This document shows positions 1-64,000 of a DNA stretch of 64,000 nt, piece by piece. The notes under the pieces are model-generated. The model saw only the letters and a program-made list of their open reading frames with translations. It was not told the origin of the DNA and made no database searches. Source of the DNA: Ruminococcaceae bacterium BL-4 (GTDB lineage: Bacteria; Bacillota; Clostridia; Oscillospirales; Acutalibacteraceae); the NCBI GenBank assembly GCA_902809935.1, contig LR778134.1:558001-622000 (forward strand). Direction: 5' to 3'. How positions within the stretch are numbered: position 1 is the stretch's first letter; each line of letters opens with the position of its first letter. Made by a program: the position numbers and the translations under genes.

Positions 1-1002
1 TTTAGCAGGAATCACACGAAATTTTCCGTGGCGGCGAATCACTTCTATAAAACTGGCAGCACTAGGATCTACCGTAATCCAATGAATCTTTTTTCCCTCA
101 CAAAGTGTTTCTAATGCTTTATAATGTTCCTCATCGGTGCGGGAATCATTTTGGCGGCCATCATAGTAATATTCGTCCACCCGGTACCAAACATTTTCCT
201 TTCTTCCCCAAAGGCCAAAAGAACTTGGATTTCTGGTTCCGTAATCGCAGCTAACCGCATATTCAAAACAAACTCCCGGTGGAGAAAAGATCATTTGCGG
301 CAAAGTCATAAATGGATAAATTAATCCCTGTGCGCATACCCAGCGCCCCTTAATAAAGCGCTCATAAAAAACGCCTTCATAGAGCCGTTCATAGCGTAAT
401 CGCACCTTTTTTGAAAGCCCGGGATTATCCTCCATCGTAAAATGTAAATAAAGAGCATTTCTTTCTTTGCATTTTTTGATCCATTTCTGGTAAAACCAAT
501 GAGTAGGATCTTCTGGATTGCAGTTGAACCAAAAACGAGAATTATCCACACTGCAGCGCGCCAGTGCTTGTTCCACAAAGGAACGCGGCATTAGTGCAAC
601 TTCGTCAAAAAAGACTCCGCAGAGTGTTAATCCCTGAATCAACATGGCACTGCTTTCATCTTTGCCTCCAAAGAGAAAAAAGTGGTTTTCTTTGTCTCCT
701 TTTTTTACGAGAAACCTATTTTCGCTCCGGCAAAGTGAAACCGAAAAGCCGGCGGTGCTGAGCGTAGGAAGAAGGTTTCCCATTAGATTTCTCCAGAGAG
801 AACGAATTGTTTTCCCACAGAACGCAAAACTTCCATGGTTAAATGTACTCATTGCCCAAAAAATGAAACCCAGTCCCATTGACAGCGTTTTGCCGCTGCG
901 CACTGCACCGTCACAGATAATCGCATCAAAATTTTCGGTTTTGCTTTCTTTGCACCACCACGTCATCGCCGTCAGTTGTTTTTTGCTAAACCGCAGAATC
1001 AT
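1..1002 (-). CDS. Phage terminase large subunit, PBSX/XtmB type (partial, runs off left edge)
   Basis: The minus strand is open from an ATG at 1002 to the window edge, 334 codons with no stop, so the C-terminus is missing. The product is the ATPase/nuclease motor that packages phage DNA into proheads. Visible landmarks are a Walker A motif GAVRSGKT (residues 32-39), a Walker B region ending in FFDE (D133, E134) and the start of the RNase H-like nuclease domain with CDYGT around D253. The wording FGGKDE, FNCNP and LHFTM(E)DN is typical of PBSX-like large terminases. The start overlaps the end of the small-subunit gene by 17 bp, the usual order in phage packaging modules. No frameshift is visible, so it may be intact beyond the edge. 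Family call is firm; whether the element is a live prophage cannot be told here. Confidence 0.88.
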   Translation of the reverse strand, partial: MILRFSKKQLTAMTWWCKESKTENFDAIICDGAVRSGKTLSMGLGFIFWAMSTFNHGSFAFCGKTIRSLWRNLMGNLLPTLSTAGFSVSLCRSENRFLVKKGDKENHFFLFGGKDESSAMLIQGLTLCGVFFDEVALMPRSFVEQALARCSVDNSRFWFNCNPEDPTHWFYQKWIKKCKERNALYLHFTMEDNPGLSKKVRLRYERLYEGVFYERFIKGRWVCAQGLIYPFMTLPQMIFSPPGVCFEYAVSCDYGTRNPSSFGLWGRKENVWYRVDEYYYDGRQNDSRTDEEHYKALETLCEGKKIHWITVDPSAASFIEVIRRHGKFRVIPAK

Positions 1003-1291
1003 GATCGTGATTGAGCGCTTTAGCACAGGCTGATAAAGCTTCCTGTATCGGTTCTCCTTGTGAATGGTTTTGATAAGCTTCAAGGCATTCCATTGCACGC
1101 AGTCGGTCGTAGAATTTAATTTCTAAAATGCCATCTTTTCCTCTGCGAATCTCCTGCACACAATAGAGATCCAAGTTACCAAAATTCGGCAGCGATTCAT
1201 CCTCTCGTAAAAAGAGCAGCCGCACTGCACTTCCGATTCCGCCGAAGGCCAGTTTCCGGTAGCCGTCTTCCACGGTCTTTGGATAATTCAT
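986..1291 (-). CDS. Short terminase small subunit (PBSX/XtmA-like, lacks N-terminal HTH)
   Basis: This 101-residue protein precedes and overlaps the large terminase gene. The segment with LAFGGIGSAVRLLF followed by LDLYCVQEIRR and LEIKFYDRLRAMECLE resembles the C-terminal part of PBSX-type small terminase subunits, which bind the phage DNA and recruit the motor. Family members usually carry an additional N-terminal helix-turn-helix, absent here. The start at 1291 is nevertheless well supported, with AGGAGG directly upstream, so this looks like a short form rather than a mis-called start. No other phage genes lie to its right, so this is the boundary of the element within the window. Assignment rests on recognised wording and gene order. 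Confidence 0.7.
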   Translation of the reverse strand: MNYPKTVEDGYRKLAFGGIGSAVRLLFLREDESLPNFGNLDLYCVQEIRRGKDGILEIKFYDRLRAMECLEAYQNHSQGEPIQEALSACAKALNHDHDSAV

Positions 1292-1330
1292 TTCATTCCT
1301 CCTTTCATCCCACCGGAAAACAAATAAAAA

Positions 1331-1352
1331 AATTCGCCTTAATCAGCGAATT
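1331..1352 (-). terminator. Hairpin with U-run upstream of the terminase genes
   Basis: AATTCGC (1331-1337) pairs with GCGAATT (1346-1352). On the minus strand the hairpin is followed by a run of T, as in an intrinsic terminator. It lies between the degV promoter and the terminase small subunit, so it could stop minus-strand transcription before the phage genes or be the relic of a displaced gene end. Confidence 0.45.
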
Positions 1353-1408
1353 CTTTCAAAATATTAATATTCTTTTATCAAAATGTTTGACCTGGTTTTA
1401 AAAACGAA

Positions 1409-1437
1409 TTGATTTTGTTTTCAAAGCGTGATACAAT
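1409..1437 (+). promoter_or_regulatory. Sigma-A promoter of degV
   Basis: TTGATT (1409-1414) and TACAAT (1432-1437) are separated by 17 bp. The predicted start point near 1444 leaves a very short leader before the GGGGAGG ribosome binding site at 1457-1463. Confidence 0.75.
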
Positions 1438-1472
1438 CATTTTAATAAAATGTAAAGGGGAGGTTTCCTTCT

Positions 1473-2345
1473 GTGCCCAATTACGTAATCGTGACTGATT
1501 CTTCCTGTGATCTTAACCAAGAGATAGCCGAACAGTTGGAGTTAAAGATTTTGCCGCTTTCGTTTCACCTTGATGGGAAAGAGCATAAAAATGAGCTAGA
1601 CTGGCCAGAAATCACACCGGAAAAATTCTACAAAAAGCTGCGTGAAGGTTCGACCTGTACGACTAGTGCCGTGAATATGGAATCCTTTAAAAATTTGATG
1701 GAAACCTATTTAAAAGAGGGGCAGGATGTTTTATGTCCCTGCTTTTCTTCAGGACTAAGCGGTACCTACCAAGCAGCCAAAATGGCTGGAGAAGAGCTGA
1801 CTGCTCTCTATCCAGAGCGAAAAATTTATGTAATTGATACTCTCTGTGCATCGCTTGGGCAAGGTCTTTTAGTTTGGTATGCTGCTAACCAGCGTTTAAA
1901 TGGGAAGTCAATTGACGAAGTACGGGAGTGGATTGAAAAGAACAAGCTTTATCTTTGCCATTGGTTTACGGTTGATGATTTAAATTTTCTTAAGCGTGGT
2001 GGAAGAGTCAATAGTGCCGCAGCACTTTTTGGTACTGTTCTTGGCATTAAACCGGTCATGCATGTCGATAATAGCGGGCACTTAATTCCAATTAGTAAGG
2101 TACGGGGACGCAAAGCTTCTCTGGATTCTTTAGTTGATCATATGGCTCAAACCGCAACTGACCCAAAAAATCAAACGGTTTTTATTAGCCACGGGGATTC
2201 CAAAGAAGATGCAGAATATGTAGCAAATCAGATAAAAGAGCGATTGGGAACCAAAACTGTTTTTATCAATTTTATAGGCCCCGTGATCGGTGCCCATGCG
2301 GGTCCGGGGACAATTGCTTTATTTTTTCTTGGAACGAACCGCTAA
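1473..2345 (+). CDS. DegV family fatty-acid-binding protein
   Basis: This 290-residue protein has the full length of the DegV family, two-domain cytosolic proteins that bind a fatty acid and, in Firmicutes, can act as FakB partners that present fatty acids to a FakA kinase. The N-terminal ITDSSCDL-type opening (here VTDSSCDL), TTSAVNMESF, the SSGLSGTYQAA segment and the LKRGGRVNSAAA segment are family hallmarks. Translation starts at GTG 1473, nine bases after GGGGAGG; no ATG nearby has a better site. It is monocistronic, with its own promoter and a strong terminator. No fakA is present in the window, so its fatty-acid kinase partner, if any, lies elsewhere. Confidence 0.92.
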   Translation: MPNYVIVTDSSCDLNQEIAEQLELKILPLSFHLDGKEHKNELDWPEITPEKFYKKLREGSTCTTSAVNMESFKNLMETYLKEGQDVLCPCFSSGLSGTYQAAKMAGEELTALYPERKIYVIDTLCASLGQGLLVWYAANQRLNGKSIDEVREWIEKNKLYLCHWFTVDDLNFLKRGGRVNSAAALFGTVLGIKPVMHVDNSGHLIPISKVRGRKASLDSLVDHMAQTATDPKNQTVFISHGDSKEDAEYVANQIKERLGTKTVFINFIGPVIGAHAGPGTIALFFLGTNR

Positions 2346-2359
2346 ATTTAAAAATAATA

Positions 2360-2402
2360 AAAAGGCCTGTCCCGAAAAATCATTCGGCGGCAGGCCTTTT
2401 TT
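2360..2402 (+). terminator. Bidirectional terminator between degV and lysR-type gene
   Basis: AAAAGGCCTG (2360-2369) pairs with CAGGCCTTTT (2391-2400), with an inner CCGAA/TTCGG stem. U-runs on both strands let it serve both convergent genes. Confidence 0.85.
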
Positions 2403-2417
2403 ATATTCATAAAGCAA

Positions 2418-3386
2418 TTACAGGAAACTTTGTTGTGGGTCAAGAAAAAGTTGTTTACGTGCAATATCAATAAACGATGCCATTGATTTTGTCATATAGG
2501 CGCCTTTCCGATAAGCCAGAAATACTGGACGTTTAGAGCGTGGATCTCCAATTCGATAAAAAACCAAGTGAGAATTTCCCGGCTGCATTTTTACTAATAA
2601 GTCAGTAGCAAACGTAACTCCTAATCCTTGACTGCAAAAATTATAGGCAGTCATCATCTGACTTAAGCGCATAGAAGAACGAGGTACAAAGCCTGCTTTC
2701 TCACAAATTTCCACTCCTCTTGCATAGAGATCATGTCCTGGTTTCATCAGGACAAAAAGTTCTTCTGAAAAGCACTTTAAAGGAACTGCCGGCATTTTGG
2801 AAAGTTGATATCGATTCTCATAAACATCCTTTGCCGTCATCTGATATTTGCGTAATTTTTGATTGATGGGATTTTCTTGGGGCACACAGAGCAAAACGGT
2901 TTCTTCAATAAAAGGGACCATTTCGTAAGCAGATTCCTTTACGGTACCGCCATCCATAATCAGATCGATTGGATGCTCTTTGATTCTTTCGTAAAGAGAT
3001 ACCGAATCTCCTTCCACTACCTGTACCTGAATTCCGGGGAAACGACGTTTAAACTCCTTAATAATCGGCGGCAAAAGGTAAGAGGAATAAAAATGGGTTC
3101 CCCCGATTGTAATTGTTCCGGTTTTCATATCAGAAAGATCGTTTAGATAACGAATCAAATCTTTTTCATCGGTTAAAATTTTTTCCGCTGTATTGATATA
3201 AGCTCGTCCGGCTTCCGTCAATTCAATCGGTGTCACATTCCGATCAAAAATTTTTTGTCCGATCTGATTCTCAACCCTCTTAACATAGGTACTCAGAGCA
3301 GGTTGAGAAATATATAAATTTTTCGCAGCCTTGGAAAAACTCCGCTCACGATAGACCTCATAAACATAGGCCATTTCCTGCAACAT
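2418..3386 (-). CDS. LysR family transcriptional regulator
   Basis: LysR-type regulators have an N-terminal winged helix-turn-helix and a C-terminal effector-binding domain. Here MAYVYEVYRERSFSKAAKN with SQPALSTYVKRVE in the first 45 residues is the HTH, followed by about 230 residues of substrate-binding fold. I place the start at the ATG at 3386, the MLQEMAYVYEV form, because it has a GGGG element eight bases upstream. A longer reading from a TTG at 3425 would begin close to the predicted transcription start. The gene is transcribed from its own promoter and converges on degV. No neighbouring gene is divergently arranged close enough to identify a target, and the effector cannot be inferred. 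Confidence 0.88.
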   Translation of the reverse strand: MLQEMAYVYEVYRERSFSKAAKNLYISQPALSTYVKRVENQIGQKIFDRNVTPIELTEAGRAYINTAEKILTDEKDLIRYLNDLSDMKTGTITIGGTHFYSSYLLPPIIKEFKRRFPGIQVQVVEGDSVSLYERIKEHPIDLIMDGGTVKESAYEMVPFIEETVLLCVPQENPINQKLRKYQMTAKDVYENRYQLSKMPAVPLKCFSEELFVLMKPGHDLYARGVEICEKAGFVPRSSMRLSQMMTAYNFCSQGLGVTFATDLLVKMQPGNSHLVFYRIGDPRSKRPVFLAYRKGAYMTKSMASFIDIARKQLFLDPQQSFL

Positions 3387-3438
3387 AAAATCGCCCCATA
3401 ATATTTTATTATAATTGATATACAAATATATGTATTTG

Positions 3439-3467
3439 ATTATATCAGCAACTCATTGTATAATCAA
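3439..3467 (-). promoter_or_regulatory. Sigma-A promoter of the LysR-type gene
   Basis: Read on the minus strand, TTGATT (3467-3462) and TATAAT (3444-3439) are separated by 17 bp. The start point near 3432 supports the shorter LysR start at 3386. Confidence 0.75.
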
Positions 3468-3565
3468 GTTGCAGTTGAGGAATGACTTCTTACGAATAGA
3501 TTTTTCCCATTCCTTTGCCGTCTTACATTGATTATAAGGACTCGCTTCCAATATCTTTTTATCAG

Positions 3566-3605
3566 CTAAAAAGGCATCCTATCCTTTGGATAGAATGCCT
3601 TTTTA
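3566..3605 (-). terminator. Terminator of the regulator-kinase-htrA operon
   Basis: CTAAAAAGGCAT pairs with ATGCCTTTTTAG around a CTATCC/GGATAG inner stem. It lies just after the stop codon of the HtrA gene and has A/T tails on both sides. Confidence 0.85.
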
Positions 3606-3613
3606 GTTTCTTT

Positions 3614-5719
3614 CTAATTATCACTTTTATCTTCTAAAAGAGTGACCTGTACATCAAAATTTTCTCCTTGATTAACTGAAAAGACCGTCAAAGTGACAGA
3701 ATCTCCTGCATGGTATTTTCCCATCATATTTGTCATATCACTGACGGAGTCGATCTGTTCCCCATCAATTTGTAACAAAATATCTCCGGCATTTGCTTTT
3801 GTGTCCTTAAGAGGACTGCCATCATTGATCGAATAAATATAGACTCCACCGTTAATATCATAAGCATTCTGTTCCCAACCGCTAAGATTTTTAACGATGA
3901 TCCCGAGGCGTCCACGGCCATTGACATAGCCATTAGAAATCAGCTGGTTAATAATATCGGCAGTCTGATTAATCGGAATTGCAAAGCCCATGCCTTCACT
4001 TGCAATAATTTTATTAGAGGTAATTCCAACTACCTGTCCGTAGTCATTGATCAGTGGTCCTCCGGAATTACCAGGATTAATAGCGACATTTGTCTGGATA
4101 TAGGTAATCCCATTTTCAGAATGGCTGGTAATAGGCCGATGCAATGCAGAAATAATCCCATCCGTCATAGAATACGCATATTGAATTCCACCGGGATTTC
4201 CGATTGCATAAGCTTTTTCACCCACTTGCATTTCGTCAGCATTTCCAAAGACAGCAACAGGTAAATTTTGGGCACTAATTTTAAGTAACGCTAAATCGCT
4301 GGTTTTATCATACCCTTTTACACTTGCCTCATATTCGCTGTTATCCTGTAGAATTACTTTCACTTTGGTCTTTTTGGAATTATTAATCACATGAGAGTTC
4401 GTTAAAATCACACCGTCGCTGCTGGCAATAATCCCCGTTCCCTGACTGGTTCCGGTATTTCCGCTACCATCAGAAACTTCTGCAACGACACCGACAACAC
4501 TAGGGCTAACTTTCTGAAAAATTTCAGTTGCATCCATTGGACTGCCGGTTTTAGATGCCATTGTAATTTTTGTATTGGAAGTCTCTCCATCTTCAATATA
4601 AGGATGTTCCGGCGTTTCAAATTCACTGCTGTTAGAAGAAGGATCTTTTTCTCCAGATTCAGAAGAAGAGGGATTCTGTACTACACCGGAATCAGTATGG
4701 TTTAACGTATAAAAGATTGACACGCCTATTCCGACAGCCAAAAAGATGACTGCTAAAACAATAAAGACTCCCAAAATCACTTTGGTCTGCGTGCTCATCT
4801 TAGGTCTTGGCCCACGCGGCATTGGTGCTCCCGGAGGTGCATAAAATCCACCAGGGGGCGGCGGATTTCCGCCGGCTCCATTTTCCTGTCCATAACCAAA
4901 GCCACTCTGACTCGGGTTCTGCGGCTCTGCTCCGTTTCCGTAAGCGCCCTTTTGCGGCATTGTGCCGGTTCCATAGCCAAACCCACTCTGACTCGGGTTC
5001 TGCGGCTCTGCTCCGTTTCCGTAAGCGCCCTTTTGCGGCATTGTACCGGTTCCATAGCCAAACCCGCTCTGACTCGGGTTCTGCGGCTCTGCCCCGTTTC
5101 CGTAAGCGCCCTTTTGCGACATTGTGCCGATTCCATAGCCAAACCCGCTCTGACTAGGATTCTGCGGCTCTGCTCCGTTTCCGTAAGCGCCCTTTTGCGG
5201 CATTGTGCCGGTTCCATAGCCAAACCCGCTCTGACTCGGGTTCTGCGGCTCTGCTCCGTTTCCGTAAGCGCCCTTTTGCGGCATTGTGCCGGTTCCATAG
5301 CCAAACCCGCTCTGACTCGGGTTCTGCGGCTCTGCCCCGTTTCCGTAAGCGCCCTTTTGCGGCATTGTGCCGGTTCCATAGCCAAACCCGCTCTGACTAG
5401 GATTCTGTGGCTCTGCTCCGTTTCCGTAAGCGCCCTTTTGCGGCATTGTGCCGGTTCCATAGCCAAACCCACTCTGACTCGGGTTCTGCGGTATCATATC
5501 AATTTCAGAACAATTTTCTTCTTCAGATGTTTTAGGACAAGGGGTGCTTATTTCATCTGATGATGTCTCTGCATGATCTTTCACAGGCATTCTTTCCTTA
5601 GAACAATCTTCTGAAACTTCAGGCTGTGTATTTTCACGATTTTCTGATTTTTCCGAAGAAATGTCCTGAGGCTGCTCTGCTTCATCATTCAGAGATTTTG
5701 TTTTCTGATCATCCGTCAT
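3614..5719 (-). CDS. htrA: Membrane-anchored HtrA/DegP-like serine protease with a tandem-repeat cytosolic tail
   Basis: HtrA proteases degrade misfolded exported proteins. This 701-residue member has four parts: an acidic, charged N-terminus (1-75); seven copies of a 27-residue Gly/Gln/Pro/Tyr-rich repeat plus a partial eighth (77-277); one transmembrane helix (about 314-339); and the extracellular protease and PDZ domains. The catalytic triad is visible as H443 (TNSHVIN), D475 (TSDLALLK) and S552 (GNSGGPL), and a PDZ domain fills roughly 600-695. The protease part is normal; the repeat region is what makes the protein about 250 residues longer than usual. The start overlaps the upstream kinase stop by 4 bp. 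Operon position after a two-component system fits cell-envelope stress control, as CssRS does for htrA in Bacillus, but that parallel is inference. Confidence 0.93.
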   Translation of the reverse strand: MTDDQKTKSLNDEAEQPQDISSEKSENRENTQPEVSEDCSKERMPVKDHAETSSDEISTPCPKTSEEENCSEIDMIPQNPSQSGFGYGTGTMPQKGAYGNGAEPQNPSQSGFGYGTGTMPQKGAYGNGAEPQNPSQSGFGYGTGTMPQKGAYGNGAEPQNPSQSGFGYGTGTMPQKGAYGNGAEPQNPSQSGFGYGIGTMSQKGAYGNGAEPQNPSQSGFGYGTGTMPQKGAYGNGAEPQNPSQSGFGYGTGTMPQKGAYGNGAEPQNPSQSGFGYGQENGAGGNPPPPGGFYAPPGAPMPRGPRPKMSTQTKVILGVFIVLAVIFLAVGIGVSIFYTLNHTDSGVVQNPSSSESGEKDPSSNSSEFETPEHPYIEDGETSNTKITMASKTGSPMDATEIFQKVSPSVVGVVAEVSDGSGNTGTSQGTGIIASSDGVILTNSHVINNSKKTKVKVILQDNSEYEASVKGYDKTSDLALLKISAQNLPVAVFGNADEMQVGEKAYAIGNPGGIQYAYSMTDGIISALHRPITSHSENGITYIQTNVAINPGNSGGPLINDYGQVVGITSNKIIASEGMGFAIPINQTADIINQLISNGYVNGRGRLGIIVKNLSGWEQNAYDINGGVYIYSINDGSPLKDTKANAGDILLQIDGEQIDSVSDMTNMMGKYHAGDSVTLTVFSVNQGENFDVQVTLLEDKSDN
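4889..5491 (-). repeat. 81-bp tandem repeat array (7 full units + 1 partial) inside htrA
   Basis: Seven 81-bp units in perfect phase encode PQNPSQSGFGYG-type blocks of 27 residues, ending in a 36-bp partial copy. Units differ by only a few bases: one unit encodes a T-to-I and a P-to-S change, and two carry an alternative codon stretch near their junctions. Near identity suggests recent amplification or ongoing homogenisation, and copy number may vary between strains. Confidence 0.95.
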
Positions 5720-7320
5720 ACATTTCCTCCTGTATGGTGAGAATCTGTTTTAGTTTTCTTGTTTTTAGATTTTTTCAGAGACGAATGTTTTTTAGAATCG
5801 GCTTTTTTGTCCAAACGTTTTTCCGAATGTTTTTGATTTTCCTCCAAGTGATGCTGCTTAGGCAGCCAGAAAGAAAATTCGCTGAATTCGCCTTGAACAG
5901 AACTGACTGTAATTTCTCCGCCGTGTAGTTTGATAATCGTGCGTACAATGTAGAGACCCAATCCCATCCCAGTTTTATCTTTTGATCGTGATTTATCCGT
6001 CTTATAGAATCGCTGAAAAATCCGTGTGATTTCATCCGGTGCAATTCCTTCGCCGCTGTTTTTAATATGGACGACTACCCGATCTTTTAAATCTTCCGTA
6101 CGAACTTCAATATAGCCGCCTTCATTTGTAAACTTAACGGCATTTTCAATCAGATTATAGACCACCTGATGAATCATATCAGGGTCTCCGTCAACTTTTA
6201 TACTGACACTGTCCTCCAAGCCCCGGACTTCCAGTTTTTTGTCCTCAATTGGCTTTTCAAACGAAAGCATGGCGTCCAGAACAGTTTGATTAATATCAAA
6301 AGTTGCCGGTCGGAGCCTAAGTTCTCCACTGTCAATGCGAGAAAGATTGAGCATACTTTTTACTAATCTCGAAAGACGTTTTACTTCAGAAGAAACAATT
6401 TTCAAGTAATGATCTTGTTTTTCCGGCGGAATTGTACCGTCCAAAATTCCATCAATAAATCCTGAAATGGTCGTCATCGGTGTTTTAAGTTCATGACTCA
6501 CATTGGCAATAAAACTGCGGCTGGAAGATTCTCCAGTAGCGAGTGAATCTGCCATATGATTAAACGCCACTGCCAGTTCTCCCATTTCATCACGAGTCGT
6601 CACCGGTACCCGTACGCTAAAGTCCCCTTCTCCAAAGCTGCGTACTGCCGCCGCCATATCACGTAACGGTCTAACAAGATTATAGGAGAATAGCCATACG
6701 ACGCAAAAGCTGATCAAAAAGGCAGCCAGTGCGGCAAAGACAAACATTTTAAGCATATCCATGCGATACATAGTCAGTGATAAAGCGCTAACAGAGTTAA
6801 AAACAGCTCCGACTGCCTTTGTTCCGTTTCCTGTAGCAACCGTAATTGGGATTCCCACAACATAACAAGATTTCTCATAAACCCCGCCTAAAGTGGATTG
6901 TCCGTCATACATTCCCGAAAGAGTCTGAGCCATCACGTTTTCCGGAATCGCCTGTTTTTGAAAAGTATCGGAAGTTCCGCGACAAACGAGCAAAATATTT
7001 CCGCTATTATCTGTAATAAAAACATCGGACTGAGAATTTTCACTAAATGCCTTTAAAAAAGCATTTACACTTTCGGTCGCAAGTTGATAATCGCCATTTT
7101 CATCTTGGGTGACCTGTCTGGATGCAATATCGGCGATATTGCGGGCACCTTTTTCAAGAATATCCCGTTTTTCTTGTCTCCAGTTATTGCTGACAAACAT
7201 CATCATTACAAGGCCAAGGAAAATGAAGCTGACAAGGATCAGCAGCATCGTGACCCGCAGATATTTTTTAAAAATCGTTCGGTCGCCAAAAGGGCTTCCG
7301 CATTTATTCTTTGACTTCAA
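5716..7320 (-). CDS. Sensor histidine kinase (two TM, HAMP, HisKA, HATPase)
   Basis: This 534-residue membrane kinase senses an extracellular cue and phosphorylates the response regulator encoded just upstream. It has a first transmembrane helix at about 22-44, an extracellular sensor domain of about 140 residues, a second helix at about 190-212, a HAMP linker, a dimerisation domain with phospho-acceptor H276 (NVSHELKTP) and an ATPase domain with NLIENAVKFT and GMGLGLYI. The C-terminal 50 residues are an unusual lysine/serine/histidine-rich tail with no domain I recognise. It overlaps the regulator gene by 17 bp and the protease gene by 4 bp, so the three are one translationally coupled operon. 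The likely signal is envelope or secretion stress, inferred from htrA. Confidence 0.93.
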   Translation of the reverse strand: MKSKNKCGSPFGDRTIFKKYLRVTMLLILVSFIFLGLVMMMFVSNNWRQEKRDILEKGARNIADIASRQVTQDENGDYQLATESVNAFLKAFSENSQSDVFITDNSGNILLVCRGTSDTFQKQAIPENVMAQTLSGMYDGQSTLGGVYEKSCYVVGIPITVATGNGTKAVGAVFNSVSALSLTMYRMDMLKMFVFAALAAFLISFCVVWLFSYNLVRPLRDMAAAVRSFGEGDFSVRVPVTTRDEMGELAVAFNHMADSLATGESSSRSFIANVSHELKTPMTTISGFIDGILDGTIPPEKQDHYLKIVSSEVKRLSRLVKSMLNLSRIDSGELRLRPATFDINQTVLDAMLSFEKPIEDKKLEVRGLEDSVSIKVDGDPDMIHQVVYNLIENAVKFTNEGGYIEVRTEDLKDRVVVHIKNSGEGIAPDEITRIFQRFYKTDKSRSKDKTGMGLGLYIVRTIIKLHGGEITVSSVQGEFSEFSFWLPKQHHLEENQKHSEKRLDKKADSKKHSSLKKSKNKKTKTDSHHTGGNV

Positions 7321-7993
7321 ATTTATATCCGACTCCCCATACCGTCTTTAAAGACCACTGATCTGAAACGCCCTCTAATTTTTCACGCAAACGTTTAATA
7401 TGCACATCGACTGTACGGCTGTCCCCGTAATAATCGAATCCCCAAACCTCATCCAATAGTTGATCTCTTGTAAAGACACGGTTTGGATTGCTTGCCAAAT
7501 GATAGATCAGCTCCATCTCCTTAGGCGGTGTATCAATTACTTTTCCATTGACCTTTAATTCATAGTTTGTAAGATTAATAGAAAGCTTATCATACTTAAC
7601 TTCTTTTACGGTATTATTTTCCGTTTTTCCGATTCGGCGCATGACGGCTTTAATACGGGCAACAACTTCTTTGGCTTCAAAAGGTTTCACGACATAATCG
7701 TCGGCACCAAGCTCCAGCCCAAGCACTTTATCAAAGACTTCCCCTTTCGCAGTAATCATGATAATTGGGCATTGGCTCTTTTTTCGAATTTCACGGCAGA
7801 CCTGCCAGCCGTCTAGTTCGGGGAGCATGATATCGAGCAGAACCAAATCAGGTGCCTGTGCATCAAACATTGCCAGGGCCTTGCGGCCGTCATTTGCAAT
7901 CACAACGTCGAAATCTTCTTTTTCAATATATAGGCGGAGTAATTCGCAGATATTCTGGTCATCATCAACGACCAGTATTTTTCCTTGTGACAT
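7304..7993 (-). CDS. OmpR/PhoB family response regulator
   Basis: The 229-residue protein has a receiver domain with the acidic pocket D10/D11, phosphorylation site D54 (LLDIMLPELDG) and K in VVKPFEA, followed by a winged-helix DNA-binding domain ending in KTVWGVGYKFE. It is the first gene of the regulator-kinase-htrA operon and most likely activates its own operon together with other envelope-stress genes. The start ATG at 7993 has GGAGG at a proper distance. A TATAAT box on the minus strand at 8036-8031 sits at promoter distance. Family assignment is certain, the regulon is inference. Confidence 0.95.
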   Translation of the reverse strand: MSQGKILVVDDDQNICELLRLYIEKEDFDVVIANDGRKALAMFDAQAPDLVLLDIMLPELDGWQVCREIRKKSQCPIIMITAKGEVFDKVLGLELGADDYVVKPFEAKEVVARIKAVMRRIGKTENNTVKEVKYDKLSINLTNYELKVNGKVIDTPPKEMELIYHLASNPNRVFTRDQLLDEVWGFDYYGDSRTVDVHIKRLREKLEGVSDQWSLKTVWGVGYKFEVKE

Positions 7994-8030
7994 TCTGATC
8001 CCTCCAATAGAGAAAGCTTTAATTGTTTCT

Positions 8031-8036
8031 ATTATA
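8031..8036 (-). promoter_or_regulatory. -10 box of the regulator-kinase-htrA operon
   Basis: The minus strand reads TATAAT at 8036-8031, about 38 bases before the response-regulator start. The -35 region (TTACTT-like) is weak, as expected for a promoter that needs an activator. Confidence 0.5.
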
Positions 8037-8116
8037 CTTGGTTTTTTTTGAGAAGTAATGAATTTTCTATAAAAAGATAAAATTTTCCGCTTTTTTTGAA
8101 AATTTTTTAAAAGAAA

Positions 8117-8152
8117 AAGCGCTAAAATTCTAATAAAGAAATTTTAGCGCTT
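8117..8152 (-). terminator. Terminator of leuCD
   Basis: A 13-bp stem, AAGCGCTAAAATT with its complement, follows the leuD stop and is followed on the minus strand by TTTTTCTTTT. Confidence 0.85.
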
Positions 8153-8172
8153 AAATTGATTTAAGAATTGTT

Positions 8173-8658
8173 TCAACGATCTTTTAAAGAATTAAGCAAA
8201 CCGCCCTTTTCAATAATATTCTGAATAAATGGAGGAAACGGCTGTGCCTGAAAAGTTTTTCCGAGTGTTTTGTCTAAAATTCTTCCGGAATCAAAATTCA
8301 CTTCCACTTCGTCGCCGTCTTTGATTTCCTGAGCAGCCTCGGGGCATTCCAAAATCGGCAGACCTATATTAATGGAATTACGATAAAAAATCCGTGCAAA
8401 AGTGCTAGCGATTACGCAGGAGATTCCGCTCGCTTTAATCGCAATCGGAGCATGTTCCCGAGAAGAGCCGCAACCAAAATTTTTATTTGCAACAATAATA
8501 TCGCCAGCTTTTACTTTTGATACAAATGTTGCATCAATATCTTCCATGCAGTGCTTTGCAAGCTCCTCATGAGAAGCTGTATTCAGGTATCGGGCCGGAA
8601 TAATAACATCCGTGTCTACATTGTCTCCATACTTATGAACCATTCCGTTAGCAATCAT
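8173..8658 (-). CDS. leuD: 3-isopropylmalate dehydratase small subunit
   Basis: LeuD pairs with LeuC to isomerise 2-isopropylmalate to 3-isopropylmalate in leucine synthesis. The 161-residue product has the small-subunit signature [11 protein letters not shown] near the N-terminus, [12 protein letters not shown] and the [14 protein letters not shown] segment, which form the swivelling domain over the LeuC Fe-S site. The length is typical of the short LeuD form found with LeuC2-type large subunits. It follows leuC after 18 bp and ends at a strong terminator. leuA and leuB are not in the window. Confidence 0.95.
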
Positions 8659-8676
8659 AAAAGCACGCTCCTTTCT

Positions 8677-9948
8677 TTAGTCAACCGCAGGCAGTTTAGC
8701 TGGATCAGTCAGGACTCCGGTTACCGCACTTGCTGCTGCAACCGCAGGGCTCGCCAGATAAACTTCGCTTTCTACATGGCCCATACGTCCGACAAAATTT
8801 CGATTAGTTGTAGAAACCGCGCGTTCCCCTTTTCCGAGGATTCCCATATAACCACCGAGACAAGGGCCGCAGGTAGGTGTGCTGACAACTGCTCCCGCCT
8901 CAATGAAGATTTCCAAAAGTCCTTCCCGCAGACAGTCCAGATAAATCTGCTGTGTCGCCGGAATCACAATGCAGCGCAATCCTTTTGCGACCTTGCGCCC
9001 TTTCAGAATAGCCGCCGCCGTACGCATATCTTCCATTCGGCCATTTGTACAGGAGCCGATCACCGCCTGATCCATTTTAACTCCCGCTGCCTCATCGATT
9101 GTCTTTGTATTTTCTGGCAGATGTGGAAAACTTACAGTCGGTCGAAGTGTATCAAGGTCGATCGTTACTTCGCGGATATATTCGGCATCCGGGTCGGCCG
9201 AATATATTTTGGGTTCTCTCTCGAAACGGCCTTTTTCATAAGCCAAAGTCACATCGTCCACCGGAAAAATTCCATTTTTCGCGCCGGCTTCGATTGCCAT
9301 ATTTGAGATACAAAGGCGGTCGTCCATCGAGAGTGCCTTGACCCCTTCACCCACAAACTCCAAAGATTGATACAAGGCCCCGTCCACACCGATTCCTCCG
9401 ATCAGGTGCAGAATCACATCTTTTCCTGAAACATAAGGTGGAAGCTTCCCTTTTAATACGACCTTGATTGCAGAAGGTACTTTAAACCATGCTTTTCCGC
9501 TGATCATGCCTGCTGCCATATCGGTACTTCCAACTCCGGTGGAAAATGCGCCTAAAGCGCCATAGGTACAGGTGTGGCTGTCTGCACCAATTACACAGTC
9601 TCCTGGCCCCACTAATCCTTGTTCCGGCAAAAGAGCATGTTCGATTCCCATTCTGCCTACATCAAAAAAGTTTTTAATATCATATTTTCCGGCAAAATTC
9701 CGTGTCTGCCGGCATTGTTCTGCAGCTTTAATATCTTTATTGGGCACAAAATGATCAAGAACCAAAGCAATGCGATTCTTATCGAAAATGCTCTGTGCAC
9801 CGCATTTTTCAAATTCATTGATTGCAACCGGACTCGTGATGTCATTCCCCAAAACCAGATCCAGTTTTGCCTCAATTAGCTGTCCGGCAGTCACATTTTC
9901 CAAGCCGGCATGCGCTGCTAAAATTTTCTGCGTCATGGTCATTCCCAC
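8677..9948 (-). CDS. leuC: 3-isopropylmalate dehydratase large subunit
   Basis: LeuC carries the 4Fe-4S cluster of isopropylmalate isomerase, an aconitase-family enzyme. The 423-residue sequence shows [26 protein letters not shown] and [10 protein letters not shown], which supply the three cluster cysteines. Length matches the roughly 420-residue LeuC/HacA-like group. I take the GTG at 9948 as the start: it lies nine bases after GGGAGG, whereas the in-frame ATG codons at 9942 and 9936 are too far from it. It is divergent from the Crp-type gene across a gap with a perfect inverted repeat, so that regulator is a plausible controller. Confidence 0.95.
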
Positions 9949-10004
9949 GGTTCAAGACCTCCCTTTATTTTGAATGATTTGAGTATAACAGATTTTTATT
10001 GATT

Positions 10005-10028
10005 AAATTGTAAACTATGATACAATTT
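10005..10028. promoter_or_regulatory. Inverted repeat operator in the leuC-crp gap
   Basis: AAATTGTA (10005-10012) and TACAATTT (10021-10028) are perfect 8-bp arms with an 8-bp spacer. The right arm contains the TACAAT -10 box of the Crp-type gene, whose -35 TTGATT lies 16 bp upstream (9999-10004). The position suits autoregulation and possible control of leuCD. The size and symmetry fit a dimeric Crp/Fnr-type regulator. Confidence 0.6.
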
Positions 10029-10056
10029 AAGAAGAATTTTTAAGGGGGAAATTGAT

Positions 10057-10692
10057 ATGCAAGAAGGAATGGATTTCCATTTTGAAACGCCCAAAAACGG
10101 CTGGTCAGATCTAATCAAAGGGCTTCCTGCAAAAACTTATGAAAAAGGAGAAATTCTTTATCTTCAAGGGCAGCAGGATTCTTATTTTTACTATCTCAAA
10201 TCAGGGAAAGTAAAAATTTTTCTGACTTCAGAAAAAGGCATGGAGAAAACGCTGACACAGCTTTCCCCGGATAGTCTTTTCGGAGAAGCAGCATTCTTGG
10301 ATGGTCTTCCGAGAATGTCTTCTGCAAAAGTGACGGAAAATGCCGAAGTCATTCCGATCGGGCGTGCGGAATTAGTTGCCCGATTCCGGGAATCTCCGAA
10401 TCTTGCGTTGCAGATGCTTCAATTTCTGGCAAAGACAGTACGAATGCTTTCTTCTCAAGTAGATACGATCAGCTTTCTGCCCGCAGAAACGCGCGTCTCT
10501 CAGCAACTTTTAGCACTTCCCCGAAAAAATGGCTGTGTTACCTGTACGCAGCAGGATCTAGCAGAATTGACCGGATCTTCCCGTGTAACGGTCAGTAGGG
10601 TAATCCGCCACTTTTCTGAAAAAGGATGGATTCACTGCAGCTACCGCTCCATCTGCATTTTGGACCCGGAAGCATTAGAAGGACTTTTATAA
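10057..10692 (+). CDS. Crp/Fnr family transcriptional regulator
   Basis: The 211-residue protein has an N-terminal cyclic-nucleotide-binding-like beta roll (about 20-120, with LFGEAAFLDGLPRMSSAKV) and a C-terminal helix-turn-helix (about 150-200, with QQDLAELTGSSRVTVSRVI). There is no N-terminal cysteine cluster, so it is not an oxygen-sensing Fnr of the Fe-S kind; the ligand is unknown. It starts at ATG 10057 after AAGGGGGAAA. Its promoter lies within an inverted repeat shared with the divergent leuC gene, which suggests autoregulation. It ends at a bidirectional terminator facing ilvD. Confidence 0.93.
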   Translation: MQEGMDFHFETPKNGWSDLIKGLPAKTYEKGEILYLQGQQDSYFYYLKSGKVKIFLTSEKGMEKTLTQLSPDSLFGEAAFLDGLPRMSSAKVTENAEVIPIGRAELVARFRESPNLALQMLQFLAKTVRMLSSQVDTISFLPAETRVSQQLLALPRKNGCVTCTQQDLAELTGSSRVTVSRVIRHFSEKGWIHCSYRSICILDPEALEGLL

Positions 10693-10737
10693 GTATTATT
10701 ATGTATGAAAGCCAAATGTAAAATCATAAAAACAGAT

Positions 10738-10781
10738 AAAAAATCCGGCTGATTTTCTCATAAAGAGTCAGCCGGATTTTT
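10738..10781 (+). terminator. Bidirectional terminator between crp-type gene and ilvD
   Basis: AAATCCGGCTGA pairs with TCAGCCGGATTT, with A and T runs on both sides, between two convergent genes. Confidence 0.88.
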
Positions 10782-10802
10782 CTATTCTTTTTACTTTTTC
10801 AT

Positions 10803-12449
10803 TTAATCAACAACTGCACCATGCATTCCGTCTGTCACCAATTTTGCATAGCGCTTCAGATACCCGGTTAATTTCTTTTCGGGCGCATGCCATTCTTTGC
10901 GGCGCTTTGCCATCTCTTCTTCCGAGATGCGCACTTTCAGCGTATTTTTCATGATATCAATTGAAATCAGGTCTCCATCTTTCACCAAAGCAATCGGGCC
11001 GCCGACTGCTGCTTCCGGAGAAACATGGCCAATCGCAGCGCCACGGGTCGCACCTGAAAAACGTCCGTCTGTAATCAACGCAACACTTTCTCCAAGGCCG
11101 CACCCCATAATTGCAGAGGTCGGATTCAGCATCTCTCGCATTCCAGGTCCGCCTTTGGGGCCTTCATAGCGAATGACAATTACATCTCCCTCATTAATCT
11201 TTCCTCCGGTAATTGCCGTCATTGCATCTTCTTCGCATTCAAAGACGCGTGCAGGCCCTTCATGCGCAAGCATAGAAGGTGACACTGCCGAGCGCTTTAC
11301 CACACAGCCTTCCGGTGCAAGATTGCCGTGCAGAACAGCAATTCCTCCGGTCGTGCTGTAAGGATTGTCAATGGGACGAATGACTTCGGGATCACGGTTT
11401 TTACAAGGTGCAATATTTTCTCCGACCGTTTTTCCGGTAACCGTCATCAAATCGGTATGAAGCAGATTCTTTTTCGTAAGCTCATTCATCACCGCATAAA
11501 CGCCGCCTGCCTCATTAAGGTCTTCCATATAAGTGTGGCCGGCCGGAGCCAAATGGCAAAGATTCGGCGTGCGGTCACTAATCTGATTTGCAATCGAGAG
11601 ATCAATCTCAATTCCGCATTCATGGGCGATCGCCGGTAAATGCAGCATACTGTTTGTACTGCAGCCGAGAGCCATATCCACTGTTAAAGCATTTTCAAAC
11701 GCTTCTTTTGTCATGATATCCCGAGGCAGAATATTTTTCTTTAAGAGCTCCATGACTTGCATTCCGGCGTGCTTTGCCAGCATCAAACGTTCGGAATAGA
11801 CTGCCGGGATTGTTCCGTTTCCTTTCAATCCCATTCCAAGAACTTCCGTCAGACAGTTCATCGAATTTGCGGTATACATTCCCGAACAAGAGCCGCAGGT
11901 CGGGCAGGTATGATATTCAAAATCTTTGAGTTTTGCTTCATCAATCTTCCCGACTGCAAAAGCGCCAGCTGCTTCACTTGCGCTGGAAAAGCTTGTTTTC
12001 TGCCCATCCACTCTACCGGCCATCATTGGGCCACCAGAAACAAATATTGTAGGAAGATTTAACCGCGCTGCCGCCATCAAGAGCCCAGGCACATTTTTAT
12101 CACAGTTCGGCACCATTACCAGTGCATCAAAGGCGTGGGCCAAAGCCATTGCTTCTGTGCTGTCGGCAATTAGTTCCCGGGTAACCAAAGAATATTTCAT
12201 CCCACGGTGTCCCATAGCAATTCCGTCGCAAACCGCAATCGCCGGAAAGGCCAAGGGGGTTCCGCCCGCCATGGAAACACCCATTTTAACAGCCTCCACA
12301 ATTTTATCCAGGTTCATATGTCCCGGAACAACCTCATTTTGTGAGCTAACAATTCCAATCAGAGGCCGCTCAATCTCTTCATCGGTTAAACCCAGCGCAT
12401 GGAAAAGCGCACGTTTAGGCATATCATTTCTGACTGCATCACTGTTCAT
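10803..12449 (-). CDS. ilvD: Dihydroxy-acid dehydratase
   Basis: IlvD dehydrates 2,3-dihydroxy acids to the 2-oxo acids that become valine, isoleucine and, through LeuCD, leucine. The 548-residue protein has the family hallmarks [37 protein letters not shown] (Fe-S ligands) and [21 protein letters not shown]. Length is normal. ATG 12449 follows AAGGAG. A promoter (TTTACA, 18 bp, TATAAT on the minus strand) lies at 12535-12506. It shares orientation and pathway with leuCD but is separated from it by the Crp-type gene, so the two branched-chain units are separate transcripts. Confidence 0.96.
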
Positions 12450-12505
12450 GATTCTACACTCCTTTGATTTTTTCGGAAAATCCCCCCGAAATTTTTATTG
12501 TTTCG

Positions 12506-12535
12506 ATTATAGCACAAGAAAAAAGCACTTGTAAA
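12506..12535 (-). promoter_or_regulatory. Promoter of ilvD
   Basis: On the minus strand TTTACA (12535-12530) and TATAAT (12511-12506) are 18 bp apart. The -35 lies within CTTGT-N5-ACAAG (12528-12542), and TTGTAAAC there also occurs in the leuC-crp operator. Confidence 0.65.
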
Positions 12536-12643
12536 CAACAAGCGTTACACTCTCTTAAAAAGAGTCGGTATTTGGTATCCACAGAAAAAGCAACACAAAA
12601 CAAAGTAATCAGTCTTTCGCTCCTTTCATTTTATTGCAAAACG

Positions 12644-12683
12644 AAGCAGGATTGCTTAATTTTTTAAGTGATCCTGCTTTTTC
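12644..12683 (+). terminator. Orphan intrinsic terminator upstream of gltS
   Basis: AAGCAGGATTGCTTAA (12644-12659) pairs, with two mismatches, with the segment at 12664-12679, followed by TTTTTCT on the plus strand. No plus-strand gene lies upstream, since ilvD reads away. It may end a small RNA starting between ilvD and here, or protect gltS from read-in. The rest of 12450-12865 holds the ilvD and gltS promoters and no convincing ORF. Confidence 0.6.
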
Positions 12684-12768
12684 TCGTCAAAGATCAAGAA
12701 AAAAAGCCGTATAAAAATCCAACCGATGGGATTCCTAAATAAAATTAGACGTTTCTTTGACGGACTTT

Positions 12769-12777
12769 TGCTATACT
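12769..12777 (+). promoter_or_regulatory. Extended -10 promoter of gltS
   Basis: TGCTATACT (12769-12777) is an extended -10 element about 90 bases before the gltS start. No good -35 is seen. The leader then contains a small TCGGTT/AACCGA hairpin near 12798-12820. Confidence 0.5.
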
Positions 12778-12865
12778 CGAATAGAAAGCAGTAGAATTCG
12801 GTTGGTCACCAAAACCGAGTCTACAAAACACGGGATTTTAACTATGTAGGGAGGTATTTTTTAGA

Positions 12866-14107
12866 ATGACTTTTGAAACCATCGACAATGTCCTTCAGAT
12901 CAGTGCCAACTCCGTTATGACCATCGCTATGGCGGCAGTTCTTCTGCTGATCGGCTACTTTGTAAACAGCAAAGTCAGTTTTCTCCGCAAATACTGTATC
13001 CCTGCGCCGGTGGTAGGTGGTTTTCTGTTTATGTTTATCACCTTTTTGGGCCATATGAGCGGAACGTTCTCCTTTAAGTTTGACTCGTCTTTTCAGGATC
13101 CGTTCATGCTGGCATTCTTTACCACAGTCGGATTGGGTGCAAGCTTTGCACTGCTCAAAAAAGGCGGCCTGCTGCTGATTATTTACTGGCTTTGCGCAGG
13201 CGTTATTTCCATCTTTCAAAACATTATTGGTATTGCAGTCGGTTCTGCAGTTGGTCTGCAGGCGCCCTATTCCTTATTAGCCAGTGCAATCTCCATGATC
13301 GGCGGTCACGGCGCAGCTCTTGCTTATGGCAATACATTCGCGCAGATGGGCTATGCCCCCGCACCTCTGGTTGGCGCTGCCACCGCTACATTCGGATTGA
13401 TTTTGGCTGTTCTGGTAGGCGGGCCGGTCGGACGCAGATTAATTGAAAAATATCACCTCAAACCTGACGAAAGTGAAAACTTCGATACCGACGTCACCTC
13501 TGTAAACGCTATAACCTCTGAAAAACGCAATGGCCTCGACGTTATGAAAAATGTAACCGCTATTCTCGTCTGCATGGCTCTTGGCATGGTAGTTTCCAAA
13601 TGGATTGGCGGCCTGATCGGCATGAGCTTCCCCACTTATGTTGGCGCAATGTTTATCGCGGTCATTCTGCGCAATATCAATGAAAAAACTCATTTTTATA
13701 AATTTGATTTTTCGCTGGTCGAAGGTATCGGCGACGTCATGCTGAACTTATATCTGTCGATCGCAATGATGACGCTGCGTTTGTGGGAGCTTGCAGATCT
13801 CGTCGGCGGCGTGCTGATCATCCTCGTCTGTCAGGTAATCTTTATGGTTCTTGTTAGCTACTTTATTATCTTCCGCATTCTCGGTAAAAACTACGATGCG
13901 GCTGTTATGTGTGCCGGCCTCTGCGGTCATGGACTTGGCGCAACCCCGTCTGCCATTGTCAACATGACTGCAATTAACGAACGCTACGGAATGTCCCGCC
14001 GTGCAATGATGATCGTCCCGATCGTCGGCGCATTCCTCGTAGATATTATCTATCAGCCGCAAACGATCTGGTTTATTAAGACATTTGTCCACGTGATCAC
14101 GGGCTGA
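12866..14107 (+). CDS. gltS: Sodium/glutamate symporter
   Basis: GltS-family carriers move glutamate across the membrane with sodium. This 413-residue protein is almost wholly hydrophobic, with about ten to eleven transmembrane segments in two inverted halves. The reentrant-loop signatures are SMIGGHGAALAYG in the first half and CGHGLGATPSAIVNM in the second, both typical of the family. It starts at ATG 12866 after GGGAGG. The gene heads the ftcD-fchA-hutD-fhs cluster, where glutamate is the by-product of formiminoglutamate breakdown. That neighbourhood suggests it handles glutamate, or possibly formiminoglutamate itself; the latter is inference. Confidence 0.93.
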   Translation: MTFETIDNVLQISANSVMTIAMAAVLLLIGYFVNSKVSFLRKYCIPAPVVGGFLFMFITFLGHMSGTFSFKFDSSFQDPFMLAFFTTVGLGASFALLKKGGLLLIIYWLCAGVISIFQNIIGIAVGSAVGLQAPYSLLASAISMIGGHGAALAYGNTFAQMGYAPAPLVGAATATFGLILAVLVGGPVGRRLIEKYHLKPDESENFDTDVTSVNAITSEKRNGLDVMKNVTAILVCMALGMVVSKWIGGLIGMSFPTYVGAMFIAVILRNINEKTHFYKFDFSLVEGIGDVMLNLYLSIAMMTLRLWELADLVGGVLIILVCQVIFMVLVSYFIIFRILGKNYDAAVMCAGLCGHGLGATPSAIVNMTAINERYGMSRRAMMIVPIVGAFLVDIIYQPQTIWFIKTFVHVITG

Positions 14108-14165
14108 TTTCTGTTGCGAAATACTTTTCTTTCGATAAAATCAAATCATAGGAGGATCATTAAAA

Positions 14166-15068
14166 ATGGCAAAACTTGTTGAATGCATTCCGAATTTCAG
14201 TGAGGGGCGCAACCATGCAGTTCTAGATGCTTTAGTTGCTGTTGCAAAAAGCGTTCCCGGCTGCACCTTGATGGATGTGCAGTCCGACCCAACGCATAAC
14301 CGTTCCGTATTTACTTTGGTAGGTTCCCCCGAAGGAATCGAAGAAGTCTCTTTTCAGCTCTGCAAAAAAGCTGCAGAACTCATTGATATGAGAAAGCATG
14401 AAGGCGCTCATCCCCGGATGGGTGCTACCGATGTCATTCCGTTTGTGCCGACAATCGGCATGACCGTTGAAGAGTGCGTTGAGCTCTCAAAACGCGTTGC
14501 AAAACGCATTTGGGAAGAACTGCAGATTCCTAGCTTTCTCTACGAAGATTCCGCTACAACGCCCGAGCGCCGAAATCTGGCTACCGTTCGCAAAGGCCAA
14601 TTTGAAGGAATGCCCGAAAAGCTTCTGCTCCCCGAATGGAAACCCGACTACGGTGAGCGCAAAATTCATCCAACAGCCGGCATTACTGCAATCGGCGCCC
14701 GGATGCCGCTGGTTGCGTTTAACGTGAACCTTGGGACCTCCGACGTACAGATCGCCAAGAAAATTGCAAAGGTTGTCCGCGCTTCTTCCGGCGGATTCAA
14801 ATACTGCAAAGCAATCGGCCTGCTTTTGGAAGACCGCAATATAGCGCAGGTCTCCATGAACATGGTAAACTACGAAGGCACCCCACTCTACCGGGTATTC
14901 GAAGTCATTCGTGCCGAAGCACAACGCTGGGGTGTTCCGATTATCGGCAGCGAAGTTGTCGGTCTGACTCCTGCAAAGGCCTTGGTGGACTGTGCGGAAT
15001 ATTATCTGAAGATTGAAAATTTTGACTATCACAAACAGGTCATGGAAAATCATCTCATTAACGGTTAA
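14166..15068 (+). CDS. ftcD: Glutamate formimidoyltransferase (first copy)
   Basis: FtcD transfers the formimino group of N-formimino-L-glutamate to tetrahydrofolate, giving glutamate and 5-formimino-THF. The 300-residue product contains only the two transferase domains (no fused cyclodeaminase), opening with ECIPNFSEGRN and containing MRKHEGAHPRMGATDVIPF, the conserved active-site region with its histidine. The cyclodeaminase is supplied by the next gene, as in other Clostridia. It starts at ATG 14166 behind AGGAGG, 58 bp after gltS. A paralogue lies at 18966-19862. A related enzyme acts on formiminoglycine in purine fermenters, so substrate choice is not certain. Confidence 0.92.
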   Translation: MAKLVECIPNFSEGRNHAVLDALVAVAKSVPGCTLMDVQSDPTHNRSVFTLVGSPEGIEEVSFQLCKKAAELIDMRKHEGAHPRMGATDVIPFVPTIGMTVEECVELSKRVAKRIWEELQIPSFLYEDSATTPERRNLATVRKGQFEGMPEKLLLPEWKPDYGERKIHPTAGITAIGARMPLVAFNVNLGTSDVQIAKKIAKVVRASSGGFKYCKAIGLLLEDRNIAQVSMNMVNYEGTPLYRVFEVIRAEAQRWGVPIIGSEVVGLTPAKALVDCAEYYLKIENFDYHKQVMENHLING

Positions 15069-15090
15069 ATCCATAAAGGAGAATATAAAA

Positions 15091-15717
15091 ATGAAGCTTG
15101 TTGACGATACCGTCACCGGTTTTACCAATCTGATGGCTTCTTCCGAGCCGGCCCCAGGAGGCGGCTCCGCTGCTGCGCTGGAAGGGGCTCTGGGTGCGGC
15201 TCTTACCGCAATGGTATGCGCTCTGACACAGGGGAAGAAAAAATACGCTGCATTTGAGGATTTGGCAAAAGAAACCGAACAGAAAGCCAATGTGCTCAAA
15301 GAACGCTATCTGGACGTTCTTGATCGGGATACCGATGCTTTTCATAAGGTCAGCGCTGTTTTCGCCATGCCGAAAAACACCGACGATGAAAAAGCAGTGC
15401 GCAGCGAAGCCATGCAGAAAGCTCTGAAAGGCTGCACCGAGACTCCTTTTGAAATAATGGAACTCGCCTGCGAAACACTAGATCTTGTAACCGGAATTTT
15501 GGATTGCTCCAATGTGAGCGCCAAAAGCGACCTTGGCTGCGCCGCGCTCAGTCTCAAATCGGCTGCACAATGCGCATGGCTCAACGTTCTCATCAATCTC
15601 GGAGGAATCAAAGACTCCGAATTTGTAGATACCTATCGCAAAAACGGAGCGGCTTTGTTGGAGAAGGCCATAAAATCAGCCGACAGCATCTACCTAAACG
15701 TTGTAGCTTCTCTTTGA
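15091..15717 (+). CDS. fchA: Formimidoyl-THF cyclodeaminase
   Basis: FchA converts 5-formimino-THF to 5,10-methenyl-THF and ammonia. The 208-residue helical protein starts MKLVDDTVTGF and has SSEPAPGGGSAAALEGALGAAL, the glycine-rich folate-binding loop of the family, and SDLGCAALSLKSAAQ near the C-terminus. The correct start is ATG 15091, preceded by AAAGGAGA; in-frame ATGs further upstream lie inside ftcD. It follows ftcD by 22 bp, so the two enzymes that act in sequence are made together. Confidence 0.94.
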   Translation: MKLVDDTVTGFTNLMASSEPAPGGGSAAALEGALGAALTAMVCALTQGKKKYAAFEDLAKETEQKANVLKERYLDVLDRDTDAFHKVSAVFAMPKNTDDEKAVRSEAMQKALKGCTETPFEIMELACETLDLVTGILDCSNVSAKSDLGCAALSLKSAAQCAWLNVLINLGGIKDSEFVDTYRKNGAALLEKAIKSADSIYLNVVASL

Positions 15718-15746
15718 CCGACTGATTTTTAGAAAGAAGGCTTTTT

Positions 15747-16364
15747 ATGGAACCGCTGATCCGTCATATTTTCCCCTCTGATTTTGTCGTCAGCAGTTGG
15801 AGCGGCGGAACCACTTCGCAGATTGCGATCGCCCCCCAAAACGCGCAATACGCAGAACGTGATTTTCTTTGGCGTCTCAGCACTGCCACCGTCAATGTTC
15901 AGGAATCGGATTTTACCATGCTGCCGGATTATTTCCGCTATATTTCCCTATTAAAAGGAAAAATACGTCTTTCTCACAATGATGGAAAAGTTCTCTCACT
16001 TTCTCCCTATGAGATTCACGCGTTTGATGGCGGCAGCGCTACCCATTCGGAAGGAACCTGTGTAGATTTTAACCTGATGCTGCGAAAAGGAGTCTGCAAG
16101 GGGAATCTTTTCTGCCTGCATTTAGCCGAAAATACAGAAATGACCATTCCGGCTGCCCCCTTCACAAACGATCATCACTATACAACGGTTGTCTATGCAG
16201 CGAAAGGCAGCGGCACGCTCTCTGCGAGAACTGCCTCTCAAGCGTTTTCCTGCAAAGAAGCTGTTATGATCTCAGAATTTTCTGCGCCTTTACTTTTAAA
16301 GAGCCATAAATCTTCTATTTTTATGATCGCCGAAATAGACACACCGCTCTCAGCTCCGATTTAA
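15747..16364 (+). CDS. hutD: HutD/Ves family protein
   Basis: HutD-family proteins are small cupin-fold proteins found in histidine-utilisation operons; their biochemical role is not settled, and a control or small-ligand binding function has been suggested for HutD. The 205-residue protein has the typical opening SSWSGGTTSQIAIAP and the YAERDFLWRLSTATV segment. It lies 29 bp after fchA with its own AGAAAGAAGG-like site at 15733-15742. Its presence supports reading the ftcD-fchA pair as part of histidine (formiminoglutamate) breakdown even though hutH, hutU and hutI are absent here. Confidence 0.85.
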   Translation: MEPLIRHIFPSDFVVSSWSGGTTSQIAIAPQNAQYAERDFLWRLSTATVNVQESDFTMLPDYFRYISLLKGKIRLSHNDGKVLSLSPYEIHAFDGGSATHSEGTCVDFNLMLRKGVCKGNLFCLHLAENTEMTIPAAPFTNDHHYTTVVYAAKGSGTLSARTASQAFSCKEAVMISEFSAPLLLKSHKSSIFMIAEIDTPLSAPI

Positions 16365-16386
16365 AAATCATTTCTACAATTTCATT

Positions 16387-16441
16387 AGAAGATCACCATG
16401 CCCGGGTCCGAAAATGATTTCGCTCTTGGGCATTATCTTCA
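16387..16441 (+). promoter_or_regulatory. Long two-part stem-loop in the hutD-fhs gap
   Basis: GAAGAT at the left pairs with ATCTTC at the right, and ATGCCC with GGGCAT inside, around a central GAAA/TTTC pair. It lies between the hutD stop and the fhs ribosome binding site. It does not match the ZTP or THF riboswitch wording I know. It could be a processing or attenuation hairpin. Confidence 0.45.
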
Positions 16442-16495
16442 TCATTTTTCATTTGGCACTCATTTGTGAGACCGACAAAAGGAGGAATTATCGTT

Positions 16496-18160
16496 ATGAA
16501 GACCGATATAGAGATCGCCCAGGAAGCAACTATGGAACCGATCGAAAGAATCGCAGAAAAGCTGGGGATTTCGAAAGACAATCTGGAATTATACGGGCGC
16601 GGAAAAGCGAAACTAGACATTCATTCTTTAAAAGAAAAGCCCCAAAAAGGCAAGCTGATTCTTGTCACCGCCATCAATCCAACTCCTGCGGGTGAGGGAA
16701 AAACCACCACCAGTGTCGGTTTGGCAGATGCCCTCTCCCGACTCGGAAAATCTACTGTTGTCTGCCTGCGTGAGCCCAGCCTCGGTCCAGTATTCGGCAT
16801 AAAAGGAGGCGCTGCCGGCGGCGGTTATGCGCAGGTCATCCCTATGGAAGAAATCAACCTCCACTTTACAGGCGATTTTCATGCCATCGGCGCTGCCAAT
16901 AACCTTTTGGCTGCCCTGATTGACAACCACATCCAACAAGGAAATGCGCTCAACATTGATGTGCGCAGGATTGTTTGGAAGCGCGTCGTCGATATGAATG
17001 ACCGTCAGCTTCGCCACATCGTCTGTGGCCTTGGCGGAAAAGCTAATGGCGTTCCCCGCGAAGATGGCTTCGATATCACGGTAGCTTCGGAGATTATGGC
17101 GGTGCTGTGCCTCTCTACCAGCCTTTTGGACCTCAAAGCGCGGCTCGCAAAGATGGTGGTAGCCTATACGAGAAATGACGAACCCATCACAGCCCACGAT
17201 CTTCATGCCGAAGGCGCTATGGCAGCTCTTTTAAAGGACGCTATCAAACCAAACCTTGTACAAACACTTGAACATACGCCCGCATTGATTCATGGTGGTC
17301 CCTTTGCCAATATCGCCCATGGCTGCAATTCCATCTCCGCCACACAGACCGGATTAAAGCTTGCCGATTATGTGGTCACGGAAGCCGGATTCGGCGCCGA
17401 CCTGGGCGCTGAAAAATTCATCGATATCAAATGCCGCGCCGGTGGATTCACTCCTGATGCAGCAGTAATCGTCGCTACTGTACGCGCATTAAAGCATCAT
17501 GGCAGCGTGCAAAAGGCAGATCTTGGAAAAGAGGATCTCGTTGCTTTGGAAAAGGGGTTGCCGAACCTTCTGCGTCATGTGGAAAATATCACAAAAGTCT
17601 TTGGGCTGCCCTGCGTAGTCGCAATCAACGCCTTCGCTACAGATACCCCCGCTGAATTAAACCTCATCAAGCAGAAATGCCACGAATTAGGCGTCAATGT
17701 AGCAATGAGCGAAGTCTGGGCAAAAGGCGGAGCAGGCGGCGAAGATCTGGCAAAAGAAGTTTTGCGGCTCTGCGAAACAAAGAGCGAGTGCCGGTTTTGT
17801 TATGATGTAAATGATTCGATCCCCGACAAACTCAACGCCATTGCGAAAAAGATTTATCACGCGGACGGTGTTGATCTGACGGGTCCTGCTAAAAAGCAGC
17901 TCAAACTTCTTACTGATCTCCATTTTGACAAGCTGCCGATTTGCATGGCAAAAACCCAGTATTCCTTCTCGGACGATGCGACGCTTCTCGGCGCACCCAA
18001 TGGTTTCCGCATTACGGTGAAAAACCTGAAAGTCAACGCCGGCGCTGGATTTTTGATGGCGCAGGCCGGTGACATCATGACAATGCCGGGCCTTCCAAAA
18101 GTTCCCGCTGCAAATAAGATCGACATTGACGAATCCGGAAAGATCACCGGTCTCTTCTAA
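16496..18160 (+). CDS. fhs: Formate-tetrahydrofolate ligase
   Basis: Fhs joins formate, ATP and THF to make 10-formyl-THF, and in anaerobes can run backwards to recover ATP. The 554-residue protein has the N-terminal nucleotide loop [55 protein letters not shown] and [14 protein letters not shown], all standard. I start it at ATG 16496 because AAAGGAGGA lies ten bases upstream; the in-frame ATG at 16466 precedes that site. Placed after ftcD-fchA-hutD, it completes a route from the formimino carbon to formate plus ATP, given a methenyl-THF cyclohydrolase elsewhere. Confidence 0.96.
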
Positions 18161-18175
18161 AAAAGTCACACAGAA

Positions 18176-18270
18176 TAGGGAGAGTATGTTAAGTGCCCAC
18201 GGAGGGGCAGTCATCGCAGGGGGAAAAGCCATTTTGCTGCACGATATTGTATCTGCATCCACTGCTATCA
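18176..18270 (+). promoter_or_regulatory. Putative variant tetrahydrofolate riboswitch in the folT leader
   Basis: Three sequence blocks typical of THF-I riboswitches occur in order: GGGAGAGTA (18178-18186), GTTAAGTG (18188-18195) and TGCATCC (18254-18260). Between them lie a TGCCC/GGGCA hairpin (18194-18209) and a GCAG/CTGC hairpin. The next gene is folT, a classical target. It is not canonical: the P2 insert between the first two blocks is absent and I find no GGATG partner for CATCC. It may be a variant, a degenerate copy or a chance match. Confidence 0.5.
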
Positions 18271-18319
18271 GCAAGAGCTTCCTCTGTCCTGCTGTGGCAA
18301 TTTGCACAGGGAGGGAGTT

Positions 18320-18826
18320 ATGAAAAAATTTGATACCCGAACCATGACAATGATTGCGCTTCTCATTGCAATGACCGTTTTTCTGGCCAGGTTCTGCTCG
18401 ATCTCCGCATGGAATATCAGAATCGGATTTAGCTTTCTGCCGGTGGCTGTTGCCGCAATTCTTTTCGGCATGAAAGGAGCCTGCACCGTGGCGGCGCTAA
18501 GTGATATTATCGGTACAATCTTATTCCCGGTAGGGCCCTATTTTCCGGGATTTACCCTGACTGCCTTTCTTACTGGAATTGTCTATGCAATGTTTCTGCA
18601 TAAAAAGCAGACACCCCTTCGCATTTTGGGCTGTGTAGCCGTAAATCAGCTTTTTTTAAGTCTCTTTCTCAATTCATTCTGGATTTCTATTTGGTATTCC
18701 TCCCCGTATGTGCCACTTTTAGCGACCAGATCGGTTCAAACCTTTGTGGTTGGAATCGCTCAATTTTTAACGCTGGGCGTAGTTTCGAAGGTACTTTCGG
18801 TTTATAAAAATCAAGCAGTGGGATGA
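18320..18826 (+). CDS. folT: Folate ECF transporter substrate-binding subunit FolT
   Basis: FolT is the membrane S component that binds folate and docks on the shared ECF module (EcfA, EcfA', EcfT) to drive uptake. The 168-residue protein has about six transmembrane segments and the family wording ARFCSISAWNIRIGFSFLPVA followed by GACTVAALSDIIG. The start is ATG 18320 with GGGAGG at 18309-18314. No ECF module genes are in the window, as usual for group II S components. Its place after fhs and its riboswitch-like leader link it to the folate chemistry of the cluster. Confidence 0.85.
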   Translation: MKKFDTRTMTMIALLIAMTVFLARFCSISAWNIRIGFSFLPVAVAAILFGMKGACTVAALSDIIGTILFPVGPYFPGFTLTAFLTGIVYAMFLHKKQTPLRILGCVAVNQLFLSLFLNSFWISIWYSSPYVPLLATRSVQTFVVGIAQFLTLGVVSKVLSVYKNQAVG

Positions 18827-18929
18827 CGCTAAAAAAGCGCTTTTTCTAGGGATTTTTCATTGTTTTCCAAACCGCAAAATTATTTTTGGAAAACCAACTA
18901 ACACAAATTTTCCCTAATAATTCCTAATA

Positions 18930-18963
18930 AAAAGAGGGCTGCAGTAATTTTGCAGTCCTCTTT
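18930..18963. terminator. Terminator between folT and second ftcD
   Basis: AAAGAGG with an inner CTGCA/TGCAG stem pairs with CCTCTTT, flanked by A and T runs, between convergent genes. Confidence 0.8.
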
Positions 18964-18965
18964 CC

Positions 18966-19862
18966 TTACAAATGGGTTTCCAAGACCTGATCGATGGAAA
19001 AGTCATCGACCTGAAGATAATACTGGGCACAGTCTACCAACGCCTGCATGGGGATAGTCCCCACGATCTCACTGTTAAGGACCCGGGCGCCATATCTTCT
19101 GGCCTCCATTTTGATTGCTTCAAAAACACTGTACATGGAGCTTTGCGTATAATCGGTCAAATTCATGGTAACCTGTGCAAGGCCCCGTTCGTCCAAAGAA
19201 ATTCCCATCGCCTTCACAAACCGGTATCCGCCGTTAATACTGCGCACTCTTCTGCTGATCTTTCTTGCAATTTCCACATTCGGCGTATCGAGGTTCACAT
19301 TAAAGCAGATCAGCGGCATCCTTGCGCCGATCGCTGTAGCACCGCCGGTAGGATGCATGGTAGAAGGGCCAAAATCCGGTTTCCAACGGGGATCCTTCAT
19401 CTTTTCCGCGAGGCCTTCAAACTGGCCTTTTCTGATCGCTGCAAGGTCCGCACGATAGGGAGCAGAAGCGGATTTTTCATAAAGATAAAATGGCTGTCCA
19501 AACCGCTCGGCGGCTTCTTTTGCCACGGATTTTGCCAGCTGGTCCGCATCGTCGATGGTACAGTTGCGCACCGGAATAAAAGGAATCACATCCACACAGC
19601 CAATTCTCGGATGCGCTCCTTCATGTTTAGTCATATCAATCAGACGTATTGCTGCTCCCACCGCCTCAATCATCGCTTTTTTAAGCGGCTCTGGATTGCC
19701 CAATACCGTCACAACGCAACGGTTGTGATCCGGATCTGTAGAGTAATCCAATAGCTTAACGCCCGGTTTTGCCCGAAAACAATCGACGATCTCTTCGACT
19801 TTGCTCAGATCTCTGCCCTCGCTAAAATTTGGAACTGATTCAATAATCTGCTCTGATTTCAA
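18966..19862 (-). CDS. ftcD: Glutamate formimidoyltransferase (second copy)
   Basis: This 298-residue paralogue of the 14166-15068 gene has the same two transferase domains, with VPNFSEGRDLSKVEE at the N-terminus and MTKHEGAHPRIGCVDVIPF around the active-site histidine. By eye the two copies agree at roughly half of positions, so they are old paralogues and not a recent duplication. It is convergent with folT and divergent from the SARP-type regulator, with its own good promoter. The separate control suggests use under another condition or on a related formimino compound; that is inference. Confidence 0.9.
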   Translation of the reverse strand: MKSEQIIESVPNFSEGRDLSKVEEIVDCFRAKPGVKLLDYSTDPDHNRCVVTVLGNPEPLKKAMIEAVGAAIRLIDMTKHEGAHPRIGCVDVIPFIPVRNCTIDDADQLAKSVAKEAAERFGQPFYLYEKSASAPYRADLAAIRKGQFEGLAEKMKDPRWKPDFGPSTMHPTGGATAIGARMPLICFNVNLDTPNVEIARKISRRVRSINGGYRFVKAMGISLDERGLAQVTMNLTDYTQSSMYSVFEAIKMEARRYGARVLNSEIVGTIPMQALVDCAQYYLQVDDFSIDQVLETHL

Positions 19863-19901
19863 TCAAAACGCACCCCTTTCAGACAATTTTCTACAGTGTC
19901 T

Positions 19902-19930
19902 ATTATATAGGCGGCCCCCTTTTTCTGCAA
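19902..19930 (-). promoter_or_regulatory. Promoter of second ftcD
   Basis: On the minus strand TTGCAG (19930-19925) and TATAAT (19907-19902) are 17 bp apart. Confidence 0.75.
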
Positions 19931-19948
19931 CAAAAACAAAATCTTTTA

Positions 19949-19977
19949 TTGCTCAAAAGTTTTTAATTTATTATACT
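19949..19977 (+). promoter_or_regulatory. Promoter of the SARP-type regulator
   Basis: TTGCTC (19949-19954) and TATACT (19972-19977) are 17 bp apart. The two divergent promoters have -35 boxes only 18 bp apart, so one bound protein could affect both. Confidence 0.65.
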
Positions 19978-20007
19978 GATATCAAGAATAAATAGGGGGG
20001 AATCCAT

Positions 20008-23000
20008 ATGCTGAAAGCCACTCTTTTAAAAAGCCCTTCTGTAGAATTGAACGGTCAGCTGCTCACGTTTCCATATCGGCGGGCGGAAGCACTGCTTTAC
20101 TATATGCTTGTGCAGCACAGCGCCACCAGACAAGAGCTGATTGCTCTTCTTTGGGAAAGCTACGATGATGTTACGGGACTTAAAAATCTGCGCAATGCGC
20201 TTTATACCCTGAAAAAAGTTCTGGGGGGTGAATTTTTGATTTCTCCCCAGAAATCTCTTGTCATTATCAACCCGGATTGGGAATACACCTGTGACTATGA
20301 CCGCTTTATACAGGACGGTGATTTTTCCGCTTATGCAGGACCCTTTTTACAGGGTTTTTCTGTAAAGCATTCTTTTTCCTATGAAGAATGGCTCAGCCGC
20401 ACCCGTGATAAACTGCACGAACAATATCTCCATAAAATTTCGGATCAGGCGCAGGCATGTCTGAAATGCGGCAACCGTAAGCAGGCGATCTGCTGGGCGG
20501 AAGAATCTTTGCGGGAAGAGCCCCTCGACGAAACCATGTGCGCTTTTCTCATGAATCTTCAGCGGCAGGAAAAACAGTATGTACGTGCTACCCAGATTTA
20601 TCAGGATTTAAAGAAGCGTCTTTCAGAAGAATTGGGAACCGAACCCATGGAAGCTACTACCGTCCTTTATTATGAGATCATGAATGAGTGGAACGATACA
20701 ACGTTTCCACCCGAACATTCCTCTTCTGCGCCTGTTCTGGTGGGGCGTGAAAATATCTACGCTCAATTGCGGGCTGCGCTGGATTCTTTTCGCTTAGAGG
20801 CTGCCCGCCACTGTTCTCAGCTTTTAATGGGAGATGTAGGCTCCGGAAAAGGAGAAATGATTGATTATCTGCTGCAAAGTATTGATTTATCTTCTTTTCT
20901 TGTGATTCGCTGTGCTTGCCTGCAATCTGAAAAGCTGATGCCTCTTGCCCCTTGGGACCGTGTAATGCTTCCTCTTGCAGAACTGATTCAGCGGGAAAAT
21001 GTCTCTCTTTCAGAGCCAATAAGAGCCCACCTCGGCCAAGTTTTTTCCGTTTTCCGCGAAGGCGGAGAAGCAGGGGCTACGCGTCTGCTCCGGAAATTGG
21101 ATGAACCCCTGAAAGACAGCCTGATGATGCTGCTTGAAATGCTTACTAGACGACACAAAATCCTTTTAATTCTCGAAAATCTACAGTGGATGGATCCAGA
21201 CAGTCTTTCGCTAATGGATACCGTTATGCGGCATCTCGGGACCGGCGGCCTAATGATGATTTTAACCTGCAGCGGCGGCGGAAGTCCCTCTCTACAAAAA
21301 TCTTTGCGGTGCGATGCTGCGGATAATCTTCTGCAAGAGCATTCGCTGCTCCCTCTTACGCGGGAACAGACCGATACGCTCCTCCAAAATGAACTTGGCA
21401 AAGAAACAGCTCTGCAGCTACAAAGCTGTTTTTATGATGAAACCGGCGGAAATTTTTCTCTTTTAATGGAACTAACCCGCGCTTTTCTTCGCAATGGCAG
21501 CACCAAAGAAACGCTTAACAGCCTTGACGATATTTTGATGGAATATCTATCTGGGCTGGACGAAAATACCATTCACATTGCCGAGCTCATCTCTGTTTTT
21601 CAGCAGGATGCTCCCTGCGAAATTTTGCTGGAACTTCTCAACGGCAACGAAGCTGCCCTTTCTTCCGGATTGGAGGAACTGCTGCACCGCCATCTGATCG
21701 AAGAATACCGGGACGGCAGCGAAATTACCTATCGGTTTTTTCATGAACGCATCCGAAAACTGACTTATGACCGGCTGAACTATTTTCAGCGCAGTCCCCT
21801 GCATCTGCGAATTGCACAGCTTTTTACCGGAAACGGACTGCCGGTGCAAAGCAATATTTGCCGCCGTGCAGCACGACATTTCCATTTGGGCGGCGATTCC
21901 GTCCGCTCTCTAAGCTGTCGGATTCGCGCCCTCGATTTAGAAAGCACGCGCAGTTGTGAGCCCTTTCCCTGCGTTCCCTGCGAAAAGATCGCGTTTGTCC
22001 CTTCGAAAAAACTTCAAGAAGAACTTTTACAGTGCGAACAGAAGCTCTCTGATCTTCAGCAGTCTGAACAAGGAACAATCACTCTGCCGGCTTTGGAGAA
22101 CCAGCTGATTCTTATCCGCGGACGTCTGCTTTTATTTCATGGAGATTTTGAAAAGGGAAGCGCAGTATTGGGAACTCTCAGTGCTACAGGCAGTGAAGAC
22201 CGAAATCATAACGTGATAATGATCCGCGCCTGCTACTTACTGGCTTCCTGTGCTCTTTACCGGCAGTCTCTCAGTCTTGCGGAACGCTATACTGCTGCGG
22301 GAACGCGCCTTCTTCAAAAAAGCGGAGACCCCGTGCTTTCCGCACAATTTCAGCGTCTGCGGGGTGCCTGCTTCTGTCTGCGCGGCGACTACGATAAAAG
22401 TGGGTACTATTTTTTAGAGGCCATTGAAAAACTTGAAAAGCAGCTTCCCTCCACTGCAGCGCGGATTCAACTTGCCGCGGCAAACAGTGCCTGCGGAAGG
22501 TTATTCCGCCAACGGCAGGACTATGCGAATGCCTGCTCCTGTTTTAAAAAAGCATTAGATACATTGGATGGTTCCGAAAAAGGCTCTTGGCCAGGAGCTG
22601 TTTGGGTTTATATCCACTATGGGCGAACGACTTTCTTTATGGAAGATCAGCTGCGGGCACAGCAGCTATTTTTGCGCGGATATGAATTGTCTCAGATTAC
22701 CGGAGAACTTTGGGGCCGTACCGCAGCGGCCGCTTTTACCTCCTATTACCAAATACAGGATGGAAACTTTGAAGCTGCAATCAACAGCCTCAAAGATGCG
22801 CAAAAAAGCAACATTCTCCAGCAGTCTCCTTTAGAGGGCGCCATCCTCTGTTTTGTCAGCATGGCTATCCGCCAATATCTGGAACGCACGCAGCAGCATA
22901 ATCGGGAATTGGACACTTTACTGACTTTTTCTTCTGCCAGCTATGCGCGCCAGGGACTCCGGCTGCTCTCGGGAATTCCGGATGTGGCGGAAGCACAGCT

Positions 23001-23094
23001 TTTATCAAAAAGTCTGCGTGACGGTATTACAGATCAGCAACATTTTCATGCATCGGAGCTTTACAGCAAAAATAAGCATTTTATGACAGAATAA
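20008..23094 (+). CDS. SARP/BTAD-type transcriptional regulator with AAA-like and TPR regions
   Basis: This 1028-residue protein resembles large SARP/AfsR-like regulators. Residues 1-95 form an OmpR-like DNA-binding domain (RRAEALLYYMLVQ, LRNALYTLKKVL), residues about 95-230 a bacterial transcriptional activation domain (GNRKQAICWAEESL, ELGTEP), about 240-560 an NTPase-like domain, and about 620-1000 helical tetratricopeptide-like repeats. The Walker A region at about 275-283 reads GDVGSGKGE: the lysine is kept but the following Ser/Thr is Gly. Walker B (LLILENLQWMDPD) is near residue 387. The gene is divergent from the second ftcD with closely spaced promoters, so that gene and the one-carbon cluster are candidate targets. 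The signal is unknown. Confidence 0.85.
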   Translation: MLKATLLKSPSVELNGQLLTFPYRRAEALLYYMLVQHSATRQELIALLWESYDDVTGLKNLRNALYTLKKVLGGEFLISPQKSLVIINPDWEYTCDYDRFIQDGDFSAYAGPFLQGFSVKHSFSYEEWLSRTRDKLHEQYLHKISDQAQACLKCGNRKQAICWAEESLREEPLDETMCAFLMNLQRQEKQYVRATQIYQDLKKRLSEELGTEPMEATTVLYYEIMNEWNDTTFPPEHSSSAPVLVGRENIYAQLRAALDSFRLEAARHCSQLLMGDVGSGKGEMIDYLLQSIDLSSFLVIRCACLQSEKLMPLAPWDRVMLPLAELIQRENVSLSEPIRAHLGQVFSVFREGGEAGATRLLRKLDEPLKDSLMMLLEMLTRRHKILLILENLQWMDPDSLSLMDTVMRHLGTGGLMMILTCSGGGSPSLQKSLRCDAADNLLQEHSLLPLTREQTDTLLQNELGKETALQLQSCFYDETGGNFSLLMELTRAFLRNGSTKETLNSLDDILMEYLSGLDENTIHIAELISVFQQDAPCEILLELLNGNEAALSSGLEELLHRHLIEEYRDGSEITYRFFHERIRKLTYDRLNYFQRSPLHLRIAQLFTGNGLPVQSNICRRAARHFHLGGDSVRSLSCRIRALDLESTRSCEPFPCVPCEKIAFVPSKKLQEELLQCEQKLSDLQQSEQGTITLPALENQLILIRGRLLLFHGDFEKGSAVLGTLSATGSEDRNHNVIMIRACYLLASCALYRQSLSLAERYTAAGTRLLQKSGDPVLSAQFQRLRGACFCLRGDYDKSGYYFLEAIEKLEKQLPSTAARIQLAAANSACGRLFRQRQDYANACSCFKKALDTLDGSEKGSWPGAVWVYIHYGRTTFFMEDQLRAQQLFLRGYELSQITGELWGRTAAAAFTSYYQIQDGNFEAAINSLKDAQKSNILQQSPLEGAILCFVSMAIRQYLERTQQHNRELDTLLTFSSASYARQGLRLLSGIPDVAEAQLLSKSLRDGITDQQHFHASELYSKNKHFMTE

Positions 23095-23103
23095 ACTTCT
23101 CAG

Positions 23104-23147
23104 AAAAAGGGACGGCACATGAGTAACACATGTACCGTCCCTTTTTT
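23104..23147. terminator. Bidirectional terminator between SARP-type and ROK genes
   Basis: AAAAAGGGACGG pairs with CCGTCCCTTTTT, with an inner ACATG/CATGT stem, between convergent genes. Confidence 0.88.
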
Positions 23148-23163
23148 GATGTTGCGCTGTTTT

Positions 23164-24294
23164 TTATCCGATGGTATCGTAAAATTTCTGAATCAGCCAC
23201 ATAGCAATCCCATATGCAGAAGCTTCCATATGATATTTACTGCACCGCAGATAAGAGGTATCAAAATCAAATTTATTCATCTGCATCACAAGTTTACTAA
23301 GATCGATGAGATAGTCTTTAAGATACCCGCCTACATAGCCACCAATAATAATATCGCAGTCAAAGGCCATCCGCAGATTAGATACGGTCAAAGCAAGCGT
23401 ATAAAGATAATCATTCCAGATTTTTTCAAAATCGTGGTTACCGTTTTTTAGCTTGATAAAATATTTTTCCAGATTGCCGCCCGTATGAGAAGAAAGGCGC
23501 AAGGCCGAACAATAACAATCGACACATCCTCTTTTTCCGCAATAACATCTTTCGCCGTTTGGAACAATGATGATATGGCCAAATTCTCCGCTTTTTAAAT
23601 GATCGCCCTCATATAATTTTCCGTTATAGCTGATGGCACCTCCGACGGTATTATTGAGAGAAAGATAAATCACATTTTTATCAGGATCAGAAATCTCAGT
23701 ATAAGCCGCACAATTTGCGTCATTATCAAAGACAACTTTATAGGGTAAAAACTGGCTGAGCTTTAAAAGGCTGATATTAGAAACATTCAGCGCGTGTGAT
23801 TTTAAAAGGATATGATTCGCTTTATCGATAATTCCTGGAATGGAAACGCCGATTCCCGTGATTTTTTCGCGCTCTTTTGGATACTCAAGCGTATCATCAA
23901 TAAAAGCTTGAATCCTCTCGGAAATCTCCTGATAATAGGAAAATGTATCTTCATACCGCATCCTCTGCCGGGTATTCGACAGTATGGTACCCTTTGCATC
24001 AATCATCACCAACCCTAGATGATTGGCGGTAATATCCACCCCCACTGCATAACAAATATCAGGAACAATCGACAGTGCTTTTGCCTTTCTTCCTCCGGTG
24101 GATTGATAATCTCCTACTTTTTCCACGATGCCCGCATCGCTCAGCTCTTTGATATTCTGAAGAACCGTAGGCATACTGAGCCCCAAATCATTTGCAATAT
24201 CCACCTTCGAAGCATGGCCGCGCCGATAGATATAATGGACAATTTTAATTTTATTCTTTCGCTTTGTTTGGACTTCCTTTGGTGCCTTTTCCAT
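23164..24294 (-). CDS. ROK family transcriptional repressor (NagC/XylR type)
   Basis: The 376-residue protein has an N-terminal winged helix-turn-helix (about 15-65, ASKVDIANDLGLSMPTVLQNIKEL) joined to a ROK sugar-kinase-like domain that senses a sugar. Typical features are DNDANCAAY, the GGAISYNGKL loop, GEFGHI and the zinc-binding cysteine cluster CYCGKRGCVDCYC. It is divergent from the polyol dehydrogenase/ABC/fructokinase operon and is therefore its likely repressor, with a sugar or sugar phosphate of that pathway as inducer. AT-rich palindromes in the intergenic gap are candidate operators. Confidence 0.93.
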   Translation of the reverse strand: MEKAPKEVQTKRKNKIKIVHYIYRRGHASKVDIANDLGLSMPTVLQNIKELSDAGIVEKVGDYQSTGGRKAKALSIVPDICYAVGVDITANHLGLVMIDAKGTILSNTRQRMRYEDTFSYYQEISERIQAFIDDTLEYPKEREKITGIGVSIPGIIDKANHILLKSHALNVSNISLLKLSQFLPYKVVFDNDANCAAYTEISDPDKNVIYLSLNNTVGGAISYNGKLYEGDHLKSGEFGHIIIVPNGERCYCGKRGCVDCYCSALRLSSHTGGNLEKYFIKLKNGNHDFEKIWNDYLYTLALTVSNLRMAFDCDIIIGGYVGGYLKDYLIDLSKLVMQMNKFDFDTSYLRCSKYHMEASAYGIAMWLIQKFYDTIG

Positions 24295-24351
24295 TTTACA
24301 AAATTCAGCTCTCTTTTTTATAGCAATAAAAATTTCATCGCTTAATTAATC

Positions 24352-24363
24352 GTTTTATAAAAC
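24352..24363. promoter_or_regulatory. Palindrome near the ROK gene start
   Basis: GTTTTATAAAAC is a perfect 12-bp palindrome about 60 bases upstream of the ROK start. It fits an AT-rich operator half-site pair for a ROK repressor. The rest of 24295-24687 is very AT-rich without a convincing ORF. Confidence 0.4.
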
Positions 24364-24508
24364 CATTTAATAAAATTATTGTATTCTATATTTTAAAAAA
24401 ATACAATCTTAGAATTTGATTATTCTATTTTTGTAAAAATAAAATAAAGAATTTCGGATTATTTAGTAAAGATAGACATCTTTTTTTCTAAAAATCACAT
24501 AATCTTTT

Positions 24509-24534
24509 GTTTTTAAAAGCAGCTTTTAAAAATT
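24509..24534. promoter_or_regulatory. Inverted repeat candidate ROK operator
   Basis: GTTTTTAAAAGC (24509-24520) is followed after one base by GCTTTTAAAAAT (24522-24533). The core GTTTTTAAAAG also forms the arms of the inverted repeat in the transporter-fructokinase gap, so it recurs within the same operon. Confidence 0.5.
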
Positions 24535-24595
24535 AATTTTCATTTTAGATAATTCGCTTAAAATAATTTGGTTGTTTTTCCTAATAAAATTCATG

Positions 24596-24624
24596 TTGAC
24601 AAAATGATTTTGTAGATGTATTCT
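24596..24624 (+). promoter_or_regulatory. Promoter of the polyol operon
   Basis: A consensus TTGACA (24596-24601) is followed after 17 bp by TATTCT (24619-24624). The start point near 24631 rules out the in-frame ATG at 24616 as the dehydrogenase start. Confidence 0.8.
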
Positions 24625-24687
24625 GCTAATAGATTATTAAATCTTTTTATTAAAGTCTTTAATATTCTTGAAAAAGGAAGCGATTTT

Positions 24688-25734
24688 GTGAATAAAAAAA
24701 TGAAAGTTGCCGTTATGCTGGACATCGAAAAAATGGGATTTGAATCACGTGATATTCCGCAGCCCAAGGATAACGAAGCTCTTGTCAAAGTGGAGTACGT
24801 AGGCGTCTGCGGTTCTGATCTTCATTATTATGAATTTGGAAGAATCGGCGATTATATCGTAAAACCGCCTTATGTTTTAGGGCATGAGGCCGGCGGCACA
24901 GTCGTCGCAGTGGGAAAAGATGTTAAAAATCTAAAAGTTGGGGACCGGGTAGCTTTGGAACCCGGAAAGACCTGCGGGCACTGCGAATTTTGTAAAACCG
25001 GCCGGTATAATCTTTGCCCCGATGTGATTTTTTTTGCCACTCCGCCTGTAAACGGCGTTTTTCAGCAGTATGTTGCTCATGAAGCAGATCTGTGCTTTAA
25101 GCTGCCGGACAATATGGATACCATGGAAGGGGCTTTGATTGAACCCCTCTCCGTCGGGTTCCATGCAGCAAAACAGGGCAATGCCCATTTGGGGCAGACA
25201 GCAACGGTATTCGGTGCAGGCTGCATTGGGCTGATGTCCATGATGGCTTTAAAGGCCATGGGAGTTTCCACCGTCTATGTGGTCGACGTAATGCAGAACC
25301 GTCTCAATAAAGCCAAAGAATTGGGCGCAACCGAAATCATCAATGGGAAAGACGAGGATGCCGTTCAAAAGATTATGGAATTGACGCATCAAAAGGGAAT
25401 TGATCTTTCAATTGAAACAGCCGGAACCGAAATTACATCCCGTCAAGCGATCAAAGTTGCCAAAAAGGGAAGCACAATCGTATTTGTAGGCTACAGCAAG
25501 AGCGGAGAAATCACCCTGCCCATGAGCATGGCACTTGATAAAGAGCTCACCTTCAAAACAGTCTTCCGCTATAGACATATTTATCCTGTTGCAATTGACG
25601 CTGTTTCCAGTGGAAAAGTAAATCTGAAAGGCGTTGTTACCAATGTCTATGACTTCGATGATATTCAAAGAGCCATGGATGAGAGTGTTCACAATAAGGA
25701 TACCGTTGTAAAATCAGTTATTAAAATAATCTGA
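24688..25734 (+). CDS. Zinc-dependent polyol dehydrogenase (sorbitol/xylitol dehydrogenase type)
   Basis: Medium-chain dehydrogenases of this group oxidise sugar alcohols such as sorbitol or xylitol to ketoses with NAD. The 348-residue protein shows the catalytic zinc site (CGSDLHYYEFG, GHEAGG), the structural zinc cysteines (CGHCEFCKTGRYNLC), an EPLSVGFHA segment and an NAD-binding GAGCIGLM loop followed by VVDV. I choose GTG 24688, seven bases after AGGAAG; ATG 24700 is too far from it. It is the first gene of an operon ending in fructokinase, so sorbitol (to fructose) is the most economical substrate. Mannitol or another polyol is possible. Confidence 0.9.
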   Translation: MNKKMKVAVMLDIEKMGFESRDIPQPKDNEALVKVEYVGVCGSDLHYYEFGRIGDYIVKPPYVLGHEAGGTVVAVGKDVKNLKVGDRVALEPGKTCGHCEFCKTGRYNLCPDVIFFATPPVNGVFQQYVAHEADLCFKLPDNMDTMEGALIEPLSVGFHAAKQGNAHLGQTATVFGAGCIGLMSMMALKAMGVSTVYVVDVMQNRLNKAKELGATEIINGKDEDAVQKIMELTHQKGIDLSIETAGTEITSRQAIKVAKKGSTIVFVGYSKSGEITLPMSMALDKELTFKTVFRYRHIYPVAIDAVSSGKVNLKGVVTNVYDFDDIQRAMDESVHNKDTVVKSVIKII

Positions 25735-25775
25735 TAAGCAGATTATTTTAAAATTATAAGTGGGAGGAAATCACA

Positions 25776-26786
25776 TTGAAAAAGAAGTTATTAGCAACCG
25801 TGATGAGCGCTCTGCTTATCACATCTCTGCTGGGTGGCTGCGGCAGCAGCTCCACAGCAAGCAGCCAAGCAGCTTCGGGTGCTGCTTCAACAACATCCAC
25901 ATCGCAGGCAGCAGGCAAGAAGCTCAAAATCGGCATCACCGTCCAGAGTCTTAGCAATCAGGTCTGGTCCGTAGCGTGCACCACCATGAAAGACATGGCC
26001 GATAAAGATGGAAATACCCTTACCTACACCGACTGCGGAGATACCTCATCAAAGCAGATTGAGCAAATCGAGAACTTTATCAGCAGCAAATGCGATGTCA
26101 TCATGGTAAATCCCTCCGATCCGAATGCGATCGAAAATGTCTGCAAAGAGGCACGGGACGCCGGCATTAAAGTAATGTGCTGGGATAACGAAATGGAAAA
26201 TACCGATATCAACTGGGTCATTGATAACCAAAAACTTGGTTACATGATTGGCGAGCAGGCCAGCAAATTCATCAATGACAAATTTACCGACGGCAAATGC
26301 CAAGTCGCTGTGCTGGATTATCCTCAGACCGCAATCCTTCTTGAAAGAGAAAACGGGATTCTGGCAGCACTCAAAGAAAAAGCCCCCAACGCAGAAGTAG
26401 TTGCACAGCAGCCGGCTATTAACGCAACAGAAGGTCAGGACGCCATGGAGACAATTCTTCAAGCACATCCCGATGTAAAAGTTGTCTGCTGCATCGGTGG
26501 CGGCGGCGCTGTTGGTGCAAATGAAGCTTTGAAATCCGCCAACAAAATTGCCGATAATGTAGGCATTTTTGCAGCAGATGCAACCGACCAGGAACTGGCA
26601 GCCATGCTAAATGGTGAAGCAAACAGAATGTCCGTCATGGTAACCGGAACTCCAAAAGTTATCGGTGAAAACTGCTATCAGCTGATCACAAAGCTCGGCA
26701 CGGGCGGTACTTTTGACAGCCGCAATGTTTACAGAGATATCTTCCCTGTAACAGCTGAAAATGCTTCGCAGTATTATTCAAAATAA
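25776..26786 (+). CDS. Sugar ABC transporter substrate-binding lipoprotein (RbsB-like)
   Basis: The 336-residue protein has a lipoprotein signal with LLGGC at about residues 19-23, a serine/alanine-rich linker, and a Peripla_BP_4 ribose-type binding fold (KIGITVQSLSNQVWS, DVIMVNPSDPNAI, WDNEME). It captures a sugar or polyol outside the cell for the permease encoded downstream. Translation starts at TTG 25776 with GGGAGG eight bases upstream. The gene follows the dehydrogenase after 41 bp. A strong hairpin separates it from the ATPase gene, an arrangement that often lets the binding protein be made in excess. Confidence 0.92.
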   Translation: MKKKLLATVMSALLITSLLGGCGSSSTASSQAASGAASTTSTSQAAGKKLKIGITVQSLSNQVWSVACTTMKDMADKDGNTLTYTDCGDTSSKQIEQIENFISSKCDVIMVNPSDPNAIENVCKEARDAGIKVMCWDNEMENTDINWVIDNQKLGYMIGEQASKFINDKFTDGKCQVAVLDYPQTAILLERENGILAALKEKAPNAEVVAQQPAINATEGQDAMETILQAHPDVKVVCCIGGGGAVGANEALKSANKIADNVGIFAADATDQELAAMLNGEANRMSVMVTGTPKVIGENCYQLITKLGTGGTFDSRNVYRDIFPVTAENASQYYSK

Positions 26787-26897
26787 AATCTGCCGGTACA
26801 TCGGACTAAAATCCCTCAGTGCATTGAAAAAACAGCGGCAAAACTAGTGGACGTTTGATCGTCCGGCCGGTTTTCCGAATGCAAGATGATGGAGACG

Positions 26898-26962
26898 AGT
26901 GCCCCCCACAAAACACGTTCTTATACTCTTTACGTGTCTTTCGGGGGCATTCTTTATCATAA
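26898..26962 (+). terminator. Intercistronic hairpin between binding-protein and ATPase genes
   Basis: TGCCCCC pairs with GGGGGCA around an inner ACACGT/ACGTGT stem and is followed by TTCTTTAT. It probably stabilises the upstream message or partly terminates it. The remaining bases of 26787-27056 show no gene. Confidence 0.6.
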
Positions 26963-27056
26963 AAATTTGATTTTTTCTGTCACTTTTTCGCAAAAATGCT
27001 GTAAAATTGTTTTCGTGAACTGATGATGATTTGTCAAAGAAAAGAGGATCGCTTTT

Positions 27057-28565
27057 ATGGAAGATTCTGAATATGTTCTGCAATTAAATCACATTAAAAA
27101 AACCTATCCCGGCGTGGTAGCTCTGAACGACGTATCCCTTGACGTCAAAAAAGGCGAAATTCATGCCCTGATCGGAGAAAACGGCGCTGGAAAATCAACG
27201 CTGATTAAGTGCTGCAGCGGCGCTGTGGTTCCGGATTCCGGAGAAATCATCACCAGCGGACAAACTTTTCACTCTATGACTCCCCGGCTTGCAATCCAAA
27301 ACGGAATCGCCATCATCTATCAAGAGTTTAATCTGGTTGGAGACCTTTCCGCAGCGGAAAATATTTTTCTCGGCCGCGCTATTCGAAAAGGTATCATGAT
27401 TGACCGCAAAAAGATGGTTGAAGAATCCGAAAAGGTATTCCAGCGTCTCCACATCCATATTAACCCCAATACCCTCGTGCGCAATCTTTCGGTAGGCTAT
27501 CAGCAGATGGTAGAGATTGCAAAGGCTATTCAGCAGGATGTAAAACTGCTCATTATGGATGAACCTTCGGCTCCGCTTACCAACGGTGAAACCGAGGGCC
27601 TCTTTAAAACCATCGACGCGCTTAAGAGCTATGGGGTTTCAATTATCTATATCTCTCACCGGATGGAAGAAATTTTCCGCCTGTCAGACCGCGTTACCGT
27701 TCTGCGCGACGGCAACTACATAAAAACCGTCAATACCAAAGACACCAATGTTGACGAATTGGTAAATCTGATGGTTGGTCGGACGCTGCAGGAAAAATTT
27801 CCGCCTAGGAAAGACTGCATTCGGGACGAAACCTTACTTGAAGTGAAAAATCTATATGGAAATGGCGACCAGAATATTTCGTTCTCGGTTAAAAAGGGGG
27901 AAATTCTTGGATTTGGAGGTCTCATCGGCGCAGGTCGTACAGAACTTGCGCAAATGCTTTTCGGCATAGCACCGAAAACCTCAGGCCAAATTTTTTTCAA
28001 AGGAAAAGAAATTCATCCGAAAAATCCGCGTAACGCCATCGATTTGGGAATTGCGCTGGTCCCCGAAGACCGGAAGCAGCAGGGACTTTTATTGGGGCTT
28101 TCGATCAATCAGAATATCAATATGCCAATTTACCGCCAGCTCTCAAAAGGCTCTGTCATCAACGAGAAAAAGGAGCGGGAGATCAGCAAAAAATACATTA
28201 AGGAAATTGAGATCAAGACTCCCAGCATTCATCAGCTTGCAAAGAACCTAAGCGGCGGAAACCAGCAAAAAGTAGTTCTTGCAAAATGGCTTGCAGCCAA
28301 CTCGGAACTTATTATTTTTGACGAACCGACACGCGGAATCGATATCGGTGCAAAATATGAAATCTATAAACTCATTAACGACCTCGTCGAACAGGGCAAG
28401 ACCATTCTTCTGATTTCTTCTGAAATGGAAGAACTGATGGGAATGTCCGACCGAATTTTAGTGCTGTCAGAGGGAAAAATTACCGGTGAATTGAAGAAAG
28501 ATTCTTTTAGTCAGGAAATGATTATGAATTTTGCTTCCAACGTGAAAAAGGAGAAATCGGCATGA
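27057..28565 (+). CDS. Sugar ABC transporter ATP-binding protein (RbsA-like, two ATPase domains)
   Basis: The 502-residue protein is a fused pair of ABC ATPase domains that powers the sugar permease. The first half has Walker A GENGAGKST (about 41-49), the LSVGYQQ signature and MDEPS; the second half has a degenerate P-loop GLIGAGRTE, a normal LSGGNQQKV signature and DEPTRG. This asymmetry is normal for RbsA/MglA proteins. It starts at ATG 27057 and overlaps the permease gene by 4 bp, so the two are translated together. Confidence 0.95.
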   Translation: MEDSEYVLQLNHIKKTYPGVVALNDVSLDVKKGEIHALIGENGAGKSTLIKCCSGAVVPDSGEIITSGQTFHSMTPRLAIQNGIAIIYQEFNLVGDLSAAENIFLGRAIRKGIMIDRKKMVEESEKVFQRLHIHINPNTLVRNLSVGYQQMVEIAKAIQQDVKLLIMDEPSAPLTNGETEGLFKTIDALKSYGVSIIYISHRMEEIFRLSDRVTVLRDGNYIKTVNTKDTNVDELVNLMVGRTLQEKFPPRKDCIRDETLLEVKNLYGNGDQNISFSVKKGEILGFGGLIGAGRTELAQMLFGIAPKTSGQIFFKGKEIHPKNPRNAIDLGIALVPEDRKQQGLLLGLSINQNINMPIYRQLSKGSVINEKKEREISKKYIKEIEIKTPSIHQLAKNLSGGNQQKVVLAKWLAANSELIIFDEPTRGIDIGAKYEIYKLINDLVEQGKTILLISSEMEELMGMSDRILVLSEGKITGELKKDSFSQEMIMNFASNVKKEKSA

Positions 28566-29515
28566 AGAAGGTTATTCCTATTTTAAAAGAAAGGGCAATC
28601 TATGTTGCGCTCATTGCCCTGTTTATCATTTTCTCATGTTTGAGCAGTGATTTTTTAAGCGCTAATAATCTAATCAACATTGCCCGCCAGATCGCCGTGC
28701 TTGGAATTGCTTCCGTCGGTATGACTTATGTAATCCTGATTGGCGGAATCGACCTTTCCACCGGCTCCATTATCACGTTTGTCAATATCATCGCGGCGTA
28801 TTTGATGGTCAATTTGGGCATGAATATGTGGCTTGCAATTCTTATTGCGCTGCTTTCCAGCACCGCAATCGGATTTTTAAACGGCCTTTTGGTTGCTAAT
28901 ATGAATATCCCCTCCCTTATCGTAACTTTCGCTTCTCAAACGATTTTTGAAGGCTTCGCGTACATTATTTCAAAAGGGATGCCGATTTTCGGCTTTCCGA
29001 AAGGATTTGCAACCATCGGGCAGGGATATGTCGGTTTTATTCCAATCCCGGTCATTGTCATGATCATTATCTTTCTCATTGGCGGATTCATTCTTAACAA
29101 AACCTATTTCGGCAGATATTTTTACGCATTGGGCGGAAACGAGACCGCCGCACAGATGGCAGGTATCCGGGTAAAAAGAGTCAAATATCTGATTTTCGCG
29201 CTTTCCGGTCTCTTTGCAGGCATCGCAGGCATTATCATGTTGGCACGCACCAATTCCGGCCAGCCTACGGCAGGCAAAGGCTACGAATTCCAGGTAATCA
29301 CTGCAGTGGCCCTTGGCGGCGTAAGCCTTTCAGGCGGCTCTGGCAAGCTCTCTAACGTTGTAGCAGGTGTCTTCATCATGGGAATTTTGAAAAACGGCAT
29401 GGTCCTATTAAATATCAGCGAATATGTTCAGATGGTAGTAGAAGGCGTCATCCTTCTTCTGGCTGTTGGATTTGACTGCCTGCAAAAACGGAAACTTGGA
29501 TATCAAAACCACTGA
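28562..29515 (+). CDS. Sugar ABC transporter permease (RbsC-like)
   Basis: The 317-residue membrane protein belongs to the ribose/xylose/galactose-type permeases, with about eight to ten transmembrane helices. Family hallmarks are GGIDLSTGSIITF, the GNETAAQMAGIRV cytosolic loop and ALGGVSLSGGSGK near the end. It forms the channel used by the RbsB-like and RbsA-like proteins encoded just upstream. The start overlaps the ATPase gene by 4 bp. A 95-bp gap with a long inverted repeat separates it from the kinase gene. Confidence 0.94.
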   Translation: MKKVIPILKERAIYVALIALFIIFSCLSSDFLSANNLINIARQIAVLGIASVGMTYVILIGGIDLSTGSIITFVNIIAAYLMVNLGMNMWLAILIALLSSTAIGFLNGLLVANMNIPSLIVTFASQTIFEGFAYIISKGMPIFGFPKGFATIGQGYVGFIPIPVIVMIIIFLIGGFILNKTYFGRYFYALGGNETAAQMAGIRVKRVKYLIFALSGLFAGIAGIIMLARTNSGQPTAGKGYEFQVITAVALGGVSLSGGSGKLSNVVAGVFIMGILKNGMVLLNISEYVQMVVEGVILLLAVGFDCLQKRKLGYQNH

Positions 29516-29520
29516 TCGTA

Positions 29521-29592
29521 TTGTTTTTAAAAGTGAATTTTCAAATCCGGGACTTTTCTATTCGTTTTCTGATAAGAAACTTTTAAAAACAA
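29521..29592. promoter_or_regulatory. 14-bp inverted repeat in the permease-fructokinase gap
   Basis: TTGTTTTTAAAAGT (29521-29534) and ACTTTTAAAAACAA (29579-29592) are perfect 14-bp arms 44 bases apart. The shared GTTTTTAAAAG core is the same as in the ROK/dehydrogenase gap. It may be an internal operator pair or an mRNA stem. Confidence 0.55.
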
Positions 29593-29610
29593 AGAAGGGA
29601 TGATGTAAAA

Positions 29611-30567
29611 ATGTATGATGTGGCGGCTTTAGGAGAACTTTTGGTAGATTTTACCGACGCCGGAACCTCTCAAAACGGAATGCGCCTTTTTGAACAGAAT
29701 CCGGGAGGAGCGCCGGCAAACGTCCTTACAGGACTTAGCCGGATGCACTTTCAAACCGCTTTTATTGGAAAAGTCGGAAACGACCTTAACGGCCGTTTTC
29801 TGAAATCTGTTTTAAAAAAGGAACACATCGACACTTCCGGTCTGATTATTGACCCGAACTATTTTACCACGCTTTCCTTTGTAAGCCTTTCAGAAGATGG
29901 GCAGAGAAGCTTCTCTTTTGCCAGAAAACCCGGTGCAGACACAATGCTTCGCCGGGAAGAAGTAAAGGACAATATTCTCCGAAACACTAAAATTTTTCAC
30001 ATTGGTTCTCTCTCTCTTACGAATGAGCCCTCCCGTACTGCCACCCTTTCTGCTTTGGAAACTGCTAAAGAAGCCGGTTGTATCATCTCTTACGACCCTA
30101 ACTACCGTGCATCTTTGTGGCCGAGCGAAGAAAAAGCCAAAGAAAGAATCCGTTCGGTACTGCCATATATTGACGTCATCAAACTATCCGAAGAAGAGAC
30201 CGATTTTGTCACACCGAAAAAAGATCCCAAAGCAGCTGGAAAATTTTTGATCGACTATGGGGTGAAAGCGGTTTTTATCACCCTTGGCAAAAATGGAGCT
30301 TACGTTTTTAACCGGGAAGGCTGCGTTTTTGCGCCACCGGTTCCCGGGCATGCCATTGATACTAACGGCGCCGGAGACTGCTTCTGCAGCGGTATTTTAT
30401 CCCGCATCTGTGAAAGTTCAAAATTGCTTGACACACTCTCTCTGAAGGAGCTTTCTCAATATGCGCATTTTGCAAACGCAGCCGCCAGCTGCTGCATCGA
30501 AAAGCACGGCGCAATTCCTTCCATGCCCACTTTGGAAGAAATCAACCAGCGTCTTTCCGCTGTCTGA
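29611..30567 (+). CDS. PfkB family sugar kinase, probable fructokinase
   Basis: PfkB kinases phosphorylate sugars with ATP. This 318-residue protein opens with ALGELLVDF and has NPGGAPANVLTGL, the first family signature, and DTNGAGDCFCSGIL, the second, holding the catalytic aspartate and anion hole. Its closest wording is to bacterial fructokinases. Coming after a polyol dehydrogenase and a sugar importer, it most likely converts fructose to fructose 6-phosphate. It is the last gene of the operon and ends at a strong terminator. Confidence 0.9.
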   Translation: MYDVAALGELLVDFTDAGTSQNGMRLFEQNPGGAPANVLTGLSRMHFQTAFIGKVGNDLNGRFLKSVLKKEHIDTSGLIIDPNYFTTLSFVSLSEDGQRSFSFARKPGADTMLRREEVKDNILRNTKIFHIGSLSLTNEPSRTATLSALETAKEAGCIISYDPNYRASLWPSEEKAKERIRSVLPYIDVIKLSEEETDFVTPKKDPKAAGKFLIDYGVKAVFITLGKNGAYVFNREGCVFAPPVPGHAIDTNGAGDCFCSGILSRICESSKLLDTLSLKELSQYAHFANAAASCCIEKHGAIPSMPTLEEINQRLSAV

Positions 30568-30609
30568 TAAAAAACTTCATCAAATTTCATTTGATTCTGT
30601 CCTCCTAAT

Positions 30610-30654
30610 AAAAAGATAAGCAGCTGCTTTTTAAAAGCGACTGCTTATCTTTTT
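30610..30654 (+). terminator. Terminator of the polyol operon
   Basis: AAAAAGATAAGCAG pairs with CTGCTTATCTTTTT, with an inner GCTTTT/AAAAGC stem. The remaining 30655-30782 shows no gene. Confidence 0.88.
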
Positions 30655-30782
30655 GCTTTCATACTTTATAAAAACTTTTTAGCTCCTTTCTTAGTGGCAG
30701 TTTATATCAAAAGAGTTTTTTACGTGAAGACTGCAAAATAAAAAAATCTATCTTGTCAAATTAGGAATAAGGCAAACGTCCA

Positions 30783-30814
30783 AAAAAAGCCCACTGATTT
30801 CTCAGCGGGCTTTT
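30783..30814 (-). terminator. Terminator of lysS
   Basis: AAAAGCCC pairs with GGGCTTTT around CTGA/TCAG, and the minus strand continues with a T-run. Confidence 0.88.
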
Positions 30815-30860
30815 AAAGTACAAATCGAGTTGTACCTGGGGTTATAGAAATTCGTAGTCT

Positions 30861-32360
30861 TTAGTTTTCCAAAGGCTTCATTGTGGGGAACAACAGCACA
30901 TCACGAATAGAAGGCTGATCGGTAAGAAGCATGACCAGACGATCGATCCCGATCCCCAAACCTCCTGTAGGCGGCATCCCGTATTCCAGAGCGGTGAGAA
31001 AATCCTCGTCAACATCGCAGGCCTCATCATCTCCGGCGGCTTTCTGGGCAGCCTGTGCTTCAAAGCGCTTGCGCTGATCGATCGGATCATTTAATTCAGA
31101 AAATGCATTTGCAAGTTCACGGCCCATGACAAAAAGCTCAAAGCGCTGCGTATAATTGGGGTCATCCTCTTTGCGCTTTGCAAGAGGTGAAATTTCCACC
31201 GGATGTTCTGTAATAAAAGTGGGCTGAATCAACTTTTCTTCGCAGTATTCGTCAAAGAACAGATTCAGAATATCACCCTTTTTATGGCGTTCCTCATATG
31301 CAAGATTGTGTTCTTTCGCAACAGCGCGTGCTTCGTCCAGCGTCTTGATCTCATTAAAGTCAACACCGGAATACTTCTTAACGGCCTCTACCATTGTCAT
31401 GCGGCAAAATGGGCTGCCAAAGTCAAGTTCCACCCCATCATAGGTGATCTTAGAGGAACCTTTTACTTTTGTAGAAACGGTACGAATCAAATCTTCGATG
31501 AAATCCATCATGCCATGATAATCCGTATAAGCCTGATAAAATTCCATCAGTGTAAATTCCGGATTGTGGCGGGTATCCATACCCTCGTTGCGGAACACAC
31601 GTCCGATCTCATAAACGCGATCAAAGCCGCCAACAATCAAACGTTTGAGGTGCAATTCCAAAGCGATGCGCAAATAAAGGTCGATGTCGAGCGTATTATG
31701 GTGTGTGACAAACGGCCGTGCTGCTGCGCCGCCTGCAATTGTATGCAGAACAGGAGTCTCCACTTCCAAAAAGTCATGGCTGTCCATAAATGCACGAATC
31801 GCCGTAATAATATGGCTGCGCATGACAAAAGTCTCTTTGACCTCCGGATTAACAATCAGATCCAGATAGCGTTGACGATAACGCAAATCGGTATCTTTCA
31901 ATCCGTGAAATTTTTCCGGCAACGGAAGCAGAGATTTTGAAAGCAGCTGAATTTCTTTTGCATGGACGCTGATCTCTCCGCGGCGAGTCTTAAAGACAAA
32001 CCCTTTAAGGCAAATAATATCGCCCAAATCCCAATAATTTTTAAAATCGGAATAGCTTTCTTCTCCGACGTCGTTAATTCTAACGTAAGCCTGAATTCGG
32101 CCTGTTTTATCGCAAAGGTCAATAAAGCTGGCCTTTCCCATATTACGACGGCTCATCATTCTGCCGGCAATACAGACATCTTTATTCTCATAATCTTCAA
32201 AATGCGCATGAATTTCTGATGCAAAACTATCTTGGTCACATTTTGTGATTTTAAAGGGATCTTTTCCTGCTTCGCGCAAAGCGGTCAGCTTATCGCGGCG
32301 AATCTGCAGCAATTCTCCCAAATTCTGTTCCGGCTGCTGTTCCTGATTCTTTTCACTCAT
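30861..32360 (-). CDS. lysS: Lysyl-tRNA synthetase (class II)
   Basis: LysS charges tRNA-Lys. The 499-residue protein has an N-terminal OB-fold anticodon-binding domain (about 60-170, with [16 protein letters not shown]) and the class II catalytic core: motif 1 around YRQRYLDLI, motif 2 [20 protein letters not shown] and motif 3 [16 protein letters not shown]. Length is normal. It follows greA after about 105 bp, a common order in Firmicutes, and ends at its own terminator. Nothing unusual is seen. Confidence 0.97.
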
Positions 32361-32425
32361 ATTTTTCCCTACCTTTTATTTATCATCAGTGAATTATTCG
32401 CTCAATTTGTTAAAATTCAAAAAGA

Positions 32426-32454
32426 GAGGGCGGGATGAAAACACCCCACCCTTA
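32426..32454 (-). terminator. Possible terminator or attenuator between greA and lysS
   Basis: On the minus strand AGGGTGGG pairs with TCCCGCCCT (one G-U pair) and is followed by CTCTTTTTG. The imperfect T-run suggests partial termination. Confidence 0.5.
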
Positions 32455-32465
32455 AAAAGACGGTG

Positions 32466-32951
32466 TTATTTGGAAATAGAAAGAATGGTGTATTCTTTCA
32501 TTCCGGCAGGCACTTCAATCTCCACAACATCATTGGCCGCGTGTCCCAACAGCGCTTTTCCAACGGCAGATTCATCGCTGATAAATCCTTGTACTGGATC
32601 TGTTTCATTACTGCCAACAATTTTAAGATTCATTTCCCGTACTTTTTGAGTCTTCTCATCTTTTACAGAAACTTGAACTTTTGAGCCAACATGAACCAAA
32701 CCATTACTCAATTCGGATTCATCGATGACTTTTACATTTTTCAGCGTTACTTCGAGGTCGGCGATTCTGGCTTCCATAATTGCCTGTTCATTTTTAGCTT
32801 CGTCGTATTCGCTGTTCTCAGAAAGATCACCAAAGCTCAGTGCTACCTTAATTTTTTCAGCAACTTCTTTTCTCTTGACCCCTTTGAGCTCTTCCAGCTC
32901 TTTTTCAAGTTTATCGAGGCCCTCCTGTGTCAAAACAGTTTGTTTTACCAT
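32466..32951 (-). CDS. greA: Transcription elongation factor GreA
   Basis: GreA rescues stalled RNA polymerase by stimulating cleavage of backtracked RNA. The 161-residue protein has the N-terminal coiled-coil with [17 protein letters not shown], the tip acidic segment [13 protein letters not shown] (the D/E pair that enters the polymerase channel) and a C-terminal FKBP-like domain with [15 protein letters not shown]. The start is the ATG at 32951, eight bases after AAGGGAT; in-frame codons further upstream lie in the leader. It has a near-consensus promoter and a palindrome in its leader. Confidence 0.96.
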
Positions 32952-32972
32952 GGTATCATCCCTTAATTTCAT

Positions 32973-32989
32973 AGGCGAGTGCTCGCCTG
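32973..32989 (-). promoter_or_regulatory. Palindrome in the greA leader
   Basis: AGGCGAG and CTCGCCT flank a two-base centre, between the greA transcription start and its ribosome binding site. It can act as an operator just downstream of the start point or fold into a tight leader hairpin. It contrasts in GC content with the AT-rich surroundings. Confidence 0.5.
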
Positions 32990-33012
32990 ATTTTTTTTGA
33001 TATACAGTTAGT

Positions 33013-33041
33013 ATTATAGAGTTGCAATTGCTTTCTGTCAA
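33013..33041 (-). promoter_or_regulatory. Consensus promoter of greA
   Basis: The minus strand reads TTGACA (33041-33036), 17 bp, TATAAT (33018-33013), a perfect sigma-A promoter. Confidence 0.9.
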
Positions 33042-33100
33042 CCATATTTTATCATAGGAGAAACAGACTTTTTAAAATTGGCACTAATTTCAGTTTAATA

Positions 33101-33131
33101 AAAAAATCGGCTCGAAAAAGCCGAGCCGATT
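33101..33131 (-). terminator. Terminator of ftsE-ftsX-M23 operon
   Basis: AATCGGCTCG pairs with CGAGCCGATT and is followed on the minus strand by seven T. Confidence 0.9.
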
Positions 33132-33145
33132 AAACGCAAATTTAG

Positions 33146-34327
33146 TTAAACATAGTTAAGCGGATCTTGTGCAACACCGTTTACACGCACCTCAAAATGA
33201 CAATGAGGGCCGGTACTATCCCCCGTACTCCCGACATAACCGATCACCTGACCCTGTTGAACAGCCTGTCCAACGCTGACACACAGGCTTGACATATGGC
33301 CATAAACGGTAGAGAATCCATTTCCATGATCAATGGAAACCCAAGTCCCATAGCCACCGCCCCAGCCACCTGCATCTGCAACAATGACAGTGCCGGAAGC
33401 AGAAGCTACAATCGGTTGTCCATAAACGCCGCCGGAAGAAATATCAATTCCCTTATGGGTTGTTCCCCAGCGAGGGCCAAATCCAGAAGTAACATTCGTG
33501 GTATACGGAACCGGCCAAACAAACTGTCCGCCGCCGGAAGGCATTACAACGACATCTGAAGAAGATTGTTTCTGCGAATAATAATTTGCATACCAAGAGT
33601 CAATCTGCTCCGCAGTAGCAGCTTCCTTTTGGGCAATTTCCTTATTTTGTTCTTCCAGAGCTTCGGCAGAGCCGGCAAGCTCATTAATGACCTGCTGAGT
33701 CTCTTCCATCACGGTATCGAGTTCCGTCCGCTTTTGATCCAGTGCATCCTTTGCATCGGAAACTTCCTGTCGGCTTTGCTCGATTTTTGTTTTCTGTGCT
33801 TCAATTTCTGTTAAATGATTTTTTAGGGTATCGATCAGCTGTTTATCATGGTCCGACACCATTTTAATTGCTTCCGTTTTATCTGCCAAGTCGGTAAGAC
33901 TCTTAGAGGAAAGCAAAATTTCCAAATTGCTTGCCTCTCCGGAAATATAGAGTGCGCGCAAACGCTCTTTCAGCAGTGCAAAATCGGAATCGATTTCTTT
34001 TTGCTTGGATTGGATCTCATCTTGTTTTGCAGCAATATCCTGATCAAGGTCCCCAATCTGCTGATTATAAGTATCAATTTGGTGCTGTAAATTAGAAACC
34101 TGATCCTGCAAAGCAGCCTTATAGGCTTCCTTCTGAGTTTGATCTGATTTCAGCTGATCAATTTTCGCTTGGTTTTCTTTTTGCTGGTTCTGATAATCAC
34201 TCTGCTGCTGTCGGAGTGTATCCACATTCGTATTCTCGGCAAAAGCTGTGGTCGCAGCAGGCACTACTATAAGAGCAGCGGTTATTACTGCGGCAGCGGC
34301 ACGCTGCCAAAAACATTTACCAGCCAA
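33146..34327 (-). CDS. Secreted coiled-coil M23 peptidoglycan endopeptidase (EnvC/PcsB-like partner of FtsEX)
   Basis: This 393-residue exported protein has a signal peptide (cleavage after AFA near residue 30), a long coiled coil (about 35-250, rich in Gln, Lys and Glu), and a C-terminal M23 zinc metallopeptidase domain (about 280-390). Zinc and catalytic residues are in HKGID and HCHFEV. M23 enzymes cut peptide cross-links of the wall. The gene overlaps ftsX by 11 bp, so it is almost certainly the hydrolase activated by FtsEX during division, the job of EnvC adaptors or PcsB/CwlO hydrolases in other bacteria. Unlike EnvC, its catalytic residues look intact. Confidence 0.92.
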   Translation of the reverse strand: MAGKCFWQRAAAAVITAALIVVPAATTAFAENTNVDTLRQQQSDYQNQQKENQAKIDQLKSDQTQKEAYKAALQDQVSNLQHQIDTYNQQIGDLDQDIAAKQDEIQSKQKEIDSDFALLKERLRALYISGEASNLEILLSSKSLTDLADKTEAIKMVSDHDKQLIDTLKNHLTEIEAQKTKIEQSRQEVSDAKDALDQKRTELDTVMEETQQVINELAGSAEALEEQNKEIAQKEAATAEQIDSWYANYYSQKQSSSDVVVMPSGGGQFVWPVPYTTNVTSGFGPRWGTTHKGIDISSGGVYGQPIVASASGTVIVADAGGWGGGYGTWVSIDHGNGFSTVYGHMSSLCVSVGQAVQQGQVIGYVGSTGDSTGPHCHFEVRVNGVAQDPLNYV

Positions 34328-35225
34328 CGATGGAACCCCCCTCTTTTTTGAGGTATCTTCCCATTGAGATCATACTTCCTAAAGTTCCAAACAAAGCGCC
34401 AATGCCCATAAAAATGAGAATCATCCAGGGCAGGTATGGGTGAATATTAATCGCCTGAAAAACGGCGAGATTTGCAATCAAGCTCACCATCTTCTGATAA
34501 AGCAGATAAAGCAGTGCAACCGCGAGTCCACCTGAAACAATTCCGAGAATAATTCCTTCTACAACAAACGGAACTCGGATAAATCCATTGGTAGCGCCCA
34601 CCGATTTCATGATGCTGATTTCCAGACGTCTGGAATACATCGTAACACGAATCGTATTCGCAATAATAAATAGAGAAACAACACTTAAGATAATTACGAC
34701 TGCCAAACCGACGTTTGTAACAATTTTATCCATTCGGGTCAGCTTGTCCGCAAGGGCAGTATAATCTGTGATCTTTTCAACGCCTTGAATCCCCAAGATC
34801 TGATTTGCAGTATCCTGATACTGTGAAAGATCCTTCATTGAAATCCGGAAAGAATCCGGCAGCCAGCTGGTATCATCGGAAAGGCCGTTAAGCAGGCTGG
34901 AATTTTCTGTGCCAACCATGTTCTGAATTTCCTTTAGGCCATCTTCTCTTGATATGTATTCACAGGTGTCAATATTATCCATTTTTTTGATTTGCTCACC
35001 GATTTTAATCGCATCCAGTGAAGAAACATCTCGTTTAATAAAAACCTTAATCGAGTTATTTCCTTCTACGGTGCTCATCGCCGCGTTCATATTCATACTG
35101 AATAATACTGCGGCACCCGTCATTAAAATACAGCAAGTCAGAACACCGATTGAGGCAAGGCTCATTGTACGGTGTTTGGTCAGGACATTTTTAAAGCCTT
35201 CCTTAATTAAGTATCCCAGCTTCAT
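34317..35225 (-). CDS. ftsX: Cell division ABC transporter permease FtsX
   Basis: FtsX is the membrane half of FtsEX, which turns ATP hydrolysis in the cytosol into activation of wall hydrolases outside. The 302-residue protein has one N-terminal helix, a large extracellular loop (about 45-165), and three C-terminal helices, the standard FtsX topology. MYSRRLEISIMKSVGATNGFIRVPF is the coupling segment shared with other FtsX/MacB-type permeases. It overlaps ftsE by 4 bp and the M23 gene by 11 bp, tying the three proteins together in fixed proportion. Confidence 0.95.
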   Translation of the reverse strand: MKLGYLIKEGFKNVLTKHRTMSLASIGVLTCCILMTGAAVLFSMNMNAAMSTVEGNNSIKVFIKRDVSSLDAIKIGEQIKKMDNIDTCEYISREDGLKEIQNMVGTENSSLLNGLSDDTSWLPDSFRISMKDLSQYQDTANQILGIQGVEKITDYTALADKLTRMDKIVTNVGLAVVIILSVVSLFIIANTIRVTMYSRRLEISIMKSVGATNGFIRVPFVVEGIILGIVSGGLAVALLYLLYQKMVSLIANLAVFQAINIHPYLPWMILIFMGIGALFGTLGSMISMGRYLKKEGGSIVGW

Positions 35226-35902
35226 TGTCCCACCTCCAGTTGCTTGGTATCGGCTACGATACGACCATCATTAATTTCCACAATACGCTTCTGAAAGTGT
35301 TTTACCAAACTATGTTCATGGGTAACCATTAAAATAGTTGTTCCGCGCAGATTGATCTCGCTGAGAAGATCAACGATCTCAAAAGAAAGTGCCGGGTCAA
35401 TATTTCCGGTCGGTTCGTCGGCAATAATCAGCGAAGGATTATTGACCAGCGCTCTTGCTAGGCCCACACGCTGCTGCTCGCCGCCGGAAAGCTCTGCCGG
35501 CATGCACTTTGCCTTATCCTGCAGATCGACAAGGCCAAGAATATACGGTACACGCTTTTTGATGGATTTTGTCGGCGTACCGACGATATGCATGGCAAAC
35601 GCCACGTTATCATAGACGGACATCGATGGAATCAAGCGAAAGTCCTGAAAGACCGTCCCTAAAGTTCTGCGCAAATAAGGTACCTTTCTGCGCTTGATAT
35701 GGGTCACATCAATATCGTTTACAAAAATCTGTCCTTTTTCCGCACGTTCCTCTGCTGTAATCAGCTTAAGAAAGGTACTTTTGCCCGCGCCGGAAGCACC
35801 GACGATAAAAACAAATTCCCCTTTCTCAATATTCAGGCTGACATCATATAATGCATGAGTGCCGTTTGGATAGGTTTTGCTTACATGGTCGAATTCTATC
35901 AC
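35222..35902 (-). CDS. ftsE: Cell division ATP-binding protein FtsE
   Basis: FtsE is the ATPase of FtsEX. The 226-residue protein begins with IEFDHVSKTYPNG, and has Walker A GASGAGKST, the signature LSGGEQQRV, Walker B LIIADEPTG and a switch histidine in MVTHEHSLV. I place the start at GTG 35902, nine bases after GGAG; the longer reading from 35923 adds seven residues not seen in the family. Upstream to 36090 there is an imperfect hairpin at 35943-35992 (ATTGAG/CTCAAT), which could be a leader structure or the end of the upstream gene. Confidence 0.95.
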   Translation of the reverse strand: MIEFDHVSKTYPNGTHALYDVSLNIEKGEFVFIVGASGAGKSTFLKLITAEERAEKGQIFVNDIDVTHIKRRKVPYLRRTLGTVFQDFRLIPSMSVYDNVAFAMHIVGTPTKSIKKRVPYILGLVDLQDKAKCMPAELSGGEQQRVGLARALVNNPSLIIADEPTGNIDPALSFEIVDLLSEINLRGTTILMVTHEHSLVKHFQKRIVEINDGRIVADTKQLEVGQ

Positions 35903-36090
35903 AAAAACACGCTCCATTTCCAAAAATCAATGTCCACAAACAAATTGAGACTTGCTGACATGCTATCATCATACCAACAAGCCTCAATTTTATAATTCTA
36001 AATAAGAAATAAATTGCAATTATTTTGTAACTATTTTAAACTATTTGTCACTTTTAAAAAAAGAAAATAGTTACCGTTTTTTTGATTCAA

Positions 36091-37176
36091 TCAAAATTTT
36101 GTCGGGTTGCTGGAAAGATATTTTTTAACCATCAAAGCTACTTTGAACACAATGGCGTCTTCAAATTCGCGCAAATCAAGCCCGGTGATTTTCTTGATTT
36201 TTTCCAGGCGGTAAACAAGGGTATTTCGATGAACAAAAAGCTTACGGCTTGTTTCTGAAACATTCAGGTTGTTTTCAAAAAATCTTTGAATCGTAAAGAG
36301 CGTTTCGTGATCAAGGCTATCGATTCCACCCTTTTTGAAAACTTCTTTCAGGAACATTTCACAGAGCGTGGTTGGCAGCTGATAGATCAAACGAGCAATT
36401 CCAAGGTTGTCATAGCTGACGATACTGCGTTCTGTATCAAAAACTTTTCCAACTTCCAAAGCGACCTGTGCTTCTTTAAAGGAACGTGCAAGATCCTTCA
36501 AATTTTCTACCGGCGTGCCAATACCTACTACACAGTGTACATAAAATTCTCCCGAAAGCGTATCAACAATGGAACTTGCCAATTTTTCCAAATCTTTTGC
36601 GTCAATTCCAGGTTGAATCTCTTTGACAATCGCAATATCGTCTTCATTAATGTTGACAACAAAATCCTTCGACTTGTCCGGGAAAAGGTTCTGAACCACA
36701 TCAAAGACCGCTACATCGGTGTTTGCAACAATTTTAATCAACATGCAAACGCGGGTAACATCTGCATTAAAATGCAGTTCACGAGCCTTGAGATAAATAT
36801 CGCCGGGCAAAATATTATCAAGAATAATATTCTTGATAAAATTACCACGGTCATATTTTTCATCATAGTACTGCTTGATGCTGTTAAGCGAAACTGCCAA
36901 AAGGGCTGCATAATGAGCGGCTTCCTGATCATTTCCAAGGACAAAAATGGCATATTCTGCGCGGGGAAGGCCACCAAATGGGCAATACGTATAGCCATTG
37001 ACCACAAAAGGTTCCTGAGAGGCCATCATTTCCGGAGAAATATTGCCGGTCTTCTCTCCAATTTTTCCAAGCTCGCTACAAGCAATTACAGTAGATGTTT
37101 CATCAATCACACCAACTGGCCGGTCGATGGCGTCACGCATCTGATGGATCACGCCTTGAAACAATCTGTTTGACAT
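36091..37176 (-). CDS. CdaR/PucR-type regulator (sugar-diacid recognition domain)
   Basis: The 361-residue protein has an N-terminal domain like the sugar diacid recognition domain of CdaR (about 1-130, GVIHQMRDAIDRPVGVID), a middle region and a C-terminal PucR-type helix-turn-helix (about 295-355, FFENNLNVSETSRKLFVHRNTLVYRLEKI). CdaR itself activates glucarate/galactarate genes. No such pathway is nearby and the gene stands alone between ftsE and a pseudouridine synthase gene, so the ligand and targets are unknown. It starts at ATG 37176 behind GAGAGG. Confidence 0.85.
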   Translation of the reverse strand: MSNRLFQGVIHQMRDAIDRPVGVIDETSTVIACSELGKIGEKTGNISPEMMASQEPFVVNGYTYCPFGGLPRAEYAIFVLGNDQEAAHYAALLAVSLNSIKQYYDEKYDRGNFIKNIILDNILPGDIYLKARELHFNADVTRVCMLIKIVANTDVAVFDVVQNLFPDKSKDFVVNINEDDIAIVKEIQPGIDAKDLEKLASSIVDTLSGEFYVHCVVGIGTPVENLKDLARSFKEAQVALEVGKVFDTERSIVSYDNLGIARLIYQLPTTLCEMFLKEVFKKGGIDSLDHETLFTIQRFFENNLNVSETSRKLFVHRNTLVYRLEKIKKITGLDLREFEDAIVFKVALMVKKYLSSNPTKF

Positions 37177-37373
37177 AGTTTTGATCCTCTCTTTTCATAT
37201 TTAGAAGTTTAAACAAAAAATAAGTCCAAAATAGAATAAGCTAAGTATATTTTACATATCTTTCATTTTAATATCAACCATTTTGACGAAAAAAATTTTT
37301 TTTTTTATGATTTTTGCCGATATTTTTAGCAATTGTGATTCTATAAATATCCATTTTTAAATTACTTTCCCAT

Positions 37374-38105
37374 TTAATGAGGCTTTTTATCACTTTGCTC
37401 TCGAAAAACCAATTTAACTTCCTCCTCTGTCATTTGCCGGCACTCGCCCGGCTTCAGCAAAGGATCCAATTCTAAACTTCCAATCGCAATACGATTTAAT
37501 TCAATAACTGTGCAGCCAAGGACCAAAAACATTCGTTTAATCTGATGAAATTTTCCCTCATGAATCTCGACTTCACAAAGTGGCTGATTTCCCTCTTCCA
37601 AAATTTTCAGTTTGCTCGGAAGCGTTGTAAAATCACTCAGCACAATTCCTTTTGCAAAGCGTTCCTTTGCGTCCAAAGGAAGCGGAGCATCCAAACGAGC
37701 GCGATACTTTTTTGTCACATGGCTCTTAGGAGCCAACATATGATGTGCCGCCTCTCCATCATTTGTTAAAATCAACAAACCCGTCGTATCCTTGTCCAAT
37801 CTGCCGGCTGGAAAAAGGCCTTTCCGACGCAGTTCTTCCGGCACCAGATCAAGTACCGTTTTCTGTTTTGGATCTCGTGCCGCCGAAAGGACCCCAACAG
37901 GTTTATTCAGCATCAGCCAAAGCACCTTATGATAAAGAAAGGGAACTCCATCCAGCATGATCTGATCTGTATCAGGATTTATTTTTTCTGATGCAGAACG
38001 AACAAGAGCACCATTGACCATGACCCGCCCTTTTCGAACTGCCAGTCCAGCGTCTTTCCTGCTCATCGTCCCACAAGATGATAAAATTTTATCAATCCGT
38101 TCCAC
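37374..38105 (-). CDS. RsuA/RluB family pseudouridine synthase
   Basis: The 243-residue enzyme converts a specific uridine in rRNA to pseudouridine. It has an N-terminal S4 RNA-binding domain (about 1-60) and a catalytic domain with GRLDKDTTGLLILTNDG, where the aspartate is the nucleophile. Sequence and size fit the RsuA branch (16S U516), but RluB/RluE-type targets cannot be excluded. The start appears to be GTG 38105 with a poor ribosome binding site. Between it and 37176 lies a 200-bp AT-rich gap with a 13-T run but no gene. Confidence 0.9.
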   Translation of the reverse strand: MERIDKILSSCGTMSRKDAGLAVRKGRVMVNGALVRSASEKINPDTDQIMLDGVPFLYHKVLWLMLNKPVGVLSAARDPKQKTVLDLVPEELRRKGLFPAGRLDKDTTGLLILTNDGEAAHHMLAPKSHVTKKYRARLDAPLPLDAKERFAKGIVLSDFTTLPSKLKILEEGNQPLCEVEIHEGKFHQIKRMFLVLGCTVIELNRIAIGSLELDPLLKPGECRQMTEEEVKLVFREQSDKKPH

Positions 38106-38175
38106 TTTGTCTCTGCTGAAAAGATTCTCTTTTCAGGCTTCCTTTCTTAATCTTTATTATATTAGTATACCATTT

Positions 38176-38631
38176 TTAATTTTTTTTCGCCAGTATCCGC
38201 AACGGTACCATAAATCCATTTATTGCTGCTGTAGAAAGGTCCCCTCCGGAAATTTTGCCGTCACAAACCAAAAGATGAGCATAAACATCATCTCGCCCAT
38301 CATAATTTTTCACTTTATAGACGTACTGCATACATTTTTTTCCTGCAACTGCTTCCAGATGAAACCCTGCCTTTTCGTTGAGCTGTGCATAATTTTTATA
38401 AACCTGCGAAAATGTTTCTGGAATTTGAATTTCGCGTGTTTCAACAGGTTCCGATTCTACCTCCCAGCCACAGCTTCGTAAAAAGCTGATCCGCTGCTCA
38501 TTCTTTCCACCGGGATTTTTCCACGCGCCGTCTAAAAAAGCCATTACAAAGATCAATCCCGCTGCCAAAAGCAGGATGGCCAAAAAAAGCAGCCCTTTTT
38601 TCTTAGAAATCCGCACCGAAATCATATGCAT
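38176..38631 (-). CDS. DUF4830 domain membrane-anchored protein
   Basis: This 151-residue protein has an N-terminal transmembrane segment (about 13-32) and an extracellular domain whose wording (ISFLRSCGWEVESEPVE, IPETFSQVYKNYAQLNEKAGF, YKVKNYDG, AINGFM) I recognise as DUF4830. The function of the family is unknown. It starts at ATG 38631 six bases after GGGGGAG. It lies 70 bp upstream of the pseudouridine synthase on the same strand and may share its transcript. Confidence 0.75.
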   Translation of the reverse strand: MHMISVRISKKKGLLFLAILLLAAGLIFVMAFLDGAWKNPGGKNEQRISFLRSCGWEVESEPVETREIQIPETFSQVYKNYAQLNEKAGFHLEAVAGKKCMQYVYKVKNYDGRDDVYAHLLVCDGKISGGDLSTAAINGFMVPLRILAKKN

Positions 38632-38715
38632 AAAAATCTCCCCCTGTCAGAACAAGTTTATGAGATCTCTTTTAAAAACAGAACAGGGAAAGAACAGGCC
38701 GGCAAATTTTTCGAC

Positions 38716-38758
38716 AAAAAGGGGACTCCCCGGATTGTATCACGGAAAGTCCCTTTTT
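38716..38758. terminator. Terminator after the EF-G-like gene
   Basis: AAAAAGGGGACT pairs with AGTCCCTTTTT, followed on the minus strand by TTTTTGTC. Confidence 0.8.
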
Positions 38759-38778
38759 CTCGCTAATTCCACCAAAGA

Positions 38779-40884
38779 CTATGCTTCTTCTTGTTTACTT
38801 TCATCGATGACCTTCTGCGCAATCTGCGGCGGACACTCCTCATAGCGTTCAAATCCAAACTGAAACGTACCGCGCCCTTGTGTCACCTGACGTACATAAG
38901 TAGAAAAGTCGCTCATTTCTGCCACCGGAACTTCTGCATCAATCGTTTGACTCCCATCTTCTGCAGGTTCCATGCCCAAAACGCGACCGCGGCGCTTATT
39001 GATTTCGCCCATAATGTCACCCATGCTTGTATCCGGCACTGTTGCCTTTAAATGTCCAATCGGCTCCAGCAAAACCGGATCGGCCTGCGGCATTCCATTT
39101 CTATAAGCAACAGCCGCTGCCATTTTAAAGGCCATCTCAGAGCTGTCTACCGGATGATAGGAGCCATCATATAAAGTTGCGCGCAATCCTACCACCGGGT
39201 ATCCCGCCAGCGGACCTTTCTGGATACATTCGCGCAGCCCTTTTTCCACCGCCGGGAAAAATCCCTTTGGAACACTTCCTCCGACCACACGCTCAGCAAA
39301 CTCCAGCCCCTCGCTGTCACAAGGTTCAAACTCGATCCATACATCACCGAATTGCCCGTGCCCGCCGGTCTGCTTCTTATGGCGTCCCTGCACCTGCACC
39401 TTCTTACGGATCTTTTCACGATAAGGCACTTTCGGCGTCTGTAAAGTTGTTTCCACACCATAACGGTTCTTCAGCCGCGAAACGACCAAATTCAGATGTT
39501 GTTCACCCAAACCGCTGATTACCATCTGATGAGTTTCCGAATTATTTTCAAACAAAATCGTAGGATCTTCTTCCATTAGCTTAAAGACTCCCTGTGCGAC
39601 TTTGTCCTCATCACCCTTTGTCTTTGGAAGAATTGCCATTCGCAGAGTAGATCTTGGATAATGAATGCTATCCAATGTAACTTTTCTGCTCGGCGCACAA
39701 AGCGTATCACCAGTAGAAACCCCAGAAAGCTTCAATACCGCTCCAATATCGCCCGCAGGAATTACTTTCATCTCTTCCTGCTTTTTTCCGCACATCTTGA
39801 CAACTTTTCCGATTCGCTCTGTTGCGCCGGTACGCATATCAAAGAGCTGATCTTCAGTAGCAATTTTTCCAGAAATCACTTTGAGAAAAGATACTTTTCC
39901 AACAAAAGGATCGGCAATGGTCTTAAAGCACAATGCCGCTGCTGCTGCATCTTCATTGACGGCCAGTTCCACGGGATTCCCATCTAGATCTGCGGCAATC
40001 TCTCCCGCTTTGTCGGCAGCTGTTGGCAAAAGCCATACAAGTCCATTTAAAAATTGTTCCATGCCGCGCATTAAAAGGGCATCTCCACAGAACACCGGAA
40101 TAATTGCACCGGATTTGACCCCCTTAGAAACACCAACAATTACTTCTTCCGGCGTAAACGCTTCTCCGGAAAAATATTTATCGAACATCTCGTCACTGGT
40201 TTCAGCTACTGCTTCATAGATAGCAGTGCGCAAACCTTCCAAACGCTCACCCATATCCGGCATCTTTACTTCTACCGGCGCACCTTTGGAATAATCATAA
40301 GCTTTATACTCCAGAACATTAATGTAAATATTTGCTTTTCCATCCACTATGTAGGGCACCACAAGGGGGCAGACGCTTGGGCCAAAACGTGCCTTTAAGT
40401 CTTCAAAAACCCGGTAAAACCGTGCGCTCTCGTCACATAGCCCGTTTACGAAAAACACTTTGGAAAGTCCGCGCTCATCCGCCGCCTTCACTGCTTTTTC
40501 AGTTCCGACTGCGGCTCCGCTTTTTCCGCTGATGGTAATCAGCACGCTGTCTGCCGCACGAAACGCTTCTGCTGCACCACCGGCAAAATCAAGAAGCCCT
40601 GGTGCATCAATCAGATTAATCTTGTGGTTTTTCCACTCCAGCGGTGCAATACTTGCGGAAACACTCGTCTTCCGGCGAATCTCTTCCGGATCATAATCGC
40701 AGACCGTGTTTCCGTCGCTGATTTTTCCCAAGCGATCGGTTGCACCGGAAAGTTTCAGCATTGCCTCTGCGATGCTGGTTTTTCCGGAACCACTGTGTCC
40801 GGCGATGGCCAAATTCAAAATTTCTTTTGCATGGTATTGTTTCAAATCGCTCGCATCCCTTCGGTCATTTGCAAAAAACGACAT
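38779..40884 (-). CDS. Elongation factor G-like GTPase (FusA2 type) with altered G4 motif
   Basis: This EF-G paralogue of about 701 residues has the five-domain layout of EF-G: G domain (P-loop GHSGSGKT, DAPG), domain II, III, IV (with GHGQFGDVWIEFEP) and V. The guanine-recognition motif NKxD of true EF-G is replaced: the segment reads FVNGLCDE, with the lysine lost and the aspartate displaced. Translocation activity is therefore doubtful; such paralogues may act in stress or on the ribosome in other ways. It is monocistronic. The start is taken as ATG 40884; the TTG at 40887 is also possible and neither has a strong ribosome binding site. A second, canonical fusA is expected elsewhere. Confidence 0.88.
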   Translation of the reverse strand: MSFFANDRRDASDLKQYHAKEILNLAIAGHSGSGKTSIAEAMLKLSGATDRLGKISDGNTVCDYDPEEIRRKTSVSASIAPLEWKNHKINLIDAPGLLDFAGGAAEAFRAADSVLITISGKSGAAVGTEKAVKAADERGLSKVFFVNGLCDESARFYRVFEDLKARFGPSVCPLVVPYIVDGKANIYINVLEYKAYDYSKGAPVEVKMPDMGERLEGLRTAIYEAVAETSDEMFDKYFSGEAFTPEEVIVGVSKGVKSGAIIPVFCGDALLMRGMEQFLNGLVWLLPTAADKAGEIAADLDGNPVELAVNEDAAAAALCFKTIADPFVGKVSFLKVISGKIATEDQLFDMRTGATERIGKVVKMCGKKQEEMKVIPAGDIGAVLKLSGVSTGDTLCAPSRKVTLDSIHYPRSTLRMAILPKTKGDEDKVAQGVFKLMEEDPTILFENNSETHQMVISGLGEQHLNLVVSRLKNRYGVETTLQTPKVPYREKIRKKVQVQGRHKKQTGGHGQFGDVWIEFEPCDSEGLEFAERVVGGSVPKGFFPAVEKGLRECIQKGPLAGYPVVGLRATLYDGSYHPVDSSEMAFKMAAAVAYRNGMPQADPVLLEPIGHLKATVPDTSMGDIMGEINKRRGRVLGMEPAEDGSQTIDAEVPVAEMSDFSTYVRQVTQGRGTFQFGFERYEECPPQIAQKVIDESKQEEA

Positions 40885-41027
40885 CAAATTACCTAATATT
40901 TATCTAATTTTTAATGAGATTATAGCGTATATTTACGAAAAATACAACCCTTTTCAAGAAGGATTTCAATTTTTACGAATAAATTTGACGTCATTTTTTG
41001 ATTTTCTATATTTTCTATATTTATAAT

Positions 41028-41072
41028 AATGAAAAGAGAGTCTGCGGCAGAACCACAAACTCTCTTTTCATT
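41028..41072 (-). terminator. Terminator of secA
   Basis: GAAAAGAGAGT pairs with ACTCTCTTTTC just after the secA stop, with AT-rich flanks. Confidence 0.75.
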
Positions 41073-41079
41073 TTATTTT

Positions 41080-43854
41080 TTATGCTTTTGGATGATACTT
41101 TTCACAAGTACATTTTTTCCATTTTAATCCGCTGCCGCAGGGACACGGATCGTTACGTCCGATTTTCTTTCCCTTTACCGTTGGACTTTTTTCTTCGCTC
41201 CCGTCAGGAGCTCCCTTTGCAACTGTAGGCTGGGCGACTTGTTCTCTCTTAGGCTCCGTGCGAGTCTGAAGCCGAACTGTCAGCATCATACGTGCAGTAT
41301 TTTCACGGATTGTCGCAATCATGGCATCAAACATATCGAAGCCTTCCACGCGGTATTCCACTACCGGGTCCCGCTGACCATAAGCTCTCAGCCGGATTCC
41401 GCGCTGCAGTTCCTCCATAGCATCCAGATGATCCATCCACTGCGCATCTACATTTTTAAGCAGAATTACGCGTTCGAGTTCTCTGCAGATCTTATCACCA
41501 AATTGAGTTTCCCGATTATTACAGACTCCTTCAGCTTTCTGATAAAGGAAATCCACATAATCCTGCGGTTGTTTCTGAGATTGTTCTTCGGCAGTATCAT
41601 TGAGATCATTGTCTCCAAGAAGCCAGCGATAATAGTGCTCTTTAAGTCCCTTCAAATTCCAGCCGGAACGAGGATCGTCAAGATCATTCTCATCCATCGG
41701 CAGATATTGTTTTACCTTTGCTTCAATTGCCTGACGGATCATCTGCATGACCTGCTCGTGAACGCTCTCGCCCTCCAGCACTTTATCGCGCTGGGTGTAA
41801 ATAATTTCACGCTGACGGGAAAGGACATCATCATACTGCAAAACATCTTTCCGAATTCCGAAGTTTCTGCCTTCAATTTTACGCTGGGCAGATTCGATCG
41901 TATTCGTAAGCATTTTATTTTCAATCGGGGTATCCTCGTCCACGTTGAGCTTTTCCATCAGTGCAGTGATTCGTTCTCCGCCGAAGAGTCTCATCAGATC
42001 ATCTTCCAGCGAGATATAGAACCGGCTCATGCCAGGATCGCCCTGACGACCTGCACGGCCACGCAGCTGATTATCGATCCGGCGGGATTCGTGGCGCTCT
42101 GTTCCGATAATATAAAGGCCGCCGGCTGCACGTACTTCTTCCGCTTCTGCCTCAATTTTTTCCTTGTATTTTTCTTCCAGTTCACGGAAGACCTTACGCG
42201 CATTGAGGATCTCCGGATCCTGGGTATCTCCATAAGCATTGGCTTCTTCGATCAGCTCTTCAGAGAACCCTTCTTTGCGCATCTCGGTTTTTGCCATAAA
42301 TTCATTGTTGCCGCCCAGTACGATATCCGTACCACGGCCAGCCATATTAGTGGCAATTGTCACGGCACCTTTATGTCCTGCCTGTGCAACGATCTCAGCT
42401 TCTTTTTCATGATACTTTGCATTCAAAACTTCGTGGGGAATCCCCTGCTTTTTAAGAAGGGCCGAAAGTTTTTCAGATTTATCGATTGAAATGGTACCGA
42501 CCAATACCGGCTGTCCTTGCTTATGATGCTCGATAATATCTTCAATTACCGCACTGAATTTTGCACGTTCTGTCTTATAAATGACATCGGGTAAATCCTC
42601 GCGGATCATAGGCTTGTTGGTAGGAATCTCAATAACGTCCAGTTTATAAATTTCGCGGAACTCATCTTCCTCTGTCATGGCAGTACCAGTCATGCCGGAA
42701 AGCTTATCATACAAACGGAAGAAATTCTGGAACGTAATGGTTGCCAACGTTTTGCTCTCGCGGGCAACTTTTACTTTTTCCTTTGCCTCGATTGCCTGAT
42801 GCAGTCCTTCATTATAGCGGCGGCCATACATTAAGCGTCCGGTAAATTCATCAACGATAATGACTTCCCCGTCTTTTACCACATAATCGATATCGCGCTG
42901 CATCACACCGCGAGCCTTGATTGCCTGATTAATATGGTGCTGAATCGTAATATTGTTGGCATCGGTCAGGTTATCCAGATGGAAAAACGTTTCTGCCTTT
43001 TTAACGCCTGAAGGAGTCAGCGTAGCTGTTTTTGCCTTTTCATCCACCACATAATCGGAATCTTTATAAATTTCGTCGTTGTCTTCCTTATTATCGATCT
43101 CTGCTACCTTTGTCATTTTCAGTGTCTGAGCAAAGTGATCTGCGATCGTATAAAGCTGAGTGGATTCATCTCCCTGCCCAGAAATAATCAACGGTGTTCT
43201 GGCCTCATCAATCAGGATAGAATCCACCTCATCGACAATTGCATAATGGTGACCGCGCTGCACTTTATTTTCTTTATAAAGGACCATGTTATCCCGCAGA
43301 TAATCAAATCCAAATTCATTGTTGGTTCCGTAGGTGATATCAGCTTCATAAGCAGCTTTTCGTTGTGCGCCCTCTTTATCATGAACGATCAGTCCTACAG
43401 AAAGGCCCAGAAAACGATAGACCTTTCCCATCCATTCACTGTCGCGGCGAGCCAGATAATCGTTGACCGTAACGATATGGACTCCTTCTCCGGAAAGTGC
43501 ATTCAAATAAGCAGGCAGGGTTGCCACTAACGTTTTACCTTCACCGGTTTTCATCTCGGCGATACGTCCTTGATGCAGGATAATGCCGCCGACAATCTGT
43601 ACTGGAAAATGCTTCATTCCCAGTACACGCCAGCTGGCTTCTCGGCAAACCGCAAACGCATCTGGAAGAATCTGATCCAGTGTCTCGCCGTTTCTAAGTC
43701 TTTGCTTTAAAATACCCGTCTGCGCCTGCAGATCCTGCGTTGAAAGGGCTGCATATTTTTCTTCCAGTTTCAGCACAGCATCACAGATCGGTTGTACCCG
43801 TTTGAGCTCTCGTTTGCTGTAATTTCCAAAAAGTGCTTTCAGGATATTTGCCAT
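41080..43854 (-). CDS. secA: Preprotein translocase ATPase SecA
   Basis: SecA drives export of unfolded proteins through SecYEG. The 924-residue protein has helicase-like motor domains with Walker [12 protein letters not shown] and [12 protein letters not shown], the preprotein cross-linking domain, the second motor domain ([27 protein letters not shown]), helical scaffold and a C-terminal zinc-binding tail ending [14 protein letters not shown]. The start is ATG 43854 after GAGGTGG, giving [10 protein letters not shown]; the ORF upstream adds 12 unlikely residues. Nothing unusual is seen. Confidence 0.97.
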
Positions 43855-44028
43855 AATGTTTTCCACCTCATACCATGGAGAATTTTTCACTCCCGGTCCG
43901 TTTCTATTAAAAGTTTCCTGTATTTCAGTATACGAAAGTGATTATATCATATTTGCCTTCCGGTGGAAAGAAGGCTTTTTTAAATTTTTGTAACATTTCA
44001 TATATTTTTCCTGCTGTAAAGTTAAGAT

Positions 44029-44544
44029 TCATCGAAATTCTGTCGGCGGCGGCCATTCTCCTTTTGCCAAAGCACCAAAATAATAATTGAGCACCAGATA
44101 AGTACCGACCAAAAAAAACAAGACCACCATTCCCGGCAATGTTTGCAGTTCAGTAAATGCCGTCCCTAATCCTGGCAGATAAAAGGAAACCGGAGCTCCA
44201 TACAGATCTGAAAACGGCACAATATCCGCAGTAAAATCGGAGTCGTCCTGATTTGCCATAAACTGACCGTTAGAATAATCAATTCGGGTAATTCTGCGCA
44301 CAACAGGCCGCCTTTTTAAATTACCTCTATAATAGGCGATTGGCTCTCCTACCCGCAGCTTTTCAGGCTGTACTTTTTGTATATATAAAAGGCTTCCTTG
44401 AGGATATTCACATCGAATCCCTGCACTGCACATTCCCAGCGGAACATATCCAAAAAATCTTGGTACTACAAAGATTGCCACTGCCAGCGCTAACAATAAT
44501 CCTCCTAAAATGTTCCATATCTTTTTCCAGCGCTTCATTGTCAT
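44029..44544 (-). CDS. Signal peptidase I-like membrane protein lacking catalytic Ser and His
   Basis: The 171-residue protein has a transmembrane helix near each end (about 12-28 and 132-152) and a middle domain with the order and spacing of SipW/archaeal-type signal peptidases (S26B). The catalytic box, normally SGSMEP followed by GS, reads SAGIRCEYPQGS, so the nucleophile position (residue 42) is Gly. The usual HRIV with the catalytic His reads RRIT (R83). Both catalytic residues are thus absent, and I infer it is not a working peptidase. It may bind substrates or be a decoy or regulator. It starts at ATG 44544 after GGAGG and stands alone after a 370-bp gap. Confidence 0.7.
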   Translation of the reverse strand: MTMKRWKKIWNILGGLLLALAVAIFVVPRFFGYVPLGMCSAGIRCEYPQGSLLYIQKVQPEKLRVGEPIAYYRGNLKRRPVVRRITRIDYSNGQFMANQDDSDFTADIVPFSDLYGAPVSFYLPGLGTAFTELQTLPGMVVLFFLVGTYLVLNYYFGALAKGEWPPPTEFR

Positions 44545-44814
44545 AATTTCAATCCTCCGTTTTTAAGCCTGTCCGCTTTAAAGGCTTGTATCTCCATCTT
44601 AACGGTCCAAAGTTGAAAAAAAGTACGAAGAAAGCACTTTAACTCCCTTCATTTCAGATTTTCATCTCCGATAATTCTTCCAAAGTTCCCTCCTCCTCAC
44701 CCATTTTCACAAAAAGGCTTTCCCTTCTTTCTTTTCATTGATATTTTTAAAATTCAATCGCTTCTATCCATCATGGAAAGATTGTTAAATTTTTATCTTT
44801 TTGCTTTTTACAGC
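44545..44814. other. Intergenic stretch without a recognised gene
   Basis: I find no ORF with a proper start and ribosome binding site and no clear RNA element between the signal-peptidase-like gene and the promoter of the IscU-like gene. Both flanking genes read outward from this stretch. Confidence 0.5.
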
Positions 44815-44843
44815 TTGCACAACGTTTTTGAATCCCCTATAAT
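44815..44843 (+). promoter_or_regulatory. Promoter of the IscU-like/GGGtGRT operon
   Basis: TTGCAC (44815-44820) and TATAAT (44838-44843) are 17 bp apart. The leader then has a short GGCGC/GCGCC hairpin just before the ribosome binding site AAAGGAG. Confidence 0.8.
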
Positions 44844-44913
44844 GAACATATAGAAATGACATGCGGGAGGCGCTCCAAAAAAAGTGGCGCCGGATGCTGA
44901 AAGGAGAACGAAG

Positions 44914-45606
44914 ATGAACTATTCCGCAGAAGTGGAAAGAATGTGTACCGTAGCAAAAGGACCAAAGCACGGCCCTGCTCCGATTCCAGAAGAGGGAAAA
45001 TGGGTAAAGGCTTATGACATCAAAGATATTTCGGGATTGACTCATGGTGTGGGCTGGTGTGCACCGCAGCAGGGCACCTGTAAACTGACTCTTAATATTA
45101 AGGATGGCATTGTACAAGAAGCACTGGTGGAAACCATCGGCTGTTCCGGAATGACCCATTCTGCTGCTATGGCGGCAGAGATTCTTCCGGGAAAAACAAT
45201 TTTGGAATGCCTAAACACCGATCTCGTATGCGATGCAATCAACGTTGCCATGCGGGAACTTTTTAAGCAAATTGTTTATGGCCGCAGCCAGACCGCGTTT
45301 TCCGAGGGAGGACTTCCCATCGGAGCGAGCCTCGAAGATCTGGGCAAAGGTCTGCGCAGCCAGGTCGGCACGATGTTCAGTACAAATGCAAAAGGCGTAC
45401 GCTATATGGAGATGACCGAAGGCTATGTGCTGAAGATGGCTCTGGATGAAAATGATGAAGTCATCGGCTACCAGTTTGTCAAAGTCGGAAAAATGCTGGA
45501 AGATATCCGCCACGGAAAATCGCCGGATCAGGCATATAAAGATAATATCGGGCAATATGGACGGTTTGACGGCGCGGCCAAATACATTGATCCCCGCGAA
45601 GAATAA
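44914..45606 (+). CDS. IscU/NifU-like iron-sulfur scaffold protein paired with GGGtGRT protein
   Basis: The 230-residue protein resembles NifU/IscU N-terminal scaffold domains, which hold nascent Fe-S clusters on conserved cysteines. Candidate ligands are C49 and C56 (GWCAPQQGTC), C77 (TIGCSGMTHSA) and the cysteine in LNTDLVCDAINVA. It is longer than IscU because of N- and C-terminal extensions. It starts at ATG 44914 after AAAGGAG. It lies 28 bp upstream of the GGGtGRT gene, a pairing I know from other anaerobic Firmicutes, but the client and reaction are not known. No iscS, sufBCD or other Fe-S gene is nearby. Confidence 0.8.
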   Translation: MNYSAEVERMCTVAKGPKHGPAPIPEEGKWVKAYDIKDISGLTHGVGWCAPQQGTCKLTLNIKDGIVQEALVETIGCSGMTHSAAMAAEILPGKTILECLNTDLVCDAINVAMRELFKQIVYGRSQTAFSEGGLPIGASLEDLGKGLRSQVGTMFSTNAKGVRYMEMTEGYVLKMALDENDEVIGYQFVKVGKMLEDIRHGKSPDQAYKDNIGQYGRFDGAAKYIDPREE

Positions 45607-45634
45607 TCTGAGAGATAAAGGAGGACACAGCAAA

Positions 45635-46645
45635 ATGGCCAATGATGTAACATTTGAAGGAAAAGAAAGAAGAATGGAAAAGATCAAGGTCTGCATGAAA
45701 AAATACGGGATTGAAAGTCTCGAAGCAGCCAGAGATCTTTGCCTTTCTAAAGGAATCGATGTTGATAAAATTGTAAAGGGCATTCAGCCCATCGCGTTCG
45801 AAAACGCTTCGTGGGCATATACTCTTGGCACCGCGATTGCCTTAAAAGAAGGCGCAGCTTCCGCTTCCGATGCCGCTGAAAAAATCGGCGTTGGTCTGCA
45901 GGCCTTCTGCATTCCGGGTTCTGTCGCCGAAAATCGGAAAGTCGGATTGGGACACGGCAACCTCGGTGCCCGTCTTTTGCGGGACGAGACTCAGTGCTTT
46001 GCGTTCCTTGCAGGACATGAAAGCTTTGCTGCAGCCGAAGGCGCTATCGGCATTGCCCGCACTGCAAACCGTGCCCGCAAGAAGCCTTTACGCATTATCT
46101 TAAATGGTCTGGGAAAAGATGCTGCTTTCATCATTTCCCGGATCAACGGATTTACCTATGTAAAAACCGAGTACGATCCTTATAATGATGCGCTCAAAGT
46201 CGTCGATACCCATGCTTATTCCAATGGTGACCGCGCCGCAGTCAATTGCTATGGCGCCAATGACGTTTTGGAAGGCGTAGCAATCATGAAGCACGAGGGT
46301 GTTGATGTTTCTATCACCGGAAACTCCACTAACCCGGTTCGTTTTCAGCATCTGGTTGCCGGCACCTATAAAAAATGGGCGATGGAAAACGGTAAGCACT
46401 ATTTTTCAGTTGCTTCCGGCGGCGGCACCGGCAGAACCCTTCATCCGGATAACGTCGGTGCAGGCCCTGCTTCCTATGGCTTAACCGATTCCATGGGCCG
46501 TATGCACGGTGATGCCCAATTTGCGGGTTCATCCAGCGTCCCTGCTCACGTGGAAATGATGGGATTAATCGGTATGGGCAACAATCCAATGGTTGGTGCG
46601 ACTGTTGCTTGCGCAGTTGCCGCTTATGAAGCACTTAAAGGCTAA
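45635..46645 (+). CDS. GGGtGRT family protein
   Basis: This 336-residue cytosolic protein belongs to a family named after its glycine-rich motif, here VASGGGTGRTLHPD at about residues 269-282. Other conserved-looking segments are GSVAENRKVGLGHGNLGARLL, ETQCFAFLAGHESFAAAEGAIG and AHVEMMGLIGMGNNPMVGAT. The function of the family is unknown. The start is ATG 45635 with GGAGGA upstream; the longer frame from 45446 runs inside the preceding gene. It is always read here with the IscU-like gene, which suggests an Fe-S-dependent or Fe-S-handling role; this is inference. Confidence 0.82.
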   Translation: MANDVTFEGKERRMEKIKVCMKKYGIESLEAARDLCLSKGIDVDKIVKGIQPIAFENASWAYTLGTAIALKEGAASASDAAEKIGVGLQAFCIPGSVAENRKVGLGHGNLGARLLRDETQCFAFLAGHESFAAAEGAIGIARTANRARKKPLRIILNGLGKDAAFIISRINGFTYVKTEYDPYNDALKVVDTHAYSNGDRAAVNCYGANDVLEGVAIMKHEGVDVSITGNSTNPVRFQHLVAGTYKKWAMENGKHYFSVASGGGTGRTLHPDNVGAGPASYGLTDSMGRMHGDAQFAGSSSVPAHVEMMGLIGMGNNPMVGATVACAVAAYEALKG

Positions 46646-46674
46646 TCACCAATCATTCATTATTACTTAATTAA

Positions 46675-46711
46675 GAAAAGCCTCGGCGAATTTTTTCGCA
46701 GAGGCTTTTTT
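46675..46711 (+). terminator. Terminator of the GGGtGRT operon
   Basis: AAAAGCCTC pairs with GAGGCTTTT around a GCGAA/TTCGC stem and is followed by TTT. Confidence 0.88.
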
Positions 46712-46734
46712 GAAATTAAAACAAAGTAAATTTT

Positions 46735-46781
46735 AAAAGGCCGCTCCCGCTGCAGTTTTTATTGCAGAGAAAGCGGCTTTT
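46735..46781 (-). terminator. Terminator of the DUF4358 gene
   Basis: AAAAGGCCGCT pairs with AAGCGGCTTTT, with an inner CTGCA/TGCAG stem, just after the stop on the minus strand. Confidence 0.8.
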
Positions 46782-46795
46782 GATTTGTATCATTT

Positions 46796-47263
46796 TTATT
46801 TCGTAAAACTGTCTATTACTTTTTGCACCTGAGTCGTATCGTCGCAGCAAACATAAACAACATATTTCCCATAAGTTTTGATAAATGGTGATTTCAACTT
46901 TGTCAGTTCGCCGGGCACATAGTTTGCAAATGCTTGAGTCTGATCTTTCACCCGTTGTTCCACGGCGCTCTGCACCATTTTAGCGGCATTCTCATCCTTA
47001 CATTCCCAAACACCGATTTCCTCTGCAGTTGCACCGGTCCCCGCATAAACTTTCTGGCTCACGACCGTGGAATCATCCAGTCCAAAGAGCTTAAAGGCTG
47101 CTTTATCATTTAGAGGCGAAAGCTGATCTTTAAACGCCACTTCAGAAGCTAACTTATCGGCTGTTGCCGCAGCATCCAATTTTATTTCTTTCGCTCCGCA
47201 TCCACCCAATAGCAGCAAAAATACACAGCAAAGCAAAATAAATACCCTTTTCCCTCGAATCAT
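46796..47263 (-). CDS. DUF4358 lipoprotein
   Basis: The 155-residue protein has a lipoprotein signal peptide with LLGGC at about residues 18-22 and a small extracellular domain with LASEVAFKDQLSPL, VYAGTGATAEEIGVWEC and TYGKYVVYVCCDD, which I recognise as DUF4358. Function is unknown; members are common small lipoproteins in Clostridia. It has its own terminator and converges on the GGGtGRT operon. Confidence 0.82.
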   Translation of the reverse strand: MIRGKRVFILLCCVFLLLLGGCGAKEIKLDAAATADKLASEVAFKDQLSPLNDKAAFKLFGLDDSTVVSQKVYAGTGATAEEIGVWECKDENAAKMVQSAVEQRVKDQTQAFANYVPGELTKLKSPFIKTYGKYVVYVCCDDTTQVQKVIDSFTK

Positions 47264-47361
47264 AAAAAATAGCCTCTCTCTTGATTTATGTTAACTTAAA
47301 TTCATTATACCTCATGCTAAGAACAAAATACAGTTACAAAATCATTTCAAATTTTTACAAA

Positions 47362-47396
47362 AAAACGACCTGCATTTTAAAATGCAGGTCGTTTTA
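47362..47396 (-). terminator. Terminator of the aldolase gene
   Basis: A long perfect palindrome centred on GCATTTTAAAATGC, with AACGACC/GGTCGTT arms and a T-run on the minus strand. Confidence 0.9.
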
Positions 47397-47430
47397 AAGT
47401 ATTTTAATTGAATGGAACGAAAACGAATTT

Positions 47431-48369
47431 TTAAGCTTTACCTGCACAGCCCATCACGTCAGTAATCTTATGAGCCACCATATTCTTAACTGCTTCACGA
47501 GCAGGCCCAAGGTATTGACGAGGATCAAAGTGATCGGGATGCTCTGCAAAATACTGCCGAATGCAAGCCGTCATTGCAAGGCGGATATCAGAATCCACAT
47601 TGACCTTGCAAACTGCCATTGCAGCGGCTTTTCTGAGTTCGCTTTCCGGAATTCCGATTGCGCCAGGCATATTTCCGCCATATTGATTGATCAATTCGAC
47701 AAATTTCTGCGGAACACTGGAAGCACCATGCAGAACGATCGGGAATCCTGGCAGCCGATCGCTGACCTCTTTCAGAATATCAAGACGCAGCTTTGGATTC
47801 TGGCCAGGTTTAAATTTATAAGCGCCATGGCTGGTTCCAATGGCAATCGCAAGGCTGTCTACCCCGGTACGGGTAACAAAGTCCTGTACCTGATCTGGAT
47901 CGGTATACATTGCTTTATCCGCTTCTACCGAAACTTCATCTTCAACGCCGCCCAAAGTACCAAGCTCTGCTTCAACCGTTACATTATATTTATGTGCATA
48001 TTCGACCACTCGAGAAGCTTCTTCCACGTTCTCTTCATAGGGTTTGGAAGAACCGTCATACATTACGGAGGTAAATCCGTCATCGACGCAGGCTTTGCAC
48101 ATTTCAAAAGAGGGACCGTGATCCAGATGCAGAGCAATCGGGATTTCCGGATGCTCAATGACAGCCGCCTCTACCAGTTTGACCAAATAAGTAGGGTTCG
48201 CATAAGCACGAGCTCCTTTGGAAACCTGTAGAATCACAGGGGATTTTAATTCTCCTGCTGCTTCGGTAATTCCCTGGATGATCTCCATATTGTTGACGTT
48301 AAATGCGCCGATTGCATAACCGCCATTATAGGCCTTTTTAAACATTTCCGTTGTGTTAACTAATGGCAT
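47431..48369 (-). CDS. fba: Class II fructose-bisphosphate aldolase
   Basis: This zinc enzyme splits fructose 1,6-bisphosphate in glycolysis. The 312-residue protein starts MPLVNTTEMFKKAYNGGYA and shows IALHLDHGPSFE (zinc histidine region), VEAELGTLGG, AIGTSHGAYKF (zinc histidine) and PIVLHGASSVP. Class II enzymes of the Firmicutes type have this length. The start is ATG 48369 after GGAGAG; the frame continues upstream into the neighbouring gene but lacks the family's sequence there. A tagatose-bisphosphate role is possible but less likely without tagatose genes nearby. Confidence 0.93.
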   Translation of the reverse strand: MPLVNTTEMFKKAYNGGYAIGAFNVNNMEIIQGITEAAGELKSPVILQVSKGARAYANPTYLVKLVEAAVIEHPEIPIALHLDHGPSFEMCKACVDDGFTSVMYDGSSKPYEENVEEASRVVEYAHKYNVTVEAELGTLGGVEDEVSVEADKAMYTDPDQVQDFVTRTGVDSLAIAIGTSHGAYKFKPGQNPKLRLDILKEVSDRLPGFPIVLHGASSVPQKFVELINQYGGNMPGAIGIPESELRKAAAMAVCKVNVDSDIRLAMTACIRQYFAEHPDHFDPRQYLGPAREAVKNMVAHKITDVMGCAGKA

Positions 48370-48457
48370 GGATATCACTCTCCAATCCTTCGTTTTAAAA
48401 TTTCTGTATTTGATTATAACGCATCTAAATGAAAAAAGAAACAAAAAGAACGTATTT

Positions 48458-49291
48458 TTAAAGTTTTCTTCCGGAGGGGATTTTCTTCGGATCCGATAAT
48501 TCCAAAGATTTTTTCTCCAAAAATAGTTCCGGATGCTGCCGGGAATAATAAAAAATATATTGCTGAGCAAGCCCTGCACCCTCTCCAAAATTTTCCGGCT
48601 TCATTCCAGGAAAAAGTGTCTTCATTGCGCGTTTCATCCAGACATCCATCGGAAAAGCTTCCATTCGGTGCAATCCGTAAAGCAAAACGCAGTCTGCTAC
48701 CTTTGGTCCAACACCGCAAATCGTCATCAACTGAGCCCTTGCTTTTTCCAGCGGTATTTTTTGAAGAGAAACAGGATCAATCTCTCCGGCACAAACTTTT
48801 TGTGCCGCATCCAAAAGATAACGCGCACGAAATCCGCATCGAAGGCATGAAAGGTCTTCCGGTAAAAGGCCTAAAAGTTTTTGTGGTTCCGGAAATGCAT
48901 ATCCATCGTCAAATTTTTCTCCGAAATTTTCGCACAGCCGGGCAATAATCCCGCGAATTCTGGGAATATTGTTGTTTTGAGAAATGATAAAGGAAGCAAG
49001 TGCCTCCCAAAAATCCTGCCGCAGAATTCGGATGCCGGGTGCATATTGAACGGCTTCCTTTAAAACCGGGCTTATACAACTAAGCTTTTTTTGCAAAAGT
49101 CCATAATCTGCATCCAAGTCAAAATAAGTTCGCCAGATTGGATTATCTGCGAGAAAATTCTTCTCTTCCTGCTTAATAACACATCTTTTTCCAAATGCAA
49201 TTCCAGAAAAAACGCCGTTTGGATTTTCTTCCCAGCGAAAGCATTGTCCACAAAATAATGTCTGCCGTAAATCGAGATCAGAAGCTGTCAT
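48458..49291 (-). CDS. 8-oxoguanine DNA glycosylase, OGG1 type
   Basis: OGG1-type enzymes remove 8-oxoguanine from DNA and nick the strand. The 277-residue protein has the N-terminal OGG domain with QTLFCGQCFRWEE, and the helix-hairpin-helix core ICGVGPKVADCVLLYGL with the catalytic lysine, followed by AFPMDVWMKRA with the catalytic aspartate. It starts at ATG 49291 behind AAAGGAG. A perfect 9-bp inverted repeat lies immediately before that ribosome binding site, which suggests control at the RNA or operator level. It lies upstream of the aldolase but with an 88-bp gap. Confidence 0.9.
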   Translation of the reverse strand: MTASDLDLRQTLFCGQCFRWEENPNGVFSGIAFGKRCVIKQEEKNFLADNPIWRTYFDLDADYGLLQKKLSCISPVLKEAVQYAPGIRILRQDFWEALASFIISQNNNIPRIRGIIARLCENFGEKFDDGYAFPEPQKLLGLLPEDLSCLRCGFRARYLLDAAQKVCAGEIDPVSLQKIPLEKARAQLMTICGVGPKVADCVLLYGLHRMEAFPMDVWMKRAMKTLFPGMKPENFGEGAGLAQQYIFYYSRQHPELFLEKKSLELSDPKKIPSGRKL

Positions 49292-49307
49292 CAGCTTTTC
49301 TCCTTTC

Positions 49308-49332
49308 GGTATGATTCTTAGAAAATCATACC
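49308..49332 (-). promoter_or_regulatory. Inverted repeat next to the ribosome binding site of the OGG1-type gene
   Basis: GGTATGATT (49308-49316) and AATCATACC (49324-49332) are perfect 9-bp arms, ending two bases from GAAAGGAG on the minus strand. It may be a repressor operator or a leader hairpin affecting translation. Confidence 0.55.
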
Positions 49333-49680
49333 ATAAAAATACAAAAAGTTGAATGCCCTTTGCGGCAAAAATCTACAAAAAATTACTCTTTGTATACAAA
49401 AATACAGACAGTTGATTCCCCTTGTCAAAACCATTGTTAACATAAAAAATTATCTCCACAAAATGAATTTTTAATTTTTCCCCCTATCTGAGCCACTTAT
49501 CAACACTTTCAACAGGGTTTTCCACCGGTTTCACCCCGCTTTTTCTAAAAAATTATGTAAACACCTGTAAATACAATCTGTATAATTCATAGATTCTTCG
49601 TTCTTTTTGAAGGAAGAAGAGGAAAGAAGTTGAAAGCGAGAATTTTGTAGAAAAAAAGTGCAAGGTTTGTCAACTTGTGT
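49333..49680. other. Divergent intergenic region without a gene
   Basis: This roughly 350-bp AT-rich stretch separates the OGG1-type gene and rlmB. It has a few DnaA-box-like words (TTATCAACA at 49498-49506, TTTCCACC nearby) but no cluster, and no ORF with a ribosome binding site. Confidence 0.4.
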
Positions 49681-49686
49681 TATAAT
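49678..49686 (+). promoter_or_regulatory. Extended -10 promoter of rlmB
   Basis: TGTTATAAT is an extended -10 element with a consensus TATAAT at 49681-49686. The -35 (GTGCAA) is weak. The message would start about 25 bases before the ATG. Confidence 0.65.
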
Positions 49687-49719
49687 AAATAAATTATTAG
49701 ATAAGGTAAAGGAGCGCCC

Positions 49720-50511
49720 ATGAAAACGGATGCAAAACTAGAAATCAACAACAAAAACGATTCCAAAAAAGAAGGAATAATTGCCGGACGCAACGCAGTA
49801 AAAGAAGCGCTCAACAGCGGCCGCGAAATTGATACGCTGTTTGTTGTCCGTGGGGAACACAGCGGCAGCCTTGGCGCATTAATTGCCGAAGCAAAAAAGC
49901 GCGGCACCGTCATCAAAGAAGCAGATGCGAAAAAGCTTTCCTTCCTTTGTGGGGGATGTGCGCATCAGGGCGTTGTGGCAGTTGCTGCCGCTAAAGCATA
50001 CGCTACACTCGACGATGTTTTTGCGCTGGCCAAATCCCGTAATGAACCGCCGTTTTTGATTGTGGCGGACGAACTGGAAGACCCTCATAACCTGGGGGCA
50101 ATTCTGCGGGTAGCCGAATGTGCAGGAGCCCACGGTGTTATTATTCCAAAACGCAGAAGCGTTGGTCTCTCTTATGCAGTAGGAAAATCGAGCGCCGGAG
50201 CAATCGAATATGTGCCGGTTGTACGCGTCAACAATCTTTCTGCCACTCTGGAAGAACTAAAAAGCCGTGGTTGCTGGCTCTATGGAGCTGATATGGACGG
50301 AGAATCATGGTGTACTCTCGATTACCGTGGTCCATGCGCAGTTGTCATCGGAAGTGAAGGATTCGGTATCGGAAGACTCGTACGAGAAAAGTGTGACTTT
50401 ATTGTCTCTCTTCCCATGAAAGGAAAAATCAACTCCCTCAACGCATCTGTTGCCTGCGGAATTATCTGTTATGAAATTGCACGGCAGCGATCCGGCCTTA
50501 AATCCAAGTAG
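49720..50511 (+). CDS. rlmB: RlmB/TrmH family 23S rRNA 2'-O-methyltransferase
   Basis: SpoU-family enzymes methylate ribose 2'-hydroxyls of rRNA with S-adenosylmethionine; RlmB modifies G2251 of 23S rRNA. The 263-residue protein has an N-terminal substrate-binding domain (about 15-95, IIAGRNAVKEALNSG) and a knotted SPOUT domain with the three motifs DELEDPHNLGAILRVAE, VIGSEGFGIGRLV and LPMKGKINSLNASVA. It is followed after 15 bp by the P-type ATPase-like gene, so they probably share a message. Confidence 0.92.
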   Translation: MKTDAKLEINNKNDSKKEGIIAGRNAVKEALNSGREIDTLFVVRGEHSGSLGALIAEAKKRGTVIKEADAKKLSFLCGGCAHQGVVAVAAAKAYATLDDVFALAKSRNEPPFLIVADELEDPHNLGAILRVAECAGAHGVIIPKRRSVGLSYAVGKSSAGAIEYVPVVRVNNLSATLEELKSRGCWLYGADMDGESWCTLDYRGPCAVVIGSEGFGIGRLVREKCDFIVSLPMKGKINSLNASVACGIICYEIARQRSGLKSK

Positions 50512-50526
50512 AAAGTAGGGGATACG

Positions 50527-53500
50527 ATGGACGAAAAGAAACAAAACCCAGGTTATTCCCTGGATGAAATTTTAGCAGAAACCGCGGCTAAAAAAGAAGC
50601 CGCCAAAAAATCGGCCGCTTCTGCTCCAAAAACAGAAAGCCCGATTCATAAAGTACCTTTAGAAGAAATTTCCCGCAATCCTTATGCAAAAGAAAACAAA
50701 AACCCATCTTCTCAAAAGCCAACCCCAACGCCTTCAAAAGCGTCTATGGAAAAGCAAAGTGAGACACAAAGCCAGAAAAAGAAAAAGAAAAAAAATTCTA
50801 AGGATCAAATCACCTCCGGTGAAAATGATATTTATTATGGTCTAAAGTTAAAATCCCGCGAAGAATACCAACGGGAATATGAAGAGACCATGTCTTTTAA
50901 ACCAATCCGTCCGGAAGAAAATCCGAAGGGCGCTACAGGGACTTTTTCTTATTTGTTTGATCCCAAGCGCAAAAAAGAACGGGATCCAGAACTAGAAGAA
51001 AGATTTCGTAAACTTCATCAGGAGCGCCGCAAACGAGTTGAAAAAGTGGTACAAGATCCTGAGCAGGAAGATATTTTTTCCATTACCACCGCAATCAGCC
51101 TAAAAGAAATTCAGGAAGCCGCTGCTAAACGCGGTTCCAAAATGCAGTATAAGCCCATCGAAGAAAAAACCGCAAAAACCAATTTGGCCACCACGGAAAA
51201 GCCAGTTTTTCATAAACCGACGATGCCCTTAAAAACTTCCGCCGCTGCTAACGAAAAACCAGTTCCGGTAAAAGAGCCCACGATAACTCCGCCGCTGCCG
51301 CATAAAGAGTCTTCTGCGCCAAAAGTAGAAGAGCCGGTCACGCGACCAGAGCCTGTTCGAGAAAAAGCCTCTGCTCTCTTGGCCTCAGATTTTGCGATTA
51401 AACCTGTTAATAAAAAAGTTTCTTACCGCTATCAAACTGATCCCATTCATTTTATTGAGGTTGATGATCTTTCTTTTCCTCTAAAAGAAGCGGCCAAAAC
51501 TTATTCCAAAAATGGCATGCCACAGGATGATGCCGTTGATTTTTTATCAGCCCGTAGAAAAGACTTGGAAAAGGTCAATCCAATTGAACCTTCTAAAAAA
51601 GAGGTTTCTGCCCCTGCGCCGATTTCGTCCATTGAAGTTCCGAAAGAAAAGCCAACCCAGCAAAAACTGACAGAGCCTATCAAAGCGGACGAAAAATCGA
51701 GACAGACTTCTCTGCCTGCCCCAAAACCAAAGAAAAAAAAACGCTCTCTTTTCCATCTTTCAGGCATGGACGAACCGGAAAATGATCCATCGGAAGAAGC
51801 ATTGCCCAAAGAGGTCCAAGAAGTAGAAGATTACAGCAACAGCAATGATGCTCCTGCCATTTTTCACGATTTAAATGCAAATTTAAGAAAACTTTCTTTG
51901 CGTTTGGGTGTCACCGGAATTTCGACTATCCTGCTGCTGATCTTCGGCTGGCTGGGTGAATTCGGATTTTTTGGATTCCAACGGCTGAACATCACTGTTT
52001 ACCTTATTTGTAACGTGATCTTCACTACGATCGCCTTTGTATTCTGCGAAGCAACCATTTGGAATGGACTAAAATCACTGTTCCGGTTCCATGCCAATTC
52101 GGATAGTGCGGTTGCAATCGCTGCAATTGCCGCTCTTGTTCAATCCATTATGGCGTTTTTCATGCAAACACGTTTTTCCTCTGGTTCTCTCAATCTTTAT
52201 GCAAGCGTAGCAACTGCTGCATTGTTTCTCAATACATTAGGAAAATTCAGCATGATCAAACGGATTAACAAGAACTTTCATTTTGTTGTTTCGCCGGATA
52301 AAAAATATGCTGTGACGTTGTTTGAAGACTATAATACTGGCTTACAATTGGCAGATGGCTGTACAATGGATACCCCGGTGATCGCTTACCAGACCGAAAC
52401 CAATTTCTTATCCCATTTTCTCCGTCTTTCTTACGAAGACGACCCAAGCGATCGCGCCAATCAAACGATTGCACCTGTTGCTTTTTTAGCAAGTTTGGTT
52501 CTCTGTATTATTACTTTAGTTCTGACAAAAGATGTTGTGACCGCATTTACTGCATTTGCAGCGGCAACTTGCATCACGACTCCTTTTATGAATTTACTAG
52601 CTGTAAATCTTCCGCTTGCAAGAATCAGCCGAATCGCTTCTCAGTGCGGCGGCATGGTGATCGGATTTCCTGCTGTTCAGCATTTCTGCGAATCAAATGC
52701 AGTGATGATGGATTCTCAGGATCTGTTCCCCAAAAACACGGTAATCCTAAATGGAATCAAAACTTTTAAAAACACTTCCATTGACGATTCTCTTATGGAG
52801 GCAGCAGCACTGATGATTGCCGCTCATTCTCCGCTTTCTTCTTTGTTTGATCAAGTAATTCATACACAGCACAAAAAGCTTCCGGAAGTTGAAAAATTTT
52901 CTTATACAGACGGACAAGGTTTAAGCGGTTGGATTAATGGTCATCGGGTTTTTGTTGGAAACCGTGAACTGCTCTCTGCTCATAAAATTGAGCCACCTGA
53001 AGAAGCCATTGAACAAAAATATATTCAGGGCGGAAAAAAGCTGGTTTATCTTGCAATTGGCGGGGAACTAATCGCCATGTTGATCATTACCTATAGCTGT
53101 GACCGCCGCCGCCTTCAGGAATTGCGCCGAATGGAGAATAACGGAATTTCTTTGATTTTACGCAATTGTGACCCAAATATCACCCCAACTTTTCTGGCCG
53201 AACTTTTTGGCTTGGATCCAAATGGCATTCGAGTCCTGCCAGAACGCTTAGGAGCGCTTTATGTTAGCCGTACCCGCGAGGCATGCGATGAGAAACCAGC
53301 CATGATTGCTACAAAGGGACGCCCTACGGCACTGATGCGTTTAGTGACCGCTTGTGTACGAGAGCGCGGAAACATCTCCATTGCCATTGTTCTTCAAAAT
53401 GTCGCTGTTGTTCTCGGTTTCATAATGGTAGCATTACTTACCTGCTATTCCGGTTTACAGCAAATTTCCACCATGAGCCTGATTGTCTACGAATTTTTCT

Positions 53501-53544
53501 GGGCAATGGTGATTTGGCTTGTTCCAAAGCTGCGCAAACCCTAA
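50527..53544 (+). CDS. Degenerate P-type ATPase-like membrane protein with a long disordered N-terminus
   Basis: This 1005-residue protein has two parts. Residues 1 to about 450 are low-complexity, rich in Lys, Glu, Pro and Ser. Residues about 460-1005 follow the layout of P1B-type metal ATPases: four helices (about 461-600), a short loop, two helices (about 660-700), a large cytosolic domain and two final helices (about 949-1000). The metal-binding position in the sixth helix reads CITTPF (C682, P686). The phosphorylation motif DKTGTLT reads DSQDLFP (D729), so the aspartate is kept but the rest is lost. GQGLSGWINGHRVFVGN near 797 matches the nucleotide domain, while the A-domain TGE and the GDGxND motif are missing. 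I infer an inactive ATPase relative. It is cotranscribed with rlmB. Confidence 0.72.
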   Translation: MDEKKQNPGYSLDEILAETAAKKEAAKKSAASAPKTESPIHKVPLEEISRNPYAKENKNPSSQKPTPTPSKASMEKQSETQSQKKKKKKNSKDQITSGENDIYYGLKLKSREEYQREYEETMSFKPIRPEENPKGATGTFSYLFDPKRKKERDPELEERFRKLHQERRKRVEKVVQDPEQEDIFSITTAISLKEIQEAAAKRGSKMQYKPIEEKTAKTNLATTEKPVFHKPTMPLKTSAAANEKPVPVKEPTITPPLPHKESSAPKVEEPVTRPEPVREKASALLASDFAIKPVNKKVSYRYQTDPIHFIEVDDLSFPLKEAAKTYSKNGMPQDDAVDFLSARRKDLEKVNPIEPSKKEVSAPAPISSIEVPKEKPTQQKLTEPIKADEKSRQTSLPAPKPKKKKRSLFHLSGMDEPENDPSEEALPKEVQEVEDYSNSNDAPAIFHDLNANLRKLSLRLGVTGISTILLLIFGWLGEFGFFGFQRLNITVYLICNVIFTTIAFVFCEATIWNGLKSLFRFHANSDSAVAIAAIAALVQSIMAFFMQTRFSSGSLNLYASVATAALFLNTLGKFSMIKRINKNFHFVVSPDKKYAVTLFEDYNTGLQLADGCTMDTPVIAYQTETNFLSHFLRLSYEDDPSDRANQTIAPVAFLASLVLCIITLVLTKDVVTAFTAFAAATCITTPFMNLLAVNLPLARISRIASQCGGMVIGFPAVQHFCESNAVMMDSQDLFPKNTVILNGIKTFKNTSIDDSLMEAAALMIAAHSPLSSLFDQVIHTQHKKLPEVEKFSYTDGQGLSGWINGHRVFVGNRELLSAHKIEPPEEAIEQKYIQGGKKLVYLAIGGELIAMLIITYSCDRRRLQELRRMENNGISLILRNCDPNITPTFLAELFGLDPNGIRVLPERLGALYVSRTREACDEKPAMIATKGRPTALMRLVTACVRERGNISIAIVLQNVAVVLGFIMVALLTCYSGLQQISTMSLIVYEFFWAMVIWLVPKLRKP

Positions 53545-53568
53545 TCTTTTAAAATATAAACAACCAAA

Positions 53569-53605
53569 AGGCCCTGCGTCATTCTAATGACGCAGGGCTT
53601 TTTTT
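53569..53605 (+). terminator. Terminator of rlmB/P-type ATPase-like operon
   Basis: GCCCTGCGTCAT pairs with ATGACGCAGGGC and is followed by seven T; it also suits the convergent gene. Confidence 0.92.
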
Positions 53606-53620
53606 CAGCTTTTTACATTT

Positions 53621-54268
53621 TTAAAAATCTAATTTTTCGAAAGTAGAAATCGATTTTCGGTAAGCAATTCTTGTAAAAATGATATAAAGTACGAACCCAA
53701 CCACCAACATGATCAGTTTTTGGGACAGATACATGGGATCTCTCGTATTCAGCTGATCGCGGAAAAATGGCACTGCAAAAACAAATACCTCTAAAATCAC
53801 CATTACTGTAAAAAATACAATGCTGGAAATTGCAAAAGCTTTTCCCACTTTATCAGGTTTGCGATAATAAAGCACAAAAAAGATCAGGTTGAAAACCCCC
53901 ATTAAGAAAAATACATTCCCAAAAAGCGCTATATTTGCATCCATCCCCGCCTGATTGCCTTCTGGAATTAAGTAGTTCCTTAAAAAGACAAACGGAATTG
54001 ACACTAAAACTTGTATCATCTGCAAAAGGATCACAAACAGAAATCTTGCCTGCACAATAGATTTTTTTTGAATCGGCAGCAATAATGAATATTCAATATC
54101 ATGATTCTCCCGCCCGCTAAGGCAATGAAAGAAGACAGCCAAACAGGTGTAAAAAAATATGACTTCATAAGGATAATTCGGTATCAACAGCAGCGCTGAC
54201 AGCAGTAAAAACAACGGCGCTGTGGGATGCAGTGCAATCTTGATCTCTTTATAAATCAAATTTTTCAT
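53621..54268 (-). CDS. ABC-2 type membrane permease component
   Basis: The 215-residue protein has about six hydrophobic helices and opens with MKNLIYKEIKIALHPT, wording typical of small ABC-2 permeases in Firmicutes. It overlaps the stop of the ATPase gene by 4 bp and forms an exporter with it. Substrate unknown; such pairs often handle antimicrobial peptides or lipids. It ends near a terminator shared with the convergent operon. Confidence 0.85.
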   Translation of the reverse strand: MKNLIYKEIKIALHPTAPLFLLLSALLLIPNYPYEVIFFYTCLAVFFHCLSGRENHDIEYSLLLPIQKKSIVQARFLFVILLQMIQVLVSIPFVFLRNYLIPEGNQAGMDANIALFGNVFFLMGVFNLIFFVLYYRKPDKVGKAFAISSIVFFTVMVILEVFVFAVPFFRDQLNTRDPMYLSQKLIMLVVGFVLYIIFTRIAYRKSISTFEKLDF

Positions 54269-55113
54269 GCTGATTCCCTCTTCTCCAAATGAATCATAAT
54301 GGATTCCAAGTCCGCCGGATAGTAATCAAAATTCCCTTGCGGCAGATGATCTTTATAGAAAAGAGCACTGAATCCGTCTTTTTCGCGCTTATATCCCGCA
54401 AGATATGGTTTTAATGGTCCTGTCATTTGCTCTTTGGAAAAATTGCAGAGAACAAATTGATTCTGAAATTCTTTTAGCTTTCCTCTCCCAATTATTTCTC
54501 CTTTTTTTAAATAGAGAATCTCTTCTGCACATTTTTCTAAATCCGAGGTAATATGGGTCGAAAACAAAATCGTAACGCCATCTTCTTCAACAAGATCCAA
54601 AAACACATCCAGCAGATCATCTCTAGAAACCGGATCCAGTCCACTGGTAGGTTCATCGAGGAGCAGCAGTTTTGCCCGATGAGAAAGCGCCAGCGCCAAA
54701 GAATATTTTACTTTCATGCCTGCCGAAAGGGAATCCGGCACTTTATCTTCATCCAGTTCAAAGCGTTTTAAATACTTTTTATAAGCTGCTTCATCCCACT
54801 GCGGATAAAATCTTTTCGTAACCGAAGTAATGGTACGCAGTTTCTTTTTCGGATAAAAAGAAATCCCCCCCGAAACAAAGCCGATCTTCTGCTTAATTTC
54901 AAATTCATTCTCCTGAAAGGACTGTCCAAAAAATTGAATCTCCCCCTTATCCGGATGAACAAAATTGAGCAAAGATTTTAGGGTTGTGGTTTTCCCCGCT
55001 CCATTTCTCCCAATAAATCCGGTAATGACACCCTCTTGCAGCTCAAAACTAACATTTTTTAACGAAAAAGATGGATAAGATTTCGAAAGTCCCGAAACCG
55101 ATAAAACTGACAT
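54265..55113 (-). CDS. ABC transporter ATP-binding protein (YtrB-like)
   Basis: The 282-residue ATPase has Walker A GRNGAGKTT, the signature LSAGMKVKYSLALAL (LSAGM in place of LSGGQ), Walker B LLLDEPTSG and a switch histidine in FSTHITSDLE. The modified signature is common in the YtrB/BcrA-like groups. It pairs with the permease gene it overlaps. The promoter carries GTATTAC repeats typical of GntR/YtrA-controlled exporters, but no GntR gene is adjacent, unlike the usual layout. Confidence 0.9.
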   Translation of the reverse strand: MSVLSVSGLSKSYPSFSLKNVSFELQEGVITGFIGRNGAGKTTTLKSLLNFVHPDKGEIQFFGQSFQENEFEIKQKIGFVSGGISFYPKKKLRTITSVTKRFYPQWDEAAYKKYLKRFELDEDKVPDSLSAGMKVKYSLALALSHRAKLLLLDEPTSGLDPVSRDDLLDVFLDLVEEDGVTILFSTHITSDLEKCAEEILYLKKGEIIGRGKLKEFQNQFVLCNFSKEQMTGPLKPYLAGYKREKDGFSALFYKDHLPQGNFDYYPADLESIMIHLEKRESA

Positions 55114-55136
55114 TCTGATCTCCCCTTTCTATTTTT

Positions 55137-55152
55137 GTATTACTTGTATTAC
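55137..55152 (-). promoter_or_regulatory. GTATTAC tandem operator at the exporter transcription start
   Basis: GTATTAC occurs at 55137-55143 and 55146-55152, separated by TT, directly after the -10 box. The position would let a repressor block transcription. Confidence 0.5.
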
Positions 55153-55154
55153 TA

Positions 55155-55182
55155 ATTATACCAGTGCCCTTTTAAAAGTCAA
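55155..55182 (-). promoter_or_regulatory. Promoter of the ABC exporter
   Basis: On the minus strand TTGACT (55182-55177) and TATAAT (55160-55155) are 16 bp apart. Confidence 0.75.
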
Positions 55183-55531
55183 GAAAAAACAGCAGGCTTT
55201 TTCGACAAATTGAGCTGTTTTTTAAATCGTTCCAATTTTGAGCCCACAAAGAAGCAAAATTCCCTTTATTTTTTCTTTCTATCCCATTGATCAAAAATTA
55301 TTTTATTTGCATTTTACAGACTCATTTAAACACTTTGTACAAAAATTCTTATTTATTTTTTTAAAATTTGCCTTATTTGAAAAGATATTTGATGCTTTTC
55401 GAAAGAAAATCCTATAGATTCTGTCCGCAATTCCAATTATACTATCCAATAGTAAGGCAGAGAAACATCAATATTTGTGCAAAGGTACAAGTAGTTTCTC
55501 AAAAGCCAAAAGAAAAACAGGAGGTTTTTGT
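55183..55531. other. Intergenic region upstream of mglB
   Basis: About 350 bp of AT-rich sequence that must hold the mglB promoter. A perfect palindrome CTTTTCGAAAG lies at 55396-55406. I find no convincing ORF and no clear catabolite-control cre box. Confidence 0.4.
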
Positions 55532-56638
55532 ATGAAAAAGATTCTCGCAGTACTCATGGCAGCTGCCATGATCGCAGCCGCTACAACGGGCTGTGGCAGC
55601 AGCACCAGCAGCTCAGCCGCTGCATCCGGATCTGGTGCGGCTTCCGGCGCCGCATCTACCGCCAGTGCAAAAGACGTTTACATCGGTTCTTGTATCTACA
55701 AATTTGATGATACGTTTATGACCGGCGTTCGTAATGCAATGACTACACGCGCAAATGAAATTGGTGCGAAACTTGATCTGGTGGACTCCCAGAACAAGCA
55801 AGCTACCCAGAGCGAACAAGTCGATACTTACATTACTAAGGGCGTTAATGCACTGGCCATTAACCCAGTCGATCTGACCGCCGCTGCTCCTTTGATCGAA
55901 AAAGCAAAGGCTGCCAGTCTGCCAATCGTATTCTTAAATCGTCAGCCTTCCGATACCGATATTGCCTCTTATGATAAAGCATATTATGTCGGCGCGGATG
56001 CAAAACAGTCCGGCACCATGTCTGGTGAAATTATTGCCGATTATTTTAAGGCGCATAAAGAAGCTGATAAAAATAAAGACGGAAAGATCCAGTATGTAAT
56101 GCTTCAGGGCGAACCCGGACATCAGGACGCAACCCTTCGTTCTCAGGCCGCTCCGGCTGCTATTGAAGCTGCTGGATTCCAGACTGAGGCTCTTGCAAAA
56201 GATACCGCAATGTGGGATAAAGCACAGGCAACAAACCTGATGAACACTTGGATCACCTCTGTTGGTCTTGATAAGATCGAAGCAATTCTTGCGAATAACG
56301 ATGATATGGCACTGGGCGCAATCGAAGCTTTGAAAGCACAAGGCTACAACACCGGCGACAGCTCCAAGTACATCCCAGTTGTCGGCGTCGATGCAACGGC
56401 TCCTGCTCTGGAAGCAATGAAAGATGGTTCCATGCTGGGCACCGTTCTGAATGATGCAAAGAGCCAAGCAAAAGCAACTGTCAACATTGCCGCTGCTGCT
56501 GCAGAAGGTAAAGAGATCAACGAAGAAAACGTTGGCTACAAACTCTCTGATGCTACCGGCAAAGAGCAAACAGATGGACATTACGTTTGGATTAACTACG
56601 TAAAGGTTACTGCTGACAACTACAAAGATTATCTCTAA
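55532..56638 (+). CDS. mglB: Galactose/glucose-type substrate-binding lipoprotein
   Basis: The 368-residue protein has a lipoprotein signal (cysteine of TTGC near residue 20), an Ala/Ser/Gly linker and a ribose/galactose-type binding fold. The segment DKNKDGKIQYVMLQGEPGH is the calcium-binding loop and neighbour sequence typical of MglB, which binds galactose and glucose. The start is ATG 55532 after AGGAGG; the longer in-frame start at 55475 lacks a site. It is the first gene of mglBAC and is separated from mglA by a strong hairpin. Confidence 0.9.
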   Translation: MKKILAVLMAAAMIAAATTGCGSSTSSSAAASGSGAASGAASTASAKDVYIGSCIYKFDDTFMTGVRNAMTTRANEIGAKLDLVDSQNKQATQSEQVDTYITKGVNALAINPVDLTAAAPLIEKAKAASLPIVFLNRQPSDTDIASYDKAYYVGADAKQSGTMSGEIIADYFKAHKEADKNKDGKIQYVMLQGEPGHQDATLRSQAAPAAIEAAGFQTEALAKDTAMWDKAQATNLMNTWITSVGLDKIEAILANNDDMALGAIEALKAQGYNTGDSSKYIPVVGVDATAPALEAMKDGSMLGTVLNDAKSQAKATVNIAAAAAEGKEINEENVGYKLSDATGKEQTDGHYVWINYVKVTADNYKDYL

Positions 56639-56676
56639 AATTCAGCGTTGACTAAATTTTCTATCTAAGTCTGTCC

Positions 56677-56714
56677 ACGGGGAACGCGAAAGCAGGCGCT
56701 TTCCGTTCCCCGTT
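56677..56714 (+). terminator. Intercistronic hairpin between mglB and mglA
   Basis: ACGGGGAACG (56677-56686) pairs with CGTTCCCCGT (56704-56713) around GAAAGC/GCTTTC, followed by TATTTTAT. It probably protects the mglB message or partly terminates it. Confidence 0.7.
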
Positions 56715-56740
56715 ATTTTATAAAAAAAGGAGGATCGCTG

Positions 56741-58243
56741 ATGGGTGAATATGTACTGGAAATGAATAATATCACCAAAGAGTTCCCCGGAGTAAAGGCG
56801 TTGGACAACGTCAGTTTAAAAGTCCGTCCCGGTAGTGTACACGCACTAATGGGTGAAAATGGAGCCGGAAAATCCACATTGATGAAATGCTTATTTGGCA
56901 TCTATGCAGAAGACAGCGGAGAGATCATTCTAGACGGAAAACCCCAGAAGATCAACAGTTCCAAGCAGGCACTGGATCTGGGGATTTCCATGATCCACCA
57001 GGAACTGCATCCGATCCGGTTTCGGCCGGTCATGGAAAACATCTGGCTGGGGCGCTTCCCAAAGACAGGGCCTGCGGTTGATCATAAAGCCATGTATGAA
57101 AAAACCAAGAAACTTTTTAAAGAAGTCGATCTCGATGTAAACCCAAAAACCTTGGCGGGAAATCTTTCTGCTTCGACGCTGCAATTGGTCGAGATTGCAA
57201 AGGCAGTCAGTTATAATTCAAAGATCATTATCATGGATGAACCCACTTCCTCCTTAACGGAGAATGAAACGGCACATTTATTCAAGATCATTAAAAAGCT
57301 TCAATCGGAAGGACGCGCGATCATCTATATCTCGCACAAAATGGAAGAGATTTTAAAGATTTCCGACGAAGTAACCATCATGCGAGACGGTCAATGCGTT
57401 GGTACTTGGCCGGCAAACGAACTAACCACTGATCTGATTATCAGCCGAATGGTCGGTCGTGATATGACCAATCGTTTTCCACCTAAGGAGTACACTCCGG
57501 GTACAGATGTTGTTTTTAAAGTTGATGATATCTGCTCCCCTCTGCCGCGTTCTTTTCAGCATGTCAGTTTTGAAGTTCATCGCGGTGAAATTTTCGGGAT
57601 CGGCGGTCTTGTCGGTGCGCAGCGTACTGAGACCGTAGAGGCAATTTTTGGACTGCGTCAGATTGCTTCCGGGACGATTTATAAAGACGGCAAAGAAATC
57701 AAAATCAAAAGTCCACGAGATGCCATGAAGCACGGTTTTGCACTTTTGACAGAAGAGCGCCGCTCTACCGGAATTTTCCCCACTCTTTCGGTATTGGACA
57801 ATACTGTGCTCGCTACAGAAAATGAAGGGAAATTGGTTCATCACGGCGTAATTAATGATTTTGCGCGCAAAAAAGCTGCAACGGACAGCAATGCTTCTAT
57901 GCGCACAAAGACTCCAAGCATGGCGGAACAGATGCAAAATCTCTCCGGCGGCAATCAGCAAAAAGTTCTAATTGCTCGATGGCTTTTAACCGATCCGGAT
58001 ATTTTGATTTTGGATGAGCCTACTCGAGGAATCGACGTCGGTGCAAAATATGAGATCTACACAATTATGCAACAGTTAATTAAAGAAGGAAAATCGGTAA
58101 TCATGATCTCCTCCGAAATGCCGGAGTTACTTGGGATGTCTGACCGGATCATGGTTATGTGTGAGGGTCGTGTAACAGGAATTCTGCACGCAAATGAATG
58201 CGACTCGATAAAAGTAATGGAACTTGCAACGAAGTTCATGTAA
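56741..58243 (+). CDS. mglA: Galactose-type ABC transporter ATP-binding protein
   Basis: The 500-residue protein has two fused ABC ATPase domains. The first has GENGAGKST and MDEPTSSLTENE; the second has a degenerate loop GLVGAQRTE, the signature LSGGNQQKV and DEPTRGIDVGAKYE. It powers uptake through MglC. It starts at ATG 56741 after AGGAGG. Its sequence differs clearly from the RbsA-like protein at 27057, so the two importers are not recent duplicates. Confidence 0.95.
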   Translation: MGEYVLEMNNITKEFPGVKALDNVSLKVRPGSVHALMGENGAGKSTLMKCLFGIYAEDSGEIILDGKPQKINSSKQALDLGISMIHQELHPIRFRPVMENIWLGRFPKTGPAVDHKAMYEKTKKLFKEVDLDVNPKTLAGNLSASTLQLVEIAKAVSYNSKIIIMDEPTSSLTENETAHLFKIIKKLQSEGRAIIYISHKMEEILKISDEVTIMRDGQCVGTWPANELTTDLIISRMVGRDMTNRFPPKEYTPGTDVVFKVDDICSPLPRSFQHVSFEVHRGEIFGIGGLVGAQRTETVEAIFGLRQIASGTIYKDGKEIKIKSPRDAMKHGFALLTEERRSTGIFPTLSVLDNTVLATENEGKLVHHGVINDFARKKAATDSNASMRTKTPSMAEQMQNLSGGNQQKVLIARWLLTDPDILILDEPTRGIDVGAKYEIYTIMQQLIKEGKSVIMISSEMPELLGMSDRIMVMCEGRVTGILHANECDSIKVMELATKFM

Positions 58244-58294
58244 AATTTCTGTGATTTCCCATTGCACAAAATGGAAAAGGAAGTGAGGTCCAAT

Positions 58295-59542
58295 ATGGGA
58301 GCAACCGCAAAAGCCACGAACACAATCACTCGCAAAAAATATGCAACAATTTTTGCGTTAATAGGCGCTGCATTGATTCTAATTTCTATCATTGTTGCAG
58401 TTGCCGCGCCAAAGGATCAAGTTTATGATCTTTGGATGTACATTTTGCTGGTTGGCATTGCTACCAGCGCATATGGAGTTTCTCAGCTGCTACGAAAAGA
58501 ACAGCATAGTGTTCCTGTTGAATTCACAAAATCAAACGCAAAAACATTTCTAACAAACAATGCGATTATGATTGCTCTTCTGGCTCTAGTCGTATTTATC
58601 ATGATCAAGGAACCCCGTTTCATGAAATATCAGGTTTTGCTTGATATTATGACACAGGCATCCCCCCGTCTGATCATCGCATTAGGCATTTGCTTTACGC
58701 TGTTAATTGCAGGTACCGATCTTTCCGCAGGTCGTATGGTTGGTTTAGCCGCTGTGCTTTCTACCTCGATGCTGCAAACCGAAACTTACGCAAACCGTTT
58801 CTTCCCGAATCTACCACAATTGCCGGTTATTATTCCAATTCTGGCCGGAATAGCTGCCTGCGTTTTGTTCGGTGTTTTAAATGGATTCCTCGTGGCAAAA
58901 TTCGATATGCACCCCTTTATTGCAACGTTGGCTACCGAGGTTATGATTTACGGTGCATGTAGCCTTTATTTCGATATGCCGCCAAATAACTCTCAGCCAA
59001 TCGGTGGTGTTCGTCCGGATTTTACTGTAATCGGTCAAAAAAAGGTCTTTCAAAATATTGGCGGAAGTACCTTCGTAGGCATTTCAGTACTGATTCCGAT
59101 CGCGCTTATCACCTGTATCATCATTTGGTTCGTTCTGAACAAAACAGTGTTTGGCAAAAATGTTTACGCAGTCGGCGGTAACCGTGAAGCCGCTGTCGTT
59201 TCCGGCGTAAATGTTTTTAAAACCATTATGATGATCTTCATTTTGGCCGCATTTCTTTATGGCATTGCAGGTGTTCTGGAAGCTGCCCGTACAGCAGGCG
59301 CTACCAATAACTACGGCAACGGCTACGAATTGGATGCAATCGCCGCCTGCGTAGTCGGCGGCGTATCCTTAAACGGTGGCATTGGCAAAATTGGAGGCAT
59401 TGTTTCCGGCGTCCTAATTTTCACCGTTATTCAATATGGTCTTCAGTTCATCGGTGTCAGCCCCATGTGGCAGCAAGTGATCAAAGGCATTATTATTGCC
59501 GTTGCTGTTGCAATTGATATGGGCAAATATCGCAGAAGATAA
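58295..59542 (+). CDS. mglC: Galactose-type ABC transporter permease
   Basis: The 415-residue membrane protein is longer at the N-terminus than RbsC, as MglC-type permeases of Firmicutes are. It has family segments GTDLSAGRMVGLAAVLS, GKNVYAVGGNREAAVVSGVNV and CVVGGVSLNGGIGKIGG. The start is ATG 58295, eight bases after GTGAGG; the ORF can be extended 33 bases upstream without a ribosome binding site. It is the last gene of the operon, which ends at a strong terminator. Confidence 0.94.
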   Translation: MGATAKATNTITRKKYATIFALIGAALILISIIVAVAAPKDQVYDLWMYILLVGIATSAYGVSQLLRKEQHSVPVEFTKSNAKTFLTNNAIMIALLALVVFIMIKEPRFMKYQVLLDIMTQASPRLIIALGICFTLLIAGTDLSAGRMVGLAAVLSTSMLQTETYANRFFPNLPQLPVIIPILAGIAACVLFGVLNGFLVAKFDMHPFIATLATEVMIYGACSLYFDMPPNNSQPIGGVRPDFTVIGQKKVFQNIGGSTFVGISVLIPIALITCIIIWFVLNKTVFGKNVYAVGGNREAAVVSGVNVFKTIMMIFILAAFLYGIAGVLEAARTAGATNNYGNGYELDAIAACVVGGVSLNGGIGKIGGIVSGVLIFTVIQYGLQFIGVSPMWQQVIKGIIIAVAVAIDMGKYRRR

Positions 59543-59570
59543 TCTTTTCCTCTTTTTCAGAAATCTCTTG

Positions 59571-59602
59571 GAAGGCGAAGCTTTGGCTTCGCCTTTTTAT
59601 TT
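59571..59602 (+). terminator. Terminator of mglBAC
   Basis: GGCGAAGC pairs with GGCTTCGCC across a TTT loop, followed by TTTTTATTTTT. Confidence 0.92.
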
Positions 59603-59630
59603 TTATACGAATTCATAAGAAAAGCTACAG

Positions 59631-59659
59631 TTGCAGAAAGGAAAGACTAATGATAAAAT
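59631..59659 (+). promoter_or_regulatory. Promoter of the sugar-sensing two-component operon
   Basis: TTGCAG (59631-59636) and TAAAAT (59654-59659) are 17 bp apart. Confidence 0.65.
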
Positions 59660-59714
59660 AGAGAAAAATAAGTTTTTTTGATTGAAATTTTTATACATTA
59701 TTAGGAGACTGAAA

Positions 59715-61364
59715 ATGTCGTATTATCGTATTATCCTCGCGGATGATGAGGAAGAGATCCGGGAAGGTATTATTCGGAAAATTGCGTGGCAGTCTCTTGG
59801 ATTTGAGATCGCCGGCGCCGCAGAAAACGGACTGGAAACATTGGAAATGGCAGAACGACTGCATCCAGATGTTATTTTAACCGATATTCGTATGCCTTTT
59901 ATGAGCGGATTAGAAATGGCTGCTAAAGCGGCAGCATTGCTTCCTTCTGTTAAATTTATTATTCTCTCCGGTTATGATGACTTTGAATACGCACAAAAAG
60001 CCATCCAGCTAAACGTAGTGGAATATCTTTTAAAGCCGGTAAACGCGGCCGATCTTACAAAAGTTTTACAGCGTTTAAAAATTCGTCTGGATGATGAATC
60101 CGCAAGCCGTCGAGATGTAGAAACACTGCGTCGTCATTATGAAGAGAGCCTTCCGGTGATTAAGGAGCAGTTTTTTGTAAGCCTTTTGGAAGGTCGCGTT
60201 TCAAAATCACGGCTTCAATCACAAGCAAAATTGTTTCAGCTTTCTACTGACCGCTCCTGCTGGGCAGTCGGTCTGATTCATGCTGACCTCAATTCTCACC
60301 AAACAGAAAACAATACTCCTTCTGCACTGCATGGAAAAGAGGAACTGGTCCCGATTTCGCTGCTGCGTACCACCGAGGAAATTTTAGGTTCCTATTGTCA
60401 ATTTCAATCTTTCCTTTATTCTGAAGACGTAGCACTGCTCTTTGATTTTTCCGAACCTGGTTCCACCGGTATAGCCGTCAGCCGATTAAATGAAATCTGC
60501 AAAAGAGGGGAATCCATTCTGGGCATGCGAATTTTTGCCGGAATCGGGAGCCCCTACAGCCTTTCCAATCTTCATTTTTCTTATCGGGAAGCTCAAAATG
60601 CTTTAGATTATGGCTGTATTCACGGATACAGCCGTGCAAATTATATTAAGGACGTAGAACCCAACACTTCAATCCAACTGCAGTTTGGCGAAGAAGAAGA
60701 GCGCACTGTGATCAGTGCTATCAAGCTTGGCGGTGAAAATGAAATTCGTCAGGTACTCAACTATTTGTTTTCCAAACTGGAAAAGCAGCCTCTCTCTATG
60801 ACACAGTATCAGATTTACATCATGGAGGTCATCACGACTCTCATGAAAATCACACACGATTATGCCATCTCTCCGGAAGATATTTTTGGAAAAGATATGG
60901 ACTTTCTGAACGCGCTTTCTTCTCTGCATACACCTGCGGCTATGAAAAGCTGGCTAACGGAACATTGTTTAACACTCAGCGCCTGCATTAAGCGGGAACG
61001 TGTAGATTCTTCGAAGCTTCTGGCACAGAACGCTCAACAGTTTATTCAGGAGCATTATAGCAATCCATCCATTTCCGTTGAAACGCTTTGTTCTTTTCTG
61101 CATGTGAGTCCCGCTTATTTTTCAACGGTTTTTAAGCGCGAAACAGAACAGAGTTTTGTCTCCTACTTAACAGATGTCCGACTCCAAAACGCGCTCAATC
61201 TTCTTGATACAACTAACGATAAGACCTATATGATTGCAGAAAAAGTCGGCTATACAGAGTCCAACTATTTCAGCTATGTTTTTAAAAAACGGTTTGGCGT
61301 TTCGCCTTCCAAGTATCGTTCTAATCAAGAACATCCTTCGAATAATCGGAGCGCTGAATCATGA
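59715..61364 (+). CDS. YesN/AraC-type response regulator
   Basis: The 549-residue protein has an N-terminal receiver domain (D10, D11, phosphorylation site D57 in LTDIRMP, K in LLKPVNA), a long middle region and a C-terminal AraC-type double helix-turn-helix (about 450-545, with VSPAYFSTVFKRET and YTESNYFSYVFKKRFGVSPSKYR). This is the YesN layout, used to control sugar transport genes. The start is ATG 59715 after AGGAGA. It overlaps the kinase gene by 4 bp. The adjacent mglBAC operon is the obvious candidate target. Confidence 0.92.
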   Translation: MSYYRIILADDEEEIREGIIRKIAWQSLGFEIAGAAENGLETLEMAERLHPDVILTDIRMPFMSGLEMAAKAAALLPSVKFIILSGYDDFEYAQKAIQLNVVEYLLKPVNAADLTKVLQRLKIRLDDESASRRDVETLRRHYEESLPVIKEQFFVSLLEGRVSKSRLQSQAKLFQLSTDRSCWAVGLIHADLNSHQTENNTPSALHGKEELVPISLLRTTEEILGSYCQFQSFLYSEDVALLFDFSEPGSTGIAVSRLNEICKRGESILGMRIFAGIGSPYSLSNLHFSYREAQNALDYGCIHGYSRANYIKDVEPNTSIQLQFGEEEERTVISAIKLGGENEIRQVLNYLFSKLEKQPLSMTQYQIYIMEVITTLMKITHDYAISPEDIFGKDMDFLNALSSLHTPAAMKSWLTEHCLTLSACIKRERVDSSKLLAQNAQQFIQEHYSNPSISVETLCSFLHVSPAYFSTVFKRETEQSFVSYLTDVRLQNALNLLDTTNDKTYMIAEKVGYTESNYFSYVFKKRFGVSPSKYRSNQEHPSNNRSAES

Positions 61365-63190
61365 AGCAGCGTCTACATACTCTACTTGATAAATTTGGAC
61401 ATCTTTTAAAAAAGCGAAGCCTGCAGTTCACACTCTCGCTCACTTTTACTTTGGTTGCAATTGCAGGCATGATCGTCGTTACGCTAACACTCTCTTCCCG
61501 CTTTACAAAAGCCAACGAAAAAATGATCTCTGAAGACAATCAGCGAGTTTTAAGCGGAATCAACCTAAATCTTGATAATTATCTGCACAACATTATGCGT
61601 GTTTCTGATTCCATGTACTACCGCGTCATCAAAAGTGTAAATTTGGATACTGCTTCCGATATGGACACCGTCAATAAGGACATGGCGCTTTTCTACAACA
61701 CTTACAGTGATCTTCTGGTCTCAGTCTCTCTTTTTTCAGATAACGGCACCGTTTTATCCTCCGAACCGCTGCAGCAATTAAAGAGCAACGTTAACGTAAA
61801 AGATCAGAATTGGTTTCAAAGTGCTAAGAAAAAAATTGAAAATGTACATTTTTCGGTGCCGCATGTACAGAATCTTTTTGTGGATTCGAATGACCCTTAT
61901 CGATGGGTTGTCTCTCTTAGCCGCTCGGTAGAATTCACCCGCAGCGGTTCTATTTACCATGGTGTTCTTCTAGTCGACATGAATTTCAGCGGAATTGAAC
62001 AGATCTGCAAAAATGCAGATTTAGGAGAATCAGGCTATATTTATTTAATCAGCAATGACGGCGAAATCATCTATCATCCCCGTCAGCAGTTGATTTATTC
62101 CAACCTAATTCACGAAAACAATTCGGCGGCTGCGACTTACAGTGACGGAAATCATACGGAAATCTTTGAAAATGAAGAGCGCATGGTCTCGGTAAAAACG
62201 GTTGGCTATACCGGCTGGAAAATCGTCGGCGTTGTTCCAATAAAAGATATCACTGCCAATTATACAGAGCTGCAAACTTATATCTGGTTCTTTGCATTCT
62301 TTACCATTTTTCTTTTGGCTTCTGCAAACTTGTTTTTATCCTCCAGAATTGCAAACCCAATTAAAGAATTGGAGCAATCTGTTCGAGAACTGGAAAAAGG
62401 AAATCTTTCTGCACCAATTTCTATCGGAGGTTCCTATGAAGTACGTCATTTAGGTTCTGCGCTTCGTTCCATGGCAGAACAGATGCGAAAACTGATGGAC
62501 GACATCGTCGCCGAACAGGAAAGTAAACGTAAAAGTGAAATGGACGCGCTGCAGGCACAGATCAACCCGCACTTTCTTTACAATACCCTGGATTCTATTG
62601 TCTGGATGATCGAAAATGAACACTATGACGGTGCGATTGAAATGGTTACCGCACTTGCTAAACTATTCCGCATTAGTCTTTCCAAAGGAAAAACCGTGAT
62701 TTCAGTAAAGGACGAACTGGAGCATGTACGTAATTACCTAACCATTCAAAAAACACGTTATAAAAATAAATTTATTTATACGATGGAAGCACAACCCGAA
62801 GTTCTTTCCTGTGCAACTATCAAACTGATCGTCCAGCCGCTTGTGGAAAATGCAATTTATCATGGCATGGAATTTATGGACGGCGACGGTGAAATTCATA
62901 TTCGTGCTTACCAAAAAGAAAAAGATCTCTTTATTGACGTTGTGGATAATGGGCCAGGTATGCCCCCAGAGCAAGCAGAGTCACTCCTTCTAGAAAGCCC
63001 TCAAAAGCCAAAGGCAGGAAAAGGTTCCGGTGTTGGCTTAAGAAATGTCAACGAGCGTATTCAGCTCTATTTTGGAAAAGAGTATGGCTTAAAAATTCTA
63101 AGCCAACCGGACGAAGGGACACTGGCAAGGATTCATCTCCCCGTTAAAACTATCGCCGAAGTGACCGGAAAAGGGGGCGATCCCATTTGA
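61361..63190 (+). CDS. YesM-type sensor histidine kinase
   Basis: The 609-residue membrane kinase has one helix near residue 25-48, an extracellular Cache-like domain of about 240 residues (ISNDGEIIYHP), a second helix near 305-325, HAMP, a His_kinase domain with phospho-acceptor H404 (QINPHFLYNTLDS) and an ATPase domain (VENAIYHGM, GVGLRNVNERI). This layout pairs with AraC-type regulators in sugar control. It overlaps the regulator by 4 bp and the binding-protein gene by 4 bp, so the three are made together. Confidence 0.92.
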   Translation: MKQRLHTLLDKFGHLLKKRSLQFTLSLTFTLVAIAGMIVVTLTLSSRFTKANEKMISEDNQRVLSGINLNLDNYLHNIMRVSDSMYYRVIKSVNLDTASDMDTVNKDMALFYNTYSDLLVSVSLFSDNGTVLSSEPLQQLKSNVNVKDQNWFQSAKKKIENVHFSVPHVQNLFVDSNDPYRWVVSLSRSVEFTRSGSIYHGVLLVDMNFSGIEQICKNADLGESGYIYLISNDGEIIYHPRQQLIYSNLIHENNSAAATYSDGNHTEIFENEERMVSVKTVGYTGWKIVGVVPIKDITANYTELQTYIWFFAFFTIFLLASANLFLSSRIANPIKELEQSVRELEKGNLSAPISIGGSYEVRHLGSALRSMAEQMRKLMDDIVAEQESKRKSEMDALQAQINPHFLYNTLDSIVWMIENEHYDGAIEMVTALAKLFRISLSKGKTVISVKDELEHVRNYLTIQKTRYKNKFIYTMEAQPEVLSCATIKLIVQPLVENAIYHGMEFMDGDGEIHIRAYQKEKDLFIDVVDNGPGMPPEQAESLLLESPQKPKAGKGSGVGLRNVNERIQLYFGKEYGLKILSQPDEGTLARIHLPVKTIAEVTGKGGDPI

Positions 63191-64000
63191 AAAAGCATCG
63201 CAGTTTGATTGTCTTTTCAGTCATTCTTATCTTTTTTCTGATTTTTCTGGCCATTATTTCCCAAGGCATTCGTTTTTCTCAGACCCAACCGGAGATTCGA
63301 AAAATTTCTTTTCTTGCGGGTGGAAAAAAAGGAGAAACTTGGTCTAAAATGGAACAAGGAATTACGCAGGCGGCATCTGATTATAAAGTAGAACTCACTC
63401 CTGTTTATCTTTCCAAAGAGAATGACGCACAGGAACAAATTCAGATGCTGGAACGTGAAGTGGAAAATGGTGCAGATGCCATTGTGATTGCCCCCGTTAA
63501 TTCGAAAGACCTAGAGGAGCCAATTCGAAAAGCTTCCCATTCGATTCCGGTCGTCACGATTGATTCCGAGATTGCAGGCGCTGACGATATTCCTTATATT
63601 CACTGTGATAATACTGCCTTAGGAGAAACGTTATCCGAGCGAATGCTGAATGATCCAGCAAAAGCTGAAAAACCGATTGCACTTGTAAACCGTAATCTTT
63701 CCAGGACCAGTTGTGCTGAACGTTATCAGGGGTCTAAATCAAAGCTGCAGGAAGAAAACGTTTCCTTTGTGGAATGGGCTCTCCCCGAAGATTCTACCGA
63801 AGCTTATAATCAACTGCTTACCCTTTTGCGCGGATCATCGGTGAGCAAAGTCACTGCGTTTGACAGTGACACATCTGAACTTGTCGCCAAAGCAGAACAA
63901 GAGCTATCCCCCTCCGGCGTTACCTCTGTACAAATTTTTGGCGTCGGCTCTACTCGTCAGGTAGTCTCCTATCTGGAAGATCATGTTATTTCTGCTCTGG
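63187..64000 (+). CDS. Membrane-anchored periplasmic-type sugar-binding protein (partial, runs off right edge)
   Basis: The frame is open from a TTG at 63187, overlapping the kinase stop, to the edge; the C-terminus is missing. It begins with a basic stretch and one hydrophobic helix (about 7-25) with no lipobox cysteine, so it is probably anchored by that helix. The rest is a Peripla_BP_4-type fold (KISFLAGGKKGETW, ADAIVIAPVNSKDLEEPI, VVTIDSE). In the same operon as a YesN/YesM-type pair, it most likely presents bound sugar to the kinase, as in three-component sugar sensors. No transporter gene follows within the window. Confidence 0.85.
   Translation, partial: MKKHRSLIVFSVILIFFLIFLAIISQGIRFSQTQPEIRKISFLAGGKKGETWSKMEQGITQAASDYKVELTPVYLSKENDAQEQIQMLEREVENGADAIVIAPVNSKDLEEPIRKASHSIPVVTIDSEIAGADDIPYIHCDNTALGETLSERMLNDPAKAEKPIALVNRNLSRTSCAERYQGSKSKLQEENVSFVEWALPEDSTEAYNQLLTLLRGSSVSKVTAFDSDTSELVAKAEQELSPSGVTSVQIFGVGSTRQVVSYLEDHVISAL

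Follow-up and report, generated by a model that had tools for sequence, protein, structure and literature searches.

A P1B-ATPase-like protein lacking the pump motifs, encoded beside rlmB in Ruminococcaceae bacterium BL-4 and its relatives

The window analysed here is a stretch of 64,000 nucleotides from Ruminococcaceae bacterium BL-4 (family Acutalibacteraceae, order Oscillospirales; contig LR778134.1, positions 558,001 to 622,000), and coordinates are given within it. It contains a pair of genes on the + strand, the first of which, rlmB (49720..50511), encodes a 23S rRNA (guanosine(2251)-2'-O)-methyltransferase of 263 aa that scores 233.2 bits against TIGR00186, above the curated cut-off of 160.15. 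After 15 nt follows the start codon of an open reading frame of 1005 aa (50527..53544, + strand) for a pseudo-P1B-ATPase, or pseudo-pump, assigned on the basis of a predicted P1B fold, its homologues and a core dN/dS of 0.03-0.04. Beyond its stop codon lies a terminator-like stem of 12 pairs (53571..53598), which the scan lists for the - strand and which on the + strand is followed by seven T (TTTTTTT). Given the stem and T run after the pseudo-pump stop, the two genes are likely to be carried on a single transcript. Operon linkage of rlmB and the pseudo-pump gene can be purely regulatory.

The resemblance of the protein to P1B pumps is genuine. For the core, residues 439-1002, AlphaFold (AF2) predicts a heavy-metal (P1B) ATPase fold with a pLDDT of 88.7 and a pTM of 0.84. 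The best PDB matches of the model are P1B pumps, with 3rfu at the top (Z 24.0 over 463 residues, rmsd 8.8), and Foldseek with the core model matches 4bbj with an E of 1.4e-19. By sequence, phmmer relates the window protein to 3rfu (6.7e-11), and the NCBIfam CopA model PRK10671 is matched with an E of 6e-20, at 71 bits vs 1316 and far below the cut-off; TIGR01525 gives 47.2 bits and its curated cut-off of 346.25 is not reached. An earlier note, made from the letters of this DNA, had described a P1B-like order of helices and domains and had proposed a structure prediction as a check; these matches bear the order out, and the predicted structure follows P1B-ATPases over nearly the whole core. The note had also recognised no named family, and a Pfam scan of the window protein likewise gives no match. 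The FUPA families are a published name among P-type ATPases.

By prediction, from the AF2 model and the PDB comparison, the eight-helix topology and the overall P1B fold are present. Helices MA, MB, M1 and M2, residues 439-588 (51841..52290, + strand as for all features below), were placed by model secondary structure and alignment and named after their presumed counterparts in P1B pumps; in the alignment, M1 keeps an N-x-D as N524-S-D526, which we take to be the P1B form. A remnant of the A (actuator) domain without TGE follows (residues 589-639, 52291..52443), placed by alignment, model and segment lengths. Sequence and alignment put C682-I-T-T-P686 of M4 (52570..52584) where the CPC metal motif is expected and D729-S-Q-D-L-F-P735 (52711..52731) at the DKTGTLT site; 47 residues separate the M4 motif from the P-domain Asp, compared with 44 in L001 and L003, two P1B pumps of the same genome. 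The N (nucleotide) domain (52732..53097) keeps its fold, as judged by model, PDB comparison and alignment, and it is followed by the second half of the P domain (53098..53322; alignment and segment lengths), from which the GDGxND segment is deleted, and by helices M5 and M6, residues 933-1002 (53323..53532; model secondary structure).

Family profile searches were confined to genomes of the class. The pseudo-pump is present in 184 of 200 family genomes, with absence defined as no match at E 1e-36, and among the 346 genomes sampled from the order, 317 have a match, a count in which the matches weaker than about 1e-47, which were left unread, may include ordinary pumps. The homologues read comprise 112 family loci, which amount to 101 distinct proteins because 11 loci are duplicates between two collections, and 19 loci from 12 other families of the order. 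The 112 remained from 120 loci with a core match after eight in which rlmB was not found had been dropped; in seven of these the open frame reaches the end of the locus, and in L126 the frame is broken by a masked stretch, with the arm continuing to the locus end. Loci named here belong to the best 80 of 138 confirmed. The core alignment holds 69 cores and the window protein (70 rows), and the full-length alignment 41 proteins and the window protein (42). Among the 70 family cores, Pfam finds HAD (PF00702) in three and E1-E2_ATPase in none. Outside the order, all eight strong matches considered (the top five and three more) are intact pumps with DKTGT, TGES, GDGIND and CPC. The core is under purifying selection, with dN/dS of 0.039 and 0.034; the values for the arm (residues 1-425) are 0.185 and 0.163. 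Spread by phages was considered and rejected, as one profile scan of viral contigs yielded no relative.

The substitutions read in the earlier note are present in the window protein, which has DSQDLFP (D729-P735) where pumps have DKTGTLT and CITTPF (C682-F687) at the CPC site, where L001 and L003 have CPC. GDGxND is absent, as claimed, and has been deleted rather than substituted, with 45 residues from VLP to the start of M5 vs 77 in L001. The A domain had been said to lack TGE, and the loss extends to most of the domain: counted from the LGK that closes M2 as far as the A-M3 linker, there are 51 residues vs 109 in L001, and the model has an M2-M3 loop of 51 residues (the anchor points for these segment lengths were picked by eye). 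TGD reads N-C-D882, and the Lys position of motif III is D859; a global hhalign comparison with L003 and L004, both pumps of the same genome, aligned the A domain badly (Prob 40.7), and its P-domain part was used solely to place motif III. M5 and M6 have lost their P1B metal residues, as judged by eye against the known motifs.

These losses recur in the homologues. Neither DKTGT at its site nor GDGxND was found in any of the 112 family loci or the 19 loci from the order's other families, such that the search for homologues with an intact DKTGTLT or GDGxND, which the earlier note had proposed as a check, returned none. A regex for TGE in the last 620 residues matches 13 of the 112 and one of the 19; the matches nearest the A remnant (L073, L192) are without the TGES context, and the remainder lie elsewhere by position. 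The regex [CST]P[CHS] falls at the M4 site only in L085 (TPS), and CPC occurs there in none. That the protein would be unable to pump is well supported by these motif losses, and it probably lacks enzymatic activity.

The arm that precedes the core, residues 1-432 (50527..51822), was delimited by the full-length AF2 model, composition and dN/dS. The earlier note had described a disordered, Lys/Glu/Pro-rich tail of 450 residues; the composition holds (K 15%, E 12%, P 11% over residues 1-425), as mostly does the disorder, with 313 of 432 residues in segments with pLDDT < 50, but the supposed tail is N-terminal. Alignment and model agree that this disordered arm carries conserved short helices. 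The first is the N-terminal motif YSLDEILAE (residues 10-29, 50554..50613), with the consensus DFSLEEILAE in the 42 full-length proteins and a helix at 12-29 in the model; a strict regex finds it in 60 of 112 arms (53 of 101 distinct) and a looser one in 66 of 112. Further along lie the block DIYYGLKLK..EEY...YE (residues 101-122, 50827..50892), with a helix at 111-122 in the model and a YYGL regex match in 44 of 112 arms (37 of 101 distinct), and the conserved helix E..RF..L..ERR.RV (residues 154-176, 50986..51054), seen in alignment and model. The alignment also holds the block YR....P[IV]H.I...L...L.EA..Y (residues 300-326, 51424..51504), where a helix at 316-326 is modelled with a pLDDT of about 55. 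One family has four open frames of 550-554 aa, L205 among them, that lack the arm and in which the profile match also begins late, at column 43-66. Four regex matches to DKTGS among the homologues all lie in the disordered arm.

Whether other proteins share the N-terminal motif as a putative docking motif was addressed with a strict DNA pattern for [FY]S.[DE][DE]IL, which matches the pseudo-pump gene alone in its own genome, where a reversed control pattern also matches once. In 20 relatives, the matches near the starts of long frames resemble the pseudo-pump (L211, L214, L217, L218, L219, L224, L226; cores confirmed for part of them), and the remaining matches are internal or in short frames. 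Across the own genome and the 20 relatives, the strict pattern turned up no second carrier.

Linkage to rlmB is unbroken in the loci read. The gene precedes the pseudo-pump on the same strand in 112 of 112 family loci with upstream DNA present (counted up to a distance of 1.5 kb) and in 19 of 19 loci from other families; the gap to the pseudo-pump is -10 to 69 nt in 102 of the 112 and at least 500 nt in three, with start codons assumed. In a neighbourhood table of 41 loci, 40 of them from listed matches, the ORF picker took rlmB in 36 and a direct search recovered it in the other five. The next most constant adjacent gene, rpe-like, occurs in 9 of the 41, and the genes downstream of the pseudo-pump vary between loci. 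Of the 16 family genomes without a pseudo-pump match, 10 have RlmB above the cut-off and six do not (G033, G041, G048, G086, G090, G109), through gene loss or an assembly gap. Contig ends affect several of the remainder: G140 has a core fragment cut off by the contig end (E 1.1e-34), G111 and G079 have an arm-like ORF cut in the same way (with the N-terminal motif in G111 and without it in G079), and the contigs of G156 and G005 stop within 410 nt of rlmB. Clear losses with rlmB kept are found in five genomes (G093, G067, G181, G193, G099), so RlmB does not require the pseudo-pump.

The disappearance of every catalytic motif could mean that the gene is a decayed pump copy, on its way to loss in Ruminococcaceae bacterium BL-4, but this deserves next to no credence. 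Identical losses are found in all homologues read, the core dN/dS of 0.03-0.04 signifies purifying selection, and matches, some of which may be ordinary pumps, are spread over 317 of 346 genomes of the order; decay of a single copy is ruled out by the shared losses and the dN/dS, and the conserved pseudo-pump of the earlier note is well supported. An unorthodox but active ATPase, with Asp729 or a neighbouring acid still phosphorylated in a rearranged active site, is improbable in spite of several kept residues. An acid stands at position 729 in all 70 family rows (D in 65, E in 5) and 62 keep the Thr of TGD, for which the window protein has Asn, so that some phosphate chemistry is formally possible; D882 is invariant (70/70), and the N-domain fold is kept with G798 and G811 invariant (70/70). 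In the GxG of the N domain, the first G is found in 35 rows and the second in all 70. However, motif I is without its K, T, G and T, the Lys position of motif III is Asp in 60 of 70 rows, motif IV is deleted together with its Asp residues, as is TGE, and the HP position of the N domain has His in 0 of 70. The acid also changes register across the order, sitting one position later in many rows from the other families. A sporulation-specific membrane protein is very improbable. The order contains many spore formers and SpoIVA is above cut-off in 166 of 200 family genomes, but the marker occurs in 12 of the 16 genomes that lack the pseudo-pump as well as in 154 of the 184 that have it, and G047 (99% complete), like some others, has the pseudo-pump but no SpoIVA match. 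With SpoIVA as the single marker, no clear association of the pseudo-pump with sporulation was seen in these 200 genomes.

A membrane sensor or passive channel carries more weight, although it is rather unlikely. D526, C682, N694 and Q957 would make up a site for an ion or ligand, whose occupancy the headpiece would report, or the ligand would pass without ATP. The four are well kept in the family cores (D526 in 70 of 70, Q957 in 69, N694 in 67, C682 in 58), and P686 and W992 are kept in at least 85% of the rows in a set of 57 that extends to the rest of the order. On the other side, CPC is gone, along with, as judged by eye, the metal residues of M5 and M6, and P686 is replaced by Ala in 16 of the 70 family rows (P in 54). 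The membrane part is mostly the least conserved, with mean top-residue frequencies of 0.36 (MA-MB), 0.42 (M3-M4) and 0.43 (M5-M6), compared with 0.56 for P1 and N. This pattern is a weak argument, since M1-M2 (0.48) matches the second P-domain half (0.47) and the headpiece is well conserved in true pumps too. We consider it probable, if only just, that the protein is a non-pumping scaffold or receptor at the membrane that binds cytosolic partners, irrespective of which these are. The conserved arm helices and the unbroken rlmB linkage make a new role in sensing or scaffolding, as the earlier note had suggested, the more likely. A scaffold or receptor unrelated to RlmB, with the pair joined only by shared expression, is included in that reading rather than additional to it, and is put forward tentatively: at least five genomes have RlmB but no pseudo-pump, and the downstream neighbours vary, but rlmB stays upstream in all loci read (112 of 112 and 19 of 19), where other neighbours change.

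For the scaffold or receptor, the following course is proposed. A P1B-type metal ATPase in an ancestor of the order would have lost phosphorylation, dephosphorylation and the metal site. The ex-pump would have retained its eight-helix membrane anchor and its cytosolic P/N headpiece, with the anchor, in most members seen, bearing at its N-terminus a long, disordered arm in which short helices are conserved. Headpiece and arm helices would bind cytosolic partners and keep them at the membrane. Because rlmB precedes the gene wherever the locus was examined, RlmB itself, 23S rRNA maturation and membrane-bound ribosomes would be the foremost candidates for a partner or a shared process; RlmB or the ribosome as the partner is a guess. 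It is unlikely, though conceivable, that the protein is a platform on which RlmB or maturing ribosomes dock via the arm helices, such that a step of 23S rRNA maturation would be carried out at the membrane or governed from there, the ex-pump headpiece doing the sensing or binding.

The pseudo-pump shares with P1B pumps (CopA, ZntA, ATP7B) the order MA, MB, M1-M6, P and N, the N-domain fold and the N-x-D of M1. It differs in the absence of DKTGTLT, TGE, GDGxND, HP and CPC, in the shortened A-domain segment (51 vs 109), in its disordered arm of more than 400 residues and in adjoining rlmB in every locus examined. A membrane tether, a disordered arm with short docking helices and a part in RNA metabolism are features of RNase E type degradosome scaffolds; the likeness is one of layout and is not drawn from sequence, and partner or RNA binding by the pseudo-pump is hypothetical. 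The N-terminal client-binding helix of PopZ has a short motif, S-[hydrophobic]-[DE]-[DE]-I-L, that resembles the N-terminal motif of the pseudo-pump in a few letters, and PopZ is a different protein from a different phylum. Human TMEM94 has a P-type-ATPase-like architecture of ten helices without TGES, in which CTD1, with eight strands and five helices, is the A-like domain; it binds AMPPCP at micromolar affinity, and ATPase activity was not detected, autoinhibition remaining possible (PMC12134183). It is like the pseudo-pump in its P-type architecture without TGES, and unlike it in being human and in its ten helices, A-like domain and AMPPCP binding. In an opposing view, TMEM94 is reportedly a Mg2+ ATPase, ERMA, and its status as a pump is said to be disputed in print. 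Another paper describes degenerate signature motifs in the P4-ATPase-like domains of guanylate cyclases from alveolates, Plasmodium GC-beta in particular (PMC6592433), a precedent for a degenerate P-type domain retained alongside another function, although GC-beta is eukaryotic, of P4 type and fused with the cyclase in one protein. The passages considered of a review (PMC10654040) are silent on pseudo-pumps.

In the literature searched, inactive or disputed P-type relatives are from eukaryotes only, and searches of the open-licence literature, partly by narrow phrases, did not turn up a bacterial pseudo-pump that stands alone and is retained throughout an order. Here, a gene matched in most sampled genomes of the order and without a Pfam match adjoins an rRNA methyltransferase gene in every locus examined. 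If its product is a scaffold, a transport machine can lose its cycle yet keep its shape for another use.

The pseudo-pump gene at 50527-53544 (+) is open throughout and encodes 1005 residues, and the likeness to P1B pumps claimed in the earlier note is real, though weak at the sequence level. The protein matches PRK10671 (CopA) over residues 642-907 (E 6e-20) and TIGR01525 (E 1.4e-12), both far below their curated cut-offs; phmmer aligns it with the copper P1B ATPase 3rfu (E 6.7e-11), and a Pfam scan of it gives no match. All 70 family cores (helices and P/N headpiece) match PRK10671 at E <=0.01 when scanned singly, the score relative to the cut-off being given for the first core only, and 3 of the 70 match the Pfam HAD model PF00702. 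Residues 729-735 do read DSQDLFP in place of DKTGTLT, residues 682-687 read CITTPF in place of the CPC metal motif, and TGE and GDGxND are both missing. Given that the defining motifs tested fail, the protein, on its sequence, is not a P1B pump by membership.

A PDB search with an AlphaFold2 model of the core (residues 439-1002; 70 aligned sequences, pLDDT 88.7, pTM 0.84) returned copper P1B ATPases as its top matches, with 3rfu (Z 24.0, 463 residues, rmsd 8.8) followed by 4bbj, ATP7B and HMA4, and with Ca2+-ATPases, MgtA and KdpB lower down. This is the structural check proposed in the earlier note, and, judged by its modelled fold, the pseudo-pump is a descendant of a P1B pump. The model helices are consistent with MA, MB and M1-M6, and the M2-M3 loop, the site of the actuator domain in pumps, has 51 residues. 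Between anchors picked by eye, the actuator segment is 51 residues long versus 109 in L001, a P1B pump from the same genome, and the GDGxND region is 45 versus 77. With 58 and 32 residues missing, two moving parts of a pump are, in sequence and model, physically absent rather than merely mutated.

These motif losses are common to the homologues. Among the 112 family loci (101 distinct proteins), neither GDGxND nor DKTGT at the proper site occurs in any, and four DKTGS matches all lie within the disordered arm; 19 members drawn from twelve further families in the order likewise lack GDGxND and DKTGT at the site. The former catalytic position is Asp in 65 and Glu in 5 of 70 family rows. In many rows from other families of the order, the acid is displaced one place later; the recurring pattern is an acid, then a hydrophobic residue, then an aromatic, then Pro. 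Across loci L188-L207, from those families, the acid is often one residue off between families, as in D-A-x-[DE]-L-F-P versus x-D-x-[DE]-V-F-P, a shift that possibly records drift of the site once function was lost. Of the 70 family rows, 60 have Asp where motif III would have its lysine, all lack the His of HP, 62 retain the Thr of TGD, and all retain D882. Eight strong profile matches from beyond the order, namely the five best and three others, are ordinary pumps in which DKTGT, TGES, GDGIND and CPC are all present.

A pseudo-pump match at E 1e-36 or better, a threshold stricter than the best match outside the order (1.5e-34), is present in 184 of 200 family genomes and 317 of 346 genomes of the order; the weakest order matches read have E of about 5e-48 to 5e-49, and weaker ones in the 317 were counted by score alone. 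Named carriers include Caproiciproducens, Anaeromassilibacillus, Acutalibacter, Neglectibacter, Faecalispora and Scatolibacter, which we take to be Acutalibacteraceae, Oscillospirales (GTDB). Sixteen family genomes lack a match, and five of these are clear losses that still keep the rRNA methyltransferase gene rlmB: G093, G181, G067 and G193 (1.0-1.2 Mb; loci L258-L261) and G099 (1.8 Mb; L264). The gene is retained in other genomes of 0.9-1.1 Mb, such as G046, G116 and G165. Comparing the window with each of two near relatives gives core dN/dS values of 0.039 and 0.034 and arm values of 0.185 and 0.163.

The Lys/Glu/Pro-rich N-terminus described earlier spans residues 1-432 and is mostly predicted to be disordered. 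Arm blocks conserved among 42 full-length proteins overlap predicted helices at residues 12-29 (YSLDEILAE), 111-122 (inside DIYYGLKLK..EEY) and 154-176, and a low-confidence one at 316-326. In its strict form the N-terminal motif occurs in 60 of 112 arms, or 53 when only the 101 distinct proteins are counted; a relaxed form is present in 66 of 112, and several other arms have, by eye, a similar short sequence of the I[DE]xI[LI]xE type. Full protein length ranges from 682 to 1642 aa across family loci, with assumed start codons. Four open frames of 550-554 aa (L205 of G609, and those of G635, G658 and G689, from one family of the order) lack the arm, which is therefore common but not universal. 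The core-profile match begins at column 43-66 in these frames, and L205 has rlmB 3 nt upstream all the same. With its helices, the arm resembles an array of docking peptides.

All 112 family loci with upstream sequence have rlmB ahead of the pseudo-pump gene on the same strand, at a distance of -10 to 69 nt in 102 of them, and so do all 19 loci from elsewhere in the order. It was picked in 36 loci of a 41-locus neighbourhood table, where the next most constant adjoining gene, named by eye, is rpe-like (ribulose-phosphate 3-epimerase), downstream of the pair in nine (L050, L052, L053, L055, L057, L059, L062, L063 and L067). The window rlmB (49720-50511, +) encodes a regular RlmB by NCBIfam. Because 15 nt separate the two genes and the pseudo-pump gene is followed by a strong stem that has T runs, the pair probably forms one unit; of the cotranscription claimed earlier, the adjacency holds and the single transcript is probable. 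Convergent to the pseudo-pump gene, 53621-55113 (-) encodes a PmtA-like ABC ATPase (240.9 bits, short of the 350-bit cut-off) and a small membrane protein matching no NCBIfam family; among the 41 loci, both adjoin the pseudo-pump only in L037, the nearest relative.

Mean top-residue frequency is best in the first P-domain half and N domain (0.56), lower in M1-M2 (0.48) and least in MA-MB (0.36), a pattern that may point slightly more to a platform or receptor than to a transporter. M4 lacks the CPC motif, and the P1B motifs of M5 and M6 are, by eye, presumably gone as well. The main rival is a role in ligand sensing or as a channel. The precedents for an inactive P-type relative come from eukaryotes: TMEM94 is reported to lack TGES and to bind AMPPCP, with no ATPase activity detected (PMC12134183), but is classed elsewhere as a Mg2+ ATPase (PMC13322241), and the ATPase domain of Plasmodium GC-beta is degenerate (PMC6592433). 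Among the matches listed from open-licence papers on inactive or pseudo P-type ATPases, FUPA families, and rlmB or Acutalibacteraceae with P-type ATPases, none describes this family.

The shared losses bear out the conserved pseudo-pump of the earlier note, and its proposed new role is best put conditionally. Since the parts that would turn ATP into motion and the CPC motif are gone, and given the conservation pattern and docking-like helices, the pseudo-pump is most likely a membrane scaffold or receptor. Linkage to rlmB on its own proves no contact with RlmB, and at least five genomes keep RlmB without the pseudo-pump. As a scaffold or receptor, the protein would use its arm helices as docking peptides, and because of the rlmB linkage, RlmB or ribosome maturation would be the first candidate partner.
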